This document shows positions 1 through 64,000 of a stretch of 64,000 bases of DNA, in pieces. Every line of letters begins with the position of its first letter. Position 1 is the stretch's first letter. The translations under genes and the position numbers were made by a program. Under the pieces are notes generated by a model that did no database searches, had not been told where the DNA came from, and worked only from the letters and a program-made list of their open reading frames with translations. This DNA is from an uncultured Bacteroidales bacterium (GTDB lineage: Bacteria; Bacteroidota; Bacteroidia; Bacteroidales; Paludibacteraceae), in the NCBI GenBank assembly GCA_900319105.1, contig ONND01000003.1:1-64000 (forward strand). The letters are read 5' to 3'.

Positions 1-1095
1 TTGTTGCAGTACCATCCCTAAGCGGCTCATACTCATCGGCTTCTTGATGGAGCCTTTGATGACGAGTTTGTCGGAGATCTCGGCGGTGGTCATGAACTGG
101 CCTTCGCCGCCACGGGGGATGTCGAAATAGACGGCGAGCAGCTGCTCCTCGTTCTCCTGTGCCCGGAAAGGCTCATTATGCGCCTCAATGGTCTCTATGT
201 CGTCCAGATCGAACCAATACTGGAAGCCCATCTCAATGAGGTACTTCGCCTCGGCGTATATCTGCTCGTAGGGAAGCGTGATGAAGAAGGGGTTTTGGAT
301 GTTCTCCACCTGAAACGGCAGCCACCGCCTGTTCCCGGTGAGGTCGGTCAGGAACTCCTGTTTGTTGCCGGACGCGCAGAACGACGCCAGACGGATCCTC
401 CGCTCCTTGGTATAGCCGTACGCCGCGCGCTCGGAGATATCCGAAGCGGTGATGACCGATTTGAGCACGTTCAGTTCACGCGAGCCCATGGCGTCTATCT
501 CGTCGAGGGCGATGAGACCATACTCGGCGATACGGAGCCGCTCGTCCTTGTTGAGAGAGGTGCTGTTCGCCATCTTACAGCTGTAGGCGCGCAGCTCCGG
601 CGGCAGGAGGTGTTCCAGCCAGGTCGTCTTGAAGATACCCTGCTTGCCGATGAGGACGAGCACCTGCTGGTTTACCGCCTCATCGCTGAGCCAACCCGCC
701 ACCATCGCTACGAACCATTTGCGGAAGGTGCTGACCCATAGCTTCTGCTCCTCCTCGCCGCCGGCTACCGTCACACGGCTCGCGAGCCATGCGATCCAGT
801 CGGGCTGGCCGGCGGTGTACGGACGGCAGTTAAGCACATACTCGCGCAGCGGGTGGACATCGGGGATGCGGTGGCTCTGCAACACCGCCAGCACCTCCCG
901 CGCCGTGATCTGCAGCCCGCTCTCCGCCGAGCAGTCACACACGATATCATTCACGTCCGCCGTCGTGATATCTGTCCAGAGGTTGTCCGCCCGGCGGATC
1001 TGCACTTTGTTGGAGATCACATCATGCCTCAGCCGGTCGAACTGCACGTAGTTCTCATAGATGTAATTACACACGATTTCTTGTCTATTTGCCAT
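1..1095 (-). CDS. VirE/VapE-like P-loop protein (partial, C-terminus off left edge)
   Basis: Open frame of 365 codons from an ATG at 1095 that runs off the window start, so the C-terminus is missing. The protein has a Walker A-like motif GKQGIFKTT (about residues 150-158), a Walker B LIALDEID (about 194-201) and a downstream NRRW segment (about 255-258). This pattern fits the virulence-associated protein E family (PF05272), a superfamily-3-like ATPase found on Bacteroidetes mobile elements, often near primases. The N-terminal 100 residues show no motif I know. The gene is much richer in GC than the ATPase gene divergently placed at 1324, which suggests separate origin. Family assignment rests on motif recognition only; a replication or primase-helper role is inferred. 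Confidence 0.8.
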   Translation of the reverse strand, partial: MANRQEIVCNYIYENYVQFDRLRHDVISNKVQIRRADNLWTDITTADVNDIVCDCSAESGLQITAREVLAVLQSHRIPDVHPLREYVLNCRPYTAGQPDWIAWLASRVTVAGGEEEQKLWVSTFRKWFVAMVAGWLSDEAVNQQVLVLIGKQGIFKTTWLEHLLPPELRAYSCKMANSTSLNKDERLRIAEYGLIALDEIDAMGSRELNVLKSVITASDISERAAYGYTKERRIRLASFCASGNKQEFLTDLTGNRRWLPFQVENIQNPFFITLPYEQIYAEAKYLIEMGFQYWFDLDDIETIEAHNEPFRAQENEEQLLAVYFDIPRGGEGQFMTTAEISDKLVIKGSIKKPMSMSRLGMVLQQ

Positions 1096-1215
1096 ATCAT
1101 TTACGATTTAGTGACTTTGTACATTGTTACTTTGTCGCTCAAAATGTTTTCGTATTGGACCACTGATTAAAATAATTTGCATATGGATAATTAGCTCATA
1201 ATAAGCATTTTACAT

Positions 1216-1245
1216 ATCACACAACTTTGTATCACACAACTTTGT
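1216..1245. repeat. 15-bp perfect tandem duplication
   Basis: The sequence ATCACACAACTTTGT occurs twice head to tail (1216-1230 and 1231-1245), about 10 bp upstream of the -33 element of the ATPase promoter. It could be an operator or a slippage product. Confidence 0.7.
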
Positions 1246-1255
1246 GTTAGATTTA

Positions 1256-1287
1256 TTTGCATATATCAAAAAAAAGTTGTACCTTTG
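1256..1287 (+). promoter_or_regulatory. Bacteroidetes promoter of the ATPase gene
   Basis: TTTG at 1256-1259 and TACCTTTG at 1280-1287, separated by 20 bp, match the phylum consensus (-33 TTTG, -7 TAnnTTTG). The start codon lies 36 bp downstream. Confidence 0.85.
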
Positions 1288-1323
1288 CAGCAAATTTTGA
1301 AAAACGAAAAATAATACTACGCT

Positions 1324-2472
1324 ATGAAATCCACTCACAATGAACTGCAAAAACCATTTGTTTTTGGTCAAGCAATAGGTGTAAACCACTTTATTGGTCG
1401 TGAACGCGAGCTAAAACGTTTAACCGCCAATTTCTCGCATGGCATCAACACGATTCTGATGGCTCCCCGTAGGTGGGGTAAAACCTCTCTGGTAAAACGG
1501 ACGATGTCCGAAATCAAAAATGATTACATAAAGGTCATATACATCGATGCTTATTTTTGTCGGAACGAATATGATTTCTACAATCATTTCGCTGAGTGTA
1601 TTCTCCATCAGACCAACTCAAAGTTTGAGCAGTGGGCAGAAACAGCCGGTGAGTTTCTTATGCGCTTGACACCTAAAATTTCGTACAATCTTCCTTCTGC
1701 AGAAGAGTATTCCGTATCATTAGGGATAACTCCCCGCACCCACCAACCGGAGGAGATTCTTCAATTGCCGGAGATCATCGCGCAACGGAAAAACATCCAT
1801 TTAGTAATTTGCATAGATGAGTTCCAACAAATAGGCGAATTTACGGATAGCATGACCGTGCAAAAGCGCATGCGGAGTGTTTGGCAGCACCAAGAACATG
1901 TTAACTACTGTTTATTTGGTAGTAAAAAACATCTACTACAAAATATGTTTCTCAAAAGTAGTTATCCTTTCTATAAATTCGGCGATATTATACCTTTGGA
2001 TCCTATTGAGGAAAAAACGTGGTTGCCGTACCTGCAACAAGGATTTAAATCGTGGGGTAAAAATATCTCCGAAGATATAGCACGCCAATTATGCCAAAAG
2101 GTTCAATTACATCCTTCTTATATACAGCAATTAGCATGGCTGACGCTGCTCAATACGGATTCAGAAGCAACCGAAAGTACCCTGCTGCAAGGATTGGACG
2201 ATCTTATTAATGAGAATAGCGCACTTTTCATTCAGCAGACAGAGCACTTGACACCCTATCAACTGAATTTTCTATATGCAATGCTGGACGGAATAACATC
2301 TGATTTCGCAAAAGAAGATATCCGTGAGCAGTATCAATTGGGTTCATATAGTAATATAGCACGTATTAAGACCGCACTTATCGAAAAGGAACTGATTGAT
2401 ACTTATAAAGGCGCAGTCGTTTTTGCCGATCCAGTTTTCGTCCTTTGGATGCGAAGAAATATGAATCAGTAA
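1324..2472 (+). CDS. AAA family ATPase (archaeal-ATPase/ORC-like)
   Basis: A 382-residue protein. It begins with a conserved FIGRERELKRL segment (about 24-34), then a Walker A MAPRRWGKTSL (about 46-56) and a Walker B LVICIDEFQQIG (about 160-171). The C-terminal third looks like a winged-helix region, with a segment on cell-growth-like phrasing SDFAKEDIREQYQLGS. This organisation fits the PF01637 'ATPase domain predominantly from Archaea' group common in Bacteroidetes genomes. These genes are often single, transcribed from their own promoter, and have no established role; some are linked to defence or mobile elements. Start ATG follows a strong promoter. Base composition is clearly lower in GC than the neighbouring VirE-like gene. 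Confidence 0.85.
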   Translation: MKSTHNELQKPFVFGQAIGVNHFIGRERELKRLTANFSHGINTILMAPRRWGKTSLVKRTMSEIKNDYIKVIYIDAYFCRNEYDFYNHFAECILHQTNSKFEQWAETAGEFLMRLTPKISYNLPSAEEYSVSLGITPRTHQPEEILQLPEIIAQRKNIHLVICIDEFQQIGEFTDSMTVQKRMRSVWQHQEHVNYCLFGSKKHLLQNMFLKSSYPFYKFGDIIPLDPIEEKTWLPYLQQGFKSWGKNISEDIARQLCQKVQLHPSYIQQLAWLTLLNTDSEATESTLLQGLDDLINENSALFIQQTEHLTPYQLNFLYAMLDGITSDFAKEDIREQYQLGSYSNIARIKTALIEKELIDTYKGAVVFADPVFVLWMRRNMNQ

Positions 2473-2490
2473 TCCAATACGTCAAAGATC
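2469..2490 (-). repeat. Dispersed repeat copy 1 (GATCTTTGACrTATTGGATTAC)
   Basis: Read on the minus strand this is GATCTTTGACGTATTGG followed by ATTAC. Two more copies lie at 9041-9063 and 11961-11984 in the same orientation. Here it overlaps the stop codon of the ATPase gene. Confidence 0.6.
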
Positions 2491-2523
2491 ATATCTTTTT
2501 CTCATTTACTTATTTACAGCAAT

Positions 2524-2555
2524 CGCGAGTCGTAACGAGCCTTAACGTAAGCGAG
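2524..2555 (-). repeat. Dispersed 32-bp repeat, copy 1
   Basis: The minus strand matches plus-strand 7439-7470 at 30 of 32 positions (core AAGGCTCGTTACGACTCGCG). Just upstream on the minus strand sits TACCTTTGCA, which resembles a -7 box but has no clear -33 element. Confidence 0.65.
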
Positions 2556-2605
2556 TGCAAAGGTACGGAAAATATCTGACATATCCGTTCCAGAAATTGG
2601 GAACG

Positions 2606-2790
2606 TCACCTAACTTGCTGATTCATAAATGATAAGGCACGGCTAATTGTTGCCGTGCCACATTTTTTGTCGTTAGGGTACTCATAAATCTCCATCCACT
2701 GGGCGTACTTGAGGGGTAACTCGAAATCGTTGAAGAGAATGCTCAGTTCTCCTTCTTCTTTTTTTTGAGCAGGAATTGATACTTAGTCAT
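2606..2790 (-). CDS. Small protein gene requiring a -1 frameshift (copy 1)
   Basis: ATG at 2790 opens a short frame (M-T-K-Y-Q-F-L-L-K-K...) that reaches TGA after 15 codons. The run A8 just before it contains A_AAA_AAG in the zero-frame phase used for -1 ribosomal frameshifting. Reading on in the -1 frame gives a 61-residue product containing GELSILFNDFELPLKYAQWM and ending after TATISRALSFMNQQVR, where ATISRAL resembles a helix-turn-helix recognition helix. A second locus at 13946-14133 has the same start, slippery run and -1 reading frame. The function is unknown. It could equally be an old pseudogene duplicated after breaking, or be rescued by transcriptional slippage on A8. Confidence 0.5.
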
Positions 2791-2833
2791 AAAAATTAAA
2801 AATGAATATTTCGTAGCAGTTGGTTATTTGACA

Positions 2834-2862
2834 TTAAAAAAGGAGTCCAAGAAGGACTCCTT
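2834..2862 (-). terminator. Intrinsic terminator after the first LRR gene
   Basis: On the minus strand AAGGAGTCC and GGACTCCTT form a 9-bp stem with a 5-nt loop, followed by a T run. It lies 28 bp beyond the stop codon at 2891. Confidence 0.9.
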
Positions 2863-2890
2863 CTGAAAATCTAACGGATTAGGCGTGTAC

Positions 2891-5359
2891 TTATTTCACT
2901 CTTGCGCCTTGAGCGGTATATACCTTGCCATCACGGACGATATAGAGCGTACCGTCAATGAGCACTTTTCGAGTATCTTTAACGTCGTTAGCGATAACTT
3001 CTTCAATGTCTTCGAGCAGGGGATTTGCCGGGTCTTGGAAGAGTGCCTGCAGATAGATGTCGCCGCTGACGGTAACCGTACGCATAGCATTCTTGTCGCC
3101 ATCGGACCAACGGACAAATTCATAGCCTTCCTTGGCGAGAGCCATGATAGTAGTCGTATTATCTGCGCAATCCGGCATTCGTGTCATGAGGGCAGTGCCT
3201 TTCATAAGGTCGTTACTCTCAATCTGGAACAAATATCCAAATACACCATCTGATTCACAAGAATGCCCTGTTCCGGCAAAAACAGCCTCTAAAATCACAT
3301 TCTCCTTCACCTCATCCCAGAAACGGTTGGGCTGTTGATTTCCATCGCTCCAAGTAACGAAACGGTAACCGCTGTTAGCGCTTGCCCCAATGGTACCTCG
3401 TTTATCGTCACAGTCCGGAGTTTTCAGAATATGTACCATTCCCATATTTTCATCATTGCTCCATGCGGTAAACATATACGGGAAAGTGCCGTTTTTCTCA
3501 CAATCGGATTCTACAAAATGCGCTACAAGGTGCATATCTCTGTTTACATCCGCTATGTTAGTGACAGGTTCGTATGAATAAACAACATTGCCATTATCCA
3601 CATCTACCCATGCTTCAAATATGTATCCGGCAAAACCAGAAGCGCTTATACGCGCAGAAGGATCATCGCAACTTGGAATCTTATAGATTGCCACTGCGCC
3701 TTGTTGCGCATTTGCACTCTCTACATCTAATCTATATGGGAAAGTCCCATTAGTGGAGCAGTCGGCTTCCACGAAATAGGCTTGCAGATTCATATCGCGG
3801 TTCACATTGGCAATAGAAGTGATGGGTTCATACGAATACACCAGATTATTATCCACATCGTACCACGCCTCGAAAGCATAGCCTGCATAGGGATAGGCGG
3901 CAATCCGGGCGGACGCGTCTTCGCAATCCGGAGCCTTGAATACTTGAATAGAACCGGCTCCCTGTAGGTTGACCGAAGTATTCAGCTGGTACGGGAAAAC
4001 ACCATTTGTGGAGCAGTCTGCTTCCACGAAATAGGCTTGCAGATTCATATCGCGGTTCACATTGGCAATAGAAGTGATGGGTTCATACGAATACACCAAG
4101 TTGTTATCCATATCGTACCACGCCTCAAAAGCATAGCCTGCATAGGGATAGGCGGCAATTTGAGCAGACGCGTCTTCGCAATCCGGAGCCTTGCGTATTT
4201 GGGTTGTGCCTGCCTGCGGCATATTGGCACTCAGGTTCAACTGATAGGGGAAGACACCATTGGTGGAGCAGTCCGATTTAACCCACTGCGCAGAAAGGTG
4301 CATGTCGCGATTGACATTCGCAATAGTAGTTTGCGGCTGATACGAATAAACGACATTATTATCCACATCGTACCACGCCTCAAAGGCATAGCCCGCATAG
4401 GGGTAAGCGGCTATTTGAGCGGAAGTATTATCACAATCAGGCTCTTTAGTTACCGTGATAGAACCCTTTGCGGCATCGCTATTCAACACTTCAAATGCGT
4501 AAGGGAAATTGCCGGCAACGCTGACGCTGCTCCAATAACCGGAATTGTAATTGCTCACATAATTACAGGGCACATACACATGCGCAGAGGAAGGAATACC
4601 GCTGAATGTGTTGGATTGAATCGAAGGAGCGGCACCATTCTTATTAATATATATACCCCGTACATTTCCGCATTGGTAGAAGACGTTTGCCTCCATCGAA
4701 TTGAGCAAAGAAGATGTAGTACCTACCGCCCCGAAAAATACATACTCGAGCGAGCTGCAATTTCCGAAGAAGTAGTTGGTCACTTTCTCACATGCAGCGG
4801 GCAACACTATAGACTTCAAATTGCTGCATCCATAGAAAATAGCTGTCGCCTCATCGGCAACATAGAAGTTTGATACGGAATTATATTGCGTAAAAGTGAC
4901 ATTCTTCAGTGCACCACATGCGGAGAAAATATATTCACCGTTAAACGAAATATCCGAACTATTGATAGTAATGTCTTGTAATTTTGAGCAACCATAGAAC
5001 GCGTATTTCCCAATGGCAATCAACGAGCTGTTAACCGTGATGGAAGTGAGGTTCGTACACTTATAAAACGCATTATCTGAGATTGTACTTACCGTAAATG
5101 AATGGCCACTATAACTCACTTGATTAGGGATAGTGATACTTCCCGAAACATAATTGGAGTTGCTACTCTGCTCCGCTTTAGGCAACACTACGGCATCGTA
5201 GATATCAGCAATGCCCATCTCCGGCCATGCGGAGTGTGTGAGGCGATAATAGAGTCCGTTGATAAGTGTTTTTTCTGCAATGGTCTCATTAACATAAGCT
5301 GCGGTCGCATTACCTGCCATCAAGAGACACGCTGTCAATGTAATCCATATTTTTTTCAT
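2891..5359 (-). CDS. Secreted BspA-like LRR protein with B-repeats and T9SS sorting domain
   Basis: An 822-residue protein with a signal peptide (about 1-20, cleavage near ATA-AYV). Residues about 75-260 are BspA/LRR_5-type leucine-rich repeats (motif IxxxAFxxCxxLxxI). From about 285 to 775 there are six copies of an approximately 85-residue InlB-B-like repeat containing FPYxL, PDCxDxSA and YAGYAFEAW. Each unit carries two conserved cysteines (PDC and DCSTNG), so disulfides are possible. The last 30 residues (LIDGTLYIVRDGKVY then TAQGARV) match the T9SS type A sorting domain. It should be exported by the T9SS encoded at 50-56 kb and anchored at or released from the surface. The start is preceded by the shared leader element. 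A binding or adhesion role is inferred from domains. Confidence 0.88.
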   Translation of the reverse strand: MKKIWITLTACLLMAGNATAAYVNETIAEKTLINGLYYRLTHSAWPEMGIADIYDAVVLPKAEQSSNSNYVSGSITIPNQVSYSGHSFTVSTISDNAFYKCTNLTSITVNSSLIAIGKYAFYGCSKLQDITINSSDISFNGEYIFSACGALKNVTFTQYNSVSNFYVADEATAIFYGCSNLKSIVLPAACEKVTNYFFGNCSSLEYVFFGAVGTTSSLLNSMEANVFYQCGNVRGIYINKNGAAPSIQSNTFSGIPSSAHVYVPCNYVSNYNSGYWSSVSVAGNFPYAFEVLNSDAAKGSITVTKEPDCDNTSAQIAAYPYAGYAFEAWYDVDNNVVYSYQPQTTIANVNRDMHLSAQWVKSDCSTNGVFPYQLNLSANMPQAGTTQIRKAPDCEDASAQIAAYPYAGYAFEAWYDMDNNLVYSYEPITSIANVNRDMNLQAYFVEADCSTNGVFPYQLNTSVNLQGAGSIQVFKAPDCEDASARIAAYPYAGYAFEAWYDVDNNLVYSYEPITSIANVNRDMNLQAYFVEADCSTNGTFPYRLDVESANAQQGAVAIYKIPSCDDPSARISASGFAGYIFEAWVDVDNGNVVYSYEPVTNIADVNRDMHLVAHFVESDCEKNGTFPYMFTAWSNDENMGMVHILKTPDCDDKRGTIGASANSGYRFVTWSDGNQQPNRFWDEVKENVILEAVFAGTGHSCESDGVFGYLFQIESNDLMKGTALMTRMPDCADNTTTIMALAKEGYEFVRWSDGDKNAMRTVTVSGDIYLQALFQDPANPLLEDIEEVIANDVKDTRKVLIDGTLYIVRDGKVYTAQGARVK
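3769..4279 (-). repeat. Two nearly identical 255-bp tandem units inside the LRR gene
   Basis: The DNA around 3769-4023 is repeated with few changes around 4024-4278, an 85-codon period matching the B-repeat unit. Neighbouring units are more diverged. Such identity makes in-frame expansion or loss by recombination likely. Confidence 0.8.
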
Positions 5360-5403
5360 AAGCTTTGTTGCCGGTTATATCCCATCGGCTCGTCGGTTTT
5401 AAA
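5357..5403 (-). promoter_or_regulatory. Conserved T9SS-cargo leader element, copy A
   Basis: The minus strand reads TTTAAAACCGACGAGCCG then ATGGGATATAAC then CGGC, ending in CAACAAAGCTTATG, where the last ATG is the start codon. GCCG and CGGC can pair around a 12-nt loop. In copies B and C the stem is GGCG/CGCC, so one base pair is swapped while pairing is kept. This copy has AAG where B and C have an upstream ATG, showing that the second ATG is the real start in all three genes. Confidence 0.65.
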
Positions 5404-5414
5404 TGATTATTTTG

Positions 5415-7334
5415 TCAATAGGAATCTTTTACTCGTGCACCTTGTGCATTGAATACAGAGCCATCACCTCGGATAATGTAGACTTGTCCGTCAATAAGAA
5501 CTTTGTTTACCTTTTCATTGGAGAAGATGTTATCTATGCCTGTTTGTTTAGAAACAAAGGTTGCAGTAATAGTTACATTCTCCGTTACGGTCAAACCGGT
5601 TGTTTCATCGTAGTTTTCCCAACTTTCGAATACATAACCCTCATCTGCTGTGGCTGTCAGGAAGATTACTTTGCCATACTCTATTTCCTGACTCAAATCC
5701 ACAGGATTATTGTCCGCATCTTTAGCCGTTACGGAGCCGTTTTCGGCCACTACTGTCACCATATAGGTATTAATGGTATAAGTAGCCTTAACGGTAATTG
5801 CTGCGGTGATGCTGCTGAAATCCTTGTCCCAACCGGCAAAGGTATATCCCTCTCGTGTCGGGTCAGCAGGAGCAGTAGCAGCCTCTTCAAAGAGGACATA
5901 TTCTTCTTTGAGAACACGGTCATCAAAATCTACGAAGGTTACATGATAAGCTTTTTTATTGAAAGAAGCAGAAATGGTAGCATTAGCGGTAACGGTGAGT
6001 GAGCCATTCGCTTCGCAACCGCTCCATGCGCCGAACTCGTAGCCCTCATTCGGGGTAGCAATGAAGTGCAGGATAGTTCCTTCTTCCACTGATGTGAGGT
6101 CTATACCGGTCTCTTGCAGAGCGATAGTACCGTTTGCCGGTTGGTCAACCGTAATAGTGTAACTGGGTTTTTGCACAAAGACAACTTGTACATTCGTATT
6201 CTTGGTTACTTGTAGGTTCATGGGATTAGTGTACTCATTGACAGCACTTTCCCCTTCACGTGTTACCAGATATAGGACGAACTTGTAGTGATTATTTGGT
6301 GTAGCTGTAAACACTAAGTTGGTGCCGTATAATACAGGTTGACCGAGGTCAACGGTATTTCCGCCGGAAGTAACAATTACAGAACCATTTGTCGGAGTGG
6401 CTAAGGTTACATTCATTTCTTTTAGTTTGAAAGTGCAACTCACGGTCACATCCCCATTGACAGTAATGGTGCCATCTTGAGCACATCCGCTCCATGTATC
6501 TAATTCATAATTGGCATCGGGAGTCGCCGTGAAATGCAATAATGTACCTTCCGGTACTTCGGTTAAATTAACGGATTCGGTAACATTAATAGAACCGTGC
6601 TCCGGCTGCACCAACGTAACGGTATAGGTATTTACCGGCTCTTCCGTAGAAATGACGATATTACCACTGGCACCTTTCTTGTCAATGCCATATCCACCGG
6701 AAGACATACCCGAGCGCACTACTGCTCCGGACGGAGCAATGATATAGCAGTTGGTTACTTCAACATAATCTTGGCGTAGCAACTGAGATACTGTTATATT
6801 GGAGTTATTGATATATGTTTTTCCACCTACACTATTGTTCCCTATACCATAATCACTTTCCGCTACAATAGTTGTATTATTAATACGCAGCGTACCATAA
6901 GCTGTACGAATAGCAAAATAGGTATCGGACTTTGCATTCAACGAGCCACTTCCGGTTATGGTCAGATCACTATAGTTGCTAAGTTGAATAGCGCAATAAT
7001 AACCTGTTCCGTTATAGTGCAAAGAGTTTTCACCTATAAGTTGAACAGTTACTGCCGGAGTGCTATAGGTACTTTTGGATTCCAATACACTTGCGCTTCC
7101 GGTAAATGATACCTGGGCATTGTTAAGGGTCAATGTCTGGGTGGAAACATCGTAAGTAATGGTACCGGATGCCGTAACGCCGGAGATTTCGTTCAGCGCT
7201 GCTACAATTCCGGTAGGAGAAGTCGCAATGGCATCACTAATCGTTAATCCGCACATCATGAATTCTTCTGAGGCATAAGAGACCTGAAAGATGCAGCATA
7301 ATACTGCCAAAATGAGTAATTTAATCTTTTTCAT
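5415..7334 (-). CDS. Secreted beta-strand-rich protein with B-repeats and T9SS sorting domain
   Basis: From the ATG at 7334 (an ATG two codons upstream at 7340 is less likely because the leader copy at 5.4 kb lacks it) the protein has 639 residues. A signal peptide (about 1-22) precedes a region rich in short beta strands and Asn/Ser/Thr (about 25-230, with phrases such as LTLNNAQVSF and LTITGSGSLNAKSD) that resembles the Cthe_2159-type carbohydrate-binding beta-helix family. Residues about 235-600 hold divergent InlB B-repeats (HGSINVTE, GYEFGAWSG) and one Listeria-Bacteroides repeat (GYTFAGWDKDF). The C-terminus LIDGQVYIIRGDGSVF then NAQGARVKDSY is a T9SS type A sorting domain. Gene start is 12 bp or less from the leader; the stop is 56 bp before the next cargo gene start. 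Confidence 0.85.
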   Translation of the reverse strand: MKKIKLLILAVLCCIFQVSYASEEFMMCGLTISDAIATSPTGIVAALNEISGVTASGTITYDVSTQTLTLNNAQVSFTGSASVLESKSTYSTPAVTVQLIGENSLHYNGTGYYCAIQLSNYSDLTITGSGSLNAKSDTYFAIRTAYGTLRINNTTIVAESDYGIGNNSVGGKTYINNSNITVSQLLRQDYVEVTNCYIIAPSGAVVRSGMSSGGYGIDKKGASGNIVISTEEPVNTYTVTLVQPEHGSINVTESVNLTEVPEGTLLHFTATPDANYELDTWSGCAQDGTITVNGDVTVSCTFKLKEMNVTLATPTNGSVIVTSGGNTVDLGQPVLYGTNLVFTATPNNHYKFVLYLVTREGESAVNEYTNPMNLQVTKNTNVQVVFVQKPSYTITVDQPANGTIALQETGIDLTSVEEGTILHFIATPNEGYEFGAWSGCEANGSLTVTANATISASFNKKAYHVTFVDFDDRVLKEEYVLFEEAATAPADPTREGYTFAGWDKDFSSITAAITVKATYTINTYMVTVVAENGSVTAKDADNNPVDLSQEIEYGKVIFLTATADEGYVFESWENYDETTGLTVTENVTITATFVSKQTGIDNIFSNEKVNKVLIDGQVYIIRGDGSVFNAQGARVKDSY

Positions 7335-7378
7335 AAGCATTGTTGGCGGTTATATCCCATCGCCCCATCGGTTTTAAA
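7332..7378 (-). promoter_or_regulatory. Conserved T9SS-cargo leader element, copy B
   Basis: The minus strand carries TTTAAAACCGATGGGGCG, loop ATGGGATATAAC and CGCC, then CAACAATGCTTATG with the start codon at the end. It is identical over the core to copy C at 11571-11617 and has the GGCG/CGCC form of the hairpin. Confidence 0.65.
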
Positions 7379-7438
7379 GATTGTTTGTATTGTTAGTTTG
7401 TTGTTTGTTGGTTATATATACATAAAAAAGCGGTACTC

Positions 7439-7470
7439 CTCGCTTAAGCTAAGGCTCGTTACGACTCGCG
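7439..7470 (+). repeat. Dispersed 32-bp repeat, copy 2
   Basis: Matches the minus strand of 2524-2555 at 30 of 32 positions. The surrounding 7381-7599 contains no convincing gene; it holds this repeat, the leader of the gene to the left and a terminator. Confidence 0.65.
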
Positions 7471-7533
7471 GCAATGCCGCTCAATGGAAACTCGCCTTGC
7501 TCTACGCTCTCCCCGTAGCAAACACTACGTTGG

Positions 7534-7560
7534 TTAAAAAGGAAAGCGGTAAACCGCTTT
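7534..7560 (-). terminator. Intrinsic terminator after the DUF4143 ATPase gene
   Basis: Minus-strand AAAGCGG, loop TTTA, CCGCTTT, then CCTTTTT. An overlapping alternative stem (AGCGGTAA with TTACCGCT) is also possible. Confidence 0.75.
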
Positions 7561-7599
7561 GGATTACCGCTAAAAAAATAGTAGTTGTTTTTATGATTA

Positions 7600-8919
7600 T
7601 TATATCAATGCCTTATCTATGCCGAGTAAGAATGGTATCACTCCCATAAAGGTTACTCCTTCGTCATTCATCCATGGATGCGTATTGCCATCCAGAATCA
7701 CAATCTTGCGGAAAGAGTCGCGTATGTTACGCAGCGAGAATGTTTCCTGCTCCATTTTTTCCTTCGTATCCACATTCAATGCAGACTGAATATATAGTTG
7801 CTCGGAACCTGTATTGACGATAAAATCAATCTCGTATTGCGACTGTTGGCGTTTGCCGTCCACCACTCTTTCCACTTCCACCACGCCGACATCTACCCGG
7901 TAGCCTCTTCGTATCAACTCATTGTATATCATGTTTTCCATCAGATGGCTGCGCTCTTGCTGGCGGAAATTAAGCCGTGCATTGCGAAGCCCCAGATCCA
8001 TCGCATAATACTTCTTGATATTCTCGAAATAGCGTTTCCCTTTTACATCGTAGCGTTCTGCGTGAGAAATGAGATAGGCATCTTCCAAATACTCCAAATA
8101 GCCTTTGATGGTTTTATCCGTAGTCTTATGTGCCATAACGGATGTTATTGTGTTGGCAAACTTATAGGGGTTGGATAGCGAACCGATTGATGAATACACA
8201 GCATCCGTCAACGCATCAATAATAACATCGTCCTTTAGTTTGTGGCGCTCTACAATATCCTTCATATACACATTCTTGTGCAGCCCCGCCAGATAATTGC
8301 GTTTCTCCTGCTCATTGGGCTCAAGTACAGCTAATGGCATGCCGCCGAACTCCAGATACCGGTCCAATGCATCCCGTTTGTCCATTCCGGCGTAAGCATA
8401 ATACTCTGCGAAGGAAAGCGGGTAAACCTTGATTTCACTACCACGGTCACGGAAATAAGTTACGATATCCGATGACAGCATCTTGCTATTACTGCCGGTA
8501 ACATATACATCTATATTCGGTTGTTTACGCAAGCCGTTTAAGATGTCATAGAACGTAATATATAGCAGCTCTCTGTCTTCTTCAGGCACTTGTGACCAAT
8601 CTACGCCGGGAGCTTTTACTTTGGTGCACAATTGGATTTCATCTATAAAGACATAGTATTTACGCCGTTTGTTTGCGCATTTTGCCATTACATACTCATA
8701 TAACGTATTAGGGTTACGATATTTAGTATTAGCCGTATCTTCCAAATCTATTTCCACGAAACAATCATTCTTAACGCCTTTATTGATAAGAAATTGCTTG
8801 TACAGATGGGATAGAAGGAACGACTTGCCGGAACGTCTTATACCGGTAATTATCTTCACTTTACCATTCCAACTTTTGGCGAAAAGCCGCTCTACATACT
8901 CGTTTCTTTGTATATCCAT
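7600..8919 (-). CDS. AAA+ ATPase with DUF4143 domain
   Basis: A 439-residue protein. The N-terminal AAA_14 domain has Walker A ITGIRRSGKSFLL (about 24-36), Walker B YYVFIDEIQL (about 90-99) and sensor-like VYVTGSNSKML (about 139-149). The C-terminal DUF4143 region carries KYYAMDLGLRNARL and a PD-(D/E)XK-like core in YEIDFIV (about 365-371). This family is widespread in Bacteroidetes and archaea and usually stands alone; its cellular role is not settled. Its own promoter lies at 8980-9010 and a terminator follows, so it is a single-gene unit set between the T9SS cargo genes. Confidence 0.9.
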   Translation of the reverse strand: MDIQRNEYVERLFAKSWNGKVKIITGIRRSGKSFLLSHLYKQFLINKGVKNDCFVEIDLEDTANTKYRNPNTLYEYVMAKCANKRRKYYVFIDEIQLCTKVKAPGVDWSQVPEEDRELLYITFYDILNGLRKQPNIDVYVTGSNSKMLSSDIVTYFRDRGSEIKVYPLSFAEYYAYAGMDKRDALDRYLEFGGMPLAVLEPNEQEKRNYLAGLHKNVYMKDIVERHKLKDDVIIDALTDAVYSSIGSLSNPYKFANTITSVMAHKTTDKTIKGYLEYLEDAYLISHAERYDVKGKRYFENIKKYYAMDLGLRNARLNFRQQERSHLMENMIYNELIRRGYRVDVGVVEVERVVDGKRQQSQYEIDFIVNTGSEQLYIQSALNVDTKEKMEQETFSLRNIRDSFRKIVILDGNTHPWMNDEGVTFMGVIPFLLGIDKALI

Positions 8920-8979
8920 AATGTGTTTGTATTACGAATTATGTCGCAATTACGACCGCTTTCGGATTGAAATCCGCTG

Positions 8980-9010
8980 CAAAGGTACAACAAATTTTGC
9001 AAATATGCAA
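8980..9010 (-). promoter_or_regulatory. Promoter of the DUF4143 ATPase gene
   Basis: Minus-strand TTG (9010-9008), 20 bp, TACCTTTG (8987-8980). The -33 region reads TTGCATATTTGCAA, an inverted repeat seen at other promoters here. Confidence 0.85.
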
Positions 9011-9040
9011 GCGTTTTGGTAAAAAAACTTGATTTTTTAC

Positions 9041-9063
9041 GGTAATCCAATATGTCAAAGAGC
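9041..9063 (-). repeat. Dispersed repeat copy 2
   Basis: Minus strand GCTCTTTGACATATTGG then ATTACC; same family as 2469-2490 and 11961-11984. It sits between the LRR gene terminator hairpin and the DUF4143 promoter. Confidence 0.6.
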
Positions 9064-9086
9064 ATTCAGCTTTTCGGCTTTTGTAA

Positions 9087-9113
9087 CCATGCAGGGTAAT
9101 CAGCCCTGCATGG
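9087..9113 (-). terminator. Hairpin after the second LRR gene
   Basis: CCATGCAGGG pairs with CCCTGCATGG (10 bp, 7-nt loop), 10 bp beyond the stop at 9123. No proper T run follows on the minus strand, so it may be a weak terminator or an mRNA 3' stabiliser. Confidence 0.55.
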
Positions 9114-9122
9114 CTTAAGGGC

Positions 9123-11573
9123 TTAGCGCACTCGTGTGCCAAGGATGTTATAAATCTTTCCGTCACGGAGGATGTAGAGGACACCATTATCAATGACTTT
9201 GGTACAAGGTACATTATTCCATTGTACATTGTCAATGCCTTCGCTAATTGGATTAGCCGGATCTTGGAAGAGTGCCTTCAGATAGGTATCTCCGGTAACC
9301 TGGATGGTACGGGTAGCATTTTTATCTCCGTCAGACCAACGAACGAACTCAAATCCTTCTTTTGCAATAGCGGCAATCTGTGTAGATGGGTCTGCGCAAT
9401 CAGGGATTCTGGTCATCATCGTCGTACCCATGTTATAATCATTGGGTTCGATCTTGAACAAGTACCCGAGCACACCGTCGTTTTGACAACTATGATCTTT
9501 CTCTTTGAACATAGCGCTGATGTTCACATCTTTGTTTACCTCGTTCCAGTTACGCGGGTTTTCAGTAATGCCGTCACTCCAGATGACAAATTCGTAGCCA
9601 GTCTTCGGACGGGCGTATGCGCGTCCGGAGGGGTTGTCACAGGTTGGTACAGTAACGTCAACCGAGCCGAAAACCTCATTATCCGGAACGGCGCTGAACA
9701 TATAGGGGAAGATACCATCCTTGTCGCATCCATGTTCGCCTTGTGTAAAGAGTGCGGAAATATTCACGTCCTCCGTCACTTCGCTCCATACACGCGGGTT
9801 CTCGGTTTCACCGTCACTCCAGATCATAAAGACATATCCGGAAGCCGTGTTTGCACGGGCATAAACACGTGCAGAAGGATTGTCGCAATCAGGGGCTTTG
9901 GCTATCTCCACCGTACCGGTCACTTTGCTGGTGCTGACCACATTGAACTGATAGGGGAAAACGCCATTAGTAGCGCAGTCTGCCGCCACGAAATGGGCTT
10001 GCAGATTCATGTTCCGGTCCACGGTGGCTATAGAAGTAACCGCTTGATAGGAATACACCACGCTATTATCCTCATCATACCATGCCTCAAACGCATATCC
10101 GGCGTACGGATAGGCTGCTATCTGAGCAGACGCATCATCGCAACTTGGTGCTTTTAGCACGTCTACAGAACCAGCCTCCGGCATATTGGCTGTTATGTTC
10201 AACTGATAAGGGAAAACACCATTGGTACCGCAGTCTGCCGCTTCCCAATTGGCAACCAAGTGCATATCTTCAGTAACAGCCGGAATATTGGCAGTTGCTT
10301 GCAGCGAATAAAGCACATTACCATTATTGGCATCGGTCCATCCCGCAAAAGTATATCCAGCGTACGGATAGGCGGCAATAGACGCAGAGGCGTCACTGCA
10401 ATCCGGGGCTTTGGTAATCGATATGGAGCCTTTGTTCTCGTCTGCGTTCTCAATCTTAAATAAATAAGGGAACTTACCATTGACCGAACAATCATTTGCC
10501 ACGAACAGCGCGGAGAGGTGAATCTTTGTATTGGTATTGATTTCTCCTTCACTCCACGTACGAGGGTTCTGCTGATTTCCGTCTGACCACTGATAGAACG
10601 AATATTTCTCATTAGGATATGCCGCGATTGTAGCTGTCATATCGTTGCAATCGGGTGCTTTGACGATAACAACGGAGCCCATCGTCTCATCCGCACTAAC
10701 TACCCGGAACTCGTTATCCCACTCTTCCTCAATAGTTACATTTGCCCAATAACCTCCTGCACCTGTAATAACCGTCGAATAGCCACACGGCATGATGAAC
10801 TTGGCGGTAGAAGGCATGTTATTGAAAGTTGTAGCAGTTACGGTAGGTGCAATACCGGACCATCCGTGCAGATATACTTTCTCAAGGTTAGTACAATTAG
10901 CAAATACCTCGTTACCAAAATTTTTAATAGAACGCGTAGCCTGATAAGGCATACCGAAATGAATCTCTTTGAGTGCGCTACAATTCAAGAAGAAATGATC
11001 CGGCAATTTCTCGATGGTTCGTGGCAGAACAATGAGTTGCAGGCCGGAACAGTCCATAAAAGCACCGATAGCAGTGGAGAAATTACATTGTGTGGCGTCG
11101 TACTGAGCAAACTCCACCGTCGCCAACCGGCCGTTGTTGCTGAAGATATATTCTCCAACCAATGTCACTGTTGAAGAACTGAACGAGACTTTCGCCAAAT
11201 ATGGGCAATTGGAGAAGGCATAACGGTTAATCGTAATGTCATCGCTTGCCAATGTTACTTGCTGTAAGTTGGCGCACCCATAGAATGCATGGTGCTCAAT
11301 AGTGGTGACGTTGTAATCATTACCGCCGTACGAGACAGTAGCAGGAATAGTAATACTACCTGACACATAGTCCGCATTACCGGAAGCGCCATCTGCTACT
11401 TTCGGCAATACAACTGCGCTACGCATGTCTATACCTAATGATGGATAGGTGTCATGCGTGAGTTGATAATACAACCCACCAATTTGTGTTTTCTCGGCAA
11501 TTACTTCGCTGCCGGCAAACGCCATTGTGCATGTCATGAGGCAAGCACAGAAGGATAATAAAAATTTTCTCAT
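9123..11573 (-). CDS. Secreted BspA-like LRR protein with B-repeats and T9SS sorting domain (paralog)
   Basis: From the ATG at 11573 (upstream ATG at 11579 is part of the leader) the protein has 816 residues and is a paralog of the 2891-5359 product with the same order of parts. A signal peptide (about 1-20) is followed by LRR_5 repeats (about 70-260, with AFYGCANLQQVTL), then six to seven B-repeats of about 80-85 residues (YPYAGYAFEAWYDED, GYEFVIWSDG). Several repeats here are of the WSDG...NPRxW subtype, which is rare in the other copy. The C-terminus VIDNGVLYILRDGKIY then NILGTRVR is a T9SS type A sorting domain. Export by the T9SS and a surface adhesion or binding role are inferred. Confidence 0.88.
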   Translation of the reverse strand: MRKFLLSFCACLMTCTMAFAGSEVIAEKTQIGGLYYQLTHDTYPSLGIDMRSAVVLPKVADGASGNADYVSGSITIPATVSYGGNDYNVTTIEHHAFYGCANLQQVTLASDDITINRYAFSNCPYLAKVSFSSSTVTLVGEYIFSNNGRLATVEFAQYDATQCNFSTAIGAFMDCSGLQLIVLPRTIEKLPDHFFLNCSALKEIHFGMPYQATRSIKNFGNEVFANCTNLEKVYLHGWSGIAPTVTATTFNNMPSTAKFIMPCGYSTVITGAGGYWANVTIEEEWDNEFRVVSADETMGSVVIVKAPDCNDMTATIAAYPNEKYSFYQWSDGNQQNPRTWSEGEINTNTKIHLSALFVANDCSVNGKFPYLFKIENADENKGSISITKAPDCSDASASIAAYPYAGYTFAGWTDANNGNVLYSLQATANIPAVTEDMHLVANWEAADCGTNGVFPYQLNITANMPEAGSVDVLKAPSCDDASAQIAAYPYAGYAFEAWYDEDNSVVYSYQAVTSIATVDRNMNLQAHFVAADCATNGVFPYQFNVVSTSKVTGTVEIAKAPDCDNPSARVYARANTASGYVFMIWSDGETENPRVWSEVTEDVNISALFTQGEHGCDKDGIFPYMFSAVPDNEVFGSVDVTVPTCDNPSGRAYARPKTGYEFVIWSDGITENPRNWNEVNKDVNISAMFKEKDHSCQNDGVLGYLFKIEPNDYNMGTTMMTRIPDCADPSTQIAAIAKEGFEFVRWSDGDKNATRTIQVTGDTYLKALFQDPANPISEGIDNVQWNNVPCTKVIDNGVLYILRDGKIYNILGTRVR

Positions 11574-11617
11574 AAGCATTGTTGGCGGTTATATCCCATC
11601 GCCCCATCGGTTTTAAA
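11571..11617 (-). promoter_or_regulatory. Conserved T9SS-cargo leader element, copy C
   Basis: Same core as copy B, GGCG, ATGGGATATAAC, CGCC, ending in ATGCTTATG at the start codon. Its upstream flank (AACAAACAATC and further) is also shared with the orphan copy at 24520-24558. Confidence 0.65.
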
Positions 11618-11688
11618 GATTGTTTGTTAATATGGTTGGTTAGTTGTTGTTTTGTAATTGCTTCAATATATATCAGCATATCGGTGAT

Positions 11689-11741
11689 TGCACTAAAAAA
11701 TGCATATTTATGTAAAATCTGCACTAAAAAGATGCATATTT
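11689..11741. repeat. Two 21-bp direct repeats 31 bp apart upstream of the second LRR gene
   Basis: TGCACTAAAAAATGCATATT (11689-11708) and TGCACTAAAAAGATGCATAT (11720-11739) are near copies spaced about three helical turns. They lie 70-120 bp upstream of leader copy C, the position of an operator. No regulator is identified. Confidence 0.55.
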
Positions 11742-11752
11742 TGCGGAATTAC

Positions 11753-11783
11753 TTGTGTATTCCAAATATTTGTTGTACCTTCG
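11753..11783 (+). promoter_or_regulatory. Variant promoter with TACCTTCG -7 box
   Basis: TTG at 11753-11755, 20 bp, then TACCTTCG at 11776-11783, continuing GACGCCG. The -7 box differs from the usual TACCTTTG at one base. The same variant and following bases occur at 34897-34884 on the minus strand. Confidence 0.55.
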
Positions 11784-11799
11784 GACGCCGAATAGAGTT

Positions 11800-11829
11800 C
11801 ACCAATTGGTGGACCACCGTTTAGTAAAC
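11800..11829. repeat. Cluster of three adjacent or overlapping palindromes
   Basis: CACCAATTGGTG (11800-11811), GGTGGACCACC (11808-11818) and GTTTAGTAAAC (11819-11829) are each perfect inverted repeats. They lie just downstream of the variant promoter and could fold in RNA or act as a protein site. The rest of 11618-12014 holds only the repeats, promoter and small frame listed separately. Confidence 0.6.
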
Positions 11830-11863
11830 CACCTAATTGTTTGTAAATTAAAAGATTAATACG

Positions 11864-11965
11864 ATGAAAAAAGAAGCGAAGCCGGCATCAATGATCTGCT
11901 CATGCAATGCACTCCGCTATTTTCTTGCAGACCCCGTTATGAAGCTGTGGCTTCAGCATCGGTAA
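11864..11965 (+). CDS. Possible 33-residue peptide downstream of the variant promoter
   Basis: ATG at 11864 opens a 33-codon frame starting M-K-K-E-A-K-P and ending LWLQHR with TAA at 11963-11965. It follows an A-rich leader and the promoter at 11753-11783, and its stop codon falls in dispersed repeat copy 3. There is no similarity I recognise and the frame could be chance; the transcript may instead act as RNA. Confidence 0.25.
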   Translation: MKKEAKPASMICSCNALRYFLADPVMKLWLQHR

Positions 11966-11984
11966 TCCGAATATGTCAAAGATC
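11961..11984 (-). repeat. Dispersed repeat copy 3
   Basis: Minus strand GATCTTTGACATATTCGG then ATTACC, 30 bp after the stop of the AraC-type regulator gene. Same family as 2469-2490 and 9041-9063. Confidence 0.6.
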
Positions 11985-12014
11985 GTAGATATATACGCCA
12001 AAAGGCGGAACGCA

Positions 12015-13793
12015 TTATTTATGCGCACCGTCTATAGGGTCTGCGAAGGTTTGTTTTTGTCCGTTATGCCGCTCTTCGCTGTGGGGGGGGGTAATTTCAG
12101 TATCCGGGGTTTGTAACCTCACTTCACTCGGCTTGATACCATAATAACGTGCAAAAGCACGGGTGAAATTGGTCATCAATGTGTAGCCGCATTTCTCCGC
12201 CACCTCGGCTATCGTAATATCCCGGTAGTTGAGAAGCAGATATTTCGCCTTCTTCATCCTCACCTGCGTGAAATAAACCTGCGGGGTGACGCCCAGCGTC
12301 TTGGTCAGCCTGCGGCGAAGCGTCTGCTCCGTGGTATGCATACGGCTTGACACTGACTTGAGGTCCGTGTTACCATTCTCCATCTCCTCGTCGATAGCAC
12401 GAGTCAGCTCTTCCATGAAAGTACGGTCGTCATCCGTGAGCACATTCAGATTCGGAACACTCTCAATAGCCATATTTCTGTAGAGGCGGTTAATCTCGTT
12501 GTAACGGGTCTGAAGAGAATGGATATCCTGCTCGTAGCTATGCTCCTTGCGTTTACTTCTGAGGTAGGTGACCCATGCGCCGATACCGAAGAGCACAAGG
12601 ATTCCCAACAGGACGAAAGCAATCAACAGAAAGATATGCCTGGTCTGTTTAGCCCTTTCCGCCTCTTTCTGCAAGAGGTCGTTATGGTACAAAGCGTTAT
12701 ACCGGCTGATAGTCTCACTTGTCTGCTGCTGATAGACGGAGTCACGCAGTTGTTTGGCACGCTCCAGATGCAACATCGCCTCGTCCGGAGCACTATGTTT
12801 GAGCGTCTTGTACATCCCTTCACGCGCGTGCGATTCATTATACATATCGCCTTGCGAGAAGAATAATGCGGCGGCTTCACGGTAGTATTCCGCCGCCTCG
12901 CTGTCCTTTCCCTTGGAAGCAAGGATGTCGCCCATCTGGTTCATGCAAATGCCTAACGAGTGCTTGTTGCCGGCAGCCTCCAGAAGCGGCATGGCCTCTT
13001 CGAGAGACCGCTGTGCATCGTCTATCCGTGACAGACCCAGTTCGGCATTCGCCACCTGCGAGAGACGCACACCGATCTTGGCGCTGTCGCCACGCTCACG
13101 CTCTATCTCCAATGCCCGACGTGCATAGGACAGCGACTGCTCCTCATCGCCCATACCGCGGTACATCTCCGATGCTGTGCCGAACAACACCGCCCTGCGA
13201 GCCATGTTCTGCGTCAGGCTGTTGGCGGCAATTGCTTCTAAGATATATTTCTCAGCTTCTTGCGGTTTTCCCGCCGCAACAAAGATACTGGCTATATTAT
13301 TCAGCGTCGAACTCAGCTGGTCGTAATCACCTCCCTTGCTGTCTATCTCGTAGCAGATATGTAACGCATCAGCCGCCTTGTCAAACTCCCCTAAACGGAA
13401 ATACGCCGCGCCAAGCAGACTATAGACATCCCCCTTGGAGTTGACGTCCACCTTCTCCGAACATGCTTCAGCCGCACGGGAGCAATACGCTGTTGCTTGG
13501 CTGTATTGCCCGTCGCTGTAGTACCACTCCGCGATATAGTAATAGACGTTCACATCCACGGAATCGATATGCGCATCATTCGGAAAGACAACCGATTCGT
13601 CCAAATAGTCTATCTTCTGCAAATAAGAAAAGAAATCATTTGCCAACCGGATACGTTTTTGCGCATCCGGAGTCCCGGAATACCTCTCAGCGTAGTACCT
13701 CAACTGCGTAGCAACAGCCTCTTGACCCACCAATGGAAGTACCATCCACAACACCCAAAACAAAGCTATGATTCGTGTTTTTCTCATACTCAT
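12015..13793 (-). CDS. TPR-containing membrane regulator with AraC-type DNA-binding domain
   Basis: The frame is open to 13829, but the promoter -7 box (13814-13807) lies inside those first codons, so the true start is the ATG at 13793 or 13787. That gives about 590 residues. A signal peptide or anchor at the N-terminus precedes several tetratricopeptide repeats in the periplasm (about 30-340), a transmembrane helix (HIFLLIAFVLLGILVLFGIG, about 370-390), a short coiled coil, and a cytoplasmic AraC domain (about 465-560, with ITIAEVAEKCGY and FTRAFARYYGIKPSEVR). There is no histidine kinase or receiver domain, so it is a one-component transmembrane regulator of the kind common in Bacteroidetes. 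A run of nine C residues near codon 575 (12083-12091) could alter the last 20 or so residues by slippage. Targets are unknown; the adjacent secreted-protein genes are candidates. Confidence 0.88.
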   Translation of the reverse strand: MSMRKTRIIALFWVLWMVLPLVGQEAVATQLRYYAERYSGTPDAQKRIRLANDFFSYLQKIDYLDESVVFPNDAHIDSVDVNVYYYIAEWYYSDGQYSQATAYCSRAAEACSEKVDVNSKGDVYSLLGAAYFRLGEFDKAADALHICYEIDSKGGDYDQLSSTLNNIASIFVAAGKPQEAEKYILEAIAANSLTQNMARRAVLFGTASEMYRGMGDEEQSLSYARRALEIERERGDSAKIGVRLSQVANAELGLSRIDDAQRSLEEAMPLLEAAGNKHSLGICMNQMGDILASKGKDSEAAEYYREAAALFFSQGDMYNESHAREGMYKTLKHSAPDEAMLHLERAKQLRDSVYQQQTSETISRYNALYHNDLLQKEAERAKQTRHIFLLIAFVLLGILVLFGIGAWVTYLRSKRKEHSYEQDIHSLQTRYNEINRLYRNMAIESVPNLNVLTDDDRTFMEELTRAIDEEMENGNTDLKSVSSRMHTTEQTLRRRLTKTLGVTPQVYFTQVRMKKAKYLLLNYRDITIAEVAEKCGYTLMTNFTRAFARYYGIKPSEVRLQTPDTEITPPHSEERHNGQKQTFADPIDGAHK

Positions 13794-13806
13794 TAGAAAT
13801 TTGGTG

Positions 13807-13814
13807 CAAAGGTA
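13807..13814 (-). promoter_or_regulatory. -7 element of the TPR/AraC gene
   Basis: Minus strand TACCTTTG followed by CACC, with the first in-frame ATG 14 bp downstream, implying a 5' leader of only about 8 nt. The -33 position reads TTACT, a weak match. Confidence 0.7.
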
Positions 13815-13945
13815 CTGCTTTTTTTTCAATAATCAGTAATCATTTTTTGCAAAAAAGTAATCATTTTCTTACATTCTGCATTTTTTCAGTCGATATATCG
13901 TATGTTTTCACATACAAATATCAAAAATGATTATTGATAGCATGC

Positions 13946-14133
13946 TCAAAAAAATGTTGTACCTTTGCAGCCGAAAGCCAGTGACACGCGCCACTGGCTT
14001 TCTTGCGGATGCTCCAGATGGTAGGCATAGATGTCCATCCACAGGGCATACTTGAGCGGTAACTCGAAATCCTTGAAGAGAATGCTCAGTTCTCCCTCCT
14101 GTTTTTTTTGAGCAAAAATTGATACTTGGTCAT
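13946..14133 (-). CDS. Small protein gene requiring a -1 frameshift (copy 2)
   Basis: Homolog of 2606-2790. ATG at 14133 starts M-T-K-Y-Q-F-L-L-K-K and hits TGA after 15 codons; the run before it gives A_AAA_AAC in the zero frame. In the -1 frame the product continues as EGELSILFKDFELPLKYALW, then MDIYAYHLEHPQESQWRV, and stops at 13946 for a total of 62 residues. Of seven differences from copy 1 in the shared -1 region, three are silent. The 3' end runs through a hairpin and the reverse complement of a plus-strand promoter, so it looks altered. Function is unknown; a decayed gene is the alternative. Confidence 0.45.
13960..14002 (+). ncRNA. Promoter plus perfect 11-bp hairpin, possible small RNA start
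   Basis: TACCTTTG at 13960-13967 is followed at once by GAAAGCCAGTG, an 8-nt loop and CACTGGCTTTC (13973-14002). A transcript from here would begin with a stable hairpin and run antisense to small gene copy 2. The -33 match (TTG at 13934-13936) is 23 bp away, three longer than at other promoters, so activity is uncertain. Nothing else coding was seen between 13830 and 14247. Confidence 0.4.
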
Positions 14134-14144
14134 GGAAATGAAAA

Positions 14145-14185
14145 ATGAAAAATGAAAAGGCCCACTGTTGTTGTCAGTGAGCCTT
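14145..14185 (-). terminator. Intrinsic terminator after the lipoprotein-like frame
   Basis: Minus strand AAGGCTCACTG, loop of 7, CAGTGGGCCTT (11 bp including one G-U) followed by TTCATTTTTC. Confidence 0.85.
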
Positions 14186-14247
14186 GGTAGGAATCAGATT
14201 GATTATACGCTGCAAGAAAATTAGAAAAATACAAACAAAGCCCGCAG

Positions 14248-14712
14248 TTACGGAGCGCAGACAAAGGCCGGAATGAAGGGTTCGGCGATGGTGCCGAGGC
14301 ATTCGTCGTTGAGGTAAGGGAAGGCATCCTTGTGCTCGAAGAGGTTCTTATAATGCGCAGAGTAATAACGCAGGGTAACAGAGGACGGGGTAACGCCGAT
14401 AGGCGCACCTATATAGAGGTAGAAGAGCCCCTCATCCGGAGAGGTCACGCCGAGGCATATATCGCCGGAGAAAGCAGCCAAGAGGTCGGTGTCATCCAGC
14501 ACGAAGTCCTTTGCGATATTCGGGTACTGGGCCTTGAGGTCCACCTTGACTACAGCGGTCATGGAGGAGGTGAAGTCGAACTTCTCCGGCGCCGTCCACG
14601 CGGGACGGGCGACGCTTCCATAGAGCGTTGTCTGCGGTTGAGGGTTGTCCGGTTCCTTCTCGGAATCCTTCTTGCAGCCTGCAAAAGAGGCCGGTAATGT
14701 CATATTTTTCAT
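14248..14712 (-). CDS. Lipoprotein-like module lacking its signal peptide
   Basis: A 154-codon frame. Residues 5-13 (LPASFAGCK) look like the end of a lipoprotein signal with lipobox FAGC, but the hydrophobic stretch that should precede it is absent; the sequence there instead encodes the sorting domain of the giant protein in another frame. The mature part has a phrase LLAAFSGDICLGV and LFYLYIGAP, similar in pattern to modules inside the giant proteins (VGVFAGDECRGAA and YWFLTVAGD). It overlaps the giant gene's last 221 bp. I read this as the remainder of a lipoprotein gene fused by deletion to the giant gene; a sequence or assembly error is possible. Confidence 0.55.
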   Translation of the reverse strand: MKNMTLPASFAGCKKDSEKEPDNPQPQTTLYGSVARPAWTAPEKFDFTSSMTAVVKVDLKAQYPNIAKDFVLDDTDLLAAFSGDICLGVTSPDEGLFYLYIGAPIGVTPSSVTLRYYSAHYKNLFEHKDAFPYLNDECLGTIAEPFIPAFVCAP

Positions 14713-17700
14713 TGTTGCGAATAATTATTACGTGTTGATTTTCAATGAGTTTGCGCACACCGTCCGTATCAGCCGGGATCAAGATGATCGGCGCTTTGAG
14801 CGAGCCGTGGTGACTATCGGCAGAGTAGTTGATTGTTCCGCAAACAGGCACATAGGTCTCGCCGTCCATTTCGAAGCGCAATTCGCCAATTTGGTCGGAC
14901 TGAATCGTGATGAAGTAGAGAGCCTCCTCTTCAATCGTGATTGGGGCAGCCACGGCTGCGAGTTCATCGCCCACATAGACCCTTAACTCCTTCACTCCTT
15001 CATTCGTTAACTCGTTAAGCTTCGCGATCATCGTCATGTTGGTCGAAGCCTTCGGGTTGGTGAACAGGTCTGTGTTCTGTGCTCCGAGGTCATCCTGGAA
15101 GCGGTCTGTTATCTTCTTCGGAGCCGATGCTTTATGCGGATAGAAGTTCACCGTTACGGTGCCCTCTTCCATGCGGCGCATGAGATATCCTTCGCCCGGT
15201 GTGAGGGCCGTGAGGTCACCTACCCAACGATCGTCATCCGAGAAGACGGCAAAGCGGTTTTGCGCCTTGATCAGGTCACCCGTCGAAGCATGGTCGTAGT
15301 AGTCAGACATCGCGTCGCGCAGCGTCATCACCTGGCTGAACATACAAGGCAGTGCGTTCCACTGACCGTTACCTTTCAGCGTGATGTGCATCGAGTCTTC
15401 CGGCAGGGTAAAGCCAAACAGGTGCATACTGTTCACCTCGAACGAATTGACCATATACATCTGCCCATAATCGAGGGTCTTGAGCGATCCGACGAACTTA
15501 TCTGCAGTCTCGCTATAAGTGCAGAACTTGCGTGTAGCCGGATTCTTGATCAGGTCGCCTTCCGTCCATGGCTGCTCTGCCGTGATCGCCGTGGACAGGG
15601 CGGCAGGTATATCCAGATAGGTAGATATCCAGCTCCATCCCGGATTGAGTGCGATAGTCTGCATCTCGCTACCGCCGGTCTGCAGTTGTACGGGATCATC
15701 CTTGCCGCAACCATAGACAGCGCCGTGCGCAAAGAGGACGAGCGTATCCGGTGTGAGGTTATAGACCTTACCCGTAGCGGCTTTCCACAGTTGGAAGCGG
15801 ATCGGCTTGTTAGTCAGTTTTTCGCTGCCGTGAACCGTGAGATAGAGTTCGCCATTGTCGGTGCAATGGGCTGCGCCTACACAATCATTGTTGTATATAG
15901 CGAAGACATAATCCTCGGGTGTGGTGTTGACTATCGTCTTGTCGGTCTTGTTCAGGATCACATTGCCGCACAGCGACATATTGAGCGGATAGCGATTCAG
16001 ATCCACGTCGATGTAAGGCGGTTCGGTCTCCTTGGCTATCTCGAGCAGTAGCGGTTCAGCCAAGCCCTGATCGTCGGTGAGGTAGATCATCTGCTGGTGC
16101 GTACCGATCTTGAGTTCGGCAGCCTTGATGGTGAAAGTGACGGTCTTCTTCTCCTCCGCTTCGAGGGTACCTTGTGCGGGCGATGCGGTGAGCCATTTGG
16201 GCAGGTTCTCGATGGTGAACTGGCGGGTCATGCCGGTGGTATTGGTGATGACCATCGTGAATTGATGTGTCTGCTCGTCGTCCGTCAGTTTCTCGCGGTG
16301 GTTCCGGTCATTCCAGATGACGCTGTTGAGGTCCACATATACCGTCCATGTCACGGGCGATTGCAAACGGTTGCCGTTGAGGTCCTCCACGTCGCGCACG
16401 GTGAGGTACATCGTACGTTTGTTGATCTCGCGCGGTTGCGACTTGATATTGATCATGAGGTCGGACAACTGGTAGTTCCACGTGAAGGGCAGTTTGGTGA
16501 GCTGACCACGGTCACGTACCGGCGCACTGTTGCTCTTGTCCGCCTGTGCGCTGAGATCGTCCATCAGCAGCGGTTGCACTTTGTTCACCGTATTGCCGTT
16601 GGCGTCCTTGAAGACACGCTGGTTATTGGGTGTGAACACGAGTTCCATCACGCCGGATGAGTTGCGCTTTACCTGGGAGAAACAAAGCAGGTTGATCAAT
16701 CCCATCTCCTCGCCATTGGGCGACTGCAGATAGAATTCATTCACCACTTCGGACGGCAATGCCTGCTCGAACAGACATACGTCGTCGAGGTTTCCTTTCA
16801 TTCCTTTGGCGAGCCATATCTTGGTACCGCTGAGTGCGCCGGTCTCCAGTGCGGGGAAGAGGAGCACTTTCTTGCCGTCGATAGCGATTGAACCGTTGTT
16901 AAAGGTACGGGAGATGACGAGTGCGCAGTGATGCCAGTTGCCATCGGTGAGGTTAGCTGTAGCCATCTTATGCTCGGTGCCGAACCGGAACGAAATCTCG
17001 CCGTCGTGCAGCGCTATCTCCATCGTGGTCGAATCGTTCATCGACGTACCGAAGAGCGAGACGGAGTCTTGCTTGCTATTGTTACTGCGGAACCAGAACA
17101 GCAGCGTATAGTCTTCGGCTGCGCTACGGCTGAAGAGTGTCGGTTGCAGCAGCACGGGTGAACCGTTGGTAGCCAACGACAGGCCTTGCGGACGCGTCCA
17201 ACTCAGTCCCCGGGCAAAGAGGGTTGCGCCGGTAGCCAAGTCAGACAGCTCGGAGCCTTTGTTCTCGTTCATGGGATAATAATCGAGCAGTCCGTACTCG
17301 TATCCGGTGAGGCGGCGCAGATGGGTGGTGCTGATCTCTTCCGGGCTCATGGCTTTGGTCCATACACGCAATTCCATTAAATTGCCTTGGTAGAGGCTGG
17401 TGCTGTCAATAGTAGCACCCACCATGATGGGAGCGGCAAAGTTCATGAGCGACCATTGCGTGGACGGGTTATCCGTGATATCCATTGTTCCAGCATAAAA
17501 GCGCACCGTCTTTTTCTCGGAATCGTACACCATGATGACGCGTGTGAAGTCGGTAGCAGACAACTGACCCATGGGTTTGGACTGCTTGGTCTCTGCCACT
17601 TTGTTATCTTCGACCACGGTCAGTTTGAGACGGTTGTCGGCGGTCAGACTGAGGGAGAAGTTATACTCCTCGTCTCCGTGCGAGAAGAGTGCCATCTCGC

Positions 17701-20700
17701 GTCCCTTGACGGAAGGCTTGATGAGCATGTCTATACTCAGGTCGGTGAGAGACAGTTCGCGCTCTGCTTTCGTGCGGGCATAATGACCGCTCTGTCCATC
17801 GAAATAGAGCGAGGTGGTCTGCGTGATACCCGTGTTGTTGGTTACGCCGAGGATCTGGAAGTTATTGTCCTCGTCCAGCCAATTACCGGCGATGGGTTCG
17901 CTAAAGCGCATCGATATATTGTCCTTGAGCGTCAGGATACCGTTGGCGGGACTTGCCTTGCCGAACAGTACGGGCGGACGGGTGTCTTTCGTACCGCTGA
18001 TGACAGGCGAAGCCTTGCTGACGAAGCCCGAACCGTAGCGGCAGTAGGAGACGGCACGCAGGTCGTAGTTCAGTTCTTTCGGATCGCGCTCGCCATAGAA
18101 GCGGAAAGCTTGGATGCGGCCGTTCTCTATCTTGGCTTTGTTGCCTGTCGCCTTGTTATACAGGCTGTCGTCGGCATAGAACGAGCACTGGGTTACCCAG
18201 GAATCGTTGTTCTCCGTCGAGAGCTTGTACTGGAACTCGATATGATCGAAGTTCTTATGATGGATATTGAAGCCATCGATGGTAACGGGCAGGTAGTAGC
18301 CTACCGAGTCGCGTGCCGACAGGGTATTCATCACCCATTTATCGCGCGGATAGGCGATGCTGACGGGCGAGGACTCCGGCATATAGTGGACGGATAGTTT
18401 CGCATAGGCACTGATAGAGGTACAGGTAGTGGAGGCCAACTTCAGCGTCAGGTCCTCGTAGTCATCCACTATACCCCGTTGTATCTGCAGAGTCTTGACG
18501 ATGGGCACTCCCGGTTCGCAGAAGAAGGTGAGCGTCGAGGAGGAGGTCAGCGGTTCGCCGTCGATGAGCAGGATTGCTCCTTTGGGGTTGGATTGGGGTT
18601 CCACCGAGAGCGAAAACACCTGTCCGCGTGCGGGTCGTCCGTCGGTATTGAGGTTGTCGTTGACGAGCGTGAGGCGGAAGACTGCCGATTGGTCGGCCGG
18701 CACATTGCTGATAGAGTACTGGTCGAGCGTAATCTTCGGGTTCTCCATCGGCAGGGTGGCATTACCCAGCACAAACTGACCGGGATAATACCACTGCGTG
18801 CGTGCTTCGCCTTCGTAGGGACAATGGCTGGTTCCACCCTCCTGGAAGAAGATGAAGCTACCGTATTTCTCTTTCTGTGTAGGACGGGTAATGAAGTTGG
18901 TGAGTTCTGCCAGTTTCTTCCGGAAGAGGGAATCCTGCTCGGAGCGATAGACGCTGACGGTCGTATTGGCAAAACCATCGGGCGCGATGGTAAAGCCTAT
19001 CTTGCGGGATGCGCTTTCGTTGTCCCATGTGCCGGAACCGTCCAACGAGAAATCTAACACCGGACTCCATTTGGTCTTCCATTGTGTGCCGGCCGCTTTG
19101 CCTTCAACGGAGGTACTATTATTCTTGTCTTCGGTGTATGTTTTGCCTGCGGAATATTTCTCAATAAGGTCTGACAAAGCCTTGAAATATTCATTTGTAG
19201 CGCCATTTGCTTTATTGACAAGCGCATTGCCGGCATTGTTAAAGAAGCCTCCGAGATTGGCTATATCCATACCGAAGGAGACATTACCGGACGCGGAGTA
19301 CTCGCCGGAGAAGGTCTCGCTATATTCGCGGCTGGTACCTCCGCTGACGGAATAAGTGCCCACTTTCTTGCCTGACTGGATGGCGGTGACTTTATCCTTC
19401 TCATTGGTAGCGAGGATAGCCACCCATTTGACGAGTACGGCATTGATGGCACTAATGCGGTCGGGTTCGTTGTAGTCGGGTTTGTTCGTCGGGGTGATAA
19501 AGCGATACACGGTGCCTATCTCGTCGTCCTTGGTAGCTCGGTTCCAATAGACGGCTTTGCCTTGTTGGTTAGCGATGCTCTGAGCGGTAATAGAGTCAGG
19601 CGCATCGATGAGCAAGGCATTCCGTTCGCGGATGAGTTTGGGAATCAAGGTGTTGGCAATATAGTCCTGCGTATAGGCGAACTGTGTACCCATCTTTCCG
19701 CCGAGTACGGTCTCCTTGGCGATAACGAAGTGGTAGGTCTTGCCGTCCACGCCGAGCGCCGATGCGATTTCCTTGATATACCCGGCTTGGATAGCGGGCT
19801 GACGGAGCAGGTAGGTGCTGTCGTCAATCACGCGCACAGCACGCACGGTACCGTACAGCGCCTCGTTGGTATGGCCGATGAACACATCGCCCGATGCACC
19901 GACGAAGGACGGGGAGGAACTGGTGGAAATCTTCTCGGTAGTGGTATACGTACAGGTGTTGGTGCGGCTGTATTTTCCAGACAGCACAAGCGGCAGGGTG
20001 AACTTATAGGATTTGCCCACAGAGCTGATGAGACCGGAATAGGTGGTAACCGCTATGACACCTACTGACTGGTCGTAAGAGGTACCGATGGTAGCATCGC
20101 AGTTCGTACCTATCTTATAGGCAATGGAGAATGTAGCGGAGGACTTATAGGTAGCGCCTTTCTCCAGATAGCAGCTACTGCCGCTTCCCGGCGGGTCGCG
20201 CAGGATATCCAGGACTTGGATGTCAGATTGTATGGCGCGTATGTCGCCGTTCTCGACATTATTACCGGTCACAAAACCGCGCAGGGCGCAATAATCGGTG
20301 TTGCTCCCTTCTCGTTCCACCGACAGGTCGAGTGCACGCAGGGCGTTATCGCCGGTAGCCATGAGGTTGAGGTTATCCACCTCCACATTAATCAGCGCTT
20401 CGCCTTTTTCATCCAGGGGATAGGTTTCGGTAGCCGTGTTCCTACCGGACTTGAAGCCGTTGAATACCTTCAGCGTTCCGCCACTAAGGCGTACGCGGTC
20501 GCGCGCGTTCAACTTGTTATTGTTATAGAAATAGTCCTCGTACGCGCTCACGCGGAACTGGTAGGTGCGTCCCTGCTGGAAGATAGGATGACCGAACAGG
20601 TATTGGACGGTGCCGGTCGAGTCCTTGCTGTACAAGCGGACGGTATGGCTCTGGTCAACGATACTGGATACACCCAGTTTCTCTTCGCCCATTCCGTCTT

Positions 20701-23700
20701 GCGCCATTCCGTACATCAGCTGTATCATACCTACCTGCATCGGATTGCGGTAGATGCGGTCGAAGCGTGCATTATAGGTAGCATGGCGCCCCATCGAGTC
20801 GGAGGTGAGCACGGTCAGCGGCGCATTCGTCAGGTCGAATGTCGGCACGCCCGCCTGCACATCCAGCAGCGTGGCATATCCCGTAGCGGTGGCTTGCGTC
20901 ACTTTGTACTTCACGGGGAAGAGATCCACCGCGTATTCACCACTGCGTATGTTCGGACGGATAATGATGCGTTTCTGCTCGTAGATGATCTGCGTGCTAT
21001 CTACGGTGAAATGCAGCGTGTCTTGCGTCAGGTCATCAGGGTTATGCACGATATGGGCGGTGTTGTCGCCTTCGAGTTGGAGCACGAGTTGCAGGTTATC
21101 ACCGAGGTTGTTCGTACCAAATCCCAGAGCAGGTGGCAGGGCTTGCTGGTCCAGGCCACCGGCTACGCGACCTACGAGGCGCACCTTGGTGCGGTCATAG
21201 AAGCGTACGCCGTCGAGCGCTTTGACGAGCGAGAAAGTCGTATCGCCCTCTGTGACGAACAGCCATCCGTCGTTGGTGAAGGTGTGTCCCGCTTTGGCCA
21301 CCTGTAGGCGGCAGGGCATGGACTTGGGCAGCGTAAGCTCAAAATTGCCGTCAATACCGCTGGTATAGATACCCCCGCCACGACGGATCGTATCGCCGTT
21401 GAGGATAAAGCATACGCCGCTCACGGGAATCGTACTCATATGGTATAGCACGCGGCCGCTCAGACGCGCACAGCTCGTGTTGACAAAGTCAATGCCTTGC
21501 TGTACACAGCCGTTGGCAGCCAGCGTGACGGTAGCCATGCCGGAGGAGGTGCTGTTATAACTGAAGGTGCCGTACTGCGAGGTAGGCGTGACGGTATATT
21601 GCGTGCCGTTGCCATAAGTCAAACTGTCGAATAGGAACGCACCGTCGGCACCTGTGACGAGCGTCTTCAGGGTCTGTCCGTTGGCGGAGAGGCTGACGGT
21701 CACGCCGGCCATACCGCTGTTATCGGTCTGGCGGATAGAGCCGCTGATCTCGCCGTAAGGCGTACGCCAACCTTCGGCGGTAGCCGAGTGGTCGGAATGT
21801 ACGCTCTTGCAATCATAGTGCGTGACTACCGTATATTCGTAGTGCTGTCCCGGCACGGCGGAGGTGTCGAAGTAACTGTTGTCCATGCCGCGATAGATCG
21901 TGTCCGGCGAGTTGGTGCTGCCTACCGGCAAGCGCATCAGGATATACTGATCCACCGCAGCGGAGGTGGGTATCCATTGCAGCAGCACGCCGCTCTTCCT
22001 GTCGCGTGCGGCATCGCCTTTGCTCGCGGTGAACGAGGCGATGCTCGCCGCCTCGTTGAAGTAGAGCGACGGGCCGTTGATCGTTACCGGTTGCAGCGAA
22101 GCGGGGTTCTGGAAGCGAATGGATGCGGCACTCGGGTCAATACGGACCTTATAGCTGTAGTTGGTGCATGCCATATTGGCTACATCGGTGATATGGGCAG
22201 TCCACGAGCCATCGTCATTGCGGCGGATACTATCCTGCGGCACAACGAGTTCGATGGTTGTGCCGGTCTCCTGCAGGGTGCGCATCAGGATGAGCTGTGC
22301 GCCTCTGTCCCACATACAACGCCCGCCTGCAGCGGAGGGAAGGACGCTGCGCTGCATGCTGTCCACCATCTGCCGGAATACCGAGTCGCGCACTGCCGCC
22401 CAACGCTCCTGTACCTTTTTCATCCGGCTGGCCGGACCTTGGTTCTTGAGCGTACGATAAGCCGATTTATAGATATGTTGCGTACCTCCACGTACTTCAT
22501 GAAGTGTGCTGTATATCTGTATCACGCTGCCGTCCAGTTCGTCGACGTGATCCTGATCGCAGTCAATGGAGCACAAGGCGAAAGACTCCCAGTGGTCGTT
22601 GTATATCACATTCTGTCCGATGTGTATCCAGACCTCTAAACGACCTAATGTCACAGGAAAAGTATACACGTTCTTTCCCGCATGCAAATAACGCACTAAA
22701 GAAGTTCCGGAAGGACGGATACTCATACCGACGGTCTGGTCATAGGATTCTTGCTCGATGTCGATCGTGAACGTGATGGAGTCCGAGGTACCTCTGAGGG
22801 TCTTGAAGGTAGGCACCAGTTCGCAATCCTGCGGCAACACCGTACCTTGATCCGGGATCGGCGCATTGTCGATCTTGACATTGAAATGTACCTTATGGTT
22901 GGTGGCAAACTCCGGATCCTTGGTGTAGTTCGCCTGCGTAGCTGCCAACGGAGCCAGGAAATTGTGGCGATACAAGGTGGTAGCCTGCGCGAACGGGTGG
23001 CCCCATCCCCAGGCACCGGTCGAGGCACGGCGTACACGGTAATAGACCGGTGCGGCCGGCAATACCTGCGATTTGGCAACCAGTTTCAGGTCCATATCGC
23101 AGAGCGGGTCGCTGTCCTCCGCGGAGAGCATATAGTCGTTCCACACCATTTCGCGGCATACCGTTGTGGTGTCGAGAGGAATACCCGAATCGGTGTTGCG
23201 CGTATCATCCGTAAACAGATAAGTGCCTTTGCCGGCTGCCATAGGCTCCAGACCGATGCTCGTCGCATCGCTGTAGTCCGCCTTCATGGCGCGCTGGATC
23301 TCAAAGTAATCCGTAGTCATCAGGTCGGTGGCCTGCGGGTTACGGATCGTCCACGACAGTTGGTTCAGACCGTTATAACTCTCCATCTCGTCTTTCTGCT
23401 CCGTCGCGCTGAAACTATAGATGCGGTGGAATGCCGGGATATCGATGTGGTTGGTGCTACGCGTGGTGGTGGTGGTCACATCGGCATTGGGCTGCACGGT
23501 AAAGGTAGCCTTGAAGCCGCTCTGAACACTGTCAGTAGCCGGCACGATGATCGCGCCGGCGCGGTTGGATATGTTCACCGGTGTCGAATTGAGCGTAGTG
23601 GTATAGGACTTGGGCGTCTGATATACGACATACGGAATAGCCACTTTGCCATCTTTCATGGGCGAACCGCTCTCGTCCAGCAGATACAAGTACGGTGACT

Positions 23701-24334
23701 GCAGCTCAGGCGCCATCAGTTGATCCGAACCGTCCAGACGGTCGGGGAATATATACCGGAAATTCTTATATGCATTCTTTGTTTGGGTATCGTCGGCTTT
23801 GTACTTAAAGATATATACATCTATACCTACATAGAACTGCTGGTTGGTCAAGTTCTCCGGCAGATACCAGTCGAACTCCAGATATACCACGCGGTCAAAA
23901 CTGCCGTCCAGCGATCTCTGGGCAGGCAGGGATACGGAGTGGTTACCCGATCCGGCATCAATCTGCACGGTGCCGCTGGTGGTGCGGGTGATCTTAACGG
24001 TACCCATTCCCGCACGCAGATCGACATCGGCGGAACTGTTCACCTTCGGGTCACTGCAGTTCTGCCGATCCGTACTGCGGAAGTACAGTATCTGTGAAGA
24101 GCCGCTCCCGGACTGGTTCATGGAGTACCATACATGACTGCCAATACCTAATCGGTAGTTGTTCTGCCAACCGTACGACCAGATAGGGATCTTGAAGCGC
24201 ACTACGCCGTTGCCCATAGACATCGCGCTGTAGTTGTTGATTTGCTCCAGGAAGTCGTTGTTAGCGTGTACACTCATCGTACACAAAGCCATCATACCTA
24301 GTACGAGAGCTACAAAAAATCTGTTCTTCATCAT
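14492..24334 (-). CDS. Giant secreted multidomain protein 1 (LamG, carboxypeptidase-regulatory-like) with disrupted C-terminus
   Basis: A 3,280-codon frame. A signal peptide (about 1-25) leads into beta-rich domains, then two carboxypeptidase-regulatory-like modules (about 870-1010, GEISGSIRQ and ARLSGRVLYH). A conserved middle block (about 1370-1560) has ILRDPPGSGSSCYL, GDVFIGHTNEALYG and KMGTQFAYTQDYI, also found in giant protein 2. Two LamG/concanavalin-like jelly-roll domains follow (about 2070-2230 and 2260-2420, with LYFDGQSGHYART and GNWHHCALVISR). Near the C-terminus are Trp/Gly modules (NPGWSWISTYL) and the start of a T9SS sorting domain (NQHVIIIRNNEKYDITG). The frame then leaves the expected ending and adds about 60 residues read out of frame through the lipoprotein-like gene. 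Surface or matrix binding is inferred; no enzyme motif was recognised. Confidence 0.85.
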   Translation of the reverse strand: MMKNRFFVALVLGMMALCTMSVHANNDFLEQINNYSAMSMGNGVVRFKIPIWSYGWQNNYRLGIGSHVWYSMNQSGSGSSQILYFRSTDRQNCSDPKVNSSADVDLRAGMGTVKITRTTSGTVQIDAGSGNHSVSLPAQRSLDGSFDRVVYLEFDWYLPENLTNQQFYVGIDVYIFKYKADDTQTKNAYKNFRYIFPDRLDGSDQLMAPELQSPYLYLLDESGSPMKDGKVAIPYVVYQTPKSYTTTLNSTPVNISNRAGAIIVPATDSVQSGFKATFTVQPNADVTTTTTRSTNHIDIPAFHRIYSFSATEQKDEMESYNGLNQLSWTIRNPQATDLMTTDYFEIQRAMKADYSDATSIGLEPMAAGKGTYLFTDDTRNTDSGIPLDTTTVCREMVWNDYMLSAEDSDPLCDMDLKLVAKSQVLPAAPVYYRVRRASTGAWGWGHPFAQATTLYRHNFLAPLAATQANYTKDPEFATNHKVHFNVKIDNAPIPDQGTVLPQDCELVPTFKTLRGTSDSITFTIDIEQESYDQTVGMSIRPSGTSLVRYLHAGKNVYTFPVTLGRLEVWIHIGQNVIYNDHWESFALCSIDCDQDHVDELDGSVIQIYSTLHEVRGGTQHIYKSAYRTLKNQGPASRMKKVQERWAAVRDSVFRQMVDSMQRSVLPSAAGGRCMWDRGAQLILMRTLQETGTTIELVVPQDSIRRNDDGSWTAHITDVANMACTNYSYKVRIDPSAASIRFQNPASLQPVTINGPSLYFNEAASIASFTASKGDAARDRKSGVLLQWIPTSAAVDQYILMRLPVGSTNSPDTIYRGMDNSYFDTSAVPGQHYEYTVVTHYDCKSVHSDHSATAEGWRTPYGEISGSIRQTDNSGMAGVTVSLSANGQTLKTLVTGADGAFLFDSLTYGNGTQYTVTPTSQYGTFSYNSTSSGMATVTLAANGCVQQGIDFVNTSCARLSGRVLYHMSTIPVSGVCFILNGDTIRRGGGIYTSGIDGNFELTLPKSMPCRLQVAKAGHTFTNDGWLFVTEGDTTFSLVKALDGVRFYDRTKVRLVGRVAGGLDQQALPPALGFGTNNLGDNLQLVLQLEGDNTAHIVHNPDDLTQDTLHFTVDSTQIIYEQKRIIIRPNIRSGEYAVDLFPVKYKVTQATATGYATLLDVQAGVPTFDLTNAPLTVLTSDSMGRHATYNARFDRIYRNPMQVGMIQLMYGMAQDGMGEEKLGVSSIVDQSHTVRLYSKDSTGTVQYLFGHPIFQQGRTYQFRVSAYEDYFYNNNKLNARDRVRLSGGTLKVFNGFKSGRNTATETYPLDEKGEALINVEVDNLNLMATGDNALRALDLSVEREGSNTDYCALRGFVTGNNVENGDIRAIQSDIQVLDILRDPPGSGSSCYLEKGATYKSSATFSIAYKIGTNCDATIGTSYDQSVGVIAVTTYSGLISSVGKSYKFTLPLVLSGKYSRTNTCTYTTTEKISTSSSPSFVGASGDVFIGHTNEALYGTVRAVRVIDDSTYLLRQPAIQAGYIKEIASALGVDGKTYHFVIAKETVLGGKMGTQFAYTQDYIANTLIPKLIRERNALLIDAPDSITAQSIANQQGKAVYWNRATKDDEIGTVYRFITPTNKPDYNEPDRISAINAVLVKWVAILATNEKDKVTAIQSGKKVGTYSVSGGTSREYSETFSGEYSASGNVSFGMDIANLGGFFNNAGNALVNKANGATNEYFKALSDLIEKYSAGKTYTEDKNNSTSVEGKAAGTQWKTKWSPVLDFSLDGSGTWDNESASRKIGFTIAPDGFANTTVSVYRSEQDSLFRKKLAELTNFITRPTQKEKYGSFIFFQEGGTSHCPYEGEARTQWYYPGQFVLGNATLPMENPKITLDQYSISNVPADQSAVFRLTLVNDNLNTDGRPARGQVFSLSVEPQSNPKGAILLIDGEPLTSSSTLTFFCEPGVPIVKTLQIQRGIVDDYEDLTLKLASTTCTSISAYAKLSVHYMPESSPVSIAYPRDKWVMNTLSARDSVGYYLPVTIDGFNIHHKNFDHIEFQYKLSTENNDSWVTQCSFYADDSLYNKATGNKAKIENGRIQAFRFYGERDPKELNYDLRAVSYCRYGSGFVSKASPVISGTKDTRPPVLFGKASPANGILTLKDNISMRFSEPIAGNWLDEDNNFQILGVTNNTGITQTTSLYFDGQSGHYARTKAERELSLTDLSIDMLIKPSVKGREMALFSHGDEEYNFSLSLTADNRLKLTVVEDNKVAETKQSKPMGQLSATDFTRVIMVYDSEKKTVRFYAGTMDITDNPSTQWSLMNFAAPIMVGATIDSTSLYQGNLMELRVWTKAMSPEEISTTHLRRLTGYEYGLLDYYPMNENKGSELSDLATGATLFARGLSWTRPQGLSLATNGSPVLLQPTLFSRSAAEDYTLLFWFRSNNSKQDSVSLFGTSMNDSTTMEIALHDGEISFRFGTEHKMATANLTDGNWHHCALVISRTFNNGSIAIDGKKVLLFPALETGALSGTKIWLAKGMKGNLDDVCLFEQALPSEVVNEFYLQSPNGEEMGLINLLCFSQVKRNSSGVMELVFTPNNQRVFKDANGNTVNKVQPLLMDDLSAQADKSNSAPVRDRGQLTKLPFTWNYQLSDLMINIKSQPREINKRTMYLTVRDVEDLNGNRLQSPVTWTVYVDLNSVIWNDRNHREKLTDDEQTHQFTMVITNTTGMTRQFTIENLPKWLTASPAQGTLEAEEKKTVTFTIKAAELKIGTHQQMIYLTDDQGLAEPLLLEIAKETEPPYIDVDLNRYPLNMSLCGNVILNKTDKTIVNTTPEDYVFAIYNNDCVGAAHCTDNGELYLTVHGSEKLTNKPIRFQLWKAATGKVYNLTPDTLVLFAHGAVYGCGKDDPVQLQTGGSEMQTIALNPGWSWISTYLDIPAALSTAITAEQPWTEGDLIKNPATRKFCTYSETADKFVGSLKTLDYGQMYMVNSFEVNSMHLFGFTLPEDSMHITLKGNGQWNALPCMFSQVMTLRDAMSDYYDHASTGDLIKAQNRFAVFSDDDRWVGDLTALTPGEGYLMRRMEEGTVTVNFYPHKASAPKKITDRFQDDLGAQNTDLFTNPKASTNMTMIAKLNELTNEGVKELRVYVGDELAAVAAPITIEEEALYFITIQSDQIGELRFEMDGETYVPVCGTINYSADSHHGSLKAPIILIPADTDGVRKLIENQHVIIIRNNEKYDITGLFCRLQEGFREGTGQPSTADNALWKRRPSRVDGAGEVRLHLLHDRCSQGGPQGPVPEYRKGLRAG

Positions 24335-24378
24335 ATCATTATTTAGTAAATTGATTTTTCAACATTTCATATCGGGCA

Positions 24379-24409
24379 CAAAATTACAAAAAAAATTTCA
24401 TATATGCAA
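24379..24409 (-). promoter_or_regulatory. Promoter of giant gene 1
   Basis: Minus strand TTG (24409-24407), 20 bp, TAATTTTG (24386-24379); leader of about 40 nt to the start codon. The -33 region is TTGCATATATGAAA. Confidence 0.8.
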
Positions 24410-24471
24410 TAAGCGCGTGCATTTTTTTATATAATATCGCAATAAATTTACGAATTGTCACAACGGTACTC

Positions 24472-24494
24472 AAAAAAAAGCGCCCCAAAGGACG
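24472..24494 (-). terminator. Intrinsic terminator behind the orphan leader
   Basis: Minus strand CGTCC, loop TTTG, GGGCG (one G-U pair), then CTTTTTTTT. It lies only about 30 bp after leader copy D and before the promoter of giant gene 1. Confidence 0.7.
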
Positions 24495-24519
24495 ATTTTT
24501 TTAGCGGTATGCTTAGTAT

Positions 24520-24558
24520 AGGTTGGCTGTTATATCCCATCGCCCCATCGGTTTTAAA
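24520..24558 (-). promoter_or_regulatory. Orphan copy D of the T9SS-cargo leader
   Basis: Same core as copies B and C (TTTAAAACCGATGGGGCG, ATGGGATATAAC, then AGCC in place of CGCC) and the same upstream flank as copy C. No start codon or coding frame follows; a terminator does. It is either the remnant of a deleted cargo gene or a short leader RNA. The intergenic stretch 24335-24755 otherwise holds only the elements listed here. Confidence 0.6.
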
Positions 24559-24592
24559 GATTGTTTGTTAATATGGTTGGTTAGTTGTTGTT

Positions 24593-24623
24593 CTAGTTGT
24601 TCTAGTTATCCTAGACGACCTAG
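24593..24623. repeat. Four CTAG motifs phased at exactly 9 bp
   Basis: CTAG starts at 24593, 24602, 24611 and 24620, within imperfect 9-bp units. CTAG is usually rare in bacterial DNA, so the array stands out. It lies upstream of the orphan leader. Confidence 0.7.
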
Positions 24624-24689
24624 ACCGCTTACGCTATCCCAGATAAACCAGGCGAGCATAAAAAAATTATCGCTAATATTAGTTAAGGC

Positions 24690-24728
24690 ACAAAGAAAGA
24701 GGCGAAGCACCTCAAAGTGCTCCGCCTC
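24690..24728 (-). terminator. Intrinsic terminator after giant gene 2
   Basis: Minus strand AGGCGGAGCAC, loop TTTGAG, GTGCTTCGCCT (11 bp, one G-U), followed by CTTTCTTT. It lies 28 bp beyond the stop codon at 24756. Confidence 0.85.
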
Positions 24729-24755
24729 CCTCAGATGCAGCCCGAAAGCGATGAT

Positions 24756-25664
24756 TTATTTCTCAGACACTCTCTTGCCGGTGGCATCGTATTTCTCTCC
24801 GTTGCGGATGATGTAGAGGATGCCGTCCTCAAAGACTTTCTGAACCTTTATACCTTGTACATTGCCTTGTACATTCTCAATGCCTTCTGCCACATTGAGT
24901 TGGATGATGTATGGCTCATCAAGCGACCCGAGGGTGGCATCATCGGTGTAGGTTAGAGTCTGCTGAATGGTGATGGTCTCACCTGTAGCCGGGTCATGGA
25001 CCTTGATGGTGAGCGGAGCGGCTTCGTCGCCTGCTACAGTCAGGAACCAATATCCGTCAGTAGTATTGACGCTGCTAAACTCTTCCGTAGCCGCACCTCG
25101 GCATTCGTCTCCGGCAAAGACACCGACCTCAACGCCATGTACCGCCTTGTCACCGTTCATCACGCGTGCGATGATAGACATATTGCCGCTATAGGGGTCG
25201 GTGACGGGGGTGAAGACATTTTCCATTTGGTCATTTGTTCTCATGGGTGCATGTAAGTATTGCAGTGCCGATACCTCGGGGTAATGGAAGGTGAAGCCTT
25301 CAGGAGCGTGGGATTGGTACATATATCCTTCGCCCGGCGTCATGCGAGTGAGCGTGCCTACCCATTGTGCACCGTCATAGACGGCAAAGGCGGTCTTGCT
25401 CTTGAGAGCGTTGGCGACAGACATTGTCTGCAGCGGCAGATAGCCTACCCACGTCCATCCCTTGTTGATGTTAATCGGCGTCCGGGCGCAGTTGACTGCC
25501 GTTCCTTCGACACTCAGCGTGGTTGCACGGTTCGCCTTGACGCGGTAGGATGAGGTGACACCCATCACCTTAAGCGTACCGCCATAGGTAGTGTCATTGC
25601 TGATACTGAAGACGCTGTTCTTGTCTTTGACGTACGAAATATCGCCGAGGACAGGCCGGAACAC
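24756..25664 (-). CDS. C-terminal part of giant secreted protein 2, displaced by a frameshift, with T9SS sorting domain
   Basis: A 302-codon frame whose first available start is a GTG; it has no signal peptide and begins mid-domain. In frame upstream it can be read back to about 25705 (I-C-N-I-N-P-V-S-V-R-T-E-N), where it meets the end of the good frame of the 25594-34452 gene. It holds a module with INKGWTWVGYLPL, LTRMTPGEGYMY, VGVFAGDECRGAA and YWFLTVAGD, then KVFEDGILYIIRNGEKYD and ATGKRVSEK, a T9SS type A sorting domain. The same modules in the same order form the C-terminus of giant protein 1. It is therefore the 3' end of giant gene 2, not an independent gene. Confidence 0.85.
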   Translation of the reverse strand: MFRPVLGDISYVKDKNSVFSISNDTTYGGTLKVMGVTSSYRVKANRATTLSVEGTAVNCARTPININKGWTWVGYLPLQTMSVANALKSKTAFAVYDGAQWVGTLTRMTPGEGYMYQSHAPEGFTFHYPEVSALQYLHAPMRTNDQMENVFTPVTDPYSGNMSIIARVMNGDKAVHGVEVGVFAGDECRGAATEEFSSVNTTDGYWFLTVAGDEAAPLTIKVHDPATGETITIQQTLTYTDDATLGSLDEPYIIQLNVAEGIENVQGNVQGIKVQKVFEDGILYIIRNGEKYDATGKRVSEK

Positions 25665-28600
25665 ATTCTCCGTGCGGACGGAGACGGGATTGATGTTGCA
25701 GATGGTTCGTTACCTCCAATACAACGGGGTCAGCGAGCGTACCCTTGAGCATGTTCGGCGAGAACCGGAAGGGTGCAGGACGCACATTGACCGACGAATA
25801 GGTGATACCCGACTCGGCATTCCATAGGCGGAACTGAATAGGCGTTTGGGCAGGGGTTTCTTCATTGCCATAGACAGTCATCATCACATACCATGCATCG
25901 TAGTTGCCGATGTACTGCGGACGGGCGATACCGATGCACTCGCCGTTGACAAAGGCGGCGATGATATCATGCTCGCTCTGCGCCACACCTGCCGGCAGCG
26001 AGAGTCTGGCGATGATATTACCGGTGGCTTCATATGTATTGACGTTGACATTCCAGTCCGGTTCGGGTGCAAGAACGGCAGCTTCTATGAGACAGGGCTC
26101 GACTATACCGTCATTGCCGGTAAGCAAGAGTATGTCCGCGTAATAGCCGGCAGCGAGCGATGCAGGCAGCGTAGCTGTAAGCGTCAGTTCGGACTGCGGT
26201 CTGATTACGCCGGAGGTGGCATTGAGTTGCAGCCATGCCGGGATATTCGTAATCTGCCAGTTCTGTATCTCACTACCGGTATTCACCATGGTCAGTTCAA
26301 ACGATTGCTCGTCCAATTCGCCCTTGGTGACAGACGCATAATTGTCTTCCCAAAGCAGGGAGTTGCGCTGCACATAGATATTCCAGCAGACAGGCGCAGA
26401 GTAATTACCATGCTCATCCACCACATTCTGGATCTCCACCTTCAGGTTGCATCCCTCAACACGTGCAGGGGCCATCTGTCGGTCATTGAGTTTGATGGTA
26501 ATCTGCCGGTCGGAAGCAGTGAAGGTAAACGGCACCGGCTCTACAGGGCGTGCTTCCACCAAGGCGGGATGGTTCGTGTTTGAGAATTGAGAATTAACCC
26601 ATTGTGCGGAGTGCTTATTCAGCGCATTCTTGCAGCGGTCCTCCAGCGTAGGAACAGTCATATGCTGGTTGTTGCCATGGAGGCGGAAATGCGCGCTTAA
26701 GAGCAGTAGTTCGTTAGTGACAGAAGCCCGCGCGATGCATAGTTCATCGAACGCTCCGGAGAGTCCTTCACCGATAGTGACGAAATCGCCAAGACGCGGA
26801 GTCGTATTACCGTCCACGTACTGATATACGACGCGTTCGTCCAAGATGACGGAGGTAGAGCCGCTGCGACGCACATTGAGCGCAATAAAATGCCATGTGC
26901 CGAGCGCAAACGGAATGATTTTGCGTGTCACCCCGTTAATGGCAACGGAAAGTTGTGCATCTTTGACGGAGAAGACGAGTGTGGTGTCTCCGTTTCTCAA
27001 GATAGTACCATCCGAATTGGCATTTACCCAGAAGTCAAGCACATAGTCATCTACGGCTGCTATACCCACTTCGCTGACAGGGACACGCAGCGATGTACTG
27101 CCGTCCAGCACAGCAGAGTAGTTCTCGCCGGCTATCCACCAAGCATTGCCGTTAGTAGTGATATGACGTGCATGAACATATTCCTTAGCCATTGGTCCGT
27201 AGCCCTCATCCATCGGCCAATAAGCCATTAAGCCCGGGGTAGAAGGTACTTTGGAACGGCTACGCTCGCTCAGAGAGGTGACCATGCTGCGTGCTACAGA
27301 CCAAATCGTCAGATCGTGCAGCGTGGCTATTGCAGAACCACCTCCCAGTTGAAGAGCGGCTTTGGTGTTGATATCAGGCACGGTAATATCGGTCATCAGC
27401 GAATCCGTCACCTTGTCGTAAGCGATTGATGCGTTTAACTTATTACCGGTAGTGGCGTTTGAATAACTGAGCGCGAGGAATACCCACTTGTTCTTCGGCA
27501 GCGAGCCGGTCGTGGTAATAGTGGTTGTATCCATCTGTACGGCGAGTTTGCCGTCCTCAGTGAGCGAGAGGCGGAACTTGTCACCGCCGATGTTCATCAG
27601 TTCGCCGGCTTCGGAATAGTTGAGCCATGTCTCGATGGTGAAGTCGGATGCGCCGAGCCGCAGCGTAGCCTGCGTAGCGGCTTTCTGTCTGCCGAGCTGC
27701 AATCCGACAGCGTGACGCAGGTCATGTCCGTTCAATTCGCCTGTGACGGATATATTGGTCGCCAGCACGCGTGCGGGCTGAATATCCTTGGTGAAAGTAA
27801 CGGAGATATCATCGCCGTTACGCAAAACCCCGTCAGCAGGTGTTGGCGTACTGATCGGCTCAGGACGAGCCACATCCTTGATGACGGTGAAGGTCTCGGA
27901 CTCCTTGCAAACCTCCTCTTCGGCAGCAGGCTTGCAGACGGTGACCGCGCGTACTTGGTAGGTGCCGTCGGAGTAGTCTTTGTCGGGCATCGGGATGGCG
28001 AAGCGGAAGTGCTCGGCATGCGGCATCGGGTAGTTACCTTCTTTGTCACGCACGGTGATACCCTTGCGCCATGTGCGGAGCGTACTCCATTCGCCTTCGC
28101 CGCGTTTGTATTGCAGGCGGACGCCGTATAGCGCACTGTAATCCGGCAGCAGGCCACTTATCTCACCGCTCAATTCCACAGTGTCCTTGCCCAGAATAGA
28201 CTTGGTCTGGGTATTGAGGAGCGTGTTGTCGAGCGTGAGGTTGATATCCGAGCAGGAATAGCGGTAGCTGACGGTGAGCCAGAGTTTCGAGCGGCGGGTC
28301 GGGTCGCAGTCGCTGATGAGCTCAAGACCAATGCTGTCATAGCGCATCACCTCAGGATTGGACTGATAGACACGCAGGGAGACGAAGGTGGAGTCGCCAG
28401 CCGGCAGTGCATAGGTGATACCGGCAGAGGTGAGCGGCGTGCCGTTAACTTCCAGCACGGCGCCTAATTGGCTGCCGGTGTGTTTGTCTATCGGGCGGAG
28501 TTTGTACATTCCTGCGGAACTGCTGACCGACGACTGGTTGGTCATACCAAGCGTAAAATACGCTGAAGCACCTACAGGCAGGTCGTTCTGCATGGAGCTG

Positions 28601-31600
28601 CTGCCCTGACGTAGATAGAGTTTGGGAACATCGATCGCTGCAGTAGAAGTGGTCAGCACATGGCGTCCCGGCTCGTAGTATTTCGTCCGCTCCTCGTCGA
28701 TATAAGGGCAGGAGGTAGCACCGCCGCGGACGAAGAATATAGGCGCAAAGCCATCCGGCGCCGCGTACATATCAAACGACATCGACGAGGTGGCATTCAT
28801 CGCGAGGGTGATGTTGGAAGAGAAAGATTCGTTTGTATCCGAACCACTTGCAGCCGTTGTGCCGCCGCCGGCATTGGCATTGCCTTCGAACACCATACCG
28901 AACTTGGCAAACTTGTGAACAAAACCGCCACCAAAGGTGAATGCGCCGTCATGTGTGACGGATACATTGTCGCCATGCGATACGGCGTTGGTCTTACCTA
29001 ACACTACGGACGCGCCTGGACTGAGCGACAGGTTCTGCATCAGATAGCCGCCGCCGTAGTAGTCGGAGATGTTCAGACGAAGCGTGTCCAGGCTTTCCTG
29101 TTCGAGTGTATCCAGCAGCTTTTTCTCCTTCTTCTCGTTATCCTCATAGGTCTTGATGAGGCGCTCTACCTCGCCTTTGCTGAAGCCCATGTATTGCTTT
29201 CCGTCGCCGTACGAGGTGCGATTGTTGAAGGCCTTGAGGCTGTCGATGTTGTATTGCTCCACACCTGCCTTCTTGTCGCGTGCCTCGGTCAGCGCGCTCA
29301 TCACTTCACGCAGACGAGCTACTTTCTGTACCGCCGCCTCATATTGGTCGGCCTTGAACGATCCGCTTCGCTGCAGACACATTACTTTCATCTTCTCGTT
29401 GTGCGCCAACAGTTTCTTCCACTGCTTGACTTGCTCGTTGTAGTAGTGCACCATATCTTTCAACACGTGCAGTTGTCCGTCCTCAGGCAGTTTCGGCGGT
29501 ACGGCCTCATAGGTGCTGTCTGCACCAAAGTTCGGATCAGCAGCCGTCAGTGCGGTATAGTACTGCATCTTGTCGGTGGTGTTGACAATGGCCGTTGAGT
29601 CGCCGCTTCTGTAGCGCTCAATAGTGGCGGCATCGATGGTCTGCAGCAGCGCGTTGCGCATACGCAGGTAGTCCGGCATCACTTTGTTCTCTATATGGCT
29701 CTGCGTATAAGCGAACTGCGTACCAAACTTCTTGCCCAATACAAATCCGTCAAAATCGCCGATGATATAGCGTGTCGAGTCAGCCGGGTCACGCTGTATA
29801 TCCACGCGGCGGGAGTTGGAGAAGACATCATTGGTGGCTTGACCTACAAACACATCGCCGCCGGCACCTTCCGAACCAGGCGTGGTGCTCACGGTCTTCG
29901 TGAGGGTATTCACAGTGGTCTGTGTTTTCGACCACGATTTATTACCGGTGTAGGTAGCATTGCCTCCCAAGTGGAACCTCTCGCCCATGAACAACAGTGA
30001 AACAAATCCGATTGCGGTCGGATCCACCATCAGATTAGCCGTCTGGGAACCGAGTGAGAACTTTAAATCAACCGCTGTGCCCCAGTGTGCGGTCGAGGTG
30101 TTGTTGCTGGTTCGGGTGAAGGTCGTACCGGCGGTGGCCGCCACAGTGGAGGCTCCGCCCGGCGCATTGCGCAGAATATAGAATATATCATCCGGTCCGC
30201 TGGTCAGAATATCCGATCCGTTGGTAATCGAGCCGAGTACCACACCATAGAATTTACCATTCTCCGTCCATGAATAATTGCGTGTGCCATAGACATTGGT
30301 ATAACTGATGTTCACACCAAGCGTGTAGGGCTTGGTCAGGTTCGGGTCAGAAGCGCGGAACTGGTATATACCCATTCCTGTGGAATCGAGGGCAATCTGG
30401 TTCTCACCCAGAACAATAGTTTCTCCTCTCTTGAAGTGGATCATCTCCGTCGAGTCTTCGCCTAACGGCATGACGGTGTCGCGTTCGGCGGCTATACGGT
30501 TGCCCAGTTCACTCTTGACAGTGACTATACCATTCTTCCATGGCAAAACGGTGGTGACAGGGTGGGCGGAGTTATCTTTATTAATGTAGGTCTCGGTTAT
30601 CTTAAGTCGCCAGCGGTAGGATGCGCCTTGACGGAAGAGCGGATAGGTCATGCGGTAGTCCGGTTTGCCCGTAGCCGAGTCGACAGTAAAGGCGGGCACC
30701 ATGTGCTGTTTCTCCTGTTCGTCCACCCATGGTAGCCACTCTTCGCCGAAGGCAAGGTCATGGCGCATGGCGTCTGTGACGGTGAGCACAGGTTGTACAT
30801 AGTATGGTGCATCAAACGCCAGATGGTATCTGACACGACGGACGGTGGTACTATCGAGCCGCAGGGAGTCCTGCATCATTGACTGTCCTGCGCATGCGCC
30901 TAACTCAATAGGGTTGTACGACAACGGATTGAAGCGGTAGTCCTCGTTCGACGGAATGACGATACTCTTCACCTTATAGGTCAGCGGCGGAAGTAATGCC
31001 GTGAACTCACCTGTAACGGAGTCGGTGTAGATAACCACATTGTGGCTGAGGTCGGTGCCCGAAGCAGCAGTCACTACGCGTCCTGCGGCTACGATGCTAT
31101 CGGTCGGCATGGGCCATACGCGCTCGACGGAGTCGGTGTTGAGCGAATAAATCTCCGAGGCCTGCAGCGTAATGATGGCGCGGCCGATAGTGGCTTTGCC
31201 AAGATGCATACCGTGCGGCTTGTGCATCTCTTCGTCGCCTCCGGCTACACGGCCTACGAGCAGTAGTTTGGTGTTGTCGTAGAAACGCAGGTCGTTTATG
31301 TCGTGCAGGAACTCATGGGTTACGCCCGCGTTGCCGGGATCCTCGGGGTAGCGGCCGTTATACAGGAAGGTATGCCCCTTCTTCGTTGCAGTGATATAAT
31401 GTTCGCCCATCGGCACGAGGATGGAGAACTGACCGTCTGCATTGGTCACTACCGGTACACCGCCTACGAGACACGGAGCGCCATCGACACTGAGCAATGC
31501 ACCCTCTACAGGGTAGTCGGTGCCCTCGTAGTAGATTGCACCCGACACGGTAACCGATGTGCGGTCAGTGAAGTTGACGTTGTTGTGGGTGTTGGTGTTG

Positions 31601-34452
31601 TTGTTGAAATAGAGCGGACGGTTAGCCGGCGCGAACTCATGCGTGCCGAGCGTAGGAACGACCTTGTAGTACGTACCCGCTTCGCGGTAAGGAATACCGG
31701 TGATGACGTATGTACCGTCGGCTTTGGTGTACGCCGTGTAGTTAGCGCGCGTTGAGTCGTCCACCATCCGGAATTGCACTTGTGGAGGCATCTCTTTTGT
31801 TGTGAGTTCATTGAAACTCAAGCCGCTTATTTTGAGGTGTCTGCCGTGACCGGAAAGGTCGTGTACTTCATTGCCTTTCTCCATCGCGGAATAGTAGAGT
31901 TCGAGACCAGGCTCATCGCCTTTGAGCGGAATAGTGAGAGCGGAGTTGCGTATCTCCGTGGAGTCCATGCGATAGTTGTATACGCGAATATCTGCCATCT
32001 CGTATCCTTTTGATTTATAATCACCTATACCAAAGATAGCCGGATAGTAATCAGGGGTATAGGGATGCTTTCCCTCATATTTTCCGTTCAGATATATGTA
32101 TGCAGTATCTTTCGTATAGCTGACCGCTATATGGTACCATTCATTCAAAGCGAGTTTGGATGAGTAGAAACATTTAGGATCACTACTATGTCCTTCAGTC
32201 CATATTCGCCCATCATTGGTTAACCGTATAGCAAATCTCGGTAGATTGAATACATTCGTATGGTAACTATCTCTAATATATTCAGAGACGCGGATCCAGA
32301 ACATGGCAGTTCCTTGGGTACCGTAATATTTAGAACTACCAACATGGTTTCTATCTGTGGGTTTTAGTGAACGGATATTGAGTGCTCTTAGTCCTTGTTG
32401 TACTGTATCGGCAAATACCTTCTGCGGCACGGGGACTTCGTCTTCGGTGGTGGCAGTGACGAGCACGCCCGGTACGCCTTGGCGACCGTCGTAGGTGATT
32501 TGTCCGGTTATAACGCCGTACGGCAGTGCGAAGCCTGTCTCAGTGAGCGAAGACATAGGCGACACATCGCCGTCGCACTCGCGATAGCCCGTTACGGTAT
32601 AGTTGTAATACGTACCGAGTTCCATCGAGTTATCTTCGTAACTAAACGTTGTGAGCGACTTGTTCATCGGCATCTGCGGCACGAGTGTGGTACCCACGCT
32701 ATCCCCGCGCACGCCGCGCTTAATAGTAAAAAAGGAGAAATCGTTTTTGTCCTTAGGTACCGTCCATTGCAGCCGCACGCGGTTGTTGGAGTCGCCTTTG
32801 GTAGCCGTGAGCGAAGTGATAACCGCCTCACGGGTGGGAGCCATACTGATAGGCGCACTGGTCATCGTACTGATTGTACGCATTGCCGTGCACACCTGGA
32901 CGGTGTATTCAATACGTTGGCAGGTAGGTATGCCTTCGGTCAGTTCGACCGAGGTGAGGTTGCGGTCCGAGTATTCCTTTTGATAGGGCGTGCCGTTTAC
33001 ATTATACTGCACGCGGTAGAACATGTCCGGGGTCCATATACCTTTGAAATCGCCTGCATGCGACCAGCGGACACGGATCTTTCCCCCTATATCCTGCACC
33101 TCTACTGCGCCTATCTTTCTGAGGTCGGTATTGATACTAATCTCTTGCGTTATGCAGGTGGTGGCGTGATTCACGAACTCACGGCTAAAGCGCACGTAGA
33201 ACGTCTTGCGTCCTTGATTGAACATTTTCTGCGGTATGGGGAGCCCGACCTTATAGGCAGTTTCCTGATTGCGGTTGGTAGTGTTAAAATCCTCGCGCAC
33301 CGTTTCAAACGAGCCGAAGCTCGGATCGGTCGAATACTCAATGATGATGGCGGATTGATCCTCTTCTTCTCCGTACGCCTTCTTGGGGATTTTGAAGGTC
33401 GTATAAATGGTGTCGCCACCCTCATGAGACAAATCGATCTCCTGGGGCAGATAAAGCGCCGGAATACGTATCGTTTTCCAGTCCGATTGCGGTCCTACAA
33501 AGGGCGAACGGGGACCTCCGTGTGTACCGTCATAGTACGAGGAATTGAGATCGGCATAAGCGCGGCGTGATACTTTGAGTACATAGGGAGGGGTTTCCCG
33601 ACCCATGAGATTGAGTTGGGCGGGCGTGAGATCGGCTACATCGGTGCGCTCACGGTTGAGAATACCGTTTCGTGGCACAAACGAAGATATACTATCATTA
33701 ACACCACTCCCCGTAGCGCGCTCATAATACTGGCTACTATATACATCACCTACAGTAAATGAGATTGCGGTCTTGCCGTCATTGCTCCTCGTCCAACGGA
33801 AATTATCAAGAGTCGGGTCGAGTACCGCCGGTAAGATGTCGTTCAACTCGCCCTGTTCAAAGAGACGGGAGTTGTCATAGTTATTACCATCCCACCACAC
33901 ATTCAAACGCAGACCGAGGCCTTTGTCCTTGTTGTTGTGGATATAGTTAAACACCGTCTGGCTATATACGATATTGAAATAGGCGTACTGGTCGTCGCCA
34001 TCATTCACTTGCCGCTTCTGCAAGAAATAGGCGGTACAGTCGTTAAAAGGCTCCACACGGTCGAAATGGCACTCATACTCGAAGGTCTTTTTCCATCTCT
34101 TGTAATTGTTTGCGTCCTTCATGTGAATGGTTACCAAGGGCATATCATTCTGTCCGTTGGCGGTCAGATAGACCGTCACCGCTCCGGCAAGGTAGTTGTC
34201 ACCGGTAGGCAGATTGAACTCGTTCCACGCACGGAAACTGAAAGCAATGATACCTTGTGCTCGCTGAAAGCCAACCATACCATCTCCGTACGTGTTATCA
34301 TACGCGCCGGCGTTATAAAACTCAAAGGCATGGTCAAACCGGAAGTTGTCGCCCCACTTACAATACTTGTCGTTGGGTGTCCAGCCGTTGCCGGCATACA
34401 GGGTTCCCGCTGCACATACCAGTGCAAGGAGAAGAGAGAAGATCTTTTTCAT
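25594..34452 (-). CDS. Giant secreted multidomain protein 2 (LamG), frameshifted near its 3' end
   Basis: A 2,952-codon frame and tandem paralog of giant protein 1. Parts in order: signal peptide (about 1-21); beta-rich and fibronectin-III-like segments (about 200-640); a LamG domain inserted in the region of the first carboxypeptidase-regulatory module (about 700-850, ALNEWYHIAVSYTKD); regulatory-like modules (GVITGQITYDG, VTVSGAIYYEG); the conserved block with ILRNAPGGAS, GGDVFVGQATNDVF and KFGTQFAYTQSHI (about 1440-1580); a coiled-coil-prone stretch (about 1640-1780); two more LamG domains (about 2160-2330 and 2370-2520); and a module with FRLWNAESGITY. The last sensible residues are about VVLEVTN; the remaining 33 are out of frame. 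Joined to the 24756-25664 frame the product is about 3,230 residues with a sorting domain. It has its own promoter at 34651-34681 and about 195 nt of leader. Confidence 0.88.
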   Translation of the reverse strand: MKKIFSLLLALVCAAGTLYAGNGWTPNDKYCKWGDNFRFDHAFEFYNAGAYDNTYGDGMVGFQRAQGIIAFSFRAWNEFNLPTGDNYLAGAVTVYLTANGQNDMPLVTIHMKDANNYKRWKKTFEYECHFDRVEPFNDCTAYFLQKRQVNDGDDQYAYFNIVYSQTVFNYIHNNKDKGLGLRLNVWWDGNNYDNSRLFEQGELNDILPAVLDPTLDNFRWTRSNDGKTAISFTVGDVYSSQYYERATGSGVNDSISSFVPRNGILNRERTDVADLTPAQLNLMGRETPPYVLKVSRRAYADLNSSYYDGTHGGPRSPFVGPQSDWKTIRIPALYLPQEIDLSHEGGDTIYTTFKIPKKAYGEEEDQSAIIIEYSTDPSFGSFETVREDFNTTNRNQETAYKVGLPIPQKMFNQGRKTFYVRFSREFVNHATTCITQEISINTDLRKIGAVEVQDIGGKIRVRWSHAGDFKGIWTPDMFYRVQYNVNGTPYQKEYSDRNLTSVELTEGIPTCQRIEYTVQVCTAMRTISTMTSAPISMAPTREAVITSLTATKGDSNNRVRLQWTVPKDKNDFSFFTIKRGVRGDSVGTTLVPQMPMNKSLTTFSYEDNSMELGTYYNYTVTGYRECDGDVSPMSSLTETGFALPYGVITGQITYDGRQGVPGVLVTATTEDEVPVPQKVFADTVQQGLRALNIRSLKPTDRNHVGSSKYYGTQGTAMFWIRVSEYIRDSYHTNVFNLPRFAIRLTNDGRIWTEGHSSDPKCFYSSKLALNEWYHIAVSYTKDTAYIYLNGKYEGKHPYTPDYYPAIFGIGDYKSKGYEMADIRVYNYRMDSTEIRNSALTIPLKGDEPGLELYYSAMEKGNEVHDLSGHGRHLKISGLSFNELTTKEMPPQVQFRMVDDSTRANYTAYTKADGTYVITGIPYREAGTYYKVVPTLGTHEFAPANRPLYFNNNTNTHNNVNFTDRTSVTVSGAIYYEGTDYPVEGALLSVDGAPCLVGGVPVVTNADGQFSILVPMGEHYITATKKGHTFLYNGRYPEDPGNAGVTHEFLHDINDLRFYDNTKLLLVGRVAGGDEEMHKPHGMHLGKATIGRAIITLQASEIYSLNTDSVERVWPMPTDSIVAAGRVVTAASGTDLSHNVVIYTDSVTGEFTALLPPLTYKVKSIVIPSNEDYRFNPLSYNPIELGACAGQSMMQDSLRLDSTTVRRVRYHLAFDAPYYVQPVLTVTDAMRHDLAFGEEWLPWVDEQEKQHMVPAFTVDSATGKPDYRMTYPLFRQGASYRWRLKITETYINKDNSAHPVTTVLPWKNGIVTVKSELGNRIAAERDTVMPLGEDSTEMIHFKRGETIVLGENQIALDSTGMGIYQFRASDPNLTKPYTLGVNISYTNVYGTRNYSWTENGKFYGVVLGSITNGSDILTSGPDDIFYILRNAPGGASTVAATAGTTFTRTSNNTSTAHWGTAVDLKFSLGSQTANLMVDPTAIGFVSLLFMGERFHLGGNATYTGNKSWSKTQTTVNTLTKTVSTTPGSEGAGGDVFVGQATNDVFSNSRRVDIQRDPADSTRYIIGDFDGFVLGKKFGTQFAYTQSHIENKVMPDYLRMRNALLQTIDAATIERYRSGDSTAIVNTTDKMQYYTALTAADPNFGADSTYEAVPPKLPEDGQLHVLKDMVHYYNEQVKQWKKLLAHNEKMKVMCLQRSGSFKADQYEAAVQKVARLREVMSALTEARDKKAGVEQYNIDSLKAFNNRTSYGDGKQYMGFSKGEVERLIKTYEDNEKKEKKLLDTLEQESLDTLRLNISDYYGGGYLMQNLSLSPGASVVLGKTNAVSHGDNVSVTHDGAFTFGGGFVHKFAKFGMVFEGNANAGGGTTAASGSDTNESFSSNITLAMNATSSMSFDMYAAPDGFAPIFFVRGGATSCPYIDEERTKYYEPGRHVLTTSTAAIDVPKLYLRQGSSSMQNDLPVGASAYFTLGMTNQSSVSSSAGMYKLRPIDKHTGSQLGAVLEVNGTPLTSAGITYALPAGDSTFVSLRVYQSNPEVMRYDSIGLELISDCDPTRRSKLWLTVSYRYSCSDINLTLDNTLLNTQTKSILGKDTVELSGEISGLLPDYSALYGVRLQYKRGEGEWSTLRTWRKGITVRDKEGNYPMPHAEHFRFAIPMPDKDYSDGTYQVRAVTVCKPAAEEEVCKESETFTVIKDVARPEPISTPTPADGVLRNGDDISVTFTKDIQPARVLATNISVTGELNGHDLRHAVGLQLGRQKAATQATLRLGASDFTIETWLNYSEAGELMNIGGDKFRLSLTEDGKLAVQMDTTTITTTGSLPKNKWVFLALSYSNATTGNKLNASIAYDKVTDSLMTDITVPDINTKAALQLGGGSAIATLHDLTIWSVARSMVTSLSERSRSKVPSTPGLMAYWPMDEGYGPMAKEYVHARHITTNGNAWWIAGENYSAVLDGSTSLRVPVSEVGIAAVDDYVLDFWVNANSDGTILRNGDTTLVFSVKDAQLSVAINGVTRKIIPFALGTWHFIALNVRRSGSTSVILDERVVYQYVDGNTTPRLGDFVTIGEGLSGAFDELCIARASVTNELLLLSAHFRLHGNNQHMTVPTLEDRCKNALNKHSAQWVNSQFSNTNHPALVEARPVEPVPFTFTASDRQITIKLNDRQMAPARVEGCNLKVEIQNVVDEHGNYSAPVCWNIYVQRNSLLWEDNYASVTKGELDEQSFELTMVNTGSEIQNWQITNIPAWLQLNATSGVIRPQSELTLTATLPASLAAGYYADILLLTGNDGIVEPCLIEAAVLAPEPDWNVNVNTYEATGNIIARLSLPAGVAQSEHDIIAAFVNGECIGIARPQYIGNYDAWYVMMTVYGNEETPAQTPIQFRLWNAESGITYSSVNVRPAPFRFSPNMLKGTLADPVVLEVTNHLQHQSRLRPHGECVPACPRRYFVRQRQEQRLQYQQ

Positions 34453-34650
34453 TGTATAACTATTTTAGGAATTTACTTTTGTCAGTTTTATCAATATATA
34501 CACGCAAGCGGCGCACACGATCCGTGTACACCGCTTACTTACGCGTTGCTATTGTCTTTATACTCTCTAAACAATGCCCATTCGCGACATTGGATGGGGC
34601 AAAATTAAACATTTGATTTATAGTGGATTACGGGTTATGTATTTCGGCTG

Positions 34651-34681
34651 CAAAGGTACAACAAAAATTGCACATATGCAA
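34651..34681 (-). promoter_or_regulatory. Promoter of giant gene 2
   Basis: Minus strand TTG (34681-34679), 20 bp, TACCTTTG (34658-34651). The -33 region TTGCATATGTGCAA is an inverted repeat. Confidence 0.85.
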
Positions 34682-34699
34682 GCGTTCGGGTATTTTTTT

Positions 34700-34920
34700 T
34701 TGCCAAATAAAATAAAATTTTATCTGTTGTATGGGGCTATGAGACGTCTATGCTCGCATAAGAACGGCTTATAGACCTATGCAACAGGGAAAGCCGTCAG
34801 GCTTGGCAAAAAATGCCCGCGGTGCTTAGTATATGTCCGGCAGGACGCGACTGTACTTTCGGGGGAATGCCCGTAGGGCAGGCGGCGTCCGAAGGTACTG
34901 CTTTTTTTTGATATATGCAA
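34700..34920 (-). ncRNA. Candidate structured RNA from a variant TACCTTCG promoter
   Basis: Minus strand TTG (34920-34918), 20 bp, TACCTTCG (34897-34890), then GACGCCG. The predicted transcript contains successive hairpins: TGCCC/GGGCA around 34867-34880, GTCC/GGAC around 34842-34853, and AAGCC/GGCTT around 34790-34804. No coding frame is seen. It could be a separate small RNA or a long leader of giant gene 2, whose own promoter lies downstream. Confidence 0.4.
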
Positions 34921-34935
34921 GGGAATTTTATTATT

Positions 34936-35694
34936 CTATCTCAACAGCAGGTCTTTCAGTTTGACTTGCGGATGGCGGTATTGACGTTCTTTGCGCGCTT
35001 TTTGACCGTTCGTACTGATGGCCTGTTGCGCACAAGCATGAACGCACGCGAGACACACGGTACAACGGTCGCCGATGAGGGCTTTGTTGTCCGCCAAGCG
35101 GATGTTCCCCATCGGGCAGACCCGTACGCAGGTGCCACAACCGGTACACTGGTCGGCATACACTTTCGGCCCTAAGAAATGAATCATACCTCTCGTCACA
35201 GCCGGACGGCCAAGGAGCCATGAGAGGAGCCCAAACCAACTGTAGTGCAACGTGTGGCTCCCGGCTTGCAGTTCGCGGATGATCTGCTCCATGCGAGCCG
35301 GTACGCGATCGAACTTACCCAACTGCTTGTTGGGATTCCGTCCGAAAGCCAGCGCACTATTATCCGGCATACTGACCTTATGGCTATATGCCAACTCTAT
35401 TCCTTTCCCGCGCAGAAGGCGACGCAAGGTCCAGATGCAGTTACCCGCCGCGCTACCGCACGTAACGACCGTAAAGACGTAAGATTGCGGACTGATCTTC
35501 AATCGTGATAGCATCTCAGGCAAAGCCGGCGGCAGATTGAAGTCATAGGACGGAAAGACCAGACCGATACGTTTTTCGGTTGTCAAGTCCTGATGCACGG
35601 CTTCGGTCAGCAGCATCAGTTCTTCGTCCAGCCGTTCAGCCAGTTGTCGAGCAACAGCGAGACTATTTCCTGTTGCTGAAAAATAAAGAATCAT
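34936..35694 (-). CDS. EFR1-type flavodoxin-ferredoxin fusion protein
   Basis: A 252-residue protein. The N-terminus (about 1-160) is a flavodoxin-like fold with the FMN phosphate loop YFSATGNSLAVAR. The C-terminus (about 180-235) has two 4Fe-4S ferredoxin motifs, CTGCGTCVRVCP and CTVCLACVHAC, each CxxCxxC...C. The combination is the EFR1 family of small electron-transfer proteins of anaerobes. No partner enzyme is encoded alongside; the next gene to the right is another flavodoxin, which suggests a joint redox function. There is a 34-bp gap between the two genes, which fits co-transcription. Confidence 0.9.
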   Translation of the reverse strand: MILYFSATGNSLAVARQLAERLDEELMLLTEAVHQDLTTEKRIGLVFPSYDFNLPPALPEMLSRLKISPQSYVFTVVTCGSAAGNCIWTLRRLLRGKGIELAYSHKVSMPDNSALAFGRNPNKQLGKFDRVPARMEQIIRELQAGSHTLHYSWFGLLSWLLGRPAVTRGMIHFLGPKVYADQCTGCGTCVRVCPMGNIRLADNKALIGDRCTVCLACVHACAQQAISTNGQKARKERQYRHPQVKLKDLLLR

Positions 35695-35728
35695 ATGTCT
35701 TTTTTCGAATCGTGTCCGATCAGGATGG

Positions 35729-36214
35729 TCATTTATTCATCAGTCGTCCTTTTTTCCATTGGAGCGTCGGATAGGTCTTTTTGAGGTAGGCCTCAGCATC
35801 CCCTATACCACTACTACCGCTGGTAGCAAAGGGGATCATCGTTTTGCCCTCCAGTTGCGGGAGGTTATTATCAATCCATGAATTGATGATACGCGGACAG
35901 ATACCCCACCATATCGGGAAACCGACATAGATCGTGTCGTACGGCGTAACGTCCGTGCAACGTTTGATAGCCGGACGCTCCTCGGGATCGTTCATCTCCA
36001 GGGACGAGCGGGATTTGTTATTGCGCCAATCCAAGTCAGCAGCCGTGTAAGGCTCTGCCGGTTCAATCTCCCATAGACGGGCATCGTGTTGCTTGGCGAG
36101 ACGCGTTGCAGCGGCTTTGGTAGTACCGGTGGCAGAGAAAAATGCCACTAATGTTTTTGCTTCCATAGAGGTAATACATACGGCACATAGGAGTGCCATT
36201 ACAATTCGTTTCAT
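35729..36214 (-). CDS. Exported flavodoxin
   Basis: The ATG at 36214 gives 161 residues beginning with a signal peptide (MKRIVMALLCAVCITSMEA); the further upstream ATG at 36238 would put charged residues in front of it. The mature part carries the flavodoxin FMN loop FFSATGTTKAAA and YVGFPIWWG, typical of the Flavodoxin_4 family. Such secreted flavodoxins are common in Bacteroidales, sometimes anchored in the envelope. The physiological partner is unknown. It sits two bases or so after the thioesterase gene's stop region and may be in one unit with it. Confidence 0.9.
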   Translation of the reverse strand: MKRIVMALLCAVCITSMEAKTLVAFFSATGTTKAAATRLAKQHDARLWEIEPAEPYTAADLDWRNNKSRSSLEMNDPEERPAIKRCTDVTPYDTIYVGFPIWWGICPRIINSWIDNNLPQLEGKTMIPFATSGSSGIGDAEAYLKKTYPTLQWKKGRLMNK

Positions 36215-36240
36215 AACTATTAATTGATTTGATTTCACTA

Positions 36241-37041
36241 CTAAGATCTTGACACAAAAAGAGAGGCGTCAATCTGCTTCGTACGGGGAACCCATTCGGA
36301 ATAGACCTGCGCAGCAGATTCGGTATCGTTACGGGAAATAGTGTGCAGGTAATGATAGACCGTCTCATCCGTTTCATTAGGCAGCAAGGTGAGGCGGCAG
36401 AGGAGTGTGTCTCCGAGGAAGGTCTCCTTGAGCCAATGGATCGTCAGGTGACGGATAGCGTGCGCGTCCATGAACGCCTCGTCAGCCGATTGCATAGCGA
36501 TAGAGAGGTACGTACGGTTGTTGACATGTCCGTTGAAATCGAGGTTAATCGGGTTGACACGATGCTCGATCTGCTGGAGTAGCGTCCCTTCCGTCGGGAA
36601 ACGACGTTTCTTATGGGTCTCGGAAGTCATCTGCGGCAACACCGGTATCTGCGGCAGGAGAGGCGTCATCGGAGCAAGACGATGCGCCTCTGTGTCGAGT
36701 AGTGTCCAACAGCCGTAGCCGTGCGCCACTTCCACTCCATCCGACCGCCGCACGCGGAACTCGGCATAGAGACGAAGTGCACTCACCTCGCTATTCCAAA
36801 CGGTCACATCGACATCGTCCGACCAAAGGGCAATCTGCTCTTCAAACCATGCGTTAAACTCCGTAATGACCCATATACGGTTCATTTTGACGACATCAAA
36901 AGCCGCCAGGTGCAGACACGCCATATATCGCGCCCAACAGTCTTGATAATACAACAGGACCGCATTGGGCGTCATGCGGTAGCGCGTGTCCATATCCGCT
37001 GCTGTGAGCGAATAACGATGGGTATATTCAATCATCTTCAT
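36241..37041 (-). CDS. Acyl-ACP thioesterase
   Basis: Start chosen at 37041 (or 37035) because homology-like sequence begins MIEYTHRYSLTAADMD; the open frame to 37200 overlaps the DUF4250 gene and has no domain. The product of about 266 residues has two hot-dog halves: the first with MTPNAVLLYYQDCWARY and VITEFNAWFEEQ, the second with NLDFNGHVNNRTYLSIA, which includes the Asn/His pair expected at the active site (D-x-N-x-H-V-N). This is the bacterial FatA/FatB-like acyl-ACP thioesterase family (PF01643), releasing free fatty acids from acyl carrier protein. It lies 35 bp after the DUF4250 gene and is probably co-transcribed with it. Confidence 0.88.
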   Translation of the reverse strand: MKMIEYTHRYSLTAADMDTRYRMTPNAVLLYYQDCWARYMACLHLAAFDVVKMNRIWVITEFNAWFEEQIALWSDDVDVTVWNSEVSALRLYAEFRVRRSDGVEVAHGYGCWTLLDTEAHRLAPMTPLLPQIPVLPQMTSETHKKRRFPTEGTLLQQIEHRVNPINLDFNGHVNNRTYLSIAMQSADEAFMDAHAIRHLTIHWLKETFLGDTLLCRLTLLPNETDETVYHYLHTISRNDTESAAQVYSEWVPRTKQIDASLFVSRS

Positions 37042-37075
37042 CCATTTAGCGGGATTGCCGCCCGCTACGGTATTG

Positions 37076-37270
37076 TCAGGAACCGACAGGACGGAACTGC
37101 GCTTGCTCTTCGTAATAGGTATAGCCGGCATCAAAGAGAATGGCTTTGATATGCTCCGGATCGGTATTAAAATTATAGCACAATGCTTCCAGCGAGTCAT
37201 ACTCGTTGTCCCTGAGCATCGTGTTGATGGTCGATACCAAAATGGCAGGGTTTTGCGGCAAGTAATCCAT
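37076..37270 (-). CDS. DUF4250 domain protein
   Basis: A 64-residue acidic protein starting MDYLPQNPAILVSTINTMLR, with the DUF4250 signature LRDxExxSLxxLC and a terminal Y-E-E-Q-A-Q-F-R. The family is small, cytoplasmic and uncharacterised. It heads the transcript with the thioesterase gene; its -7 box TACCTTTG is at 37308-37301 and the -33 position falls in the heptad array just upstream. Confidence 0.88.
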   Translation of the reverse strand: MDYLPQNPAILVSTINTMLRDNEYDSLEALCYNFNTDPEHIKAILFDAGYTYYEEQAQFRPVGS

Positions 37271-37315
37271 TGTTTACGGTCAGTTCGTTATTTACGGGCA
37301 CAAAGGTACAAATAA

Positions 37316-37350
37316 AAGTTGAAAGTTGAAAGTTGAAAGTTGAAAGTTTT
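37316..37350. repeat. Heptad tandem array (GTTGAAA)n
   Basis: Four to five copies of AAGTTGA/GTTGAAA in the divergent region between the DUF4250 and TonB-receptor genes. The array occupies the -33 position of the DUF4250 promoter. Confidence 0.8.
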
Positions 37351-37399
37351 TCTTTTTTTGTACAAAAAAGCACTTTTTTATAAAAAAAGTACGTGCGCG

Positions 37400-37431
37400 T
37401 TTGCGTATAAAAAAAAAATATTGTATCTTTG
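37400..37431 (+). promoter_or_regulatory. Promoter of the TonB-dependent receptor gene
   Basis: TTTG at 37400-37403, 20 bp, TATCTTTG at 37424-37431. The start codon at 37457 follows about 20 nt after the expected start of transcription. Confidence 0.85.
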
Positions 37432-37456
37432 TATGCTTTTTCAAAGCGCTATACCA

Positions 37457-39592
37457 ATGTTTAAGAATTATTCATTTAAAACAGGAATCCGCTTTCGTCG
37501 CTTCTGCCACAAAGCCTATGCCGCCTTCCGCTCTCTCCATCGCGAGGTGACCATTGGGCACGTAGCAGGCTACATGACCGATCTGGAGATGCTCAAGCAT
37601 GGCAAGAGTATGACCGTCGCGGCTCTATGCGGCTTATTCTTTGTTCCGTCGATGGCCGATGACGGCTCTTCCGGAACAGCGGATTCCATTCCTCTCAGCG
37701 GCCGGCAACTTAGTCTTCAGGAGGTGTTGGTCGTTTCCCAGAAAGCTGAAGTTCATTCGGAAGCATTCCGTCTTATCACGCAAGTGACGCACGCCGACAT
37801 AGAGGCGTTGCCGATACAGACCGTAGCGGATATATTGCTGTATCTGCCGGGTATAGATGTGCGTACACGCGGAGCGAACGGCGCACAAGCCGACATCAGT
37901 ATGCGCGGCGGGACGTTTGACCAAGTGCTTGTGCTGCTCAACGGTGTGAGTATGAATGATTTTCATACCGGGCACTACGCGCTGAACCTGCCCATCACAC
38001 CCGCTATTATTGAGCGCATCGAAGTGCTGCAGGGCACCTCGGCTCATCTCCATGGCGCGTTCTCCGGGGCCATCAATATCGTCACGAAGAATGCACAAAG
38101 GACGGATTTACCAAGTACGAAGGAGATTATCTTGCAGTTGGACGCCGGCATGAACGGATTGGTTCATCCGCAGGTAGCAGCAACGGTAGTACGCAACGAC
38201 GTACTGGTCAATATAGCAGCCGACTACTCGCGTGCCGAGGGTTACTTATCTCCCCGTCCGACGGAGAAAGAAGCTGTTGCGTGCCGTAATTCGGATTTTA
38301 AGTTGGCGAATATCTATTGGCAGACATGCTGGAAAGGCTTAGATGTGCAAGCAGGCGCCCAATGGAAAGATGCGGGTCTCGGAATGGGTTACGGTTTTGG
38401 CAGTCAAGATCAGTTTGACGCCACCCGAACAGCCTTTGCCTCCGCCAAGTACGAACATAGATGGGGCGCTTGGCGTCTGGATGCGCAGGCCTCTTACCGT
38501 GCCAACTATGACCGCTACGAATGGCATCGCGGGCAGCGTCTGTATGGTAATTTTCACTTTGCACAGACGGCCTCAGCAGCTGTGGCGGCACACTACGCCT
38601 CACGTATAGGCACCACTTCCTGCGGCGTAAGTGTACGAAATGAGCATATGCACTCAACCAACCTCGGCGACACCATCAATCCGGATGGTCAAGTACCTAA
38701 TGTAGCAGATTTTCCGTTATCCAAAGTGCGTGTGTTGGACCTGGTGTACGGAGGAAACCGACTACATTTCAACTACTTCGCCGAGCAAACCTTCTACTAT
38801 GCCGGACTCTCAGCCTCTATCGGCATCAACGGCACCTATAACACACAGTTCGGGCACCATTTAGGCGGTAGTGCCAACATAGGCTACGCCTTCGATAAAG
38901 GAGGTACTATTTATCTGAATGGCAACCGCTCGCTCCGCATGCCCACTTTCACGGACCTCTATTACAATGCCGGTAACCAATTGGGCAACCGCCACCTTCG
39001 TCCTGAAGAGGCGTGGCTGCTGTCACTGGGCTACAAAGGAACATGGAAATGGGACAAAGGCGGTTCGCTTAGCGTAGCGGCCGACGCGTACTACCGGTGG
39101 GGACGAAACATCATCGATTGGGTCTATGTGCCGACAGACAGCAAACGTCCGTATCACGCCCTCAATCAGCAGCGAGTGAATGCCACAGGCGTGGAATTAT
39201 CTGTCGCTTACCGGTTCAATGAATGGCTGCGATGCCTGGCTATAGACTACGCGTACACCTATTTGGATTTGAATCTCAAAGAAGCAGGTTCGCGCTATTT
39301 AGACTACTTGAAGCATAAATTGGTCATCCGTCTGGAGCACGGTATCTACAAGGGTTTCGGGGCTTTGTGGACGGTACGCTACCTAAGACGCGAGGGACAA
39401 TTCAATGATGCGGAAGGAAAAGTACAAGACTACCAACCTGCATGGCTGTTAGACGGTTCTGTCTATTGGCAGAACAAGTACCTGCGCGTAAGTGCCGAAT
39501 GTACCAACATCACCCATACGCGTTACTACGACTACGGCGGCATTCTCCAACCCGGCGCGTGGGCGAAAGTAAGTCTGCAAGCGAAGTTGTAA
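37457..39592 (+). CDS. TonB-dependent outer-membrane receptor (BtuB-like)
   Basis: The frame is open from 37340, but the promoter lies at 37400-37431, so the ATG at 37457 is the likely start (711 residues). The N-terminus has an unusual basic-aromatic extension (FKTGIRFRRFCHKAYAAF) before a hydrophobic signal core ending near PSMA-DD. The plug domain (about 85-200) holds LLYLPGIDVRTRG, SMRGGTFDQVLVLLNGV and IERIEVLQGTSA. The remaining 500 residues are alternating beta strands with LRPEEAW, typical of TonB receptors, ending in an aromatic-rich barrel. A corrinoid or siderophore substrate is guessed from the BtuB-like plug; a cobalamin adenosyltransferase is encoded 17 kb away. No SusD partner is adjacent. 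Confidence 0.88.
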   Translation: MFKNYSFKTGIRFRRFCHKAYAAFRSLHREVTIGHVAGYMTDLEMLKHGKSMTVAALCGLFFVPSMADDGSSGTADSIPLSGRQLSLQEVLVVSQKAEVHSEAFRLITQVTHADIEALPIQTVADILLYLPGIDVRTRGANGAQADISMRGGTFDQVLVLLNGVSMNDFHTGHYALNLPITPAIIERIEVLQGTSAHLHGAFSGAINIVTKNAQRTDLPSTKEIILQLDAGMNGLVHPQVAATVVRNDVLVNIAADYSRAEGYLSPRPTEKEAVACRNSDFKLANIYWQTCWKGLDVQAGAQWKDAGLGMGYGFGSQDQFDATRTAFASAKYEHRWGAWRLDAQASYRANYDRYEWHRGQRLYGNFHFAQTASAAVAAHYASRIGTTSCGVSVRNEHMHSTNLGDTINPDGQVPNVADFPLSKVRVLDLVYGGNRLHFNYFAEQTFYYAGLSASIGINGTYNTQFGHHLGGSANIGYAFDKGGTIYLNGNRSLRMPTFTDLYYNAGNQLGNRHLRPEEAWLLSLGYKGTWKWDKGGSLSVAADAYYRWGRNIIDWVYVPTDSKRPYHALNQQRVNATGVELSVAYRFNEWLRCLAIDYAYTYLDLNLKEAGSRYLDYLKHKLVIRLEHGIYKGFGALWTVRYLRREGQFNDAEGKVQDYQPAWLLDGSVYWQNKYLRVSAECTNITHTRYYDYGGILQPGAWAKVSLQAKL

Positions 39593-39668
39593 AAATATAT
39601 ATAAAGGGGGCTAATAAGACGAAAGAAAGAGGCAAAAATGTTTTTTTTTGAAAAAAGTTGCCGAAAAA

Positions 39669-39700
39669 TTTGCACATATCAAAAAAAAGCAGTACCTTTG
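39669..39700 (+). promoter_or_regulatory. Promoter of the tRNA-Arg gene
   Basis: TTTG at 39669-39672, 20 bp, TACCTTTG at 39693-39700. The leader to the tRNA (about 85 nt) contains two hairpins, GCCC/GGGC near 39744-39755 and CTCCCGTT/AACGGGAG near 39766-39783. Confidence 0.85.
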
Positions 39701-39791
39701 CACCCGCTTTTGAAAAAGAGCATAGCGGAAAGCGTGTTACAAGCCCTTTTGGGCGGAGGCCGCTTCTCCCGTTAAACGGGAGACCGCTCGG

Positions 39792-39865
39792 GGTCCATTA
39801 GCTCAACTGAATAGAGTACCACACTACGGATGTGGGGGTTGCAGGTTTGAATCCTGCATGGATCA
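39792..39865 (+). tRNA. tRNA-Arg (anticodon ACG)
   Basis: Cloverleaf drawn by hand: acceptor GGTCCAT/ATGGATC with a G2-U71 wobble, D stem GCTC/GAGT, anticodon stem CCACA/TGTGG with loop CTACGGA, T stem GCAGG/CCTGC with loop TTTGAAT, discriminator A; CCA is not encoded. The D loop has G18 A19 instead of G18 G19, and the T loop has T56 instead of C56, so the tertiary G19-C56 pair is replaced by A19-U56. A34 would be converted to inosine by TadA. Confidence 0.9.
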
Positions 39866-40693
39866 CAAAGAAGCTGCTTTATGAGCAGCTTTTTTTGTTA
39901 ATCGCTCCTGGCATCTTGTCATCTGCGGATTGCGGTACTTATTCTTCCGCACATCTTTTCCGGTCAAGATCTCATACCACACGCAAGCCGCCGTATAGCG
40001 CCCATAGACATAATTAAGATGATACCCATCGCGACAGAGGGTATCGCCGAGTTTTGTCTGGCGCGCCAGCTGAATGGCGGTGCCGCAAGGAATGAGGAGA
40101 GGCCTACCCCCACCCCCTCCCTGAAAGGAGGGGAGCTGCTTTTCCATTATGTCCATTACATAGCGCGTGCAGGCTTGGATAGAATCCCACATCTCGGTTT
40201 GGCTGTTATGGTAACGTGGATAGGCAGGATGCTTAGCATCTTGGCTATAGGCCCAGGTCTGCATCCAGCATAACTGAGCGTCGGGCTGGTACGCACGGAC
40301 GGTATCCATGAGCATGGAGAGCCAGGGCTCGTAAGAGGAACGGATGCCGGAGTCATGACTCGCTTGCTGGAGGGATATATAGTCATACTTGCCGTCACGA
40401 AGGGCATCCCGAAGGGAGATCGTATCTTTGATGACACGAAAGCCCTCCCCACCCCTCCCATAAATGGAGGGAGACATGTTCGTACACACACGATGGGAAT
40501 ACGCAGCGGTGTCACGCATAAGGAACTCCGCGTGCTGCTGAAGGGAACAACCTCCATAATAGAGGTTATGGATCTCCACTTGGATGCCTTTGGCATCGCA
40601 TAGCGGCACTAATTCTTGCTCCACAGCGTCCCAGGAAAAGGAGTTTCCGATGCAGAGGACGCGGATGAGTAAAAGGATGGATAATTTTATCAT
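39863..40693 (-). CDS. DUF4886 protein (SGNH-hydrolase-like) carrying two palindromic insertions
   Basis: Start set at 40693 (276 residues), 38 bp after the polA stop; the longer frame overlaps polA and a tandem array. The sequence opens with a short hydrophobic stretch and CIGNSFSWDAV, the GNS block of SGNH-like hydrolases, and ends near DGYHLNYVYGRYTAA with the Asp-His pair. This is the DUF4886 family, probably exported and esterase-like. Two stretches, SPSIYGRGGEG (40441-40475) and LPSFQGGGGGR (40101-40135), break conserved segments and are encoded by a palindromic repeat also present in polA. The last codons overlap the tRNA terminator, and the stop codon overlaps the tRNA 3' end on the other strand. 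Confidence 0.8.
   Translation of the reverse strand: MIKLSILLLIRVLCIGNSFSWDAVEQELVPLCDAKGIQVEIHNLYYGGCSLQQHAEFLMRDTAAYSHRVCTNMSPSIYGRGGEGFRVIKDTISLRDALRDGKYDYISLQQASHDSGIRSSYEPWLSMLMDTVRAYQPDAQLCWMQTWAYSQDAKHPAYPRYHNSQTEMWDSIQACTRYVMDIMEKQLPSFQGGGGGRPLLIPCGTAIQLARQTKLGDTLCRDGYHLNYVYGRYTAACVWYEILTGKDVRKNKYRNPQMTRCQERLTKKAAHKAASL
39871..39896 (+). terminator. Intrinsic terminator of the tRNA gene
   Basis: AAGCTGCT, loop, AGCAGCTT followed by six to seven T, starting 5 bp after the tRNA. It lies inside the 3' coding end of the convergent DUF4886 gene. Confidence 0.9.
40101..40135 (-). repeat. Protein-coding palindromic element, copy 2
   Basis: Minus strand CTCCCCTCC, TTTCA, GGGAGGGGGTGGGGG, encoding LPSFQGGGGG in the DUF4886 frame, between IMEKQ and LLIPCGTAIQ. 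Same family and same reading frame as 40441-40475 and 42062-42095. Confidence 0.75.
40441..40475 (-). repeat. Protein-coding palindromic element, copy 1
   Basis: Minus strand TCTCCCTCC, ATTTAT, GGGAGGGGTGGGGAGGG, encoding SPSIYGRGGEG in the DUF4886 frame. Confidence 0.75.
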
Positions 40694-40733
40694 GGTGTAT
40701 GGTGTACGGTGTATGGTGTACGGTGTACGGTTA
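40692..40733. repeat. Heptad tandem array between polA and the DUF4886 gene
   Basis: Six 7-bp units of ATGGTGT or ACGGTGT fill the whole gap between the polA stop codon and the DUF4886 start. On the coding strand the units read ACACCAT, and the last unit supplies the AT of the start codon. Confidence 0.85.
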
Positions 40734-43064
40734 GTGTGCTTCGAGCCAGTTCTTCCCCACACCACATTCCGCGATAAGGGGAATGGACAGATGAACAGCA
40801 TTCTGCATCTCATATACGACTATATCACGTACGCGATCCACTTCGGCAACAGGCACGTTGAAATTGAGTTCGTCGTGTACCTGCATGATCATCCGGGCTT
40901 GCAGATTCTCTTCTTTCAACCGCCGATGTATAGCGACCATTGCCATCTTGATGATATCTGCCGCAGTTCCCTGAATAGGCGCATTGACGGCATTTCGTTC
41001 GGCAAAAGAGCGCACGGTGGGGTTGTTGGACAGTATATCCGGCAGGTAACGTTTGCGTCCGAAGAGCGTCTCTGCATACCCGCGTTCGCGGGCGATACGT
41101 TTCTGACTCTCGATATAGCTGATTACGCGCGGGAAAGCGGCGAAATAGTCGTCGATGAGTTGCTTGGCCTCGGTTCGTGAGCAATCGAGTTGCTGGGCAA
41201 GCCCGAAAGCCGAGATGCCATAGATAATACCGAAATTGGCGGTCTTGGCATTGCGTCGCTGGTCCTTGGTTACTTGGTCCAGAGGTACATGGTAGATCCG
41301 GGCAGCGGTCGCGGCATGGATATCCTGACCGGAACGGAAAGCGGCTAACATATGTTCGTCCTGACTGAAATGCGCCATGAGCCGCAGTTCTATCTGGCTA
41401 TAGTCGGCGGAAAGGAACAGACATCCGTCATCGGGAATAACCGCCTCGCGGATGAAACGTCCCCGCTCCGAACGGATAGGCAGGTTCTGCAGATTCGGAT
41501 TAGAAGACGAGAGACGTCCTGTAGCCGTAACAGTCTGGTTGTACGTCGTATGGATCTTACCGTCCTCAGCGATATACTCCGGCAGGGCGGCTATATAGGT
41601 AGTGATCAGTTTGCTCAATGCCCGGTAATCAAGAATAGCGCCTACAATCTCGTGGCGATCCTTGATTGCAACAAGCACTTCCTCGGAGGTGGAGTATTGT
41701 CCCGTACGGGATTTTTTCGCTTTTGCATCCAGTTTGAGTTTATCGAAGAGCAGTTCTCCCACCTGTCTCGGGCTGTTGATATTGAACGTTTCTCCTGCGA
41801 GGGTGTATATACGCTGCTCAAGGGCAGTCAGTTCGTCCGTAAGTGTCGCTTGCGCCTGCTTGAGTTTGGCTACATCGATGCGCACCCCCGCCTCTTCCAT
41901 CGCACGAAGGACAGGCACTAACGGCAGTTCCACCTCGTTGTAGAGGTTCCATAAGTCCACATCGGCTTTGAGGGCATCCCAGTTCGGTTCCTTATGGGGG
42001 TTGAATGCCACCTCCGGGTTAAGGAGGTATTGACACAGACGGTTCTCGATGGTGTCAAATAACCCCACCTCTTCCCTCCCCACAAGGGAGGGAGATTGTT
42101 CATCTTCGGCAGTAGCAAAGAGATCGAGCTGCGCTGGGTCGGCGGGTTTGTTTTTTTTCTGGGGAGTCTTATCCACCGTGCTTGGCGGATTCGTAGTAGT
42201 GGGTGTTATTTTGCGCAGGAGGGTGTTGAACTCCAGTTCCTGATAGAGTTTGGTAAGTGCCTCTATATTCGGTTCTTTCTTCGCCAGCAGGTTCTCATCC
42301 AGGGTGATAGGTACATCGGTCCGAATCGTAGCAAGGAACTTGGAGAACTTGATTTCCTCCACCTGGCTCTCCACCTTGGTACGCAAGGCTCCTTTGATCT
42401 CATCTGTATGCGCGAGCATGTTCTCAATAGAGCCGAACTGCTGCAATAGCGCAACCGCCGTTTTTTCCCCCACTCCTTTGCAGCCCGGGATATTATCCGA
42501 CGCATCCCCCATAAGTCCGAGCAGGTCGATGACTTGTTCCTTGCGTTGCAGTCCGTACTTAGCACACACTTCGGCTGGTCCCATCAGTTCAAAGCCTCCG
42601 GTATGACGCGGACGATACATGAACACATGATCGGAGACAAGCTGGCCGTAATCCTTGTCGGGCGTCGCCATATAGACCTCCAAGCCGGCTTGCTCGCCTT
42701 GCTGGGCGAGCGTACCAATGACGTCGTCCGCCTCAAATCCCGGCACTTCGAGAACAGGTATATTCATCGCCTCAAGGATCTGCTTGATAACCGGAACCGC
42801 CTTGCGTATATCTTCGGGCGTTTCGGGACGCTGGGCTTTGTATTGCTCGTACGCCTCATGGCGGAAAGTACCTCCGGCCGGGTCAAAAGCGACCCCTATA
42901 TGGGAAGGTTGGATCTTACGTATGAGATCGTCCAGCGTGATGCAAAAGCCGAAGATAGCAGAGGTATTCTCTCCCTTGCTATTCATGCGCGGTGACTTGA
43001 TGAACGCGTAATACGCCCTGAAGATCATGGCGTAGGCATCTACTAAAAGTAACTTCTTTTCCAT
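40731..43064 (-). CDS. polA: DNA polymerase I lacking most of the 3'-5' exonuclease domain
   Basis: Start set at 43064 (777 residues), after the promoter. The N-terminal 5'-3' exonuclease (about 1-290) has LLLVDAYAMIFRAYYAF, DDVIGTLA and GDASDNIPGCKGVGEKTA. The polymerase domain (about 385-777) keeps motif A DYSQIELRLMAHFS, motif B RRNAKTANFGIIYG and motif C QVHDE. Between them are only about 90 residues: a low-complexity linker (TPQKKNKPADPAQLDLF), the palindromic-element peptide SPSLVGREEVG, and a remnant like the end of the exonuclease domain (ENRLCQYLLNPE). Bacteroidetes PolA is normally about 920-950 residues, so roughly 150-170 residues of the exonuclease domain are missing. Repair and Okazaki processing should remain; proofreading should not. 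Confidence 0.93.
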   Translation of the reverse strand: MEKKLLLVDAYAMIFRAYYAFIKSPRMNSKGENTSAIFGFCITLDDLIRKIQPSHIGVAFDPAGGTFRHEAYEQYKAQRPETPEDIRKAVPVIKQILEAMNIPVLEVPGFEADDVIGTLAQQGEQAGLEVYMATPDKDYGQLVSDHVFMYRPRHTGGFELMGPAEVCAKYGLQRKEQVIDLLGLMGDASDNIPGCKGVGEKTAVALLQQFGSIENMLAHTDEIKGALRTKVESQVEEIKFSKFLATIRTDVPITLDENLLAKKEPNIEALTKLYQELEFNTLLRKITPTTTNPPSTVDKTPQKKNKPADPAQLDLFATAEDEQSPSLVGREEVGLFDTIENRLCQYLLNPEVAFNPHKEPNWDALKADVDLWNLYNEVELPLVPVLRAMEEAGVRIDVAKLKQAQATLTDELTALEQRIYTLAGETFNINSPRQVGELLFDKLKLDAKAKKSRTGQYSTSEEVLVAIKDRHEIVGAILDYRALSKLITTYIAALPEYIAEDGKIHTTYNQTVTATGRLSSSNPNLQNLPIRSERGRFIREAVIPDDGCLFLSADYSQIELRLMAHFSQDEHMLAAFRSGQDIHAATAARIYHVPLDQVTKDQRRNAKTANFGIIYGISAFGLAQQLDCSRTEAKQLIDDYFAAFPRVISYIESQKRIARERGYAETLFGRKRYLPDILSNNPTVRSFAERNAVNAPIQGTAADIIKMAMVAIHRRLKEENLQARMIMQVHDELNFNVPVAEVDRVRDIVVYEMQNAVHLSIPLIAECGVGKNWLEAH
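42062..42095 (-). repeat. Protein-coding palindromic element, copy 3 (in polA)
   Basis: Minus strand TCTCCCTCC, CTTGT, GGGGAGGGAAGAGGTGGGG, encoding SPSLVGREEVG, in the same reading frame as the two copies in the DUF4886 gene. It lies at the place where the exonuclease domain is missing. Confidence 0.75.
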
Positions 43065-43083
43065 ACTACCTTTCCTTTTGCCT

Positions 43084-43115
43084 GCAAAGATACAACAAAA
43101 ATCGCATATATGCAA
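43084..43115 (-). promoter_or_regulatory. Promoter of polA
   Basis: Minus strand TTGCATATATGCG ... TATCTTTG with the standard spacing, about 20 bp before the ATG. Confidence 0.8.
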
Positions 43116-43246
43116 GTTTTAAAGCGATTTTTTTTGCTTATGGCGAAGAGATAGCGACGGAGAGGGGGACGTCACGGGCGTAAGAGCGCATATAGGAATG
43201 CGAGTAAGAATGGGCATGGTTGTAGCAAGGATGCGACAAAAAGCAT

Positions 43247-43281
43247 ATATAAAGTGCGCAGGCTTAATGACCTGCGCACTT
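43247..43281 (-). terminator. Intrinsic terminator of the envelope operon
   Basis: Minus strand AAGTGCGCAGG, 8-nt loop, CCTGCGCACTT, then an AT-rich stretch ending in GCTTTTTG; 21 bp after the stop at 43302. Confidence 0.8.
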
Positions 43282-43301
43282 GACAAAGAAGCGAATAGTA
43301 T

Positions 43302-44492
43302 TTATTGGTAATCTTGCACCAACCGGACAGAGCCGCCATTATAGCCACCATTTAAATAATAATAATAGCCCTGAATAGAGATGCTTTCCGAAAATCTTCG
43401 GAATTGTGGTCCCTCGCCACTACTACGGGTGCTGCTCCAATACCGCCCTTCTGTTCCCAGATCATAGACAGACGTTCCTGAACGATAACCCGCCGCCGGC
43501 AGGAATACCGCTCCGGCATTCTCCATAGATAGCCATGCCTGAGCATCATAGGTATTCGTCGTCCAATTGCCTGCTGCGGATGACCAACTTATTCCGGCAG
43601 GTTGCTCAAAGTATTCGGGCAACAGCACATATCCATGTACCCCACAAACTGTTGCGCGTGATTTCCCTGAGCATGAAGAAAGAACAGAGCCCCATTCGTC
43701 ATCCGTTAAAGTTCTCCATTTTCCAGCCTGGTTTCCTCCATTGGATATAGCGTTATATACGCCCCAGTCAAATGACGTCTTTGCAATGGAGTTCCATAAG
43801 ATATAATCCGAATAGGTGGTGCTGGTCATATACGGGTAGTGAGCGGCATAACCGCTTGTTCCCCATCCAAAGAGGTCAATCCATCCGGAATAGGACGCAC
43901 TTGCATTCGCATTGCCGTTGCCGATGTAATCGTACTGATGTTCAGCAAAGCGCCACGTGTTTGTGGATGCCTGATATTGCAAGTTTCCTTTGGAAAAGAA
44001 AACCGGCTTCTTCCTGCTCCCCCAATCTACATAAAAGACAGACCGGATTGCACCTTCCGGGGCTATCAGATTTTTGGTAGTAAAGGATTTTACTTCACCT
44101 TTTATTATCTGATCACCATAACGATGCCGAATGCAGGCATAAAAATAATATGTAGTATTTTCTTTTAGTCCTGTACATTTAAAAGTAAAACTATGCCCAA
44201 CGTCTTCGAAATAATAAGCCACGGAGTTGTAGTAGTCTGACGTAAACCATGATTGCGTATCCTCGGAATCAAACGTAGGAGAGGTGGATAGGTAGAAACC
44301 TTTGGAGTCTACTTGTTCGGTTTCGTAACCAGATGAGTAGTTATAACTTCCAGACAATAATGCGGAATTTCTCGTAACTTGCGAAGCATCATCCGTGCTC
44401 ACCCATGAGATTTCTTCAAATTTCGGATCATCTTTACATGAACCCAAGCAAACAGCTACGCATAGGCATAAAGAATAGATAAACTTTTTCAT
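43302..44492 (-). CDS. Lipoprotein with FN3-like domain and major-paralogous-type C-terminal domain
   Basis: A 396-residue protein with a lipoprotein signal (lipobox LGSC, about 16-19). Residues about 30-140 form a fibronectin-III-like domain (LKENTTYYFYACIRH). The remainder, starting KPVFFSKGNLQYQ and including WRTLTDDEW, VCGVHGYVLLP, VFLPAAGYRSG and GRYWSST, matches the Fibrobacter succinogenes major paralogous / C-type-lectin-like fold often found in Bacteroidetes lipoproteins. It is the last gene of a three-gene unit and overlaps the preceding gene by four bases (ATGA). Ligand unknown. Confidence 0.8.
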   Translation of the reverse strand: MKKFIYSLCLCVAVCLGSCKDDPKFEEISWVSTDDASQVTRNSALLSGSYNYSSGYETEQVDSKGFYLSTSPTFDSEDTQSWFTSDYYNSVAYYFEDVGHSFTFKCTGLKENTTYYFYACIRHRYGDQIIKGEVKSFTTKNLIAPEGAIRSVFYVDWGSRKKPVFFSKGNLQYQASTNTWRFAEHQYDYIGNGNANASASYSGWIDLFGWGTSGYAAHYPYMTSTTYSDYILWNSIAKTSFDWGVYNAISNGGNQAGKWRTLTDDEWGSVLSSCSGKSRATVCGVHGYVLLPEYFEQPAGISWSSAAGNWTTNTYDAQAWLSMENAGAVFLPAAGYRSGTSVYDLGTEGRYWSSTRSSGEGPQFRRFSESISIQGYYYYLNGGYNGGSVRLVQDYQ

Positions 44493-45121
44493 GGTTGACC
44501 TCCTTTCTTTTTGTCTGGGAAAGTATATCCCAATCCAACTTTGATTTCGTGGGCGATTTGATTGCCGTATCCTCCTCTGGCTAAAAGAGAATACCCTGCT
44601 TGGATAGTAAATCCCTTAATACTCCCTATCAAACCGCATTCAACATCTGCGTAGTGACATGGATTGTCGTCGTATTTAGCCCAGTGGCCTCCAGAGTAAG
44701 TTTTATAATTCAGTTCCCGATAAGCATATCCGGCACCGGCATAGACATACAAAGGAATCACCATTCTGACGATAGCACCACCGCCTAACGAGATGCGCGG
44801 GTGAGAAGTTTTGTTCGTAACGAATCTATTGTAGGCGTAACCATCTGTATTGGCGAAATGCCACTCCGTGCCCACCATCGCATCCACATAAAAGCCCGCC
44901 TCTTTGCAGCGTGCGTACGTAAATCCTACATTGTGTGTTTTCCCAGTTGTGGTAAACGCATAATTGAGGAGGATCATATTTTCCCATTCGTAGGTACGTT
45001 TAACGCGCTGTTTCTTTTCTTTCTTAATAGCCCCGAAACCGCTACTCTTGTAGATACCGACCTGCGCTTGCATTGTGTGTGCCATACACAACACAAGCAA
45101 AAAAAGTATTATCCGTTTCAT
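44489..45121 (-). CDS. Outer-membrane beta-barrel protein
   Basis: A 210-residue protein with a signal peptide (about 1-19) and then alternating hydrophobic beta strands (WENMILLNYAFTTTG, VVRMVIPLYVYAGAGYAYR-like, GLIGSIKGFTIQAGYSLL) ending with a strand containing GLGYTFP, as in small 8-stranded barrels. It has no motif of known function. It sits between two lipoprotein genes in a tight operon, so the three products probably form one envelope complex. Confidence 0.75.
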   Translation of the reverse strand: MKRIILFLLVLCMAHTMQAQVGIYKSSGFGAIKKEKKQRVKRTYEWENMILLNYAFTTTGKTHNVGFTYARCKEAGFYVDAMVGTEWHFANTDGYAYNRFVTNKTSHPRISLGGGAIVRMVIPLYVYAGAGYAYRELNYKTYSGGHWAKYDDNPCHYADVECGLIGSIKGFTIQAGYSLLARGGYGNQIAHEIKVGLGYTFPDKKKGGQP

Positions 45122-45127
45122 GGCTAA

Positions 45128-45640
45128 TTATTTATAACGTTGAAGAATGAGGCCGCCGCTCACTTTTAGATCTTTCTTTTGTTCGAGGAAAGGTTGGATC
45201 AACTCTACATCTTCCTTGGTTGCTTTCCGGTAGTTCTTGTACACTGCCGTATGCCCCGTAACGGTAACAATAATAACCCCTTCTTTGTCAGGACTTGGTG
45301 TAATCTCAAAGGTAGGCGACACCATGTCATCGGCTTTGTATTTCTTAAGCGTCTGCGCGAGGGCATATTTCTTCCAGCTTAGAATAGTAGGAGACTCAAC
45401 ACCTTGTATTTCCGCTTGCCGGATTAGCAAGATATCGTGTTTCTTCAACACAACCTCAATTTCTACGGAGTTCTCAATAAGTTTCTCAGAAATCTCCATA
45501 TCGGCAGTAACAGGAGTAATGAAACCAGCACGTGAAGGTTCTACGTAACGTGCGGTAGATTCCTGGTACGTATATGTACCACAAGAAGTCAGCAAAACAA
45601 TCAGTGTTGTGAGTGTGATAGTAATGTTTTTCCTTTTCAT
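45128..45640 (-). CDS. Lipoprotein of unknown function
   Basis: A 170-residue protein with lipobox LTSC (about 17-20) and a mature part of mixed alpha/beta character (ISEKLIENSVEIEVV, ITPSPDKEGVIIVTVTGHTA, KEDVELIQPFLEQKK). No family recognised. First gene of the three-gene unit; its leader of about 120 nt contains the hairpin ACGTCG/CGACGT. Confidence 0.7.
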   Translation of the reverse strand: MKRKNITITLTTLIVLLTSCGTYTYQESTARYVEPSRAGFITPVTADMEISEKLIENSVEIEVVLKKHDILLIRQAEIQGVESPTILSWKKYALAQTLKKYKADDMVSPTFEITPSPDKEGVIIVTVTGHTAVYKNYRKATKEDVELIQPFLEQKKDLKVSGGLILQRYK

Positions 45641-45760
45641 AACAGAAAGATTTTAATTCCCCTCTTACACCTTTGGGGCTTGGTTTTTGTTTAAACGCCT
45701 TTTTATTACATCGTGAGGGATGCTTACTGTTTTACGTCGGTAAGCGACGTTTTTCCGCTG

Positions 45761-45792
45761 CAAAGATACGCAAAATATTTCACATACGCAAA
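45761..45792 (-). promoter_or_regulatory. Promoter of the envelope operon
   Basis: Minus strand TTTG (45792-45789), 20 bp, TATCTTTG (45768-45761). Confidence 0.85.
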
Positions 45793-45832
45793 TAAATCTG
45801 CATTTTGTGCGCCGGTTTACGATTATGCATGT

Positions 45833-46495
45833 TTACCATTGGATAGGTGCCAGACCGTGTTTTATCAGATAGTTATTGGCGGCGGAGAAATGTCCGCAAC
45901 CATCAAAACCACGGTATACAGAGAGTGGCGAAGGATGCGAAGTCTGGAGTACAAGATGCTTACGGCGATCGATGAACTGCCCTTTTCGCTGGGCGTAGGA
46001 TCCCCAAAGCATGAAAACCAGATGCTCCCGATTTTTATTCAGCGCATCAATGGCTGCATCCGTCAATTCCTCCCATCCTTTTCCCTGATGGCTACCGGCT
46101 TTATGTGCCTCTACCGTGAGGGTCGCATTGAGCAGCAACACACCCTGTTCCGCCCATCGACGCAGATCGCCGGAGGCAGGAATAGGTGTACCCAAATCCC
46201 GATGGATCTCCTTATAGATATTCATCAGCGAAGGTGGGATTGCCACGCCCTCCGGAACAGAGAAAGAGAGTCCCATCGCCTGGTTCTCCTCGTGGTAAGG
46301 ATCCTGGCCGATGATGACAACACGTACGGCATCAAACGAACAGGAATCGAAAGCATTGAAAATAAGACCGGCCGGTGGATAGCACCGACAGGTCTTATAC
46401 TGTGTACGCACATAAGAGGTCAGGAGTTCGAAATAAGGCTTGTCAAACTCCGGTTGCAATACCTTGCGCCAGGATTCCTCTATACGTACATTCAT
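45833..46495 (-). CDS. ung: Uracil-DNA glycosylase, family 1
   Basis: A 220-residue protein with the family-1 water-activating motif GQDPYH (about 63-68), LLLNATLTV (about 119-127) and the DNA-intercalating loop HPSPLS (about 185-190). It removes uracil from DNA to start base-excision repair. It is the last gene of the run that begins at the T9SS promoter, 45 bp after queA, so it may be read from that operon; the nearest terminator was not found. Nothing unusual in length or motifs. Confidence 0.97.
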   Translation of the reverse strand: MNVRIEESWRKVLQPEFDKPYFELLTSYVRTQYKTCRCYPPAGLIFNAFDSCSFDAVRVVIIGQDPYHEENQAMGLSFSVPEGVAIPPSLMNIYKEIHRDLGTPIPASGDLRRWAEQGVLLLNATLTVEAHKAGSHQGKGWEELTDAAIDALNKNREHLVFMLWGSYAQRKGQFIDRRKHLVLQTSHPSPLSVYRGFDGCGHFSAANNYLIKHGLAPIQW

Positions 46496-46540
46496 CAGTT
46501 AAAGGTCAAAGGGACAATAAACAAAGTACAAAAGTATTTA

Positions 46541-47644
46541 TTAATCTACAATCAGCATCGCGTCACCATAGTCACCGAATCGGTATCCTTCCTTCACGGC
46601 CTCTTCGTACGCCGCCATCGTCTCTTCGTATCCGCCGAAAGCCGCTACCATGAGTAACTGGCTGGACATCGGCATATACAGATTGACAAAGAAACTGTTC
46701 GCTACGGAGAAAGAGTAAGGCGGATAGATGAACTTATTGGTCCATCCGTCATAGGGTTTGAGCAGTCCGTTCGTGCCGGCCACATGCTCCATAGCGCGCA
46801 TGACCTCCGTTCCGACAGCGCAGACACGGTGCATGTTCTCACGCGTTTTATTGACCGCATCGGTCATAGCCTGCGGCAGGATGATCTGCTCCGATTCCAT
46901 CTTGTTCTTCGTCAGGTCCTCGACATCAATCTCTTTGAAGACGCCAAGCGACACATGGCTGGTCATGAAGGTCGAATCCACGCCGCGAATCTCCAGGCGC
47001 TTGAGGAGCTGTTTGGAGAAATGCAATCCGGCTGCAGGGGCCGCAACGGCGCCTATCTTATCCGCAAAAATAGTCTGATATCGTTCGATATCCGTCTCGC
47101 GGATAGGTTGGTCATGGAAAACTTCCTCGTACTGTTTGAATGTCTCCGCGCTCATCGGACGACGTATATACTTAGGCAGCGGAGCACTACCAAGCGCATA
47201 CAGACGCGGCACGAACTCCTCGTTGTCATAATCGGTAAGGAAACGGAAAGTACGTCCGCGGCTGGTGGTATTATCAATCACCTCAGCGACGATCGACGGG
47301 TCGTCATCGAAGGTCAGCTTATTACCTATACGGATCTTACGAGCCGGATCAACCTGTACGTCCCAATAGCGCGCCTTATGGTTGAGTTCGCGCATGAGGA
47401 AGACCTCAATCAAGGCATTTGTTTTTTCCTTATGCGCCCATAAACGCGCAGGAAAAACCTTCGTATCATTGAAGACGAATAAGTCGCCCTCCTCAAAATA
47501 GTTGACCAGTTCGGTTACCATCTTGTGCTCAATCTCGCCTGTCTTACGATGAAGCACCAAAAGGCGCGAGTCATCACGATAAGCAGTTGGGAATTGGGCA
47601 ATCTGTTCTTCAGGCAGTTTAAACTTAAACTGGCTGAGTTTCAT
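46541..47644 (-). CDS. queA: tRNA preQ1(34) S-adenosylmethionine ribosyltransferase-isomerase
   Basis: Start at 47644 (MKLSQFKFKLPEEQIAQFP) gives 367 residues; the ATG at 47662 adds six unlike residues. Typical QueA motifs are DSRLLVLHRKTG, DLFVFNDTKVFPARL, APAAGLHFS (about 220-228) and TSHVSLGVFKEI. The enzyme converts preQ1 at the wobble position of GUN-anticodon tRNAs to epoxyqueuosine using SAM. It follows truB by 32 bp within the long operon. Confidence 0.97.
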   Translation of the reverse strand: MKLSQFKFKLPEEQIAQFPTAYRDDSRLLVLHRKTGEIEHKMVTELVNYFEEGDLFVFNDTKVFPARLWAHKEKTNALIEVFLMRELNHKARYWDVQVDPARKIRIGNKLTFDDDPSIVAEVIDNTTSRGRTFRFLTDYDNEEFVPRLYALGSAPLPKYIRRPMSAETFKQYEEVFHDQPIRETDIERYQTIFADKIGAVAAPAAGLHFSKQLLKRLEIRGVDSTFMTSHVSLGVFKEIDVEDLTKNKMESEQIILPQAMTDAVNKTRENMHRVCAVGTEVMRAMEHVAGTNGLLKPYDGWTNKFIYPPYSFSVANSFFVNLYMPMSSQLLMVAAFGGYEETMAAYEEAVKEGYRFGDYGDAMLIVD

Positions 47645-47676
47645 ATCATTGGATTTGTACATAGTCGTAATTATTC

Positions 47677-48399
47677 TTATTTCGTTTCACTCAAACGATT
47701 CGGTGATTCGTACGTCTTGAGTTTCTCTAAAAATTGGTCTATCGTAAGGCAGTCTTCGACGCGGGTGTTACCGACGCGGGTTCGTCTGAGGGCTATGAGG
47801 TGAGCTCCTGATCCCAACCGTTCGCCGATGTCTCGTGCCAAAGCGCGGATATAAGTGCCCTTGGAACAAACGATACGAAGCGTGAGTTGCATCATCTGCG
47901 GGTCAAAACGCAACACCTCTATCTCATCGATGACCAGCAACTTGGGTTTGAGCTCAACCTCCTGTCCTTTGCGAGCCAGTTCGTATGCCCTTTTGCCATT
48001 GATCTGGACTGCGGAGAACATAGGAGGCGTTTGCCATTGTTCGCCAAGGAAGAGCGGGATGGTTTGATCGATCAGTTCACGCGTTATATGCTCTGTCGGG
48101 TAAGTAGCGTCAATCTCTTTCTCCAGATCGTAACTCGGTGTAGTAGCGCCCAGCTGCAAGGTTGTGACGTACTCCTTCACATCGTACTGGAGTTGCTCGA
48201 TAAGTTTCGTCTTTTTGCCCGTACAGATGATGACGACGCCTGTAGCCAAAGGATCCAGCGTACCGGAATGCCCAACCTTCAGTTTCTTCGTGCCTAACAA
48301 ACGGCATAAGTTATACCGCACTTTCGCCACCAAGTCGAATGAAGTCCACCGCAGCGGTTTATCAAACGCCAGTACTTCGCCCTGCTCAAAATCCCACAT
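47677..48399 (-). CDS. truB: tRNA pseudouridine(55) synthase
   Basis: A 240-residue protein with FDKPLRWTSFDLV, the catalytic motif GHSGTLDPLATGV (Asp is the nucleophile, about residue 48) and CSKGTYIRALARDIG. It makes pseudouridine 55 in the T loop of tRNAs. The C-terminal PUA-like extension is absent, as in other Bacteroidetes TruB. It starts two bases after the uppP stop, so translation is likely coupled. Confidence 0.97.
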   Translation of the reverse strand: MWDFEQGEVLAFDKPLRWTSFDLVAKVRYNLCRLLGTKKLKVGHSGTLDPLATGVVIICTGKKTKLIEQLQYDVKEYVTTLQLGATTPSYDLEKEIDATYPTEHITRELIDQTIPLFLGEQWQTPPMFSAVQINGKRAYELARKGQEVELKPKLLVIDEIEVLRFDPQMMQLTLRIVCSKGTYIRALARDIGERLGSGAHLIALRRTRVGNTRVEDCLTIDQFLEKLKTYESPNRLSETK

Positions 48400-48400
48400 A

Positions 48401-49207
48401 TCAGATGACGGACGTTATGATGGCTATAGAGCCGATGATGACGCAGTAGAGCGCAAACCAGATCAGTCGCTGGCGACGCACTATCTCTATCATGAAACGG
48501 CAGGCAAAACAGCCGGTAACGAAAGCAGCTATAAAACCAACGACCGCCGGTACGACACCCAGCGAACTGGTTATCTCCCCTTGCAGCATCTTGAGCAGAT
48601 CCAGAAATGCCTCTCCTAAGATAGGGATGAGCACCATGAGGAAGGAGAACTGCGCTACGCTCTCTTTTTTCACACCACAAAGGAGTCCGGTAGCGATAGT
48701 CGAACCGGAACGGCTGAGTCCGGGCAGTACGGCACAAGCTTGCGCTATACCGATGATGATGGCATCCTTATAGGTCACCTCATGCCCCGCGTTCTGACGC
48801 TTCTTCTGCAGCCATTCGCTGAGAGCCAGCAAGGCCGCCGTAATGAGCAGACAGACGCCTACAAGCAGCAGCCCGTTACCGAAGAAAGCTTCTACTTGAT
48901 CCTTGAAAAACATGCCGACTATGAAGACGGGTATCATGGAAACGAAAATCTTCGCTACATAATCCTTCTCTGCGTTCCATTGAAGGGTTGTAAATGTCCC
49001 CTTGAAGAGTTTCGCCACTTCGTTCCAGAGGATGACCAATGTCGAGAGAACCGTCGCGGTGTGTACCAGAACGGCAAACGTCAGGTTCTCTTCTCCAGCC
49101 GTTCCCAAAAGGGCTTGACCAATCTCAAGATGCCCCGATGACGAAACAGGCAGAAACTCAGTCAGTCCCTGCACAATACCTAATATCAAAGCCTCCAGCC
49201 AACTCAT
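48401..49207 (-). CDS. uppP: Undecaprenyl-diphosphatase
   Basis: A 268-residue polytopic membrane protein of the BacA/UppP family, with the signature [17 protein letters not shown] (about 14-30) containing the catalytic Glu and Ser/His, and the second motif [13 protein letters not shown] (about 164-176). It dephosphorylates undecaprenyl pyrophosphate to recycle the lipid carrier for peptidoglycan and polysaccharide. It overlaps the upstream DUF3098 gene by four bases. Confidence 0.97.
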
Positions 49208-49419
49208 TTCTTCTTAGGACGATAGAGGATTGCCACGATCATACTCACAAAGCCGAAGAGAGAGATCATCGGTCCAAGCGTAATACGACGGAAAGAGAAG
49301 ATATCGGGATTATACACCTCACCGGAGGGAGCCCCCGCCATCAAGCAAAAACCTATTACAATGATCCCAAAAGAAATAGCAATGAGGATGAGGTTGAGTT
49401 TGGGTAAAGTATGTTTCAT
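49204..49419 (-). CDS. DUF3098 small membrane protein
   Basis: A 71-residue protein with two predicted transmembrane helices ([18 protein letters not shown] and [15 protein letters not shown]) and between them [15 protein letters not shown], the DUF3098 signature. In Bacteroidetes it is regularly found between ftsX and uppP, as here, but its function is unknown. Confidence 0.92.
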
Positions 49420-49449
49420 ATTCAGTTGTCAGATGTTAGAATTCAAATG

Positions 49450-50310
49450 TCAGATTTCGTAGAGCGTGTTATTATCCATCCGGATATACCGCCCTGTAGC
49501 GATGAGAGAAGCAAAAAGGGTAATGAGCATACCCGTCGCCAAGACCACCACCGCAATCAGGGCGATGTTCTGCCATGTGAGCGGGAAGAGCATGATTCCC
49601 ATCTTATACTCAACGTAATACACCAGTGCGGAAAGTAACGCCAACGCTACCAAGCCGGCCATAAAACCGATGAACACGTTACGATAGACGAACGGACGAC
49701 GGGTGACCCATGAGGTTGCACCCACCAGCGTCATCGTATTGATGATAAAGCGTTTTGCGTATATCTGCAGACGAATCGTGTTGACGATCAATACCATCGA
49801 TACCAACAGTAACATCAGCGCTACGCCTAATAAGATCAGCGACAGTTCACTCACGTTACTATTGAGCAAGTCCGCCAGATCGCGCGGATAGAGCACTTCG
49901 GCCACATAAGGAAGCGACTCCAGACGCGAAGCGAGTACTGAAAGACTGTCCGGATTGCTATATACCTCGGAGGGATGGATCTCATAGCTCGCAGAAAGGG
50001 GATTATACCCCAAGAACGTACTGGGATCTTCACCCAAAGAGGTTATATGCTCCTGCAAAGCCTCCGCACTGGACACATAGCGGTAACTGCTGAACCCGGG
50101 ATCGGCATCCAACATGCGCTCCATACGGGCACATTGAGTGCTATCCACAGCCTGCGTCATAACTGCTGTGATGGTCATCTTCTCGCGCATGCGCGTAAGA
50201 AGAGCCCCTGCTGAAAGCAGGAGCACACATTCCAAACCGATCAGGCATAACACTAACGATACGCTGACGGCGGAAATAAAATAGGAATTACTAAATCGAT
50301 GCTTACGCAT
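49450..50310 (-). CDS. ftsX: FtsX-like cell-division permease
   Basis: The ATG at 50310 overlaps the gldN stop as TAATG, so this start is preferred over that at 50322 (286 residues). Four transmembrane helices: one after the N-terminus (VSLVLCLIGLECVLLLSAG) and three at the C-terminus (LILLGVALMLLLVSMVLIV and following). The large extracytoplasmic loop (about 45-170) holds YNPLSASYEI and SLPYVAEVLYP, typical of FtsX. It acts with FtsE in divisome control of peptidoglycan hydrolases; ftsE is not in the window. Confidence 0.93.
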   Translation of the reverse strand: MRKHRFSNSYFISAVSVSLVLCLIGLECVLLLSAGALLTRMREKMTITAVMTQAVDSTQCARMERMLDADPGFSSYRYVSSAEALQEHITSLGEDPSTFLGYNPLSASYEIHPSEVYSNPDSLSVLASRLESLPYVAEVLYPRDLADLLNSNVSELSLILLGVALMLLLVSMVLIVNTIRLQIYAKRFIINTMTLVGATSWVTRRPFVYRNVFIGFMAGLVALALLSALVYYVEYKMGIMLFPLTWQNIALIAVVVLATGMLITLFASLIATGRYIRMDNNTLYEI

Positions 50311-51263
50311 TAATATTCCCACAGATCTTGTTCGAAATTCAGCAATTCAGTAGCGATACGCTCTTGCTCTTTTCTAATCTCCGCCTCTCCTCCTGCGTAA
50401 TCAGGAATCCAGCGGTTGTACATATTACCCTCACCAACGATATAAGAGGTGAACAGACGTTTCTGGAAGAACTCGTCATAGGTCACACGCTTGGTCTCGT
50501 TGCGGTTCGGAATAGCATACTGCATCGCCAGATACGGGCGGAGCAGATCGAACGGAATCCAGAACATGATCGATTCACGCAGCGACGACATCACCTTCGT
50601 GCTATCCTGCGTACTGATGAGTACCGGATGCAGGGGAGCGATCGCCATGATCTTCGTATGCAGGCGCGAGGTGTGCTTATCGAAGAAGACTACCTCCTGG
50701 ATCAGATACTTGAGCTGGTTGCGCACCACATTCTCAAACGAGAAGGGGTTAGCACGCAGCATATCCGTAACGCTGTCGTAGTTGATCAACATAGCGGTAG
50801 AACGCGATATATTCCAGAAATCCTCATCGTCCGAGTGGTCCTCCGTCTTATCTACCACCATGAAAGCGTCGATAGGGATCTGAGCCTTGGTGAAAGCATC
50901 TACGGACTTGAAATCGGGCTTGATCGTCTCTGCTCCACGCGGGTAAATCGGCAGACCGTCCACTACGGCATCCACGATAACCTTAAACAGGTTACGATAA
51001 TCCGGATCATCGGCCTTTGCGGGGAAATAGAGCTGATAATTCTGCTTATAGCGCATATCAATGATACGATACACATAGCGCGACCAGATCACATCATCGA
51101 TACGGTGGTCCACCATCACAATCGTATCATGCGCCTGCGAGAACTCCGAAGTCTGAATACGAGCGGTTCCCAACTCATCGAAGAACGACGTTACCTGGTG
51201 CTGCGCCTGAGTCGTTACGATGCCCATGAAAAGGCATACAATAATACTAAGTCTCTTTATCAT
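50310..51263 (-). CDS. gldN: T9SS ring component GldN/PorN
   Basis: A 317-residue protein with a signal peptide (about 1-20). Recognisable family features are DHRIDDVIWSRYVYRIIDMR, YPRGAETIKPDFKS-like text around residue 115, and MFWIPFDLLRPYLAMQYAIP. GldN/PorN binds the lipoprotein GldK/PorK to form the large periplasmic ring under the outer membrane of the T9SS. It starts 12 bp after gldM. Confidence 0.95.
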   Translation of the reverse strand: MIKRLSIIVCLFMGIVTTQAQHQVTSFFDELGTARIQTSEFSQAHDTIVMVDHRIDDVIWSRYVYRIIDMRYKQNYQLYFPAKADDPDYRNLFKVIVDAVVDGLPIYPRGAETIKPDFKSVDAFTKAQIPIDAFMVVDKTEDHSDDEDFWNISRSTAMLINYDSVTDMLRANPFSFENVVRNQLKYLIQEVVFFDKHTSRLHTKIMAIAPLHPVLISTQDSTKVMSSLRESIMFWIPFDLLRPYLAMQYAIPNRNETKRVTYDEFFQKRLFTSYIVGEGNMYNRWIPDYAGGEAEIRKEQERIATELLNFEQDLWEY

Positions 51264-51275
51264 AATTATTTGGCA

Positions 51276-52850
51276 TTAATTCAACGTTAATACGAGCGGT
51301 GCCAAGCGTTTCTCTTGTCCGCCGGGGCCCACAGCACGAATATCCTGGAGAACGACCATTCCGCCCTTCTTCAACTTATTGATCTGATTGATCTGATCCG
51401 GCGTGAACTTGTTACCCTGCGAATTGGTGGTCATTCCATTGATAATAGCGCGGAAGCTGGTTACCTTAAACGGCAGGTTCAGCAGTCCGTCAGGACCATA
51501 GGAAGCGGTTACGACACCGGAGTTATGCGTAAGCGTACTGAGGGCGATATTACCCGATGCGTACTCTTTCTCACGAGCAGAGAAGAAAGCCTGCGGATCC
51601 GGCAATGCTTTGACGCGGTAGTCCTGGCTACCCATGCGCTGCATACGGCCGTCTTTCTCAGCATCCACCGTGATCGTAACGGTCTTGGCTCCTTCGCTCG
51701 GTTTGATGATCCACGCTTTACCTTGACGGCGTGCGCTACCGCCGCTGACGCTAACCTTGATCTTGCTATCATCGGTAACACCCGGTACAGAGATAGTGAA
51801 GTTATTATCATAACCGCGGTACATGATGTTCAGATCCGTATTCGAGATCGTCATGGCAGGCGGGATGACGTCATACTCACTCTGGAAAGAAAGGTTCTCC
51901 ATCTCGCCGGTTGAGGGGTTTTGATAGGAGATCCAACCGGAGTATTTCTTATGTCCCTCACTGGATGCTGTTACTTCGTAAAGACCCTGGTCGTTGATAC
52001 GCTGACCTTCGATGTAGTACTCAGGACGCTGGGTTGAATCGACCGCAGCCAGAATAATTTGTGCCGTGTATTTACCACCACGTATAACCGAGTTCGAATT
52101 CGGGATCACATACGCGTTCAGTTTATTCACGCGCAGGTCACCTGCGTCCGTACGATCCATCAGATATTGAACTACTTGACTCTCCGTCGAGCGAACGTCG
52201 TTCTGCATCTTGGTCAGAATGGTAACAGATGCACCCACAGGCATGCCGTCAAACACTGCTACTTCCCAGTCGCATGAGTCTTTCTCATGTGCGTTATAAC
52301 CGCGTTCGGTAGCCAAGGTCTGCTGGATCGAGTTACGCAACTCTGCATCGTTCTCTGCCAAACCAGCGGCATAGTCACGATAGTAAGCCACCAGTTCCTT
52401 GAGTTCCATTCCGTGACCTTGAACGATTGCATACTGACCCGTCACATCAAGATTCGAGTTACCCTCGATATGCTGGGTCGGGTCGATACCTTGTGCCTTC
52501 AGTTCTTCTACTTTCTTCTTACTATCGGCAAGAATAGCAATCTGCTCCTTAAAATTCTGAATATAGTTATACAACGAATCTGCACGCAGTTTGACTTCTT
52601 TTGCCTTATCGAACCACTCCTGCGTCTTCTCAGGGTTATCATCGTTAGCCGCTTTAAAATCCTGATAGAGCTTTGCATTTCGCTTATCGGAAGCAGCGAT
52701 AGAAGAGTGCAGACTATTGTCCACCAATGTAAAACCATTGAGGATATCCGTACTTACGTTCAACGCCAACATGGCGGTGAGCACCAAGTACATCATACCA
52801 ATCATTTTTTGTCTCGGGGTTTCCGGACAGTTTTTTGCTCCACAGGGCAT
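51276..52850 (-). CDS. gldM: T9SS motor component GldM/PorM
   Basis: A 524-residue protein starting with a short cytoplasmic tail (NCPETPRQKMIGMMYLVLTA) and a single transmembrane helix (about 15-35), then a long periplasmic part built of an alpha-helical domain and beta-rich domains (VIRGGKYTAQIILAA, NLNIMYRGYDNNFTISVPG). GldM dimers project from the GldL motor to the GldK/N ring. The start codon lies inside the gldL frame, giving a 137-bp overlap, far longer than the other overlaps in this operon. Confidence 0.95.
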   Translation of the reverse strand: MPCGAKNCPETPRQKMIGMMYLVLTAMLALNVSTDILNGFTLVDNSLHSSIAASDKRNAKLYQDFKAANDDNPEKTQEWFDKAKEVKLRADSLYNYIQNFKEQIAILADSKKKVEELKAQGIDPTQHIEGNSNLDVTGQYAIVQGHGMELKELVAYYRDYAAGLAENDAELRNSIQQTLATERGYNAHEKDSCDWEVAVFDGMPVGASVTILTKMQNDVRSTESQVVQYLMDRTDAGDLRVNKLNAYVIPNSNSVIRGGKYTAQIILAAVDSTQRPEYYIEGQRINDQGLYEVTASSEGHKKYSGWISYQNPSTGEMENLSFQSEYDVIPPAMTISNTDLNIMYRGYDNNFTISVPGVTDDSKIKVSVSGGSARRQGKAWIIKPSEGAKTVTITVDAEKDGRMQRMGSQDYRVKALPDPQAFFSAREKEYASGNIALSTLTHNSGVVTASYGPDGLLNLPFKVTSFRAIINGMTTNSQGNKFTPDQINQINKLKKGGMVVLQDIRAVGPGGQEKRLAPLVLTLN

Positions 52851-53733
52851 TCAACATGTTACCGTAGATGCCGTTGAGGTCCGCTACCTGCTTCTGAAGT
52901 TGCTTAGCGCCGTTAGCGAAAGCGATCTGTGCTTCTGCAGCCTCTTTTGCAGCAGCTGCTGCATTCTTCTGAGCCTCCACTTGTGCATTTACTGATTGCA
53001 GCTGGAGTTCATATACGGTATTGAGGGATGCGATATTCTTACCTACCTGCTCTACGCCGGCTTTGTATGCCTTGGTCTCCTCTGCGATATTGGTCATATC
53101 GCTGCTAACCTGTGCATAACTCTGTGCCAGATTAGCCGTTGCCGCAGCGTAAGACTCTGTAGCTGCCTCTGCAGCCGCCAATTTCTCGTTCAGTTTGACA
53201 CCCGTCTGAGCCACTTTACCCAGTTCGCTGAATTGCGTCGCCGTCTTTGCCAATTCGGCAATACCTTCCTTCAACGCTTTGTAATCCTCATCTTTGAGCG
53301 CCGGTGCTTTGCCCGCCGTCTCAACAGAAACAGGAGCAGGAGCAGCTCCGGGAACAGCCATTCCGGTGGTTGCCACTGCAGGTCCTCCGGCTACGCCGGC
53401 TCCCAACAGAGTCGGACGAGCTTGCTTGGATTTCTCCTCCAGCAATTCGGGTTTTGTACCGTACTCCAACAGTTGCGGGAAAACGTTCTCCCAGTGGAAC
53501 TCAGGATGCGGATGCTCCAATGTACCGATTAAGAACAAGAATGCCTCGGTAAACATACCGATCATAAGCACTTGACTAGCTCCCGGCCAGTGCAAAATCT
53601 TAAACAACGCACCGATAATAACGACGGATGCACCTGCCGAATACACGATGTTTACAATGTTCTTACCATCGTAAGACTCATACCAATGCATGAATTTTGC
53701 ACCAAAACCTTGTGCAGCTTTTTCTGTAGCCAT
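52714..53733 (-). CDS. gldL: T9SS motor component GldL/PorL, C-terminal tail possibly out of frame
   Basis: A 339-codon frame. Two transmembrane helices (about 25-45 and 52-72) precede a long alanine-rich coiled coil (about 150-290). The second helix holds a Glu (GMFTEAFLFLIG, about residue 63) at the position of the glutamate essential for proton-driven rotation in studied GldL/PorL proteins. The family normally ends soon after LNGIYGNMLNA; here about 45 further residues follow that are simply gldM read in another frame. A TGA one base off frame directly precedes the gldM ATG, so a one-base indel is suspected. Confidence 0.93.
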   Translation of the reverse strand: MATEKAAQGFGAKFMHWYESYDGKNIVNIVYSAGASVVIIGALFKILHWPGASQVLMIGMFTEAFLFLIGTLEHPHPEFHWENVFPQLLEYGTKPELLEEKSKQARPTLLGAGVAGGPAVATTGMAVPGAAPAPVSVETAGKAPALKDEDYKALKEGIAELAKTATQFSELGKVAQTGVKLNEKLAAAEAATESYAAATANLAQSYAQVSSDMTNIAEETKAYKAGVEQVGKNIASLNTVYELQLQSVNAQVEAQKNAAAAAKEAAEAQIAFANGAKQLQKQVADLNGIYGNMLNALWSKKLSGNPETKNDWYDVLGAHRHVGVERKYGYPQWFYIGGQ

Positions 53734-53781
53734 AATTCTATATAACTTTTTTTTATTATTAATTACATTATTACTATATTA

Positions 53782-55128
53782 TTAATCGCCTATGTACGCG
53801 CGGACGCAACGGAAGCCGATGTACGGACGGCTCTCATACTGGTACTCATAGGTACGTACACCACATTGCATGAAGTAACTGATATCCTTCCAGCTACCGC
53901 CCTTAACCACCTTACGTTTCAAGATGTCCGGATCGGCCTTACGAGCCATGTAGGAATAATCCGGGTTGAGGTCGTGGATATTGGTATTGGCCGCACTCTG
54001 ATATGCCGAGTTGGTCCACTCAGATACGTTACCGGCCATATCGAACAGACCGAAGTCGTTCGGGCGGAACTGAGCTACCTTCATAGTCGTCGTTCCGGTA
54101 TCATCGTTGTATGCACCACGGTAAGGCTTGAAGTTTGCAAAGAAACAGCCCTTGCCGTCACGGGCATAGTTACTACCCCACGGATACATTGCCATCTTAC
54201 GGCCGCCACGTGCAGCATATTCCCACTGAGCCTCGGTCGGCAAGCGGTACGCATTCGCCTCGGTAGTGGAATAAGCGTTGAAGAGTTTGGTACGCCAGTT
54301 ACAGAAAGCGTGTGCCTGCTCCCATGTAACACCGACAACAGGATACTCTGCATATCCCGGGTGCTTGAAGTACATCTTCAGCAGCGGGTCGTTATACGAA
54401 AACTGGAAGTCACGCGCCCATACGAGCGTATCCGGGTAGATACAGATGATCTTCTCGGTCAGCAGGTTCTTCGGTTCCTTGAGCGGACGGATGATGGTGG
54501 AATCCATGATCTCACCTTCTTCGTTCACCCAGAACGTATCTACACGTGCTGTTGCTCCGGGAGGATAAGTACTCGTAGCCACATCGAATTTATTACGTTG
54601 TGGCAGCGCTTCATCCATGTTCACCCAGGTATAGCGGTAATGGAGATGATTCGTATTAAGCGTACCATCGGAATAGTACATTGACGACAGTGCATCTACG
54701 ACATCCTCTTCTTTGCTCTTCCAAGGCACTTTCTTACGCCAGTCGAGACGATAGTTCTCCTCGTCAAAGTCCTCATCCTTCGGCTGGATAGCATAATCGG
54801 TCATACCGGCAGCCACCAGGTTGGTTAATGCGATGGAGTCGCGCACCCAATTGACAAACTGATGATACTCATTGTTAGTGATCTCGGTCTCGTCCATCCA
54901 GAAGGCATCCACCGTCACCATAACAATGTTATCCGGCTGTTCGAATACAGCCGACTGGGTATTGGCTCCCATCATGAAAGAACCTTTCTTGATGAACAGC
55001 ATACCGTAAGGGTTCGCTTCTTTGAAATTAGTACTTTTCGTTGCGCCTACCAACTCTCCGGCCGGCTTGTTACAACCTACCATTACTACCGCTAACGCGA
55101 TTAATGGCAACATTCTTACAATTTTCAT
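53782..55128 (-). CDS. gldK: T9SS ring lipoprotein GldK/PorK
   Basis: A 448-residue protein with lipobox MVGC (about 16-19) and a formylglycine-generating-enzyme/sulfatase-modifying fold: MLFIKKGSFMMGANT, DETEITNNEYHQFV, YPVVGVTWEQAHAFCNW, RLPTEAQWEYAARGG and GNVSEWTNSAY. The catalytic cysteines of true FGEs are not expected in this branch. GldK forms the outer-membrane-anchored ring with GldN. It overlaps the porP/sprF gene by four bases (ATGA). Confidence 0.97.
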   Translation of the reverse strand: MKIVRMLPLIALAVVMVGCNKPAGELVGATKSTNFKEANPYGMLFIKKGSFMMGANTQSAVFEQPDNIVMVTVDAFWMDETEITNNEYHQFVNWVRDSIALTNLVAAGMTDYAIQPKDEDFDEENYRLDWRKKVPWKSKEEDVVDALSSMYYSDGTLNTNHLHYRYTWVNMDEALPQRNKFDVATSTYPPGATARVDTFWVNEEGEIMDSTIIRPLKEPKNLLTEKIICIYPDTLVWARDFQFSYNDPLLKMYFKHPGYAEYPVVGVTWEQAHAFCNWRTKLFNAYSTTEANAYRLPTEAQWEYAARGGRKMAMYPWGSNYARDGKGCFFANFKPYRGAYNDDTGTTTMKVAQFRPNDFGLFDMAGNVSEWTNSAYQSAANTNIHDLNPDYSYMARKADPDILKRKVVKGGSWKDISYFMQCGVRTYEYQYESRPYIGFRCVRAYIGD

Positions 55129-56075
55129 AAATATCTAATTGATTTATATTTATTCGTTCGTTTGGGTTTCAGTATGTCGAAACCATAAGCCAAATATATC
55201 TCGTGACTTCCATAACTCTCCAAGAGAAGTTTGTTAGTCGGCAATTCACAACTGTATCCTAATTGCAATCCGGATATAATATCTACTCCTAAGAGTATAT
55301 TTACACTTCCGTCAATGCGGTATCCCAGTCCCCATCTGTAGCGGTCTTTATAGTCGCACATCAGCGTCAAGTTGATATCCCAACTGATAAAATCGCTCAT
55401 TACCATGGCGCTCGGGGTGAGCATCCATTCCTTGTGATCCTTCAGTCTGAAGTGATAACCGCCTGTTACGTACATCGTTCCGACTAGTTTCACCCGCGAG
55501 TAATCATCCCAATTCACTTTGGGTCGCGTCACGTGGCTATAACTGGCTCCCACCCACCACGTCGGTGTCACGTAGTACACACCGAGACTCATATCGAATT
55601 TCATACCCGATTTGCTTCCGGTCGGTATTGCGTCGTCGTCCGCTTCGTGGTAATCATCCTCCATATTCTTCAGGTTCACCGAATCGCCGCGGAACCCCAC
55701 ATTCACAAATCCCAGATCTACACCCGCACTCAGATATCCTTTACCTAATTTCTGACGATACGCATATTGTACGTAGAACGCCTGGTTGGTAAACAATCCG
55801 TAGCGGTCGTTGAGGAACTTGACTCCGGCTCCGTGACGCGTTTTGCCTATTACGAAAGGCGAAGAGAAGGAAAACCATGTACTCATCGGTGCATTCTTGA
55901 TATCCACGTATTGCATACGATGCATACCCGCCACCTTCATCAAGTCACCTTCTCCTGCTGCCGCAGGGTTATAGGCAGTCGGCAAATACATATATTGTCC
56001 CATCTGCGGATCGAACTGCGCACTCGCAGTAACGACAGCCATCAGGCATAGCAGAAGGTTAATACTCCTCTTCAT
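55125..56075 (-). CDS. porP: PorP/SprF family outer-membrane protein
   Basis: Start at 56075 (316 residues); upstream codons overlap the DUF2795 gene. A signal peptide ending TASA is followed by FDPQMGQYMYLPTAYNPA, the diagnostic N-terminal motif of the PorP/SprF family, then a beta barrel (GAGVKFLNDRYGLFTNQAFY, GYLSAGVDLGFVNVGF, LQLGYSCELPTNKLL). As part of porPKLMN it is a core T9SS component rather than a cargo-specific SprF, but the distinction cannot be made with certainty. Confidence 0.95.
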   Translation of the reverse strand: MKRSINLLLCLMAVVTASAQFDPQMGQYMYLPTAYNPAAAGEGDLMKVAGMHRMQYVDIKNAPMSTWFSFSSPFVIGKTRHGAGVKFLNDRYGLFTNQAFYVQYAYRQKLGKGYLSAGVDLGFVNVGFRGDSVNLKNMEDDYHEADDDAIPTGSKSGMKFDMSLGVYYVTPTWWVGASYSHVTRPKVNWDDYSRVKLVGTMYVTGGYHFRLKDHKEWMLTPSAMVMSDFISWDINLTLMCDYKDRYRWGLGYRIDGSVNILLGVDIISGLQLGYSCELPTNKLLLESYGSHEIYLAYGFDILKPKRTNKYKSIRYL

Positions 56076-56286
56076 CGAAGAAGAAATCCTCATCTTGTGT
56101 AGGATAATCCGGCCATATATCCAAGATGCTCTCATATTGTTCTTCGTCATCATCATCCAACTCATGCAGATTCTCAATTACCTCTGCCGGAGCGCCGATA
56201 CGATTCGCATAGTCAAGCAATTCCTCTTTCGTTGCCGGCCAGGGAGCGTCCTCTAATTTTGAAGCTAATTCTAGTGTCCAATACAT
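56059..56286 (-). CDS. DUF2795 acidic small protein
   Basis: The ATG at 56286 gives 75 residues: YWTLELASKLEDAPWPATKE, a short helical domain (DUF2795-like, including the phrase IGAPAEVIENL), and a very acidic tail ending FFFDEEEY. It is a conserved Bacteroidetes protein that often precedes the T9SS genes; function unknown. It is the first gene after the operon promoter and overlaps porP by 17 bp. Confidence 0.9.
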   Translation of the reverse strand: MYWTLELASKLEDAPWPATKEELLDYANRIGAPAEVIENLHELDDDDEEQYESILDIWPDYPTQDEDFFFDEEEY

Positions 56287-56309
56287 AACAGTTAAATCAA
56301 AAAAGCGTG

Positions 56310-56341
56310 CAAAAGTAATAAAAACTTTTGAACTACGCAAA
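56310..56341 (-). promoter_or_regulatory. Promoter of the T9SS operon
   Basis: Minus strand TTTG (56341-56338), 20 bp, TACTTTTG (56317-56310), 24 bp before the first start codon. No terminator was seen until after queA or ung. Confidence 0.85.
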
Positions 56342-56420
56342 TATTTTGCTTATTATTTTACAAATTTCGCTATTTTTTATAGTAAAAGGAATGCTTTCCG
56401 TCGATTTATCCACAAATTTG

Positions 56421-56945
56421 TTAATTTTTCCACATATATTCCGGTTCGCCGGACTGATAGCAGAGGAAGCGTGAGAGAACGAAAAGGTAGTCACTCAAGC
56501 GATTGATGAATTGCAGGTAGAGCGAGTCGGCTTGCGCCTCGATCATCCGGCGTTCGCAACGCCGGCAAACGGTACGACATACATGACTTCGGGTGACTGC
56601 TTCGTTTCCCATCGGCAGGATAAATGCACGCTGCTTGGGCACGACGGCCTGCATGGCATCTATCCACTGCTCAAGTTGCGTCACGTCAGCCGCCTTAATC
56701 CACTCGCCGGGCGCTTCACTAAGTGCCGCTCCGAGATTGAAGAGTTTGTTCTGGACCCACTCCAGTTGGTTCTCCGAATCAGAGGGTACACCGGAAGCAT
56801 TTACTGCGGCTCTGAGCATGCCGATCCAGCTGTTGAGTTCATCAACCGTGCCGTACGCCTCGATACGCACATCAGTCTTAGAGATGCGCTCGCCGTTCGC
56901 GAGGGAGGTCTGTCCCTTGTCTCCTGTTTTGGTGTAAATAGCCAT
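56421..56945 (-). CDS. Cob(I)yrinic acid a,c-diamide adenosyltransferase (PduO type)
   Basis: A 174-residue protein with the ATP-binding N-terminus YTKTGDKGQTSL (about 4-15), YGTVDELNSWIG (about 31-42) and the C-terminal motif CRRCERRMI (about 128-136). It adenosylates corrinoid from ATP to make coenzyme B12. The TonB receptor at 37.4 kb may serve the same pathway. It follows the methyltransferase gene across a heptad array. Confidence 0.95.
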   Translation of the reverse strand: MAIYTKTGDKGQTSLANGERISKTDVRIEAYGTVDELNSWIGMLRAAVNASGVPSDSENQLEWVQNKLFNLGAALSEAPGEWIKAADVTQLEQWIDAMQAVVPKQRAFILPMGNEAVTRSHVCRTVCRRCERRMIEAQADSLYLQFINRLSDYLFVLSRFLCYQSGEPEYMWKN

Positions 56946-56956
56946 GTTATTTTGGG

Positions 56957-57005
56957 GTTTGTGATTTGTAGTTTGTAGGTTGTGGTTTGTGGTTTGTAGT
57001 TTGAT
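56957..57005. repeat. Heptad tandem array between the methyltransferase and adenosyltransferase genes
   Basis: Seven 7-bp units of GTTTGTG/GTTTGTA (with variants) fill the gap between the stop at 57005 and the start region of the next gene. On the coding strand the units read ACAAACC or ACAAACT. Confidence 0.85.
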
Positions 57006-57820
57006 TATACCTTAATAATATAATGTCTTTTGAGGTAGTGGGGATCCACGAAGAGCAATCCCATGGCATATAGATCCATGGATGTAGTAACACGCGAATC
57101 CGCTTTAAGGGCAGTCCATGCGCGCTCCATCGGATCCGAATAATGGATATCATCAATCACAATAATCCCTTTCTCGTCCATACATCCAAGCAGATGATCG
57201 ACGTACCGCATCGTTGCGTCATACGTATGGTTAGCGTCCACATAAGCCAGATCCAGACGCTTTTGCTGTTTTTTGCCCAAGAACGTATCGTCTATATTCC
57301 CTTCTATCCATTCGATATTTTCCATTTTCAAGGCTTTCCAAACGCCTTGAGCTATCTTCAAAACAGCTTTGCTGCCTTCATATGTATGAACGCAGTTGCG
57401 AGTGTCTGCGGCAGCGAGATAGGCGGTAGTAATACCGAGAGAAGTGCCTAATTCCAGTATTTGCAAGGGACGATGTTGTTTCTGCGTCAGGAAATTCACC
57501 AGACGGAATAGAACTTGCGCCATGCGTGGACTCTCCAGATGCGTTCGGGCAATGTTGCATACACGGCGAGTGACCTGTTTGCCTTCCGGGGCTCCGGCAG
57601 AACCATAATCCACCACATCTATCGTATCGCTGCAATCCAACAGCAGCCTGCGACGCCCCTCAATCTCCGAGAAGCAATAATACGCATTCTCATCGCGCAG
57701 TACGAATCGCACCAACTCAAACAAGTAGGGCGAATGGATGCCTTCTCCGGTCGTGTTCCAAGCCGTCAAACGGTGTTTGAGGAAGGCTATAATTCTATGA
57801 ATTGCAGTATTTTTTGCCAT
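57005..57820 (-). CDS. SAM-dependent O-methyltransferase-like protein
   Basis: A 271-residue protein. Motif I is ILELGTSLGITTAYLAA (about 122-138), motif II YEGSKAVLKIA, and a metal or catalytic Asp segment DLAYVDANHTYDAT (about 188-201) with GIIVIDDIHYSDPMER (about 217-232), as in class I methyltransferases of the MTF_24/catechol OMT type. The N-terminal 90 residues (GEGIHSPYLFELV) are conserved in a Bacteroidetes subgroup without known substrate. Start ATG is 9 bp after the -7 box. Confidence 0.88.
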   Translation of the reverse strand: MAKNTAIHRIIAFLKHRLTAWNTTGEGIHSPYLFELVRFVLRDENAYYCFSEIEGRRRLLLDCSDTIDVVDYGSAGAPEGKQVTRRVCNIARTHLESPRMAQVLFRLVNFLTQKQHRPLQILELGTSLGITTAYLAAADTRNCVHTYEGSKAVLKIAQGVWKALKMENIEWIEGNIDDTFLGKKQQKRLDLAYVDANHTYDATMRYVDHLLGCMDEKGIIVIDDIHYSDPMERAWTALKADSRVTTSMDLYAMGLLFVDPHYLKRHYIIKV

Positions 57821-57828
57821 TTATGGTG

Positions 57829-57876
57829 CAAAATTACAAAAATTCTTGCACATATGCAAAAAAAAGTGTAATTTTG
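57829..57876. promoter_or_regulatory. Back-to-back divergent promoters
   Basis: Minus: TTG 57859-57857, 20 bp, TAATTTTG 57836-57829. Plus: TTG 57846-57848, 20 bp, TAATTTTG 57869-57876. The two -33 elements are the ends of one inverted repeat, TTGCACATATGCAA (57846-57859). The plus start codon is only 4 bp after its -7 box. Confidence 0.85.
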
Positions 57877-57880
57877 TCGC

Positions 57881-59113
57881 ATGATTTTGAATTATATTTG
57901 GATTTCGCTCATTTTGCTTGCCATTTTGATGGGTCTTGTGCAGGCTATTTGCTATGGAGACGTAGCTATTTTCTCTACGATCCTCAATTCCACCTTCGAT
58001 AGTGCCAAGACGGGTTTTGAGTTATCCATCGGTTTAACAGGCGTGCTGTCTCTTTGGATGGGAATCATGAAGATCGGAGAACAAGCCGGCGCAGTTAATT
58101 CTCTCGGCAAGGCCATCAATCCGTTCTTCAGCCGTATATTCCCGGAGATTCCGAAAGGCCATCCTGTCTTCGGATCTATGCTGATGAATATCGCGGCAAA
58201 CATGTTAGGTCTTGACAATGCGGCTACTCCGATGGGACTCAAGGCGATGGGTGAACTGCAGGAACTGAACCAAGACAAGACCAAGGCATCCAATGCGATG
58301 ATCATGTTCGTCGTCTTGGGCGCAAGCGGTTTGACGCTCATTCCTACCACGATCATGGCATACCGAGCGCAACTCGGCGCCGCAAACCCGGCCGATGTGT
58401 TCCTGCCGATTCTTATCGCCACGTACGTAGCTACGCTAATAGGACTGATTTGTGTATGTATTGCGCAAAAGATCAAGATGAAAGATCCGGTTGTATTGGG
58501 TACGATCATCGGTCTGACGGCCTTGGTAGGCCTGTTGGTTTGGTGCTCTACCCTGCTCTCTCATCAGATGCTATCAGTCGTCTCCGGTGCGACCGCCGCC
58601 ATTATACTGTTAGCGGTGATTGCATGGTTTATCCTGCAAGCCATGAGCAAGCATATTAACGTATATGAGTCTTTTATCGATGGCGCGAAAGGCGGTTTCC
58701 AGACGGCGATAGGTATTATTCCTTATTTGATAGCCATCCTGGTGGCTGTCGGAATGTTCCGCGCGAGTGGTGCGATGGGCCTGTTAGAGCAAGGCATAGC
58801 CTGGTGTTTTGCCGCTTGCGGCATCAATCCGGACTTGGCGGGAGCTGTGCCTACTGCACTCATGAAACCGCTTTCAGGCAGTGGCGCACGCGGTCTGATG
58901 CTTGAGGCGATGACCACCTATGGAGCTGACAGCCTCGTCGGACGACTCTGCTGCATCCTGCAGGGTACTACGGACACCACGTTTTATGTGCTCGCCGTCT
59001 ATTTCGGGTCTGTGAATATCAAAGATACGCGCCACGCAGTAGCCTGTTGTTTGCTGGCGGATTTGGCAGGAGTCATTGCTGCCTTTGCCATCGCGCCGAT
59101 CTTTTTTGGGTAG
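57881..59113 (+). CDS. SpmA-SpmB fused nucleoside-recognition (Gate) membrane protein
   Basis: A 410-residue polytopic protein with about ten transmembrane helices. The first half matches SpmA (MNIAANMLGLDNAATPMGLK, about 105-125) and the second SpmB (DGAKGGFQTAIGIIPYLIAI and KPLSGSGARGLMLEA, about 265-345). Fused SpmAB proteins are usual in Bacteroidetes, where no spores are formed; the Gate domain suggests transport but the substrate is unknown. The transcript is predicted to be almost leaderless. Confidence 0.93.
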   Translation: MILNYIWISLILLAILMGLVQAICYGDVAIFSTILNSTFDSAKTGFELSIGLTGVLSLWMGIMKIGEQAGAVNSLGKAINPFFSRIFPEIPKGHPVFGSMLMNIAANMLGLDNAATPMGLKAMGELQELNQDKTKASNAMIMFVVLGASGLTLIPTTIMAYRAQLGAANPADVFLPILIATYVATLIGLICVCIAQKIKMKDPVVLGTIIGLTALVGLLVWCSTLLSHQMLSVVSGATAAIILLAVIAWFILQAMSKHINVYESFIDGAKGGFQTAIGIIPYLIAILVAVGMFRASGAMGLLEQGIAWCFAACGINPDLAGAVPTALMKPLSGSGARGLMLEAMTTYGADSLVGRLCCILQGTTDTTFYVLAVYFGSVNIKDTRHAVACCLLADLAGVIAAFAIAPIFFG

Positions 59114-59132
59114 AAAAAATGGCGAACATGCA

Positions 59133-59157
59133 GTATTATATACTACGTATATAATAC
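59133..59157. repeat. Perfect 11-bp inverted repeat with 3-bp spacer
   Basis: GTATTATATAC, TAC, GTATATAATAC, between the SpmAB and ybeY genes. No T run follows, so it is not a normal terminator; it may be an operator. Confidence 0.8.
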
Positions 59158-59180
59158 CAATGGTATAAAGGGCTAAAATT

Positions 59181-59235
59181 AGTGCGTGATAAGTGCGTGA
59201 TAAGTGCGAGATAAGTACGAGATAAGTACGACATT
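59181..59235. repeat. 11-bp tandem array upstream of ybeY
   Basis: Five units of AGTGCGTGATA drifting to AGTACGAGATA and AGTACGACATT, ending 35 bp before the ybeY start. Confidence 0.8.
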
Positions 59236-59269
59236 CGTGGTATCATCTCGATATAAACAAAGGGTTAAC

Positions 59270-59680
59270 ATGATATCTTTTATAGCTGATAGTATAGAGA
59301 TGCCGGCACTCGATGAGCGGAAGGTAACGCGTTGGGTGAAAGCCGTGGCGGCGGAGTACGGTTTTACAGTGGGGAACATCAATTATATCTTCTGCTCGGA
59401 TGAGCGGGAGTTAGAAGTCAACCGTCAGTTCCTGGGCCATGACTATTACACCGATGTCATCACTTTTGACTACTCCACGGCTTCGACGCTGAATGGCGAC
59501 ATCTTCATCTCCTTAGACACCGTACGCTCCAATGCGGAGATGGTAGGCGTGCGTTTCGAGGACGAGTTACTGCGAATCCTCATTCACGGCGTACTACATC
59601 TGACCGGGCAAGGCGACAAAACGCCGGAAACGAAGGCTCAAATGACCGCCAAAGAAGAGTTAGCATTGGCAAAATGGTAA
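59270..59680 (+). CDS. ybeY: Endoribonuclease/rRNA maturation factor YbeY
   Basis: The ATG at 59270 gives 136 residues; the upstream codons are the tandem array. Motifs: INYIFCSDERELEVNRQFLG, YYTDVITFDYS and the metal site HGVLHLTGQGD (about 105-115). The third histidine of the classical H-x3-H-x5-H site is replaced by Asp, as I recall for other Bacteroidetes YbeY proteins. It takes part in 16S rRNA 3' maturation and ribosome quality control. Confidence 0.95.
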   Translation: MISFIADSIEMPALDERKVTRWVKAVAAEYGFTVGNINYIFCSDERELEVNRQFLGHDYYTDVITFDYSTASTLNGDIFISLDTVRSNAEMVGVRFEDELLRILIHGVLHLTGQGDKTPETKAQMTAKEELALAKW

Positions 59681-59715
59681 AAAAATGACGTTTTTTGTGG
59701 TCTTTCGCTCATTCA

Positions 59716-59747
59716 TTTGGTGCGAAAGATATTTTTTTGTACCTTTG
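59716..59747 (+). promoter_or_regulatory. Promoter of the pectate lyase gene
   Basis: TTTG 59716-59719, 20 bp, TACCTTTG 59740-59747; start codon 22 bp downstream. Confidence 0.85.
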
Positions 59748-59769
59748 CAGCGCAAAATGATATTATCTT

Positions 59770-61374
59770 ATGAAAAAGTTATTGTTTATAGTGCTTTGCG
59801 CAATTGCCTTACAGTCCGTAAGCGCTGTTGATTACTGCGCAAGCAGTTCATGGGGTTACGCCGGCACATCTGTAAGAGGAGGCGGCAGCGCGACTCCGAC
59901 TTTGGTAGATAGCGAATCAAAGCTCAAAACGGCCCTCGGTAAGGGGAATAACGTGATTATTATCACGAAGGACATCACTGTCAATGATCATATTTCGTCG
60001 GACAAAAGCAACATGACCATCATGGCTCTGCCGGGCAAGAAACTCATTTCCAACCAGCAGAACGCCACCAATTCGGGCATCTTGTATCTGAAAGGAAGCA
60101 ACCTCCTGCTGCGCAACCTGACTTTCGAAGGGCCGGGTGCTTACGACTGTGACGGATGGGATAACTTATGCCTGGACGGAGCGAAGAACGTGTGGGTAGA
60201 TCACTGCGATTTCCAGGATGGCTGTGACGGCAATTTCGATATCAAGGGTAAATCCGATAATATCTCTGTGACGTGGTGCCGTTTCCGCTATTTAAAGTCT
60301 CCCAAAGCAGGAGGTTCGGGTGGTTCAGACGACCACCGTTTCTCCAACCTGGTAGGATCCGGAAGTAGTGACAAACCGGCGGATGGGACGTATAACATCA
60401 CGTATGGTTTCTGCTGGTGGGACCAGGGTTGCAAGCAGCGAATGACCCGCTGCCGCAACTGCGAGTTGCATTTCCTCAACTGCTACTGGAACTCTTCCGT
60501 AGCGGATTATTACGTCGGACCGGAGAATGCCAAGTGCTATTTCGAGGGCTGTACTTTTGCGGGTAAAGCGAATAGTGCCTCTAAGATCTGGAGTGTTTAT
60601 GGAGGAAGTACGAATGCCTGCAAGTTCGTCAACTGCACAGGCAACCTGCCGAGTAACAGCGGTAGTGTGTCGGCTCCGACTTATGCGTACGACGCATTGA
60701 GCGCCGCAGAGGCAAAGAACTACGTGACGAACAGTAGTTGCGGTTCGGGTGCCACGTTGAGTGTAACAGAGAGCGGAGAAGTCAGTTCTTCTTGCGAGGG
60801 CGGAGACACGCCTCCCGTTCCTCCTGTAGGCCCTGTCAGCGGAGATTGTTGCGTCGATCTGAGTTTAGGCGAAGCGCCCACACTGAATAATAGTGGAATA
60901 CCGGCAGAGTTCGGGTTGCTCTCAGTGGATGCCAATCTGGAAAAAGGAACATGGGTTCAAGGCTACCTCAATTTAGGCGGCAATGCAGATTATATTACCT
61001 TTGATTTCTCGGCTTACGAGACGATTATTCAGTCCGTTTCCTTCGATGTGACGATTCCTAACTGGGCGGCAGACAAGAACACCGTCGCTTATCATTGGAA
61101 CAACGAAGCGAACACCAAGTATAATATCTCCAGTTCGGCTAAAGAGATCGTCCAACTGACCGCTCCGTCGAACGCCAAGTCGTTCACTATCCAACGTTCG
61201 GCAGGAACAGGTACACGCATCTCTGAAGTATGCTTCAAACTCGTTAGTACAGCCACAGGCGTTGAAGAGGTGCGCAAGGCGAAGGCGTCCGGCATCAAAG
61301 TGATCCGTAACGGTCAACTCCTGATCCTGCGCGACGGAAAGACCTATAATCTATTAGGTACGCGCGTAGAATAA
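59770..61374 (+). CDS. Secreted pectate lyase (PL1-like) with T9SS sorting domain
   Basis: A 534-residue protein with a signal peptide (about 1-20). The catalytic beta-helix (about 25-335) has WDNLCLDGAKNVWVDHCDF, ISVTWCRF, DDHRFSNLVG and KQRMTRCRNCELHFLNCYW, the last holding the Arg region of PL1 lyases; many Cys residues suggest a disulfide-stabilised helix. After a Pro/Gly linker (about 345-360) a beta-sandwich, possibly carbohydrate-binding, spans about 365-495. The end KVIRNGQLLILRDGKTYN then LLGTRVE is a T9SS type A sorting domain. It cleaves polygalacturonate by beta-elimination outside the cell. No SusC/D or other pectin genes are adjacent. Confidence 0.92.
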   Translation: MKKLLFIVLCAIALQSVSAVDYCASSSWGYAGTSVRGGGSATPTLVDSESKLKTALGKGNNVIIITKDITVNDHISSDKSNMTIMALPGKKLISNQQNATNSGILYLKGSNLLLRNLTFEGPGAYDCDGWDNLCLDGAKNVWVDHCDFQDGCDGNFDIKGKSDNISVTWCRFRYLKSPKAGGSGGSDDHRFSNLVGSGSSDKPADGTYNITYGFCWWDQGCKQRMTRCRNCELHFLNCYWNSSVADYYVGPENAKCYFEGCTFAGKANSASKIWSVYGGSTNACKFVNCTGNLPSNSGSVSAPTYAYDALSAAEAKNYVTNSSCGSGATLSVTESGEVSSSCEGGDTPPVPPVGPVSGDCCVDLSLGEAPTLNNSGIPAEFGLLSVDANLEKGTWVQGYLNLGGNADYITFDFSAYETIIQSVSFDVTIPNWAADKNTVAYHWNNEANTKYNISSSAKEIVQLTAPSNAKSFTIQRSAGTGTRISEVCFKLVSTATGVEEVRKAKASGIKVIRNGQLLILRDGKTYNLLGTRVE

Positions 61375-61394
61375 AAAGATCGCATACAGACCTA

Positions 61395-61426
61395 AAAAAT
61401 GGCGGCTCATAAGAGTCGCCATTTTT
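61395..61426. terminator. Bidirectional terminator between the lyase and frdB genes
   Basis: AAAAATGGCGGCTC, ATAA, GAGTCGCCATTTTT works for both converging genes. Confidence 0.9.
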
Positions 61427-61432
61427 ATGTAG

Positions 61433-61454
61433 ATCAGCCATACATGGCTGATAC
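61433..61454. terminator. Second hairpin next to the frdB stop
   Basis: ATCAGCCAT and ATGGCTGAT form a 9-bp near-perfect stem immediately after the frdB stop codon on the minus strand; probably part of the 3' end structure. Confidence 0.5.
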
Positions 61455-61455
61455 A

Positions 61456-62211
61456 TTAGTCGCAGAACTTAGCAGCGAGGAACTCGCGGTTAAGGCGTGC
61501 GATGTTCGCGAGGGAGACAGATTTCGGGCACTCAGCGGCACACGCACCTGTGTTGGTACAGTTACCGAAACCGAGTTCGTCCATCTTAGCCACCATCGCT
61601 TTGGCACGAGCCGCAGCCTCGATCTTACCTTGCGGCAGGAGCGCGAGTTGGCTTACCTTAGCAGATACGAAGAGCATCGCGGAACCGTTCTTACAAGCGG
61701 CAGCACAAGCGCCACAACCGATACAGGACGCAGCGTCCATCGCCTCGTCAGCCACAGGCTTGGGGATGGGTATAGCGTTTGCGTCGGGTACACCACCGGT
61801 GTTGACCGACACGAAACCGCCGGCCTGCATGATCTTGTCATACGCGCCACGATCGACCATCAGGTCCTTGATTACTGGGAAGGCACGGCTACGCCACGGC
61901 TCTACGGTAATGGTCTCGCCGTCATGGAACTTACGCATGTGCAGCTGGCACGTAGTGATAGCGGAGTCTGGTCCATGCGGGTGACCGTTCACGTACATAG
62001 AGCACATACCGCATATACCCTCACGGCAGTCGTGATCATAGGTAACAGGGTCTTTATGCTCCGCAACGAGTTGCTCGTTGAGAATATCAATCATCTCCAG
62101 GAACGAAGCGCCTTGGAAGACGTGCTTCAGGTCATACGTCTCGAAATGACCTTGTGCCTTAGGTCCTGCTTGTCTCCAAACACGAACCTTAATATCAATG
62201 TATTGATCCAT
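61456..62211 (-). CDS. frdB: Fumarate reductase/succinate dehydrogenase iron-sulfur subunit
   Basis: A 251-residue protein. The N-terminal [2Fe-2S] motif is CREGICGMC with a further Cys in TTCQLHM (about 62-90). The C-terminal part has [12 protein letters not shown] (about 163-174) and [14 protein letters not shown] (about 218-231) for the 4Fe-4S and 3Fe-4S clusters. It belongs to the Bacteroidetes quinol:fumarate reductase type (Wolinella-like order C-A-B). In anaerobic Bacteroidales the enzyme reduces fumarate to succinate in energy metabolism. It starts two bases after the flavoprotein gene. Confidence 0.95.
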
Positions 62212-62213
62212 AA

Positions 62214-64000
62214 TTAATTCTTGTAGTTACGTGTTTTACGTTCCGTGAATTCGTAGTCAAGCGGCTCTTTGATGAGTTCGGGTTCGCTGTCCTCGCCGGT
62301 GTATTTCCAGCAGCCGACATACGAGAACTTGTCATCCTGACGGAGCGCCTCACCTTCCGGCGTCTGGTATTCCTCGCGGAAGTGACCACCGCAGGACTCC
62401 TCACGATGGAGGGCATCAACTGCCATCAGACGGCCGATCTCGATGAAATCAGCCAGACGAAGCGCTTTCTCCAACTCGTTATTGAGCGAGTTAGCCTCAC
62501 CCGGGATATAGACGTTGGTCCAGAACTCTTTCTTGATCGCGTCGATCTTCTTGATACCTTCCTTCAAGCCTTCTGCAGTACGTCCCATGCCGACGAAGTC
62601 CCACATGATGAGACCCAGTTCCTTATGAATCGAATCCACCGAACGCTTACCTTGGATAGACATCAGTTTGTCAATCTTAGCCTGTACCGCCTTCTCCGCC
62701 TCAGCGAACTCAGGCAGGTCGGTACTCATACGCGGTACGCCGATCTGGTCGGAGAGGTAGTTTTGAATCGTATAAGGCAGAACGAAATAACCGTCAGCGA
62801 GACCTTGCATCAGCGCCGAAGCACCTAAGCGGTTTGCACCGTGGTCGGAGAAGTTCGCCTCACCGATACAGAACAGACCCTTGACGGATGTCTGGAGCTC
62901 GTAGTCCACCCAGATACCACCCATCGTGTAGTGGATAGCCGGGAAAATCATCATCGGGTTCTCGTACGGGTTCTCGTCCACGATCTTCTCATACATCTGG
63001 AAGAGGTTACCGTATTTCTGCGCTACCACATCCTTGCCCAGACGCTGGATAGCATCGGAGAAGTCAAGGAACACTGCGAGGCCGGTGTTATTCACGCCGT
63101 AGCCCTTGTCGCAACGCTCTTTGGCAGCACGCGAAGCTACGTCACGCGGAACGAGGTTACCGAACGCAGGATAGCGACGCTCGAGATAGTAATCGCGATC
63201 TTCCTCAGGAATGTCGCGTCCCTTGATCTCGCCCGCTTGGAGACGTTTGGCGTCCTCCAGTTTCTTCGGAACCCAAATACGTCCGTCGTTACGGAGCGAC
63301 TCGGACATCAGGGTCAGTTTGGACTGGAAGTCTCCGTGCTTCGGGATACAGGTCGGGTGGATCTGTGCGTAGCAGGGGTTAGCGAAATAAGCTCCGTGGC
63401 GGTACATCTGCATAGCAGCCGAACCGTTGGACGCCATGGCGTTGGTAGAGAGGAAGAAGGTGTTTCCGTAACCTCCGGAACCCACTACCACTGCGTGCGC
63501 GAAGAAACGCTCGATGCGGCCGGTAACCAGGTTACGAGCGATGATACCACGCGCACGTTTCTCGCCGTTCTCATCTGCGATGAGGACGATATCGAGCATC
63601 TCGTAGCGGGTGTACATCTTCACTTTGCCCTTACCGATCTGGCGGCTCAATGCGCTATACGCGCCGAGGAGCAACTGCTGACCGGTCTGACCTTTTGCGT
63701 AGAACGTACGGGAAACCTGTGCGCCACCGAACGAACGGTTGTCCAGCAGACCTCCGTATTCGCGTGCGAAAGGCACACCCTGTGCTACACACTGGTCGAT
63801 GATGCTATTCGACACCTCCGCCAAACGATAGACGTTCGCCTCACGAGCGCGGTAGTCTCCACCTTTGATGGTATCGTAGTATAGACGATACACGGAGTCG
63901 CCGTCGTTCTGGTAGTTCTTCGCCGCATTGATACCACCCTGTGCAGCAATCGAGTGCGCACGGCGGGGCGAATCCTGGATACAGAAGTTCAGTACGTTGA
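62214..64000 (-). CDS. frdA: Fumarate reductase/succinate dehydrogenase flavoprotein subunit (partial, N-terminus off right edge)
   Basis: The frame stays open to the right edge; the internal ATG at 63893 is not the start because conserved sequence continues upstream ([17 protein letters not shown], the FAD-attachment region). Visible parts: the substrate-site segment [15 protein letters not shown], the catalytic Arg region [23 protein letters not shown] and the FAD-binding [19 protein letters not shown]. About 595 residues are present of an expected 640-660. It catalyses fumarate/succinate interconversion with covalently bound FAD and is membrane-attached through a cytochrome subunit expected just outside the window. 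Confidence 0.95.

Follow-up and report, generated by a model that had tools for sequence, protein, structure and literature searches.

A short hairpin lying directly before the start codons of exported-protein genes in Bacteroidales would represent a new family of cis-acting RNA elements, positioned in the translation initiation region and recognised in trans, probably by a protein, a reading to which we assign a probability of about one half. At the level of sequence, comparison demonstrates the covariation within the hairpin, its register with the start codon, its link to exported genes and its independence from the flanking and coding sequence. The consensus consists of AAAACCGAYGNG, a stem of 3-5 bp, a 14-nt loop RAYGGGAUAUAACN and the returning strand of the stem, with AUG usually 13 nt past the loop.

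Four copies are present in the window (the whole stretch of 64,000 nucleotides that was analysed), all on the minus strand, and three of them end at start codons while the fourth is an orphan (Table 1). The first-pass annotation had placed the element at these three start codons and there it was found again, the ATG of copies 1-3 coming exactly 13 nt past the 14-nt loop; for copies 2 and 3 the open reading frame as listed starts at an in-phase ATG 6 nt earlier. At the orphan a start codon is missing from the expected position; the first ORF listed beyond it begins at 24334, about 190 nt past its loop. All four occurrences fit one form, AAAACCGAYGN, stem GSC, loop GATGGGATATAACN, stem GSC and AAC, within which ATGGGATATAAC is identical in every copy, in agreement with the invariant loop claimed originally. 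As for the 4-bp stem with one swapped pair described there, the swap between copy 1 and copies 2-4 stands, while the stem itself comprises only 3 bp, the innermost loop-closing position being G-C in three window copies and G-A in the fourth. Covariance model R2 (described below), built without any sequence from the window's genome, matches these four places (E from 9.3e-6 to 9.3e-5) and no other at E<=1; chance origin of the window copies is excluded because exactly these places are recovered. Upstream of AAAACCGA copies 3 and 4 are identical over 37 nt and copy 2 over 13 nt, and identity over the 40-nt flank amounts to 28/40 and 27/40 for copy 2 compared with copies 3 and 4, and to 15/40 for copy 1 compared with copy 3. 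Judged by this shared upstream flank, copies 2-4 are related by duplication and copy 1, which carries the swapped base pair, is not.

Table 1. Copies of the element and the adjoining hairpin in the window.
Feature	Position	Strand	Parts	ATGGGATATAAC	Start codon and protein
Copy 1	5357..5401	-	5' AAAACCGAYG, CCGA 5393-5396; stem GCC 5387-5389 / GGC 5370-5372; 14-nt loop 5373-5386; spacer	5374-5385	ATG 5357-5359, start of 822-aa LRR_5/InlB-repeat protein (2891-5359)
Copy 2	7332..7376	-	stem GGC 7362-7364 / GCC 7345-7347; loop 7348-7361	7349-7360	ATG 7332-7334, in-phase ATG also 7338-7340; protein 5415-7340, InlB-type repeats, no LRR match
Copy 3	11571..11615	-	stem GGC 11601-11603 / GCC 11584-11586; loop 11587-11600	11588-11599	ATG 11571-11573, start of 818-aa LRR_5/InlB-repeat protein (9123-11579); in-phase ATG also 11577-11579
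Copy 4, orphan	24519..24556	-	stem GGC 24542-24544 / GCC 24525-24527; loop 24528-24541	24529-24540	
Terminator-like hairpin and T run, directly past the orphan copy	24472..24502	-	AAAAAAATCGTCC TTTG GGGCG CTTTTTTTT		

Further copies were collected by searching public genomes for exact matches to CGATGGGATATAACNNNCAA, which gave at least 117 loci; this pattern fixes a single base in each of the outer and inner stem pairs and leaves the middle pair free. At least 3 bp enclose exactly 14 nt in 132 of 140 hits from these pattern-picked loci, while control loop lengths of 12, 13, 15 and 16 nt give 0, 0, 0 and 1 of 140, respectively. CCGA, absent from the scan pattern, lies upstream of 125 of 134 hits, and these 125 distinct copies, own genome included, were used for counting base pairs; the count is less filtered than one based on the 120 sequences of alignment A2, selected with a pattern fixing some of the stem letters. 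The middle pair is GC in 65 copies, CG in 56, TA in 2 and unpaired in 2, with the outer pair being GC in 122 and the inner pair CG in 124 of the 125. The covariation score of 0.358, compared with 0.098 after shuffling, was reached by none of 500 shuffles, and the middle pair is by far the strongest coupling between columns (z of 76 versus at most 12 for every other column pair). The structured leader with genuine covariation suggested by the first-pass annotation is thus upheld, and stems are paired in most copies, contrary to the widespread mismatches it had named as counter-evidence. The 'pair' that it had drawn next to the loop reads G-C in 58, G-A in 34, G-U in 26 and G-G in 7 of the 125 copies, so that a 4-bp stem was rejected for the window's group, its innermost position being unconstrained; real stems of 4-5 bp occur in diverged copies.

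These diverged copies, from the same genus and from other families, display different stems around the same loop, namely GCTT/AAGC (in two families), GCTTT/AAAGC, GCTC/GAGC, GCCC/GGGC and GCCG/CGGC, as well as GCCA/TGGT, GTCC/GGAC and CTCC/GGAG. Since the 25 diverged sequences of set A6 were picked for 4-bp stems, their 100% pairing is circular and only the variety of stems counts; the lone outer C-G pair in this set is one misaligned 5-bp row (L175). Invariance of the loop in the first sequence set was likewise imposed by the search pattern; a few changes are tolerated elsewhere (GGT, GGA, CAATAAC, AAG), so that the search does not by itself account for the constancy of the loop. With 3 wobble pairs versus 4 A-C mismatches in 399 cells, wobble pairing shows no excess, which means that covariation alone does not prove action as RNA.

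Separate conservation of the leader, already inferred from the window, extends to the whole family: among 121 genes, non-redundant by coding start and drawn from 133, identity outside the element is 0.26-0.27, and it rises to 0.80 in the A run, which is fixed by neither pattern nor filter, while for the letters CC[GA]A, required by the filter of this comparison, conservation is not claimed from it. The flanks and coding parts of the downstream genes are unrelated, with a sequence identity of about 26%. A duplicated gene flank, envisaged at first as a trivial cause of the similarity, holds for window copies 2-4 and was rejected as the whole explanation, flank identity over the 121 genes being at background and that of the element above it.

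The position of the element is tied to the start codon. ATG follows the loop at 12-14 nt in 153 of 189 copies and at 13 nt in 97 of them, with 8 more of a total of 197 copies having no ORF in place; the element thus spans about -40 to -11 relative to the start codon, in the 5' untranslated region. Of 197 copies, 44 have the sequence TAnnTTTG, which we take to be the Bacteroidetes -7-like box, at a distance of 20-140 nt upstream of the loop, compared with 13.2 in shuffles of equal lengths, and its distances peak at 31-60 nt; its excess is strong in 67 copies from later-fetched loci (30 versus 5.4) and weak in the 125 pattern-scan copies (13 versus 6.7, SD 2.5). From the location of this box upstream of the loop it follows that the element falls inside the transcript. 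In the 26 copies where both box and ATG could be placed, the distance from box to loop varies with SD 11.2 and that from loop to ATG with SD 0.8, both values being bounded by the windows applied (box 20-75 nt before the loop, ATG 9-21 nt after it). The constant distance from loop to ATG within the initiation region supports a likely role in translational control, which had been suggested as a possibility.

By the rule of CC[GA]A upstream plus at least 2 bp, the element is present in 107 of the at least 117 pattern-scan loci. The record titles of these 107 refer to Bacteroidales, Paludibacteraceae or further Bacteroidota, with the rumen or the gut of other herbivores as the source of many; the ten loci lacking it by this rule are L032, L035, L043, L058, L072, L083, L088, L105, L112 and L127. 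The other records, among them Shewanella, Thalassolituus, a Bdellovibrionales and a Lokiarchaeota bin, were dismissed as chance matches to the pattern, apart from L088, where the middle pair is C-A and a weak copy is possible. In 393 genomes the order Bacteroidales was searched with two covariance models, of which R1 was derived from 120 copies and R2 from 25 diverged ones whose stems have 4 bp. R1 at E<=0.001 matched 18 genomes, four of which (G425, G397, G179 and G077, with loci L171, L173, L174 and L176) were counted as false because the loop was missing on inspection. R2 at E<=0.01 matched 16 genomes, which belong to 11 of 206 genera and contain up to 8 matches each, inspected in part; each of the 16 has at least one copy with the loop, that of G184 (L165) having only an imperfect, bulged stem. 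On this evidence from sequence models the element is present in at least 11 Bacteroidales genera. Of 296 genomes sampled across the phylum, R2 matched only that of the window. Within the window's genus 0-5 copies per genome are found by pattern (37 genomes), and 2 of 41 genomes give no match even at E<=1 while others give weak matches only, so any system using the element must be patchy; overall, genomes contain 0-8 matches. Nearly all sequences considered are metagenome-assembled. A scan of viral sequences gave two matches, neither with CCGA upstream, which were read as unrelated, and DDE transposase was found in 2 of 146 neighbour proteins (among the best 25 of 112 families, the rest having at most one protein each). 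Phage or mobile-element origin was rejected on these grounds, the viral matches being devoid of CCGA and no mobile-element family among those listed dominating the neighbourhood.

Downstream ORFs were sought on the element's own strand and are available for 163 of 172 element rows; after subtraction of the 9 without ORF and of 6 more (wrong frame, no element, orphan) 157 proteins were left. A crude hydrophobicity rule assigned a signal-peptide-like start to 149 of them, with 8 failing. For downstream ORFs of at least 120 aa such a start is found in 116 of 116 cases versus 230 of 522 (44%) other ORFs at the pattern loci; the control, restricted to L012-L128, reads every ORF from its first ATG, by which its rate is lowered somewhat. 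All three genes preceded by the leader in the window encode InlB-type repeats and two of them also BspA-type LRRs; the product of the remaining one is without an LRR match, just as had been noted. LRR_5 matches 23 of the 157 proteins, several of which have InlB-type repeats; lipocalin-like, CsgG, FGE-sulfatase, Band 7 and other domains occur once or twice each, and each listed Pfam family beyond LRR and InlB-type repeats matches one to three of the 157. Neither a domain common to the downstream genes nor a common metabolic or signalling theme was found across the 157 proteins and the Pfam families listed. Cytoplasmic-looking exceptions include, by eye, a few small Cys-rich, zinc-ribbon-like proteins.

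The assignment of these genes to type IX secretion (T9SS) cargo, made from the window, was not supported. The sorting domain was not found in the three leader-bearing proteins or in the 3280-aa protein of the window; Pfam Por_Secre_tail is present in 1 of 157 downstream proteins (0 of 80 plus 1 of 77), 19 of which are cut off at a contig or locus end so that a C-terminal domain could be missed there, and the NCBIfam T9SS sorting domain in 1 of 77. With this domain rare in the family and absent from the window proteins, the property common to the downstream genes is therefore export, in the form of a signal-peptide-like start, and not type IX secretion.

The element was compared with known structured leaders. 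Rfam 15 at gathering score reported for the window only the tRNA at 39792 and no match on the element; a relaxed scan of 7 loci gave 6 matches, none overlapping it, and of two short stretches scanned L168 gave none and the other two unrelated weak matches on the opposite strand. c-di-GMP (GEMM) riboswitches serve elsewhere as signal-responsive leaders of surface genes, and copies of our element similarly precede varied extracellular proteins, whereas architecture and sequence are unrelated and an Rfam match is absent. Very small translational riboswitches such as preQ1-I are of about 35 nt, with one hairpin, A-rich flanks and location at the translation start; unlike them, the loop studied here has no covarying pseudoknot partner and no queuosine family is among the downstream Pfam families listed, which for one of the two sets of proteins are 25 of 30. 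The leader motif of bS6:bS18 (rpsF) is characterised by a conserved CCG, and the element likewise has CCG beside a short hairpin, although its targets are not ribosomal; identity of the two was rejected, as the element is absent from 7 of 7 rpsF leaders, own genome included (in an eighth genome rpsF was not found). Cis-regulatory leaders of Rfam 15 such as Bacteroid-trp and the SAM-II long loops, both of which the table of PMC2864571 lists, are likewise structured Bacteroidetes leaders disclosed by comparative genomics, but no model matches the element and its genes lack a metabolic theme. The same table names Bacteroidetes motifs, and where these carry an Rfam number they are covered by the scans above. 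Among the listed papers whose full text contains ten letters of the loop, all titles are unrelated. No description of the element was found among the titles listed for structured RNAs of Bacteroidales and Bacteroidetes; a later, larger catalogue of bacterial RNA motifs dates from 2017. Sequence data provide good support for an RNA family which Rfam 15 does not hold and which may already have been described in print.

With respect to mechanism, a short stem of arbitrary sequence would present the nearly fixed 14-nt loop beside the fixed single-stranded ACCGAYG, both forming one recognition surface. A putative trans-acting partner, most likely an RNA-binding protein, would bind this surface and stabilise the weak hairpin over the initiation region, in this way governing translation of the few exported-protein and lipoprotein genes (0-8 per genome) concerned. 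The mean predicted probability of the three stem pairs is only 0.54 (69 leaders), making a fold-stabilising partner plausible. Two features expected of a protein-bound operator, the fixed position in the initiation region and the conserved recognition loop, are observed. A thermosensor, also offered initially, appears unlikely, since it is the loop and the 5' ACCGAYG that are conserved rather than pairing to the start region. As reported in PMC9976891, initiation in Bacteroidia depends on upstream adenines, little structure and the lack of a nearby AUG. A hairpin that is rich in GC and carries an AUG in the loop runs counter to this preference, structure and a spare AUG near the start being reported as unfavourable for initiation, and we therefore favour a conditional, mostly inhibitory element, with repression preferred over activation. 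In Bacteroides, single-stranded RNA is a target of RRM proteins such as RbpB (PMC11697453), which may be regarded as one conceivable class of partner, nothing here tying them to the element.

The main rival, which we nonetheless hold unlikely, is a small riboswitch, in which the loop and ACCGAYG would form an aptamer (about 35 nt) whose ligand, a metabolite or second messenger, controls export-related genes. Such a device would be expected to be compact, with an almost invariant loop placed at the initiation region and a conserved, covarying structure in a 5' leader, as is the case here, and the varied exported targets would suit a signalling ligand; yet there is one stem of 3-5 bp with no sign of a second helix or pseudoknot (invariant columns lying outside the covariation test), no metabolic theme downstream and no match in Rfam. 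Next comes reading by the ribosome itself. Speculatively, and with low probability, the hairpin may mark mRNAs of exported proteins for dedicated initiation, being read by the 30S platform or by an initiation or targeting factor; the narrower version, in which docking to the 30S platform takes the place of Shine-Dalgarno pairing and no separate regulator is involved, seems improbable. The tight register to AUG speaks for it, as does the published statement that Bacteroidia ribosomes do not use Shine-Dalgarno pairing, the anti-SD tail being held by bS21, bS18 and bS6 (PMC9976891), but 0-8 matches per genome are far too few for a general signal and the 7 rpsF leaders examined do without the element. 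A search for the 16S gene, as a possible pairing partner, gave nothing in the own genome and 5 relatives.

Lower likelihood is given to the remaining explanations (upstream ORF, small RNA with a long seed, DNA operator and bS6:bS18 site). If a small RNA paired with the loop through its seed, conservation of the loop would be natural, while ACCGAYG is conserved as well, and the decamer TGGGATATAA, searched on both strands, has six occurrences in the own genome (90.8% complete), every one inside an element copy, so that no perfect 10-nt complement exists in the assembly. Seeds of 7-8 nt stay compatible with this search; a small RNA is held very improbable overall. Post-transcriptional control of genes for exported proteins in Bacteroidales is likewise attributed, in PMC11697453, to the GibS and FopS sRNAs and RbpB of Bacteroides, of which GibS and FopS act in trans, differing in this from an element with no such complement in its genome. 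Equally poor prospects are given to a DNA-level operator bound by a transcription factor: a covarying inverted repeat without excess of wobble pairs could be a site in DNA, but in the 26 copies mentioned the distance to ATG is nearly constant and that to the -7-like box is not, and a dimer site would not be expected to have so long and asymmetric a centre (14 nt). Least probable of all seems translation of an upstream ORF (AUG GGA UAU AAC NGS CAA...) with its stop overlapping the gene start (AUGA). The frame opened by the loop AUG does stop at codon 10 in 63 of 127 copies, as the overlap predicts; however, 29 of 127 run through 30 codons without a stop and 3 of 127 lack the loop AUG, ACG replaces AUG in some diverged copies, codon 5 may be R, W, S, C, G or A, and covariation of the stem disregards coding.

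Returning to recognition in trans, probably by a protein, the element occupies the place at which Bacteroidales do without the usual Shine-Dalgarno contact, and the genes behind it almost always encode exported proteins; its hosts are mostly uncultured gut and rumen Bacteroidales. If the dedicated-initiation reading were true, synthesis of secreted proteins would be controlled as a group in a class not using Shine-Dalgarno pairing. The partner may prove to be a new RNA-binding regulator, or the element a very small riboswitch, and knowing this partner would reveal how a major lineage of the animal gut translates its secreted and surface proteins as a set.

Four copies of the leader, an RNA hairpin lying 5′ of exported-protein genes, are packed into about 1.9 kb of L128 (4240-6085), one of the L-numbered loci from other public genomes. 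There, as well as in L057, L045 and L020, genes for small exported proteins are arranged in runs with one leader per gene, and recurring small proteins with CKISG/CRVYG-like motifs, recognized by eye, are found among them. In L066 (plus strand), a single gene is preceded by a tandem pair of leaders with loops near 303 and 344, 41 nt apart. In L178/L270 (plus strand, about 1541), the gene behind the leader encodes a small Cys-rich protein of 79 aa (MITPKATDYKRIQG...CGGGCSCPC), which may be a modified-peptide precursor.

AAA_14-type ATPases are frequent beside leader genes (11 of 146 neighbouring proteins), and the window's ORF 7600-8919 (minus strand), combining AAA_14 with DUF4143, has a leader gene on either side.

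Some copies are devoid of an ordinary gene.

Leader copies lacking an ordinary gene
Feature	Locus	Position	Strand
Orphan leader, terminator-like hairpin and T run	window	24472-24556	-
Leader copy, relative	L046	~634	-
Leader copy, relative	L084	~6772	+
Leader copy, relative	L122	~6113	-

In L084 and L122, such leaders are followed by similar hairpin-bearing sequence (GCGGGC...CCCGC) and CTTTGACATATTG, part of which is present in L046 too. In the window, no ORF is listed between the orphan leader and the terminator-like hairpin; this arrangement may represent the remnant of a lost gene or, alternatively, a small RNA, perhaps acting as a sponge for the proposed trans-acting partner of the leader.
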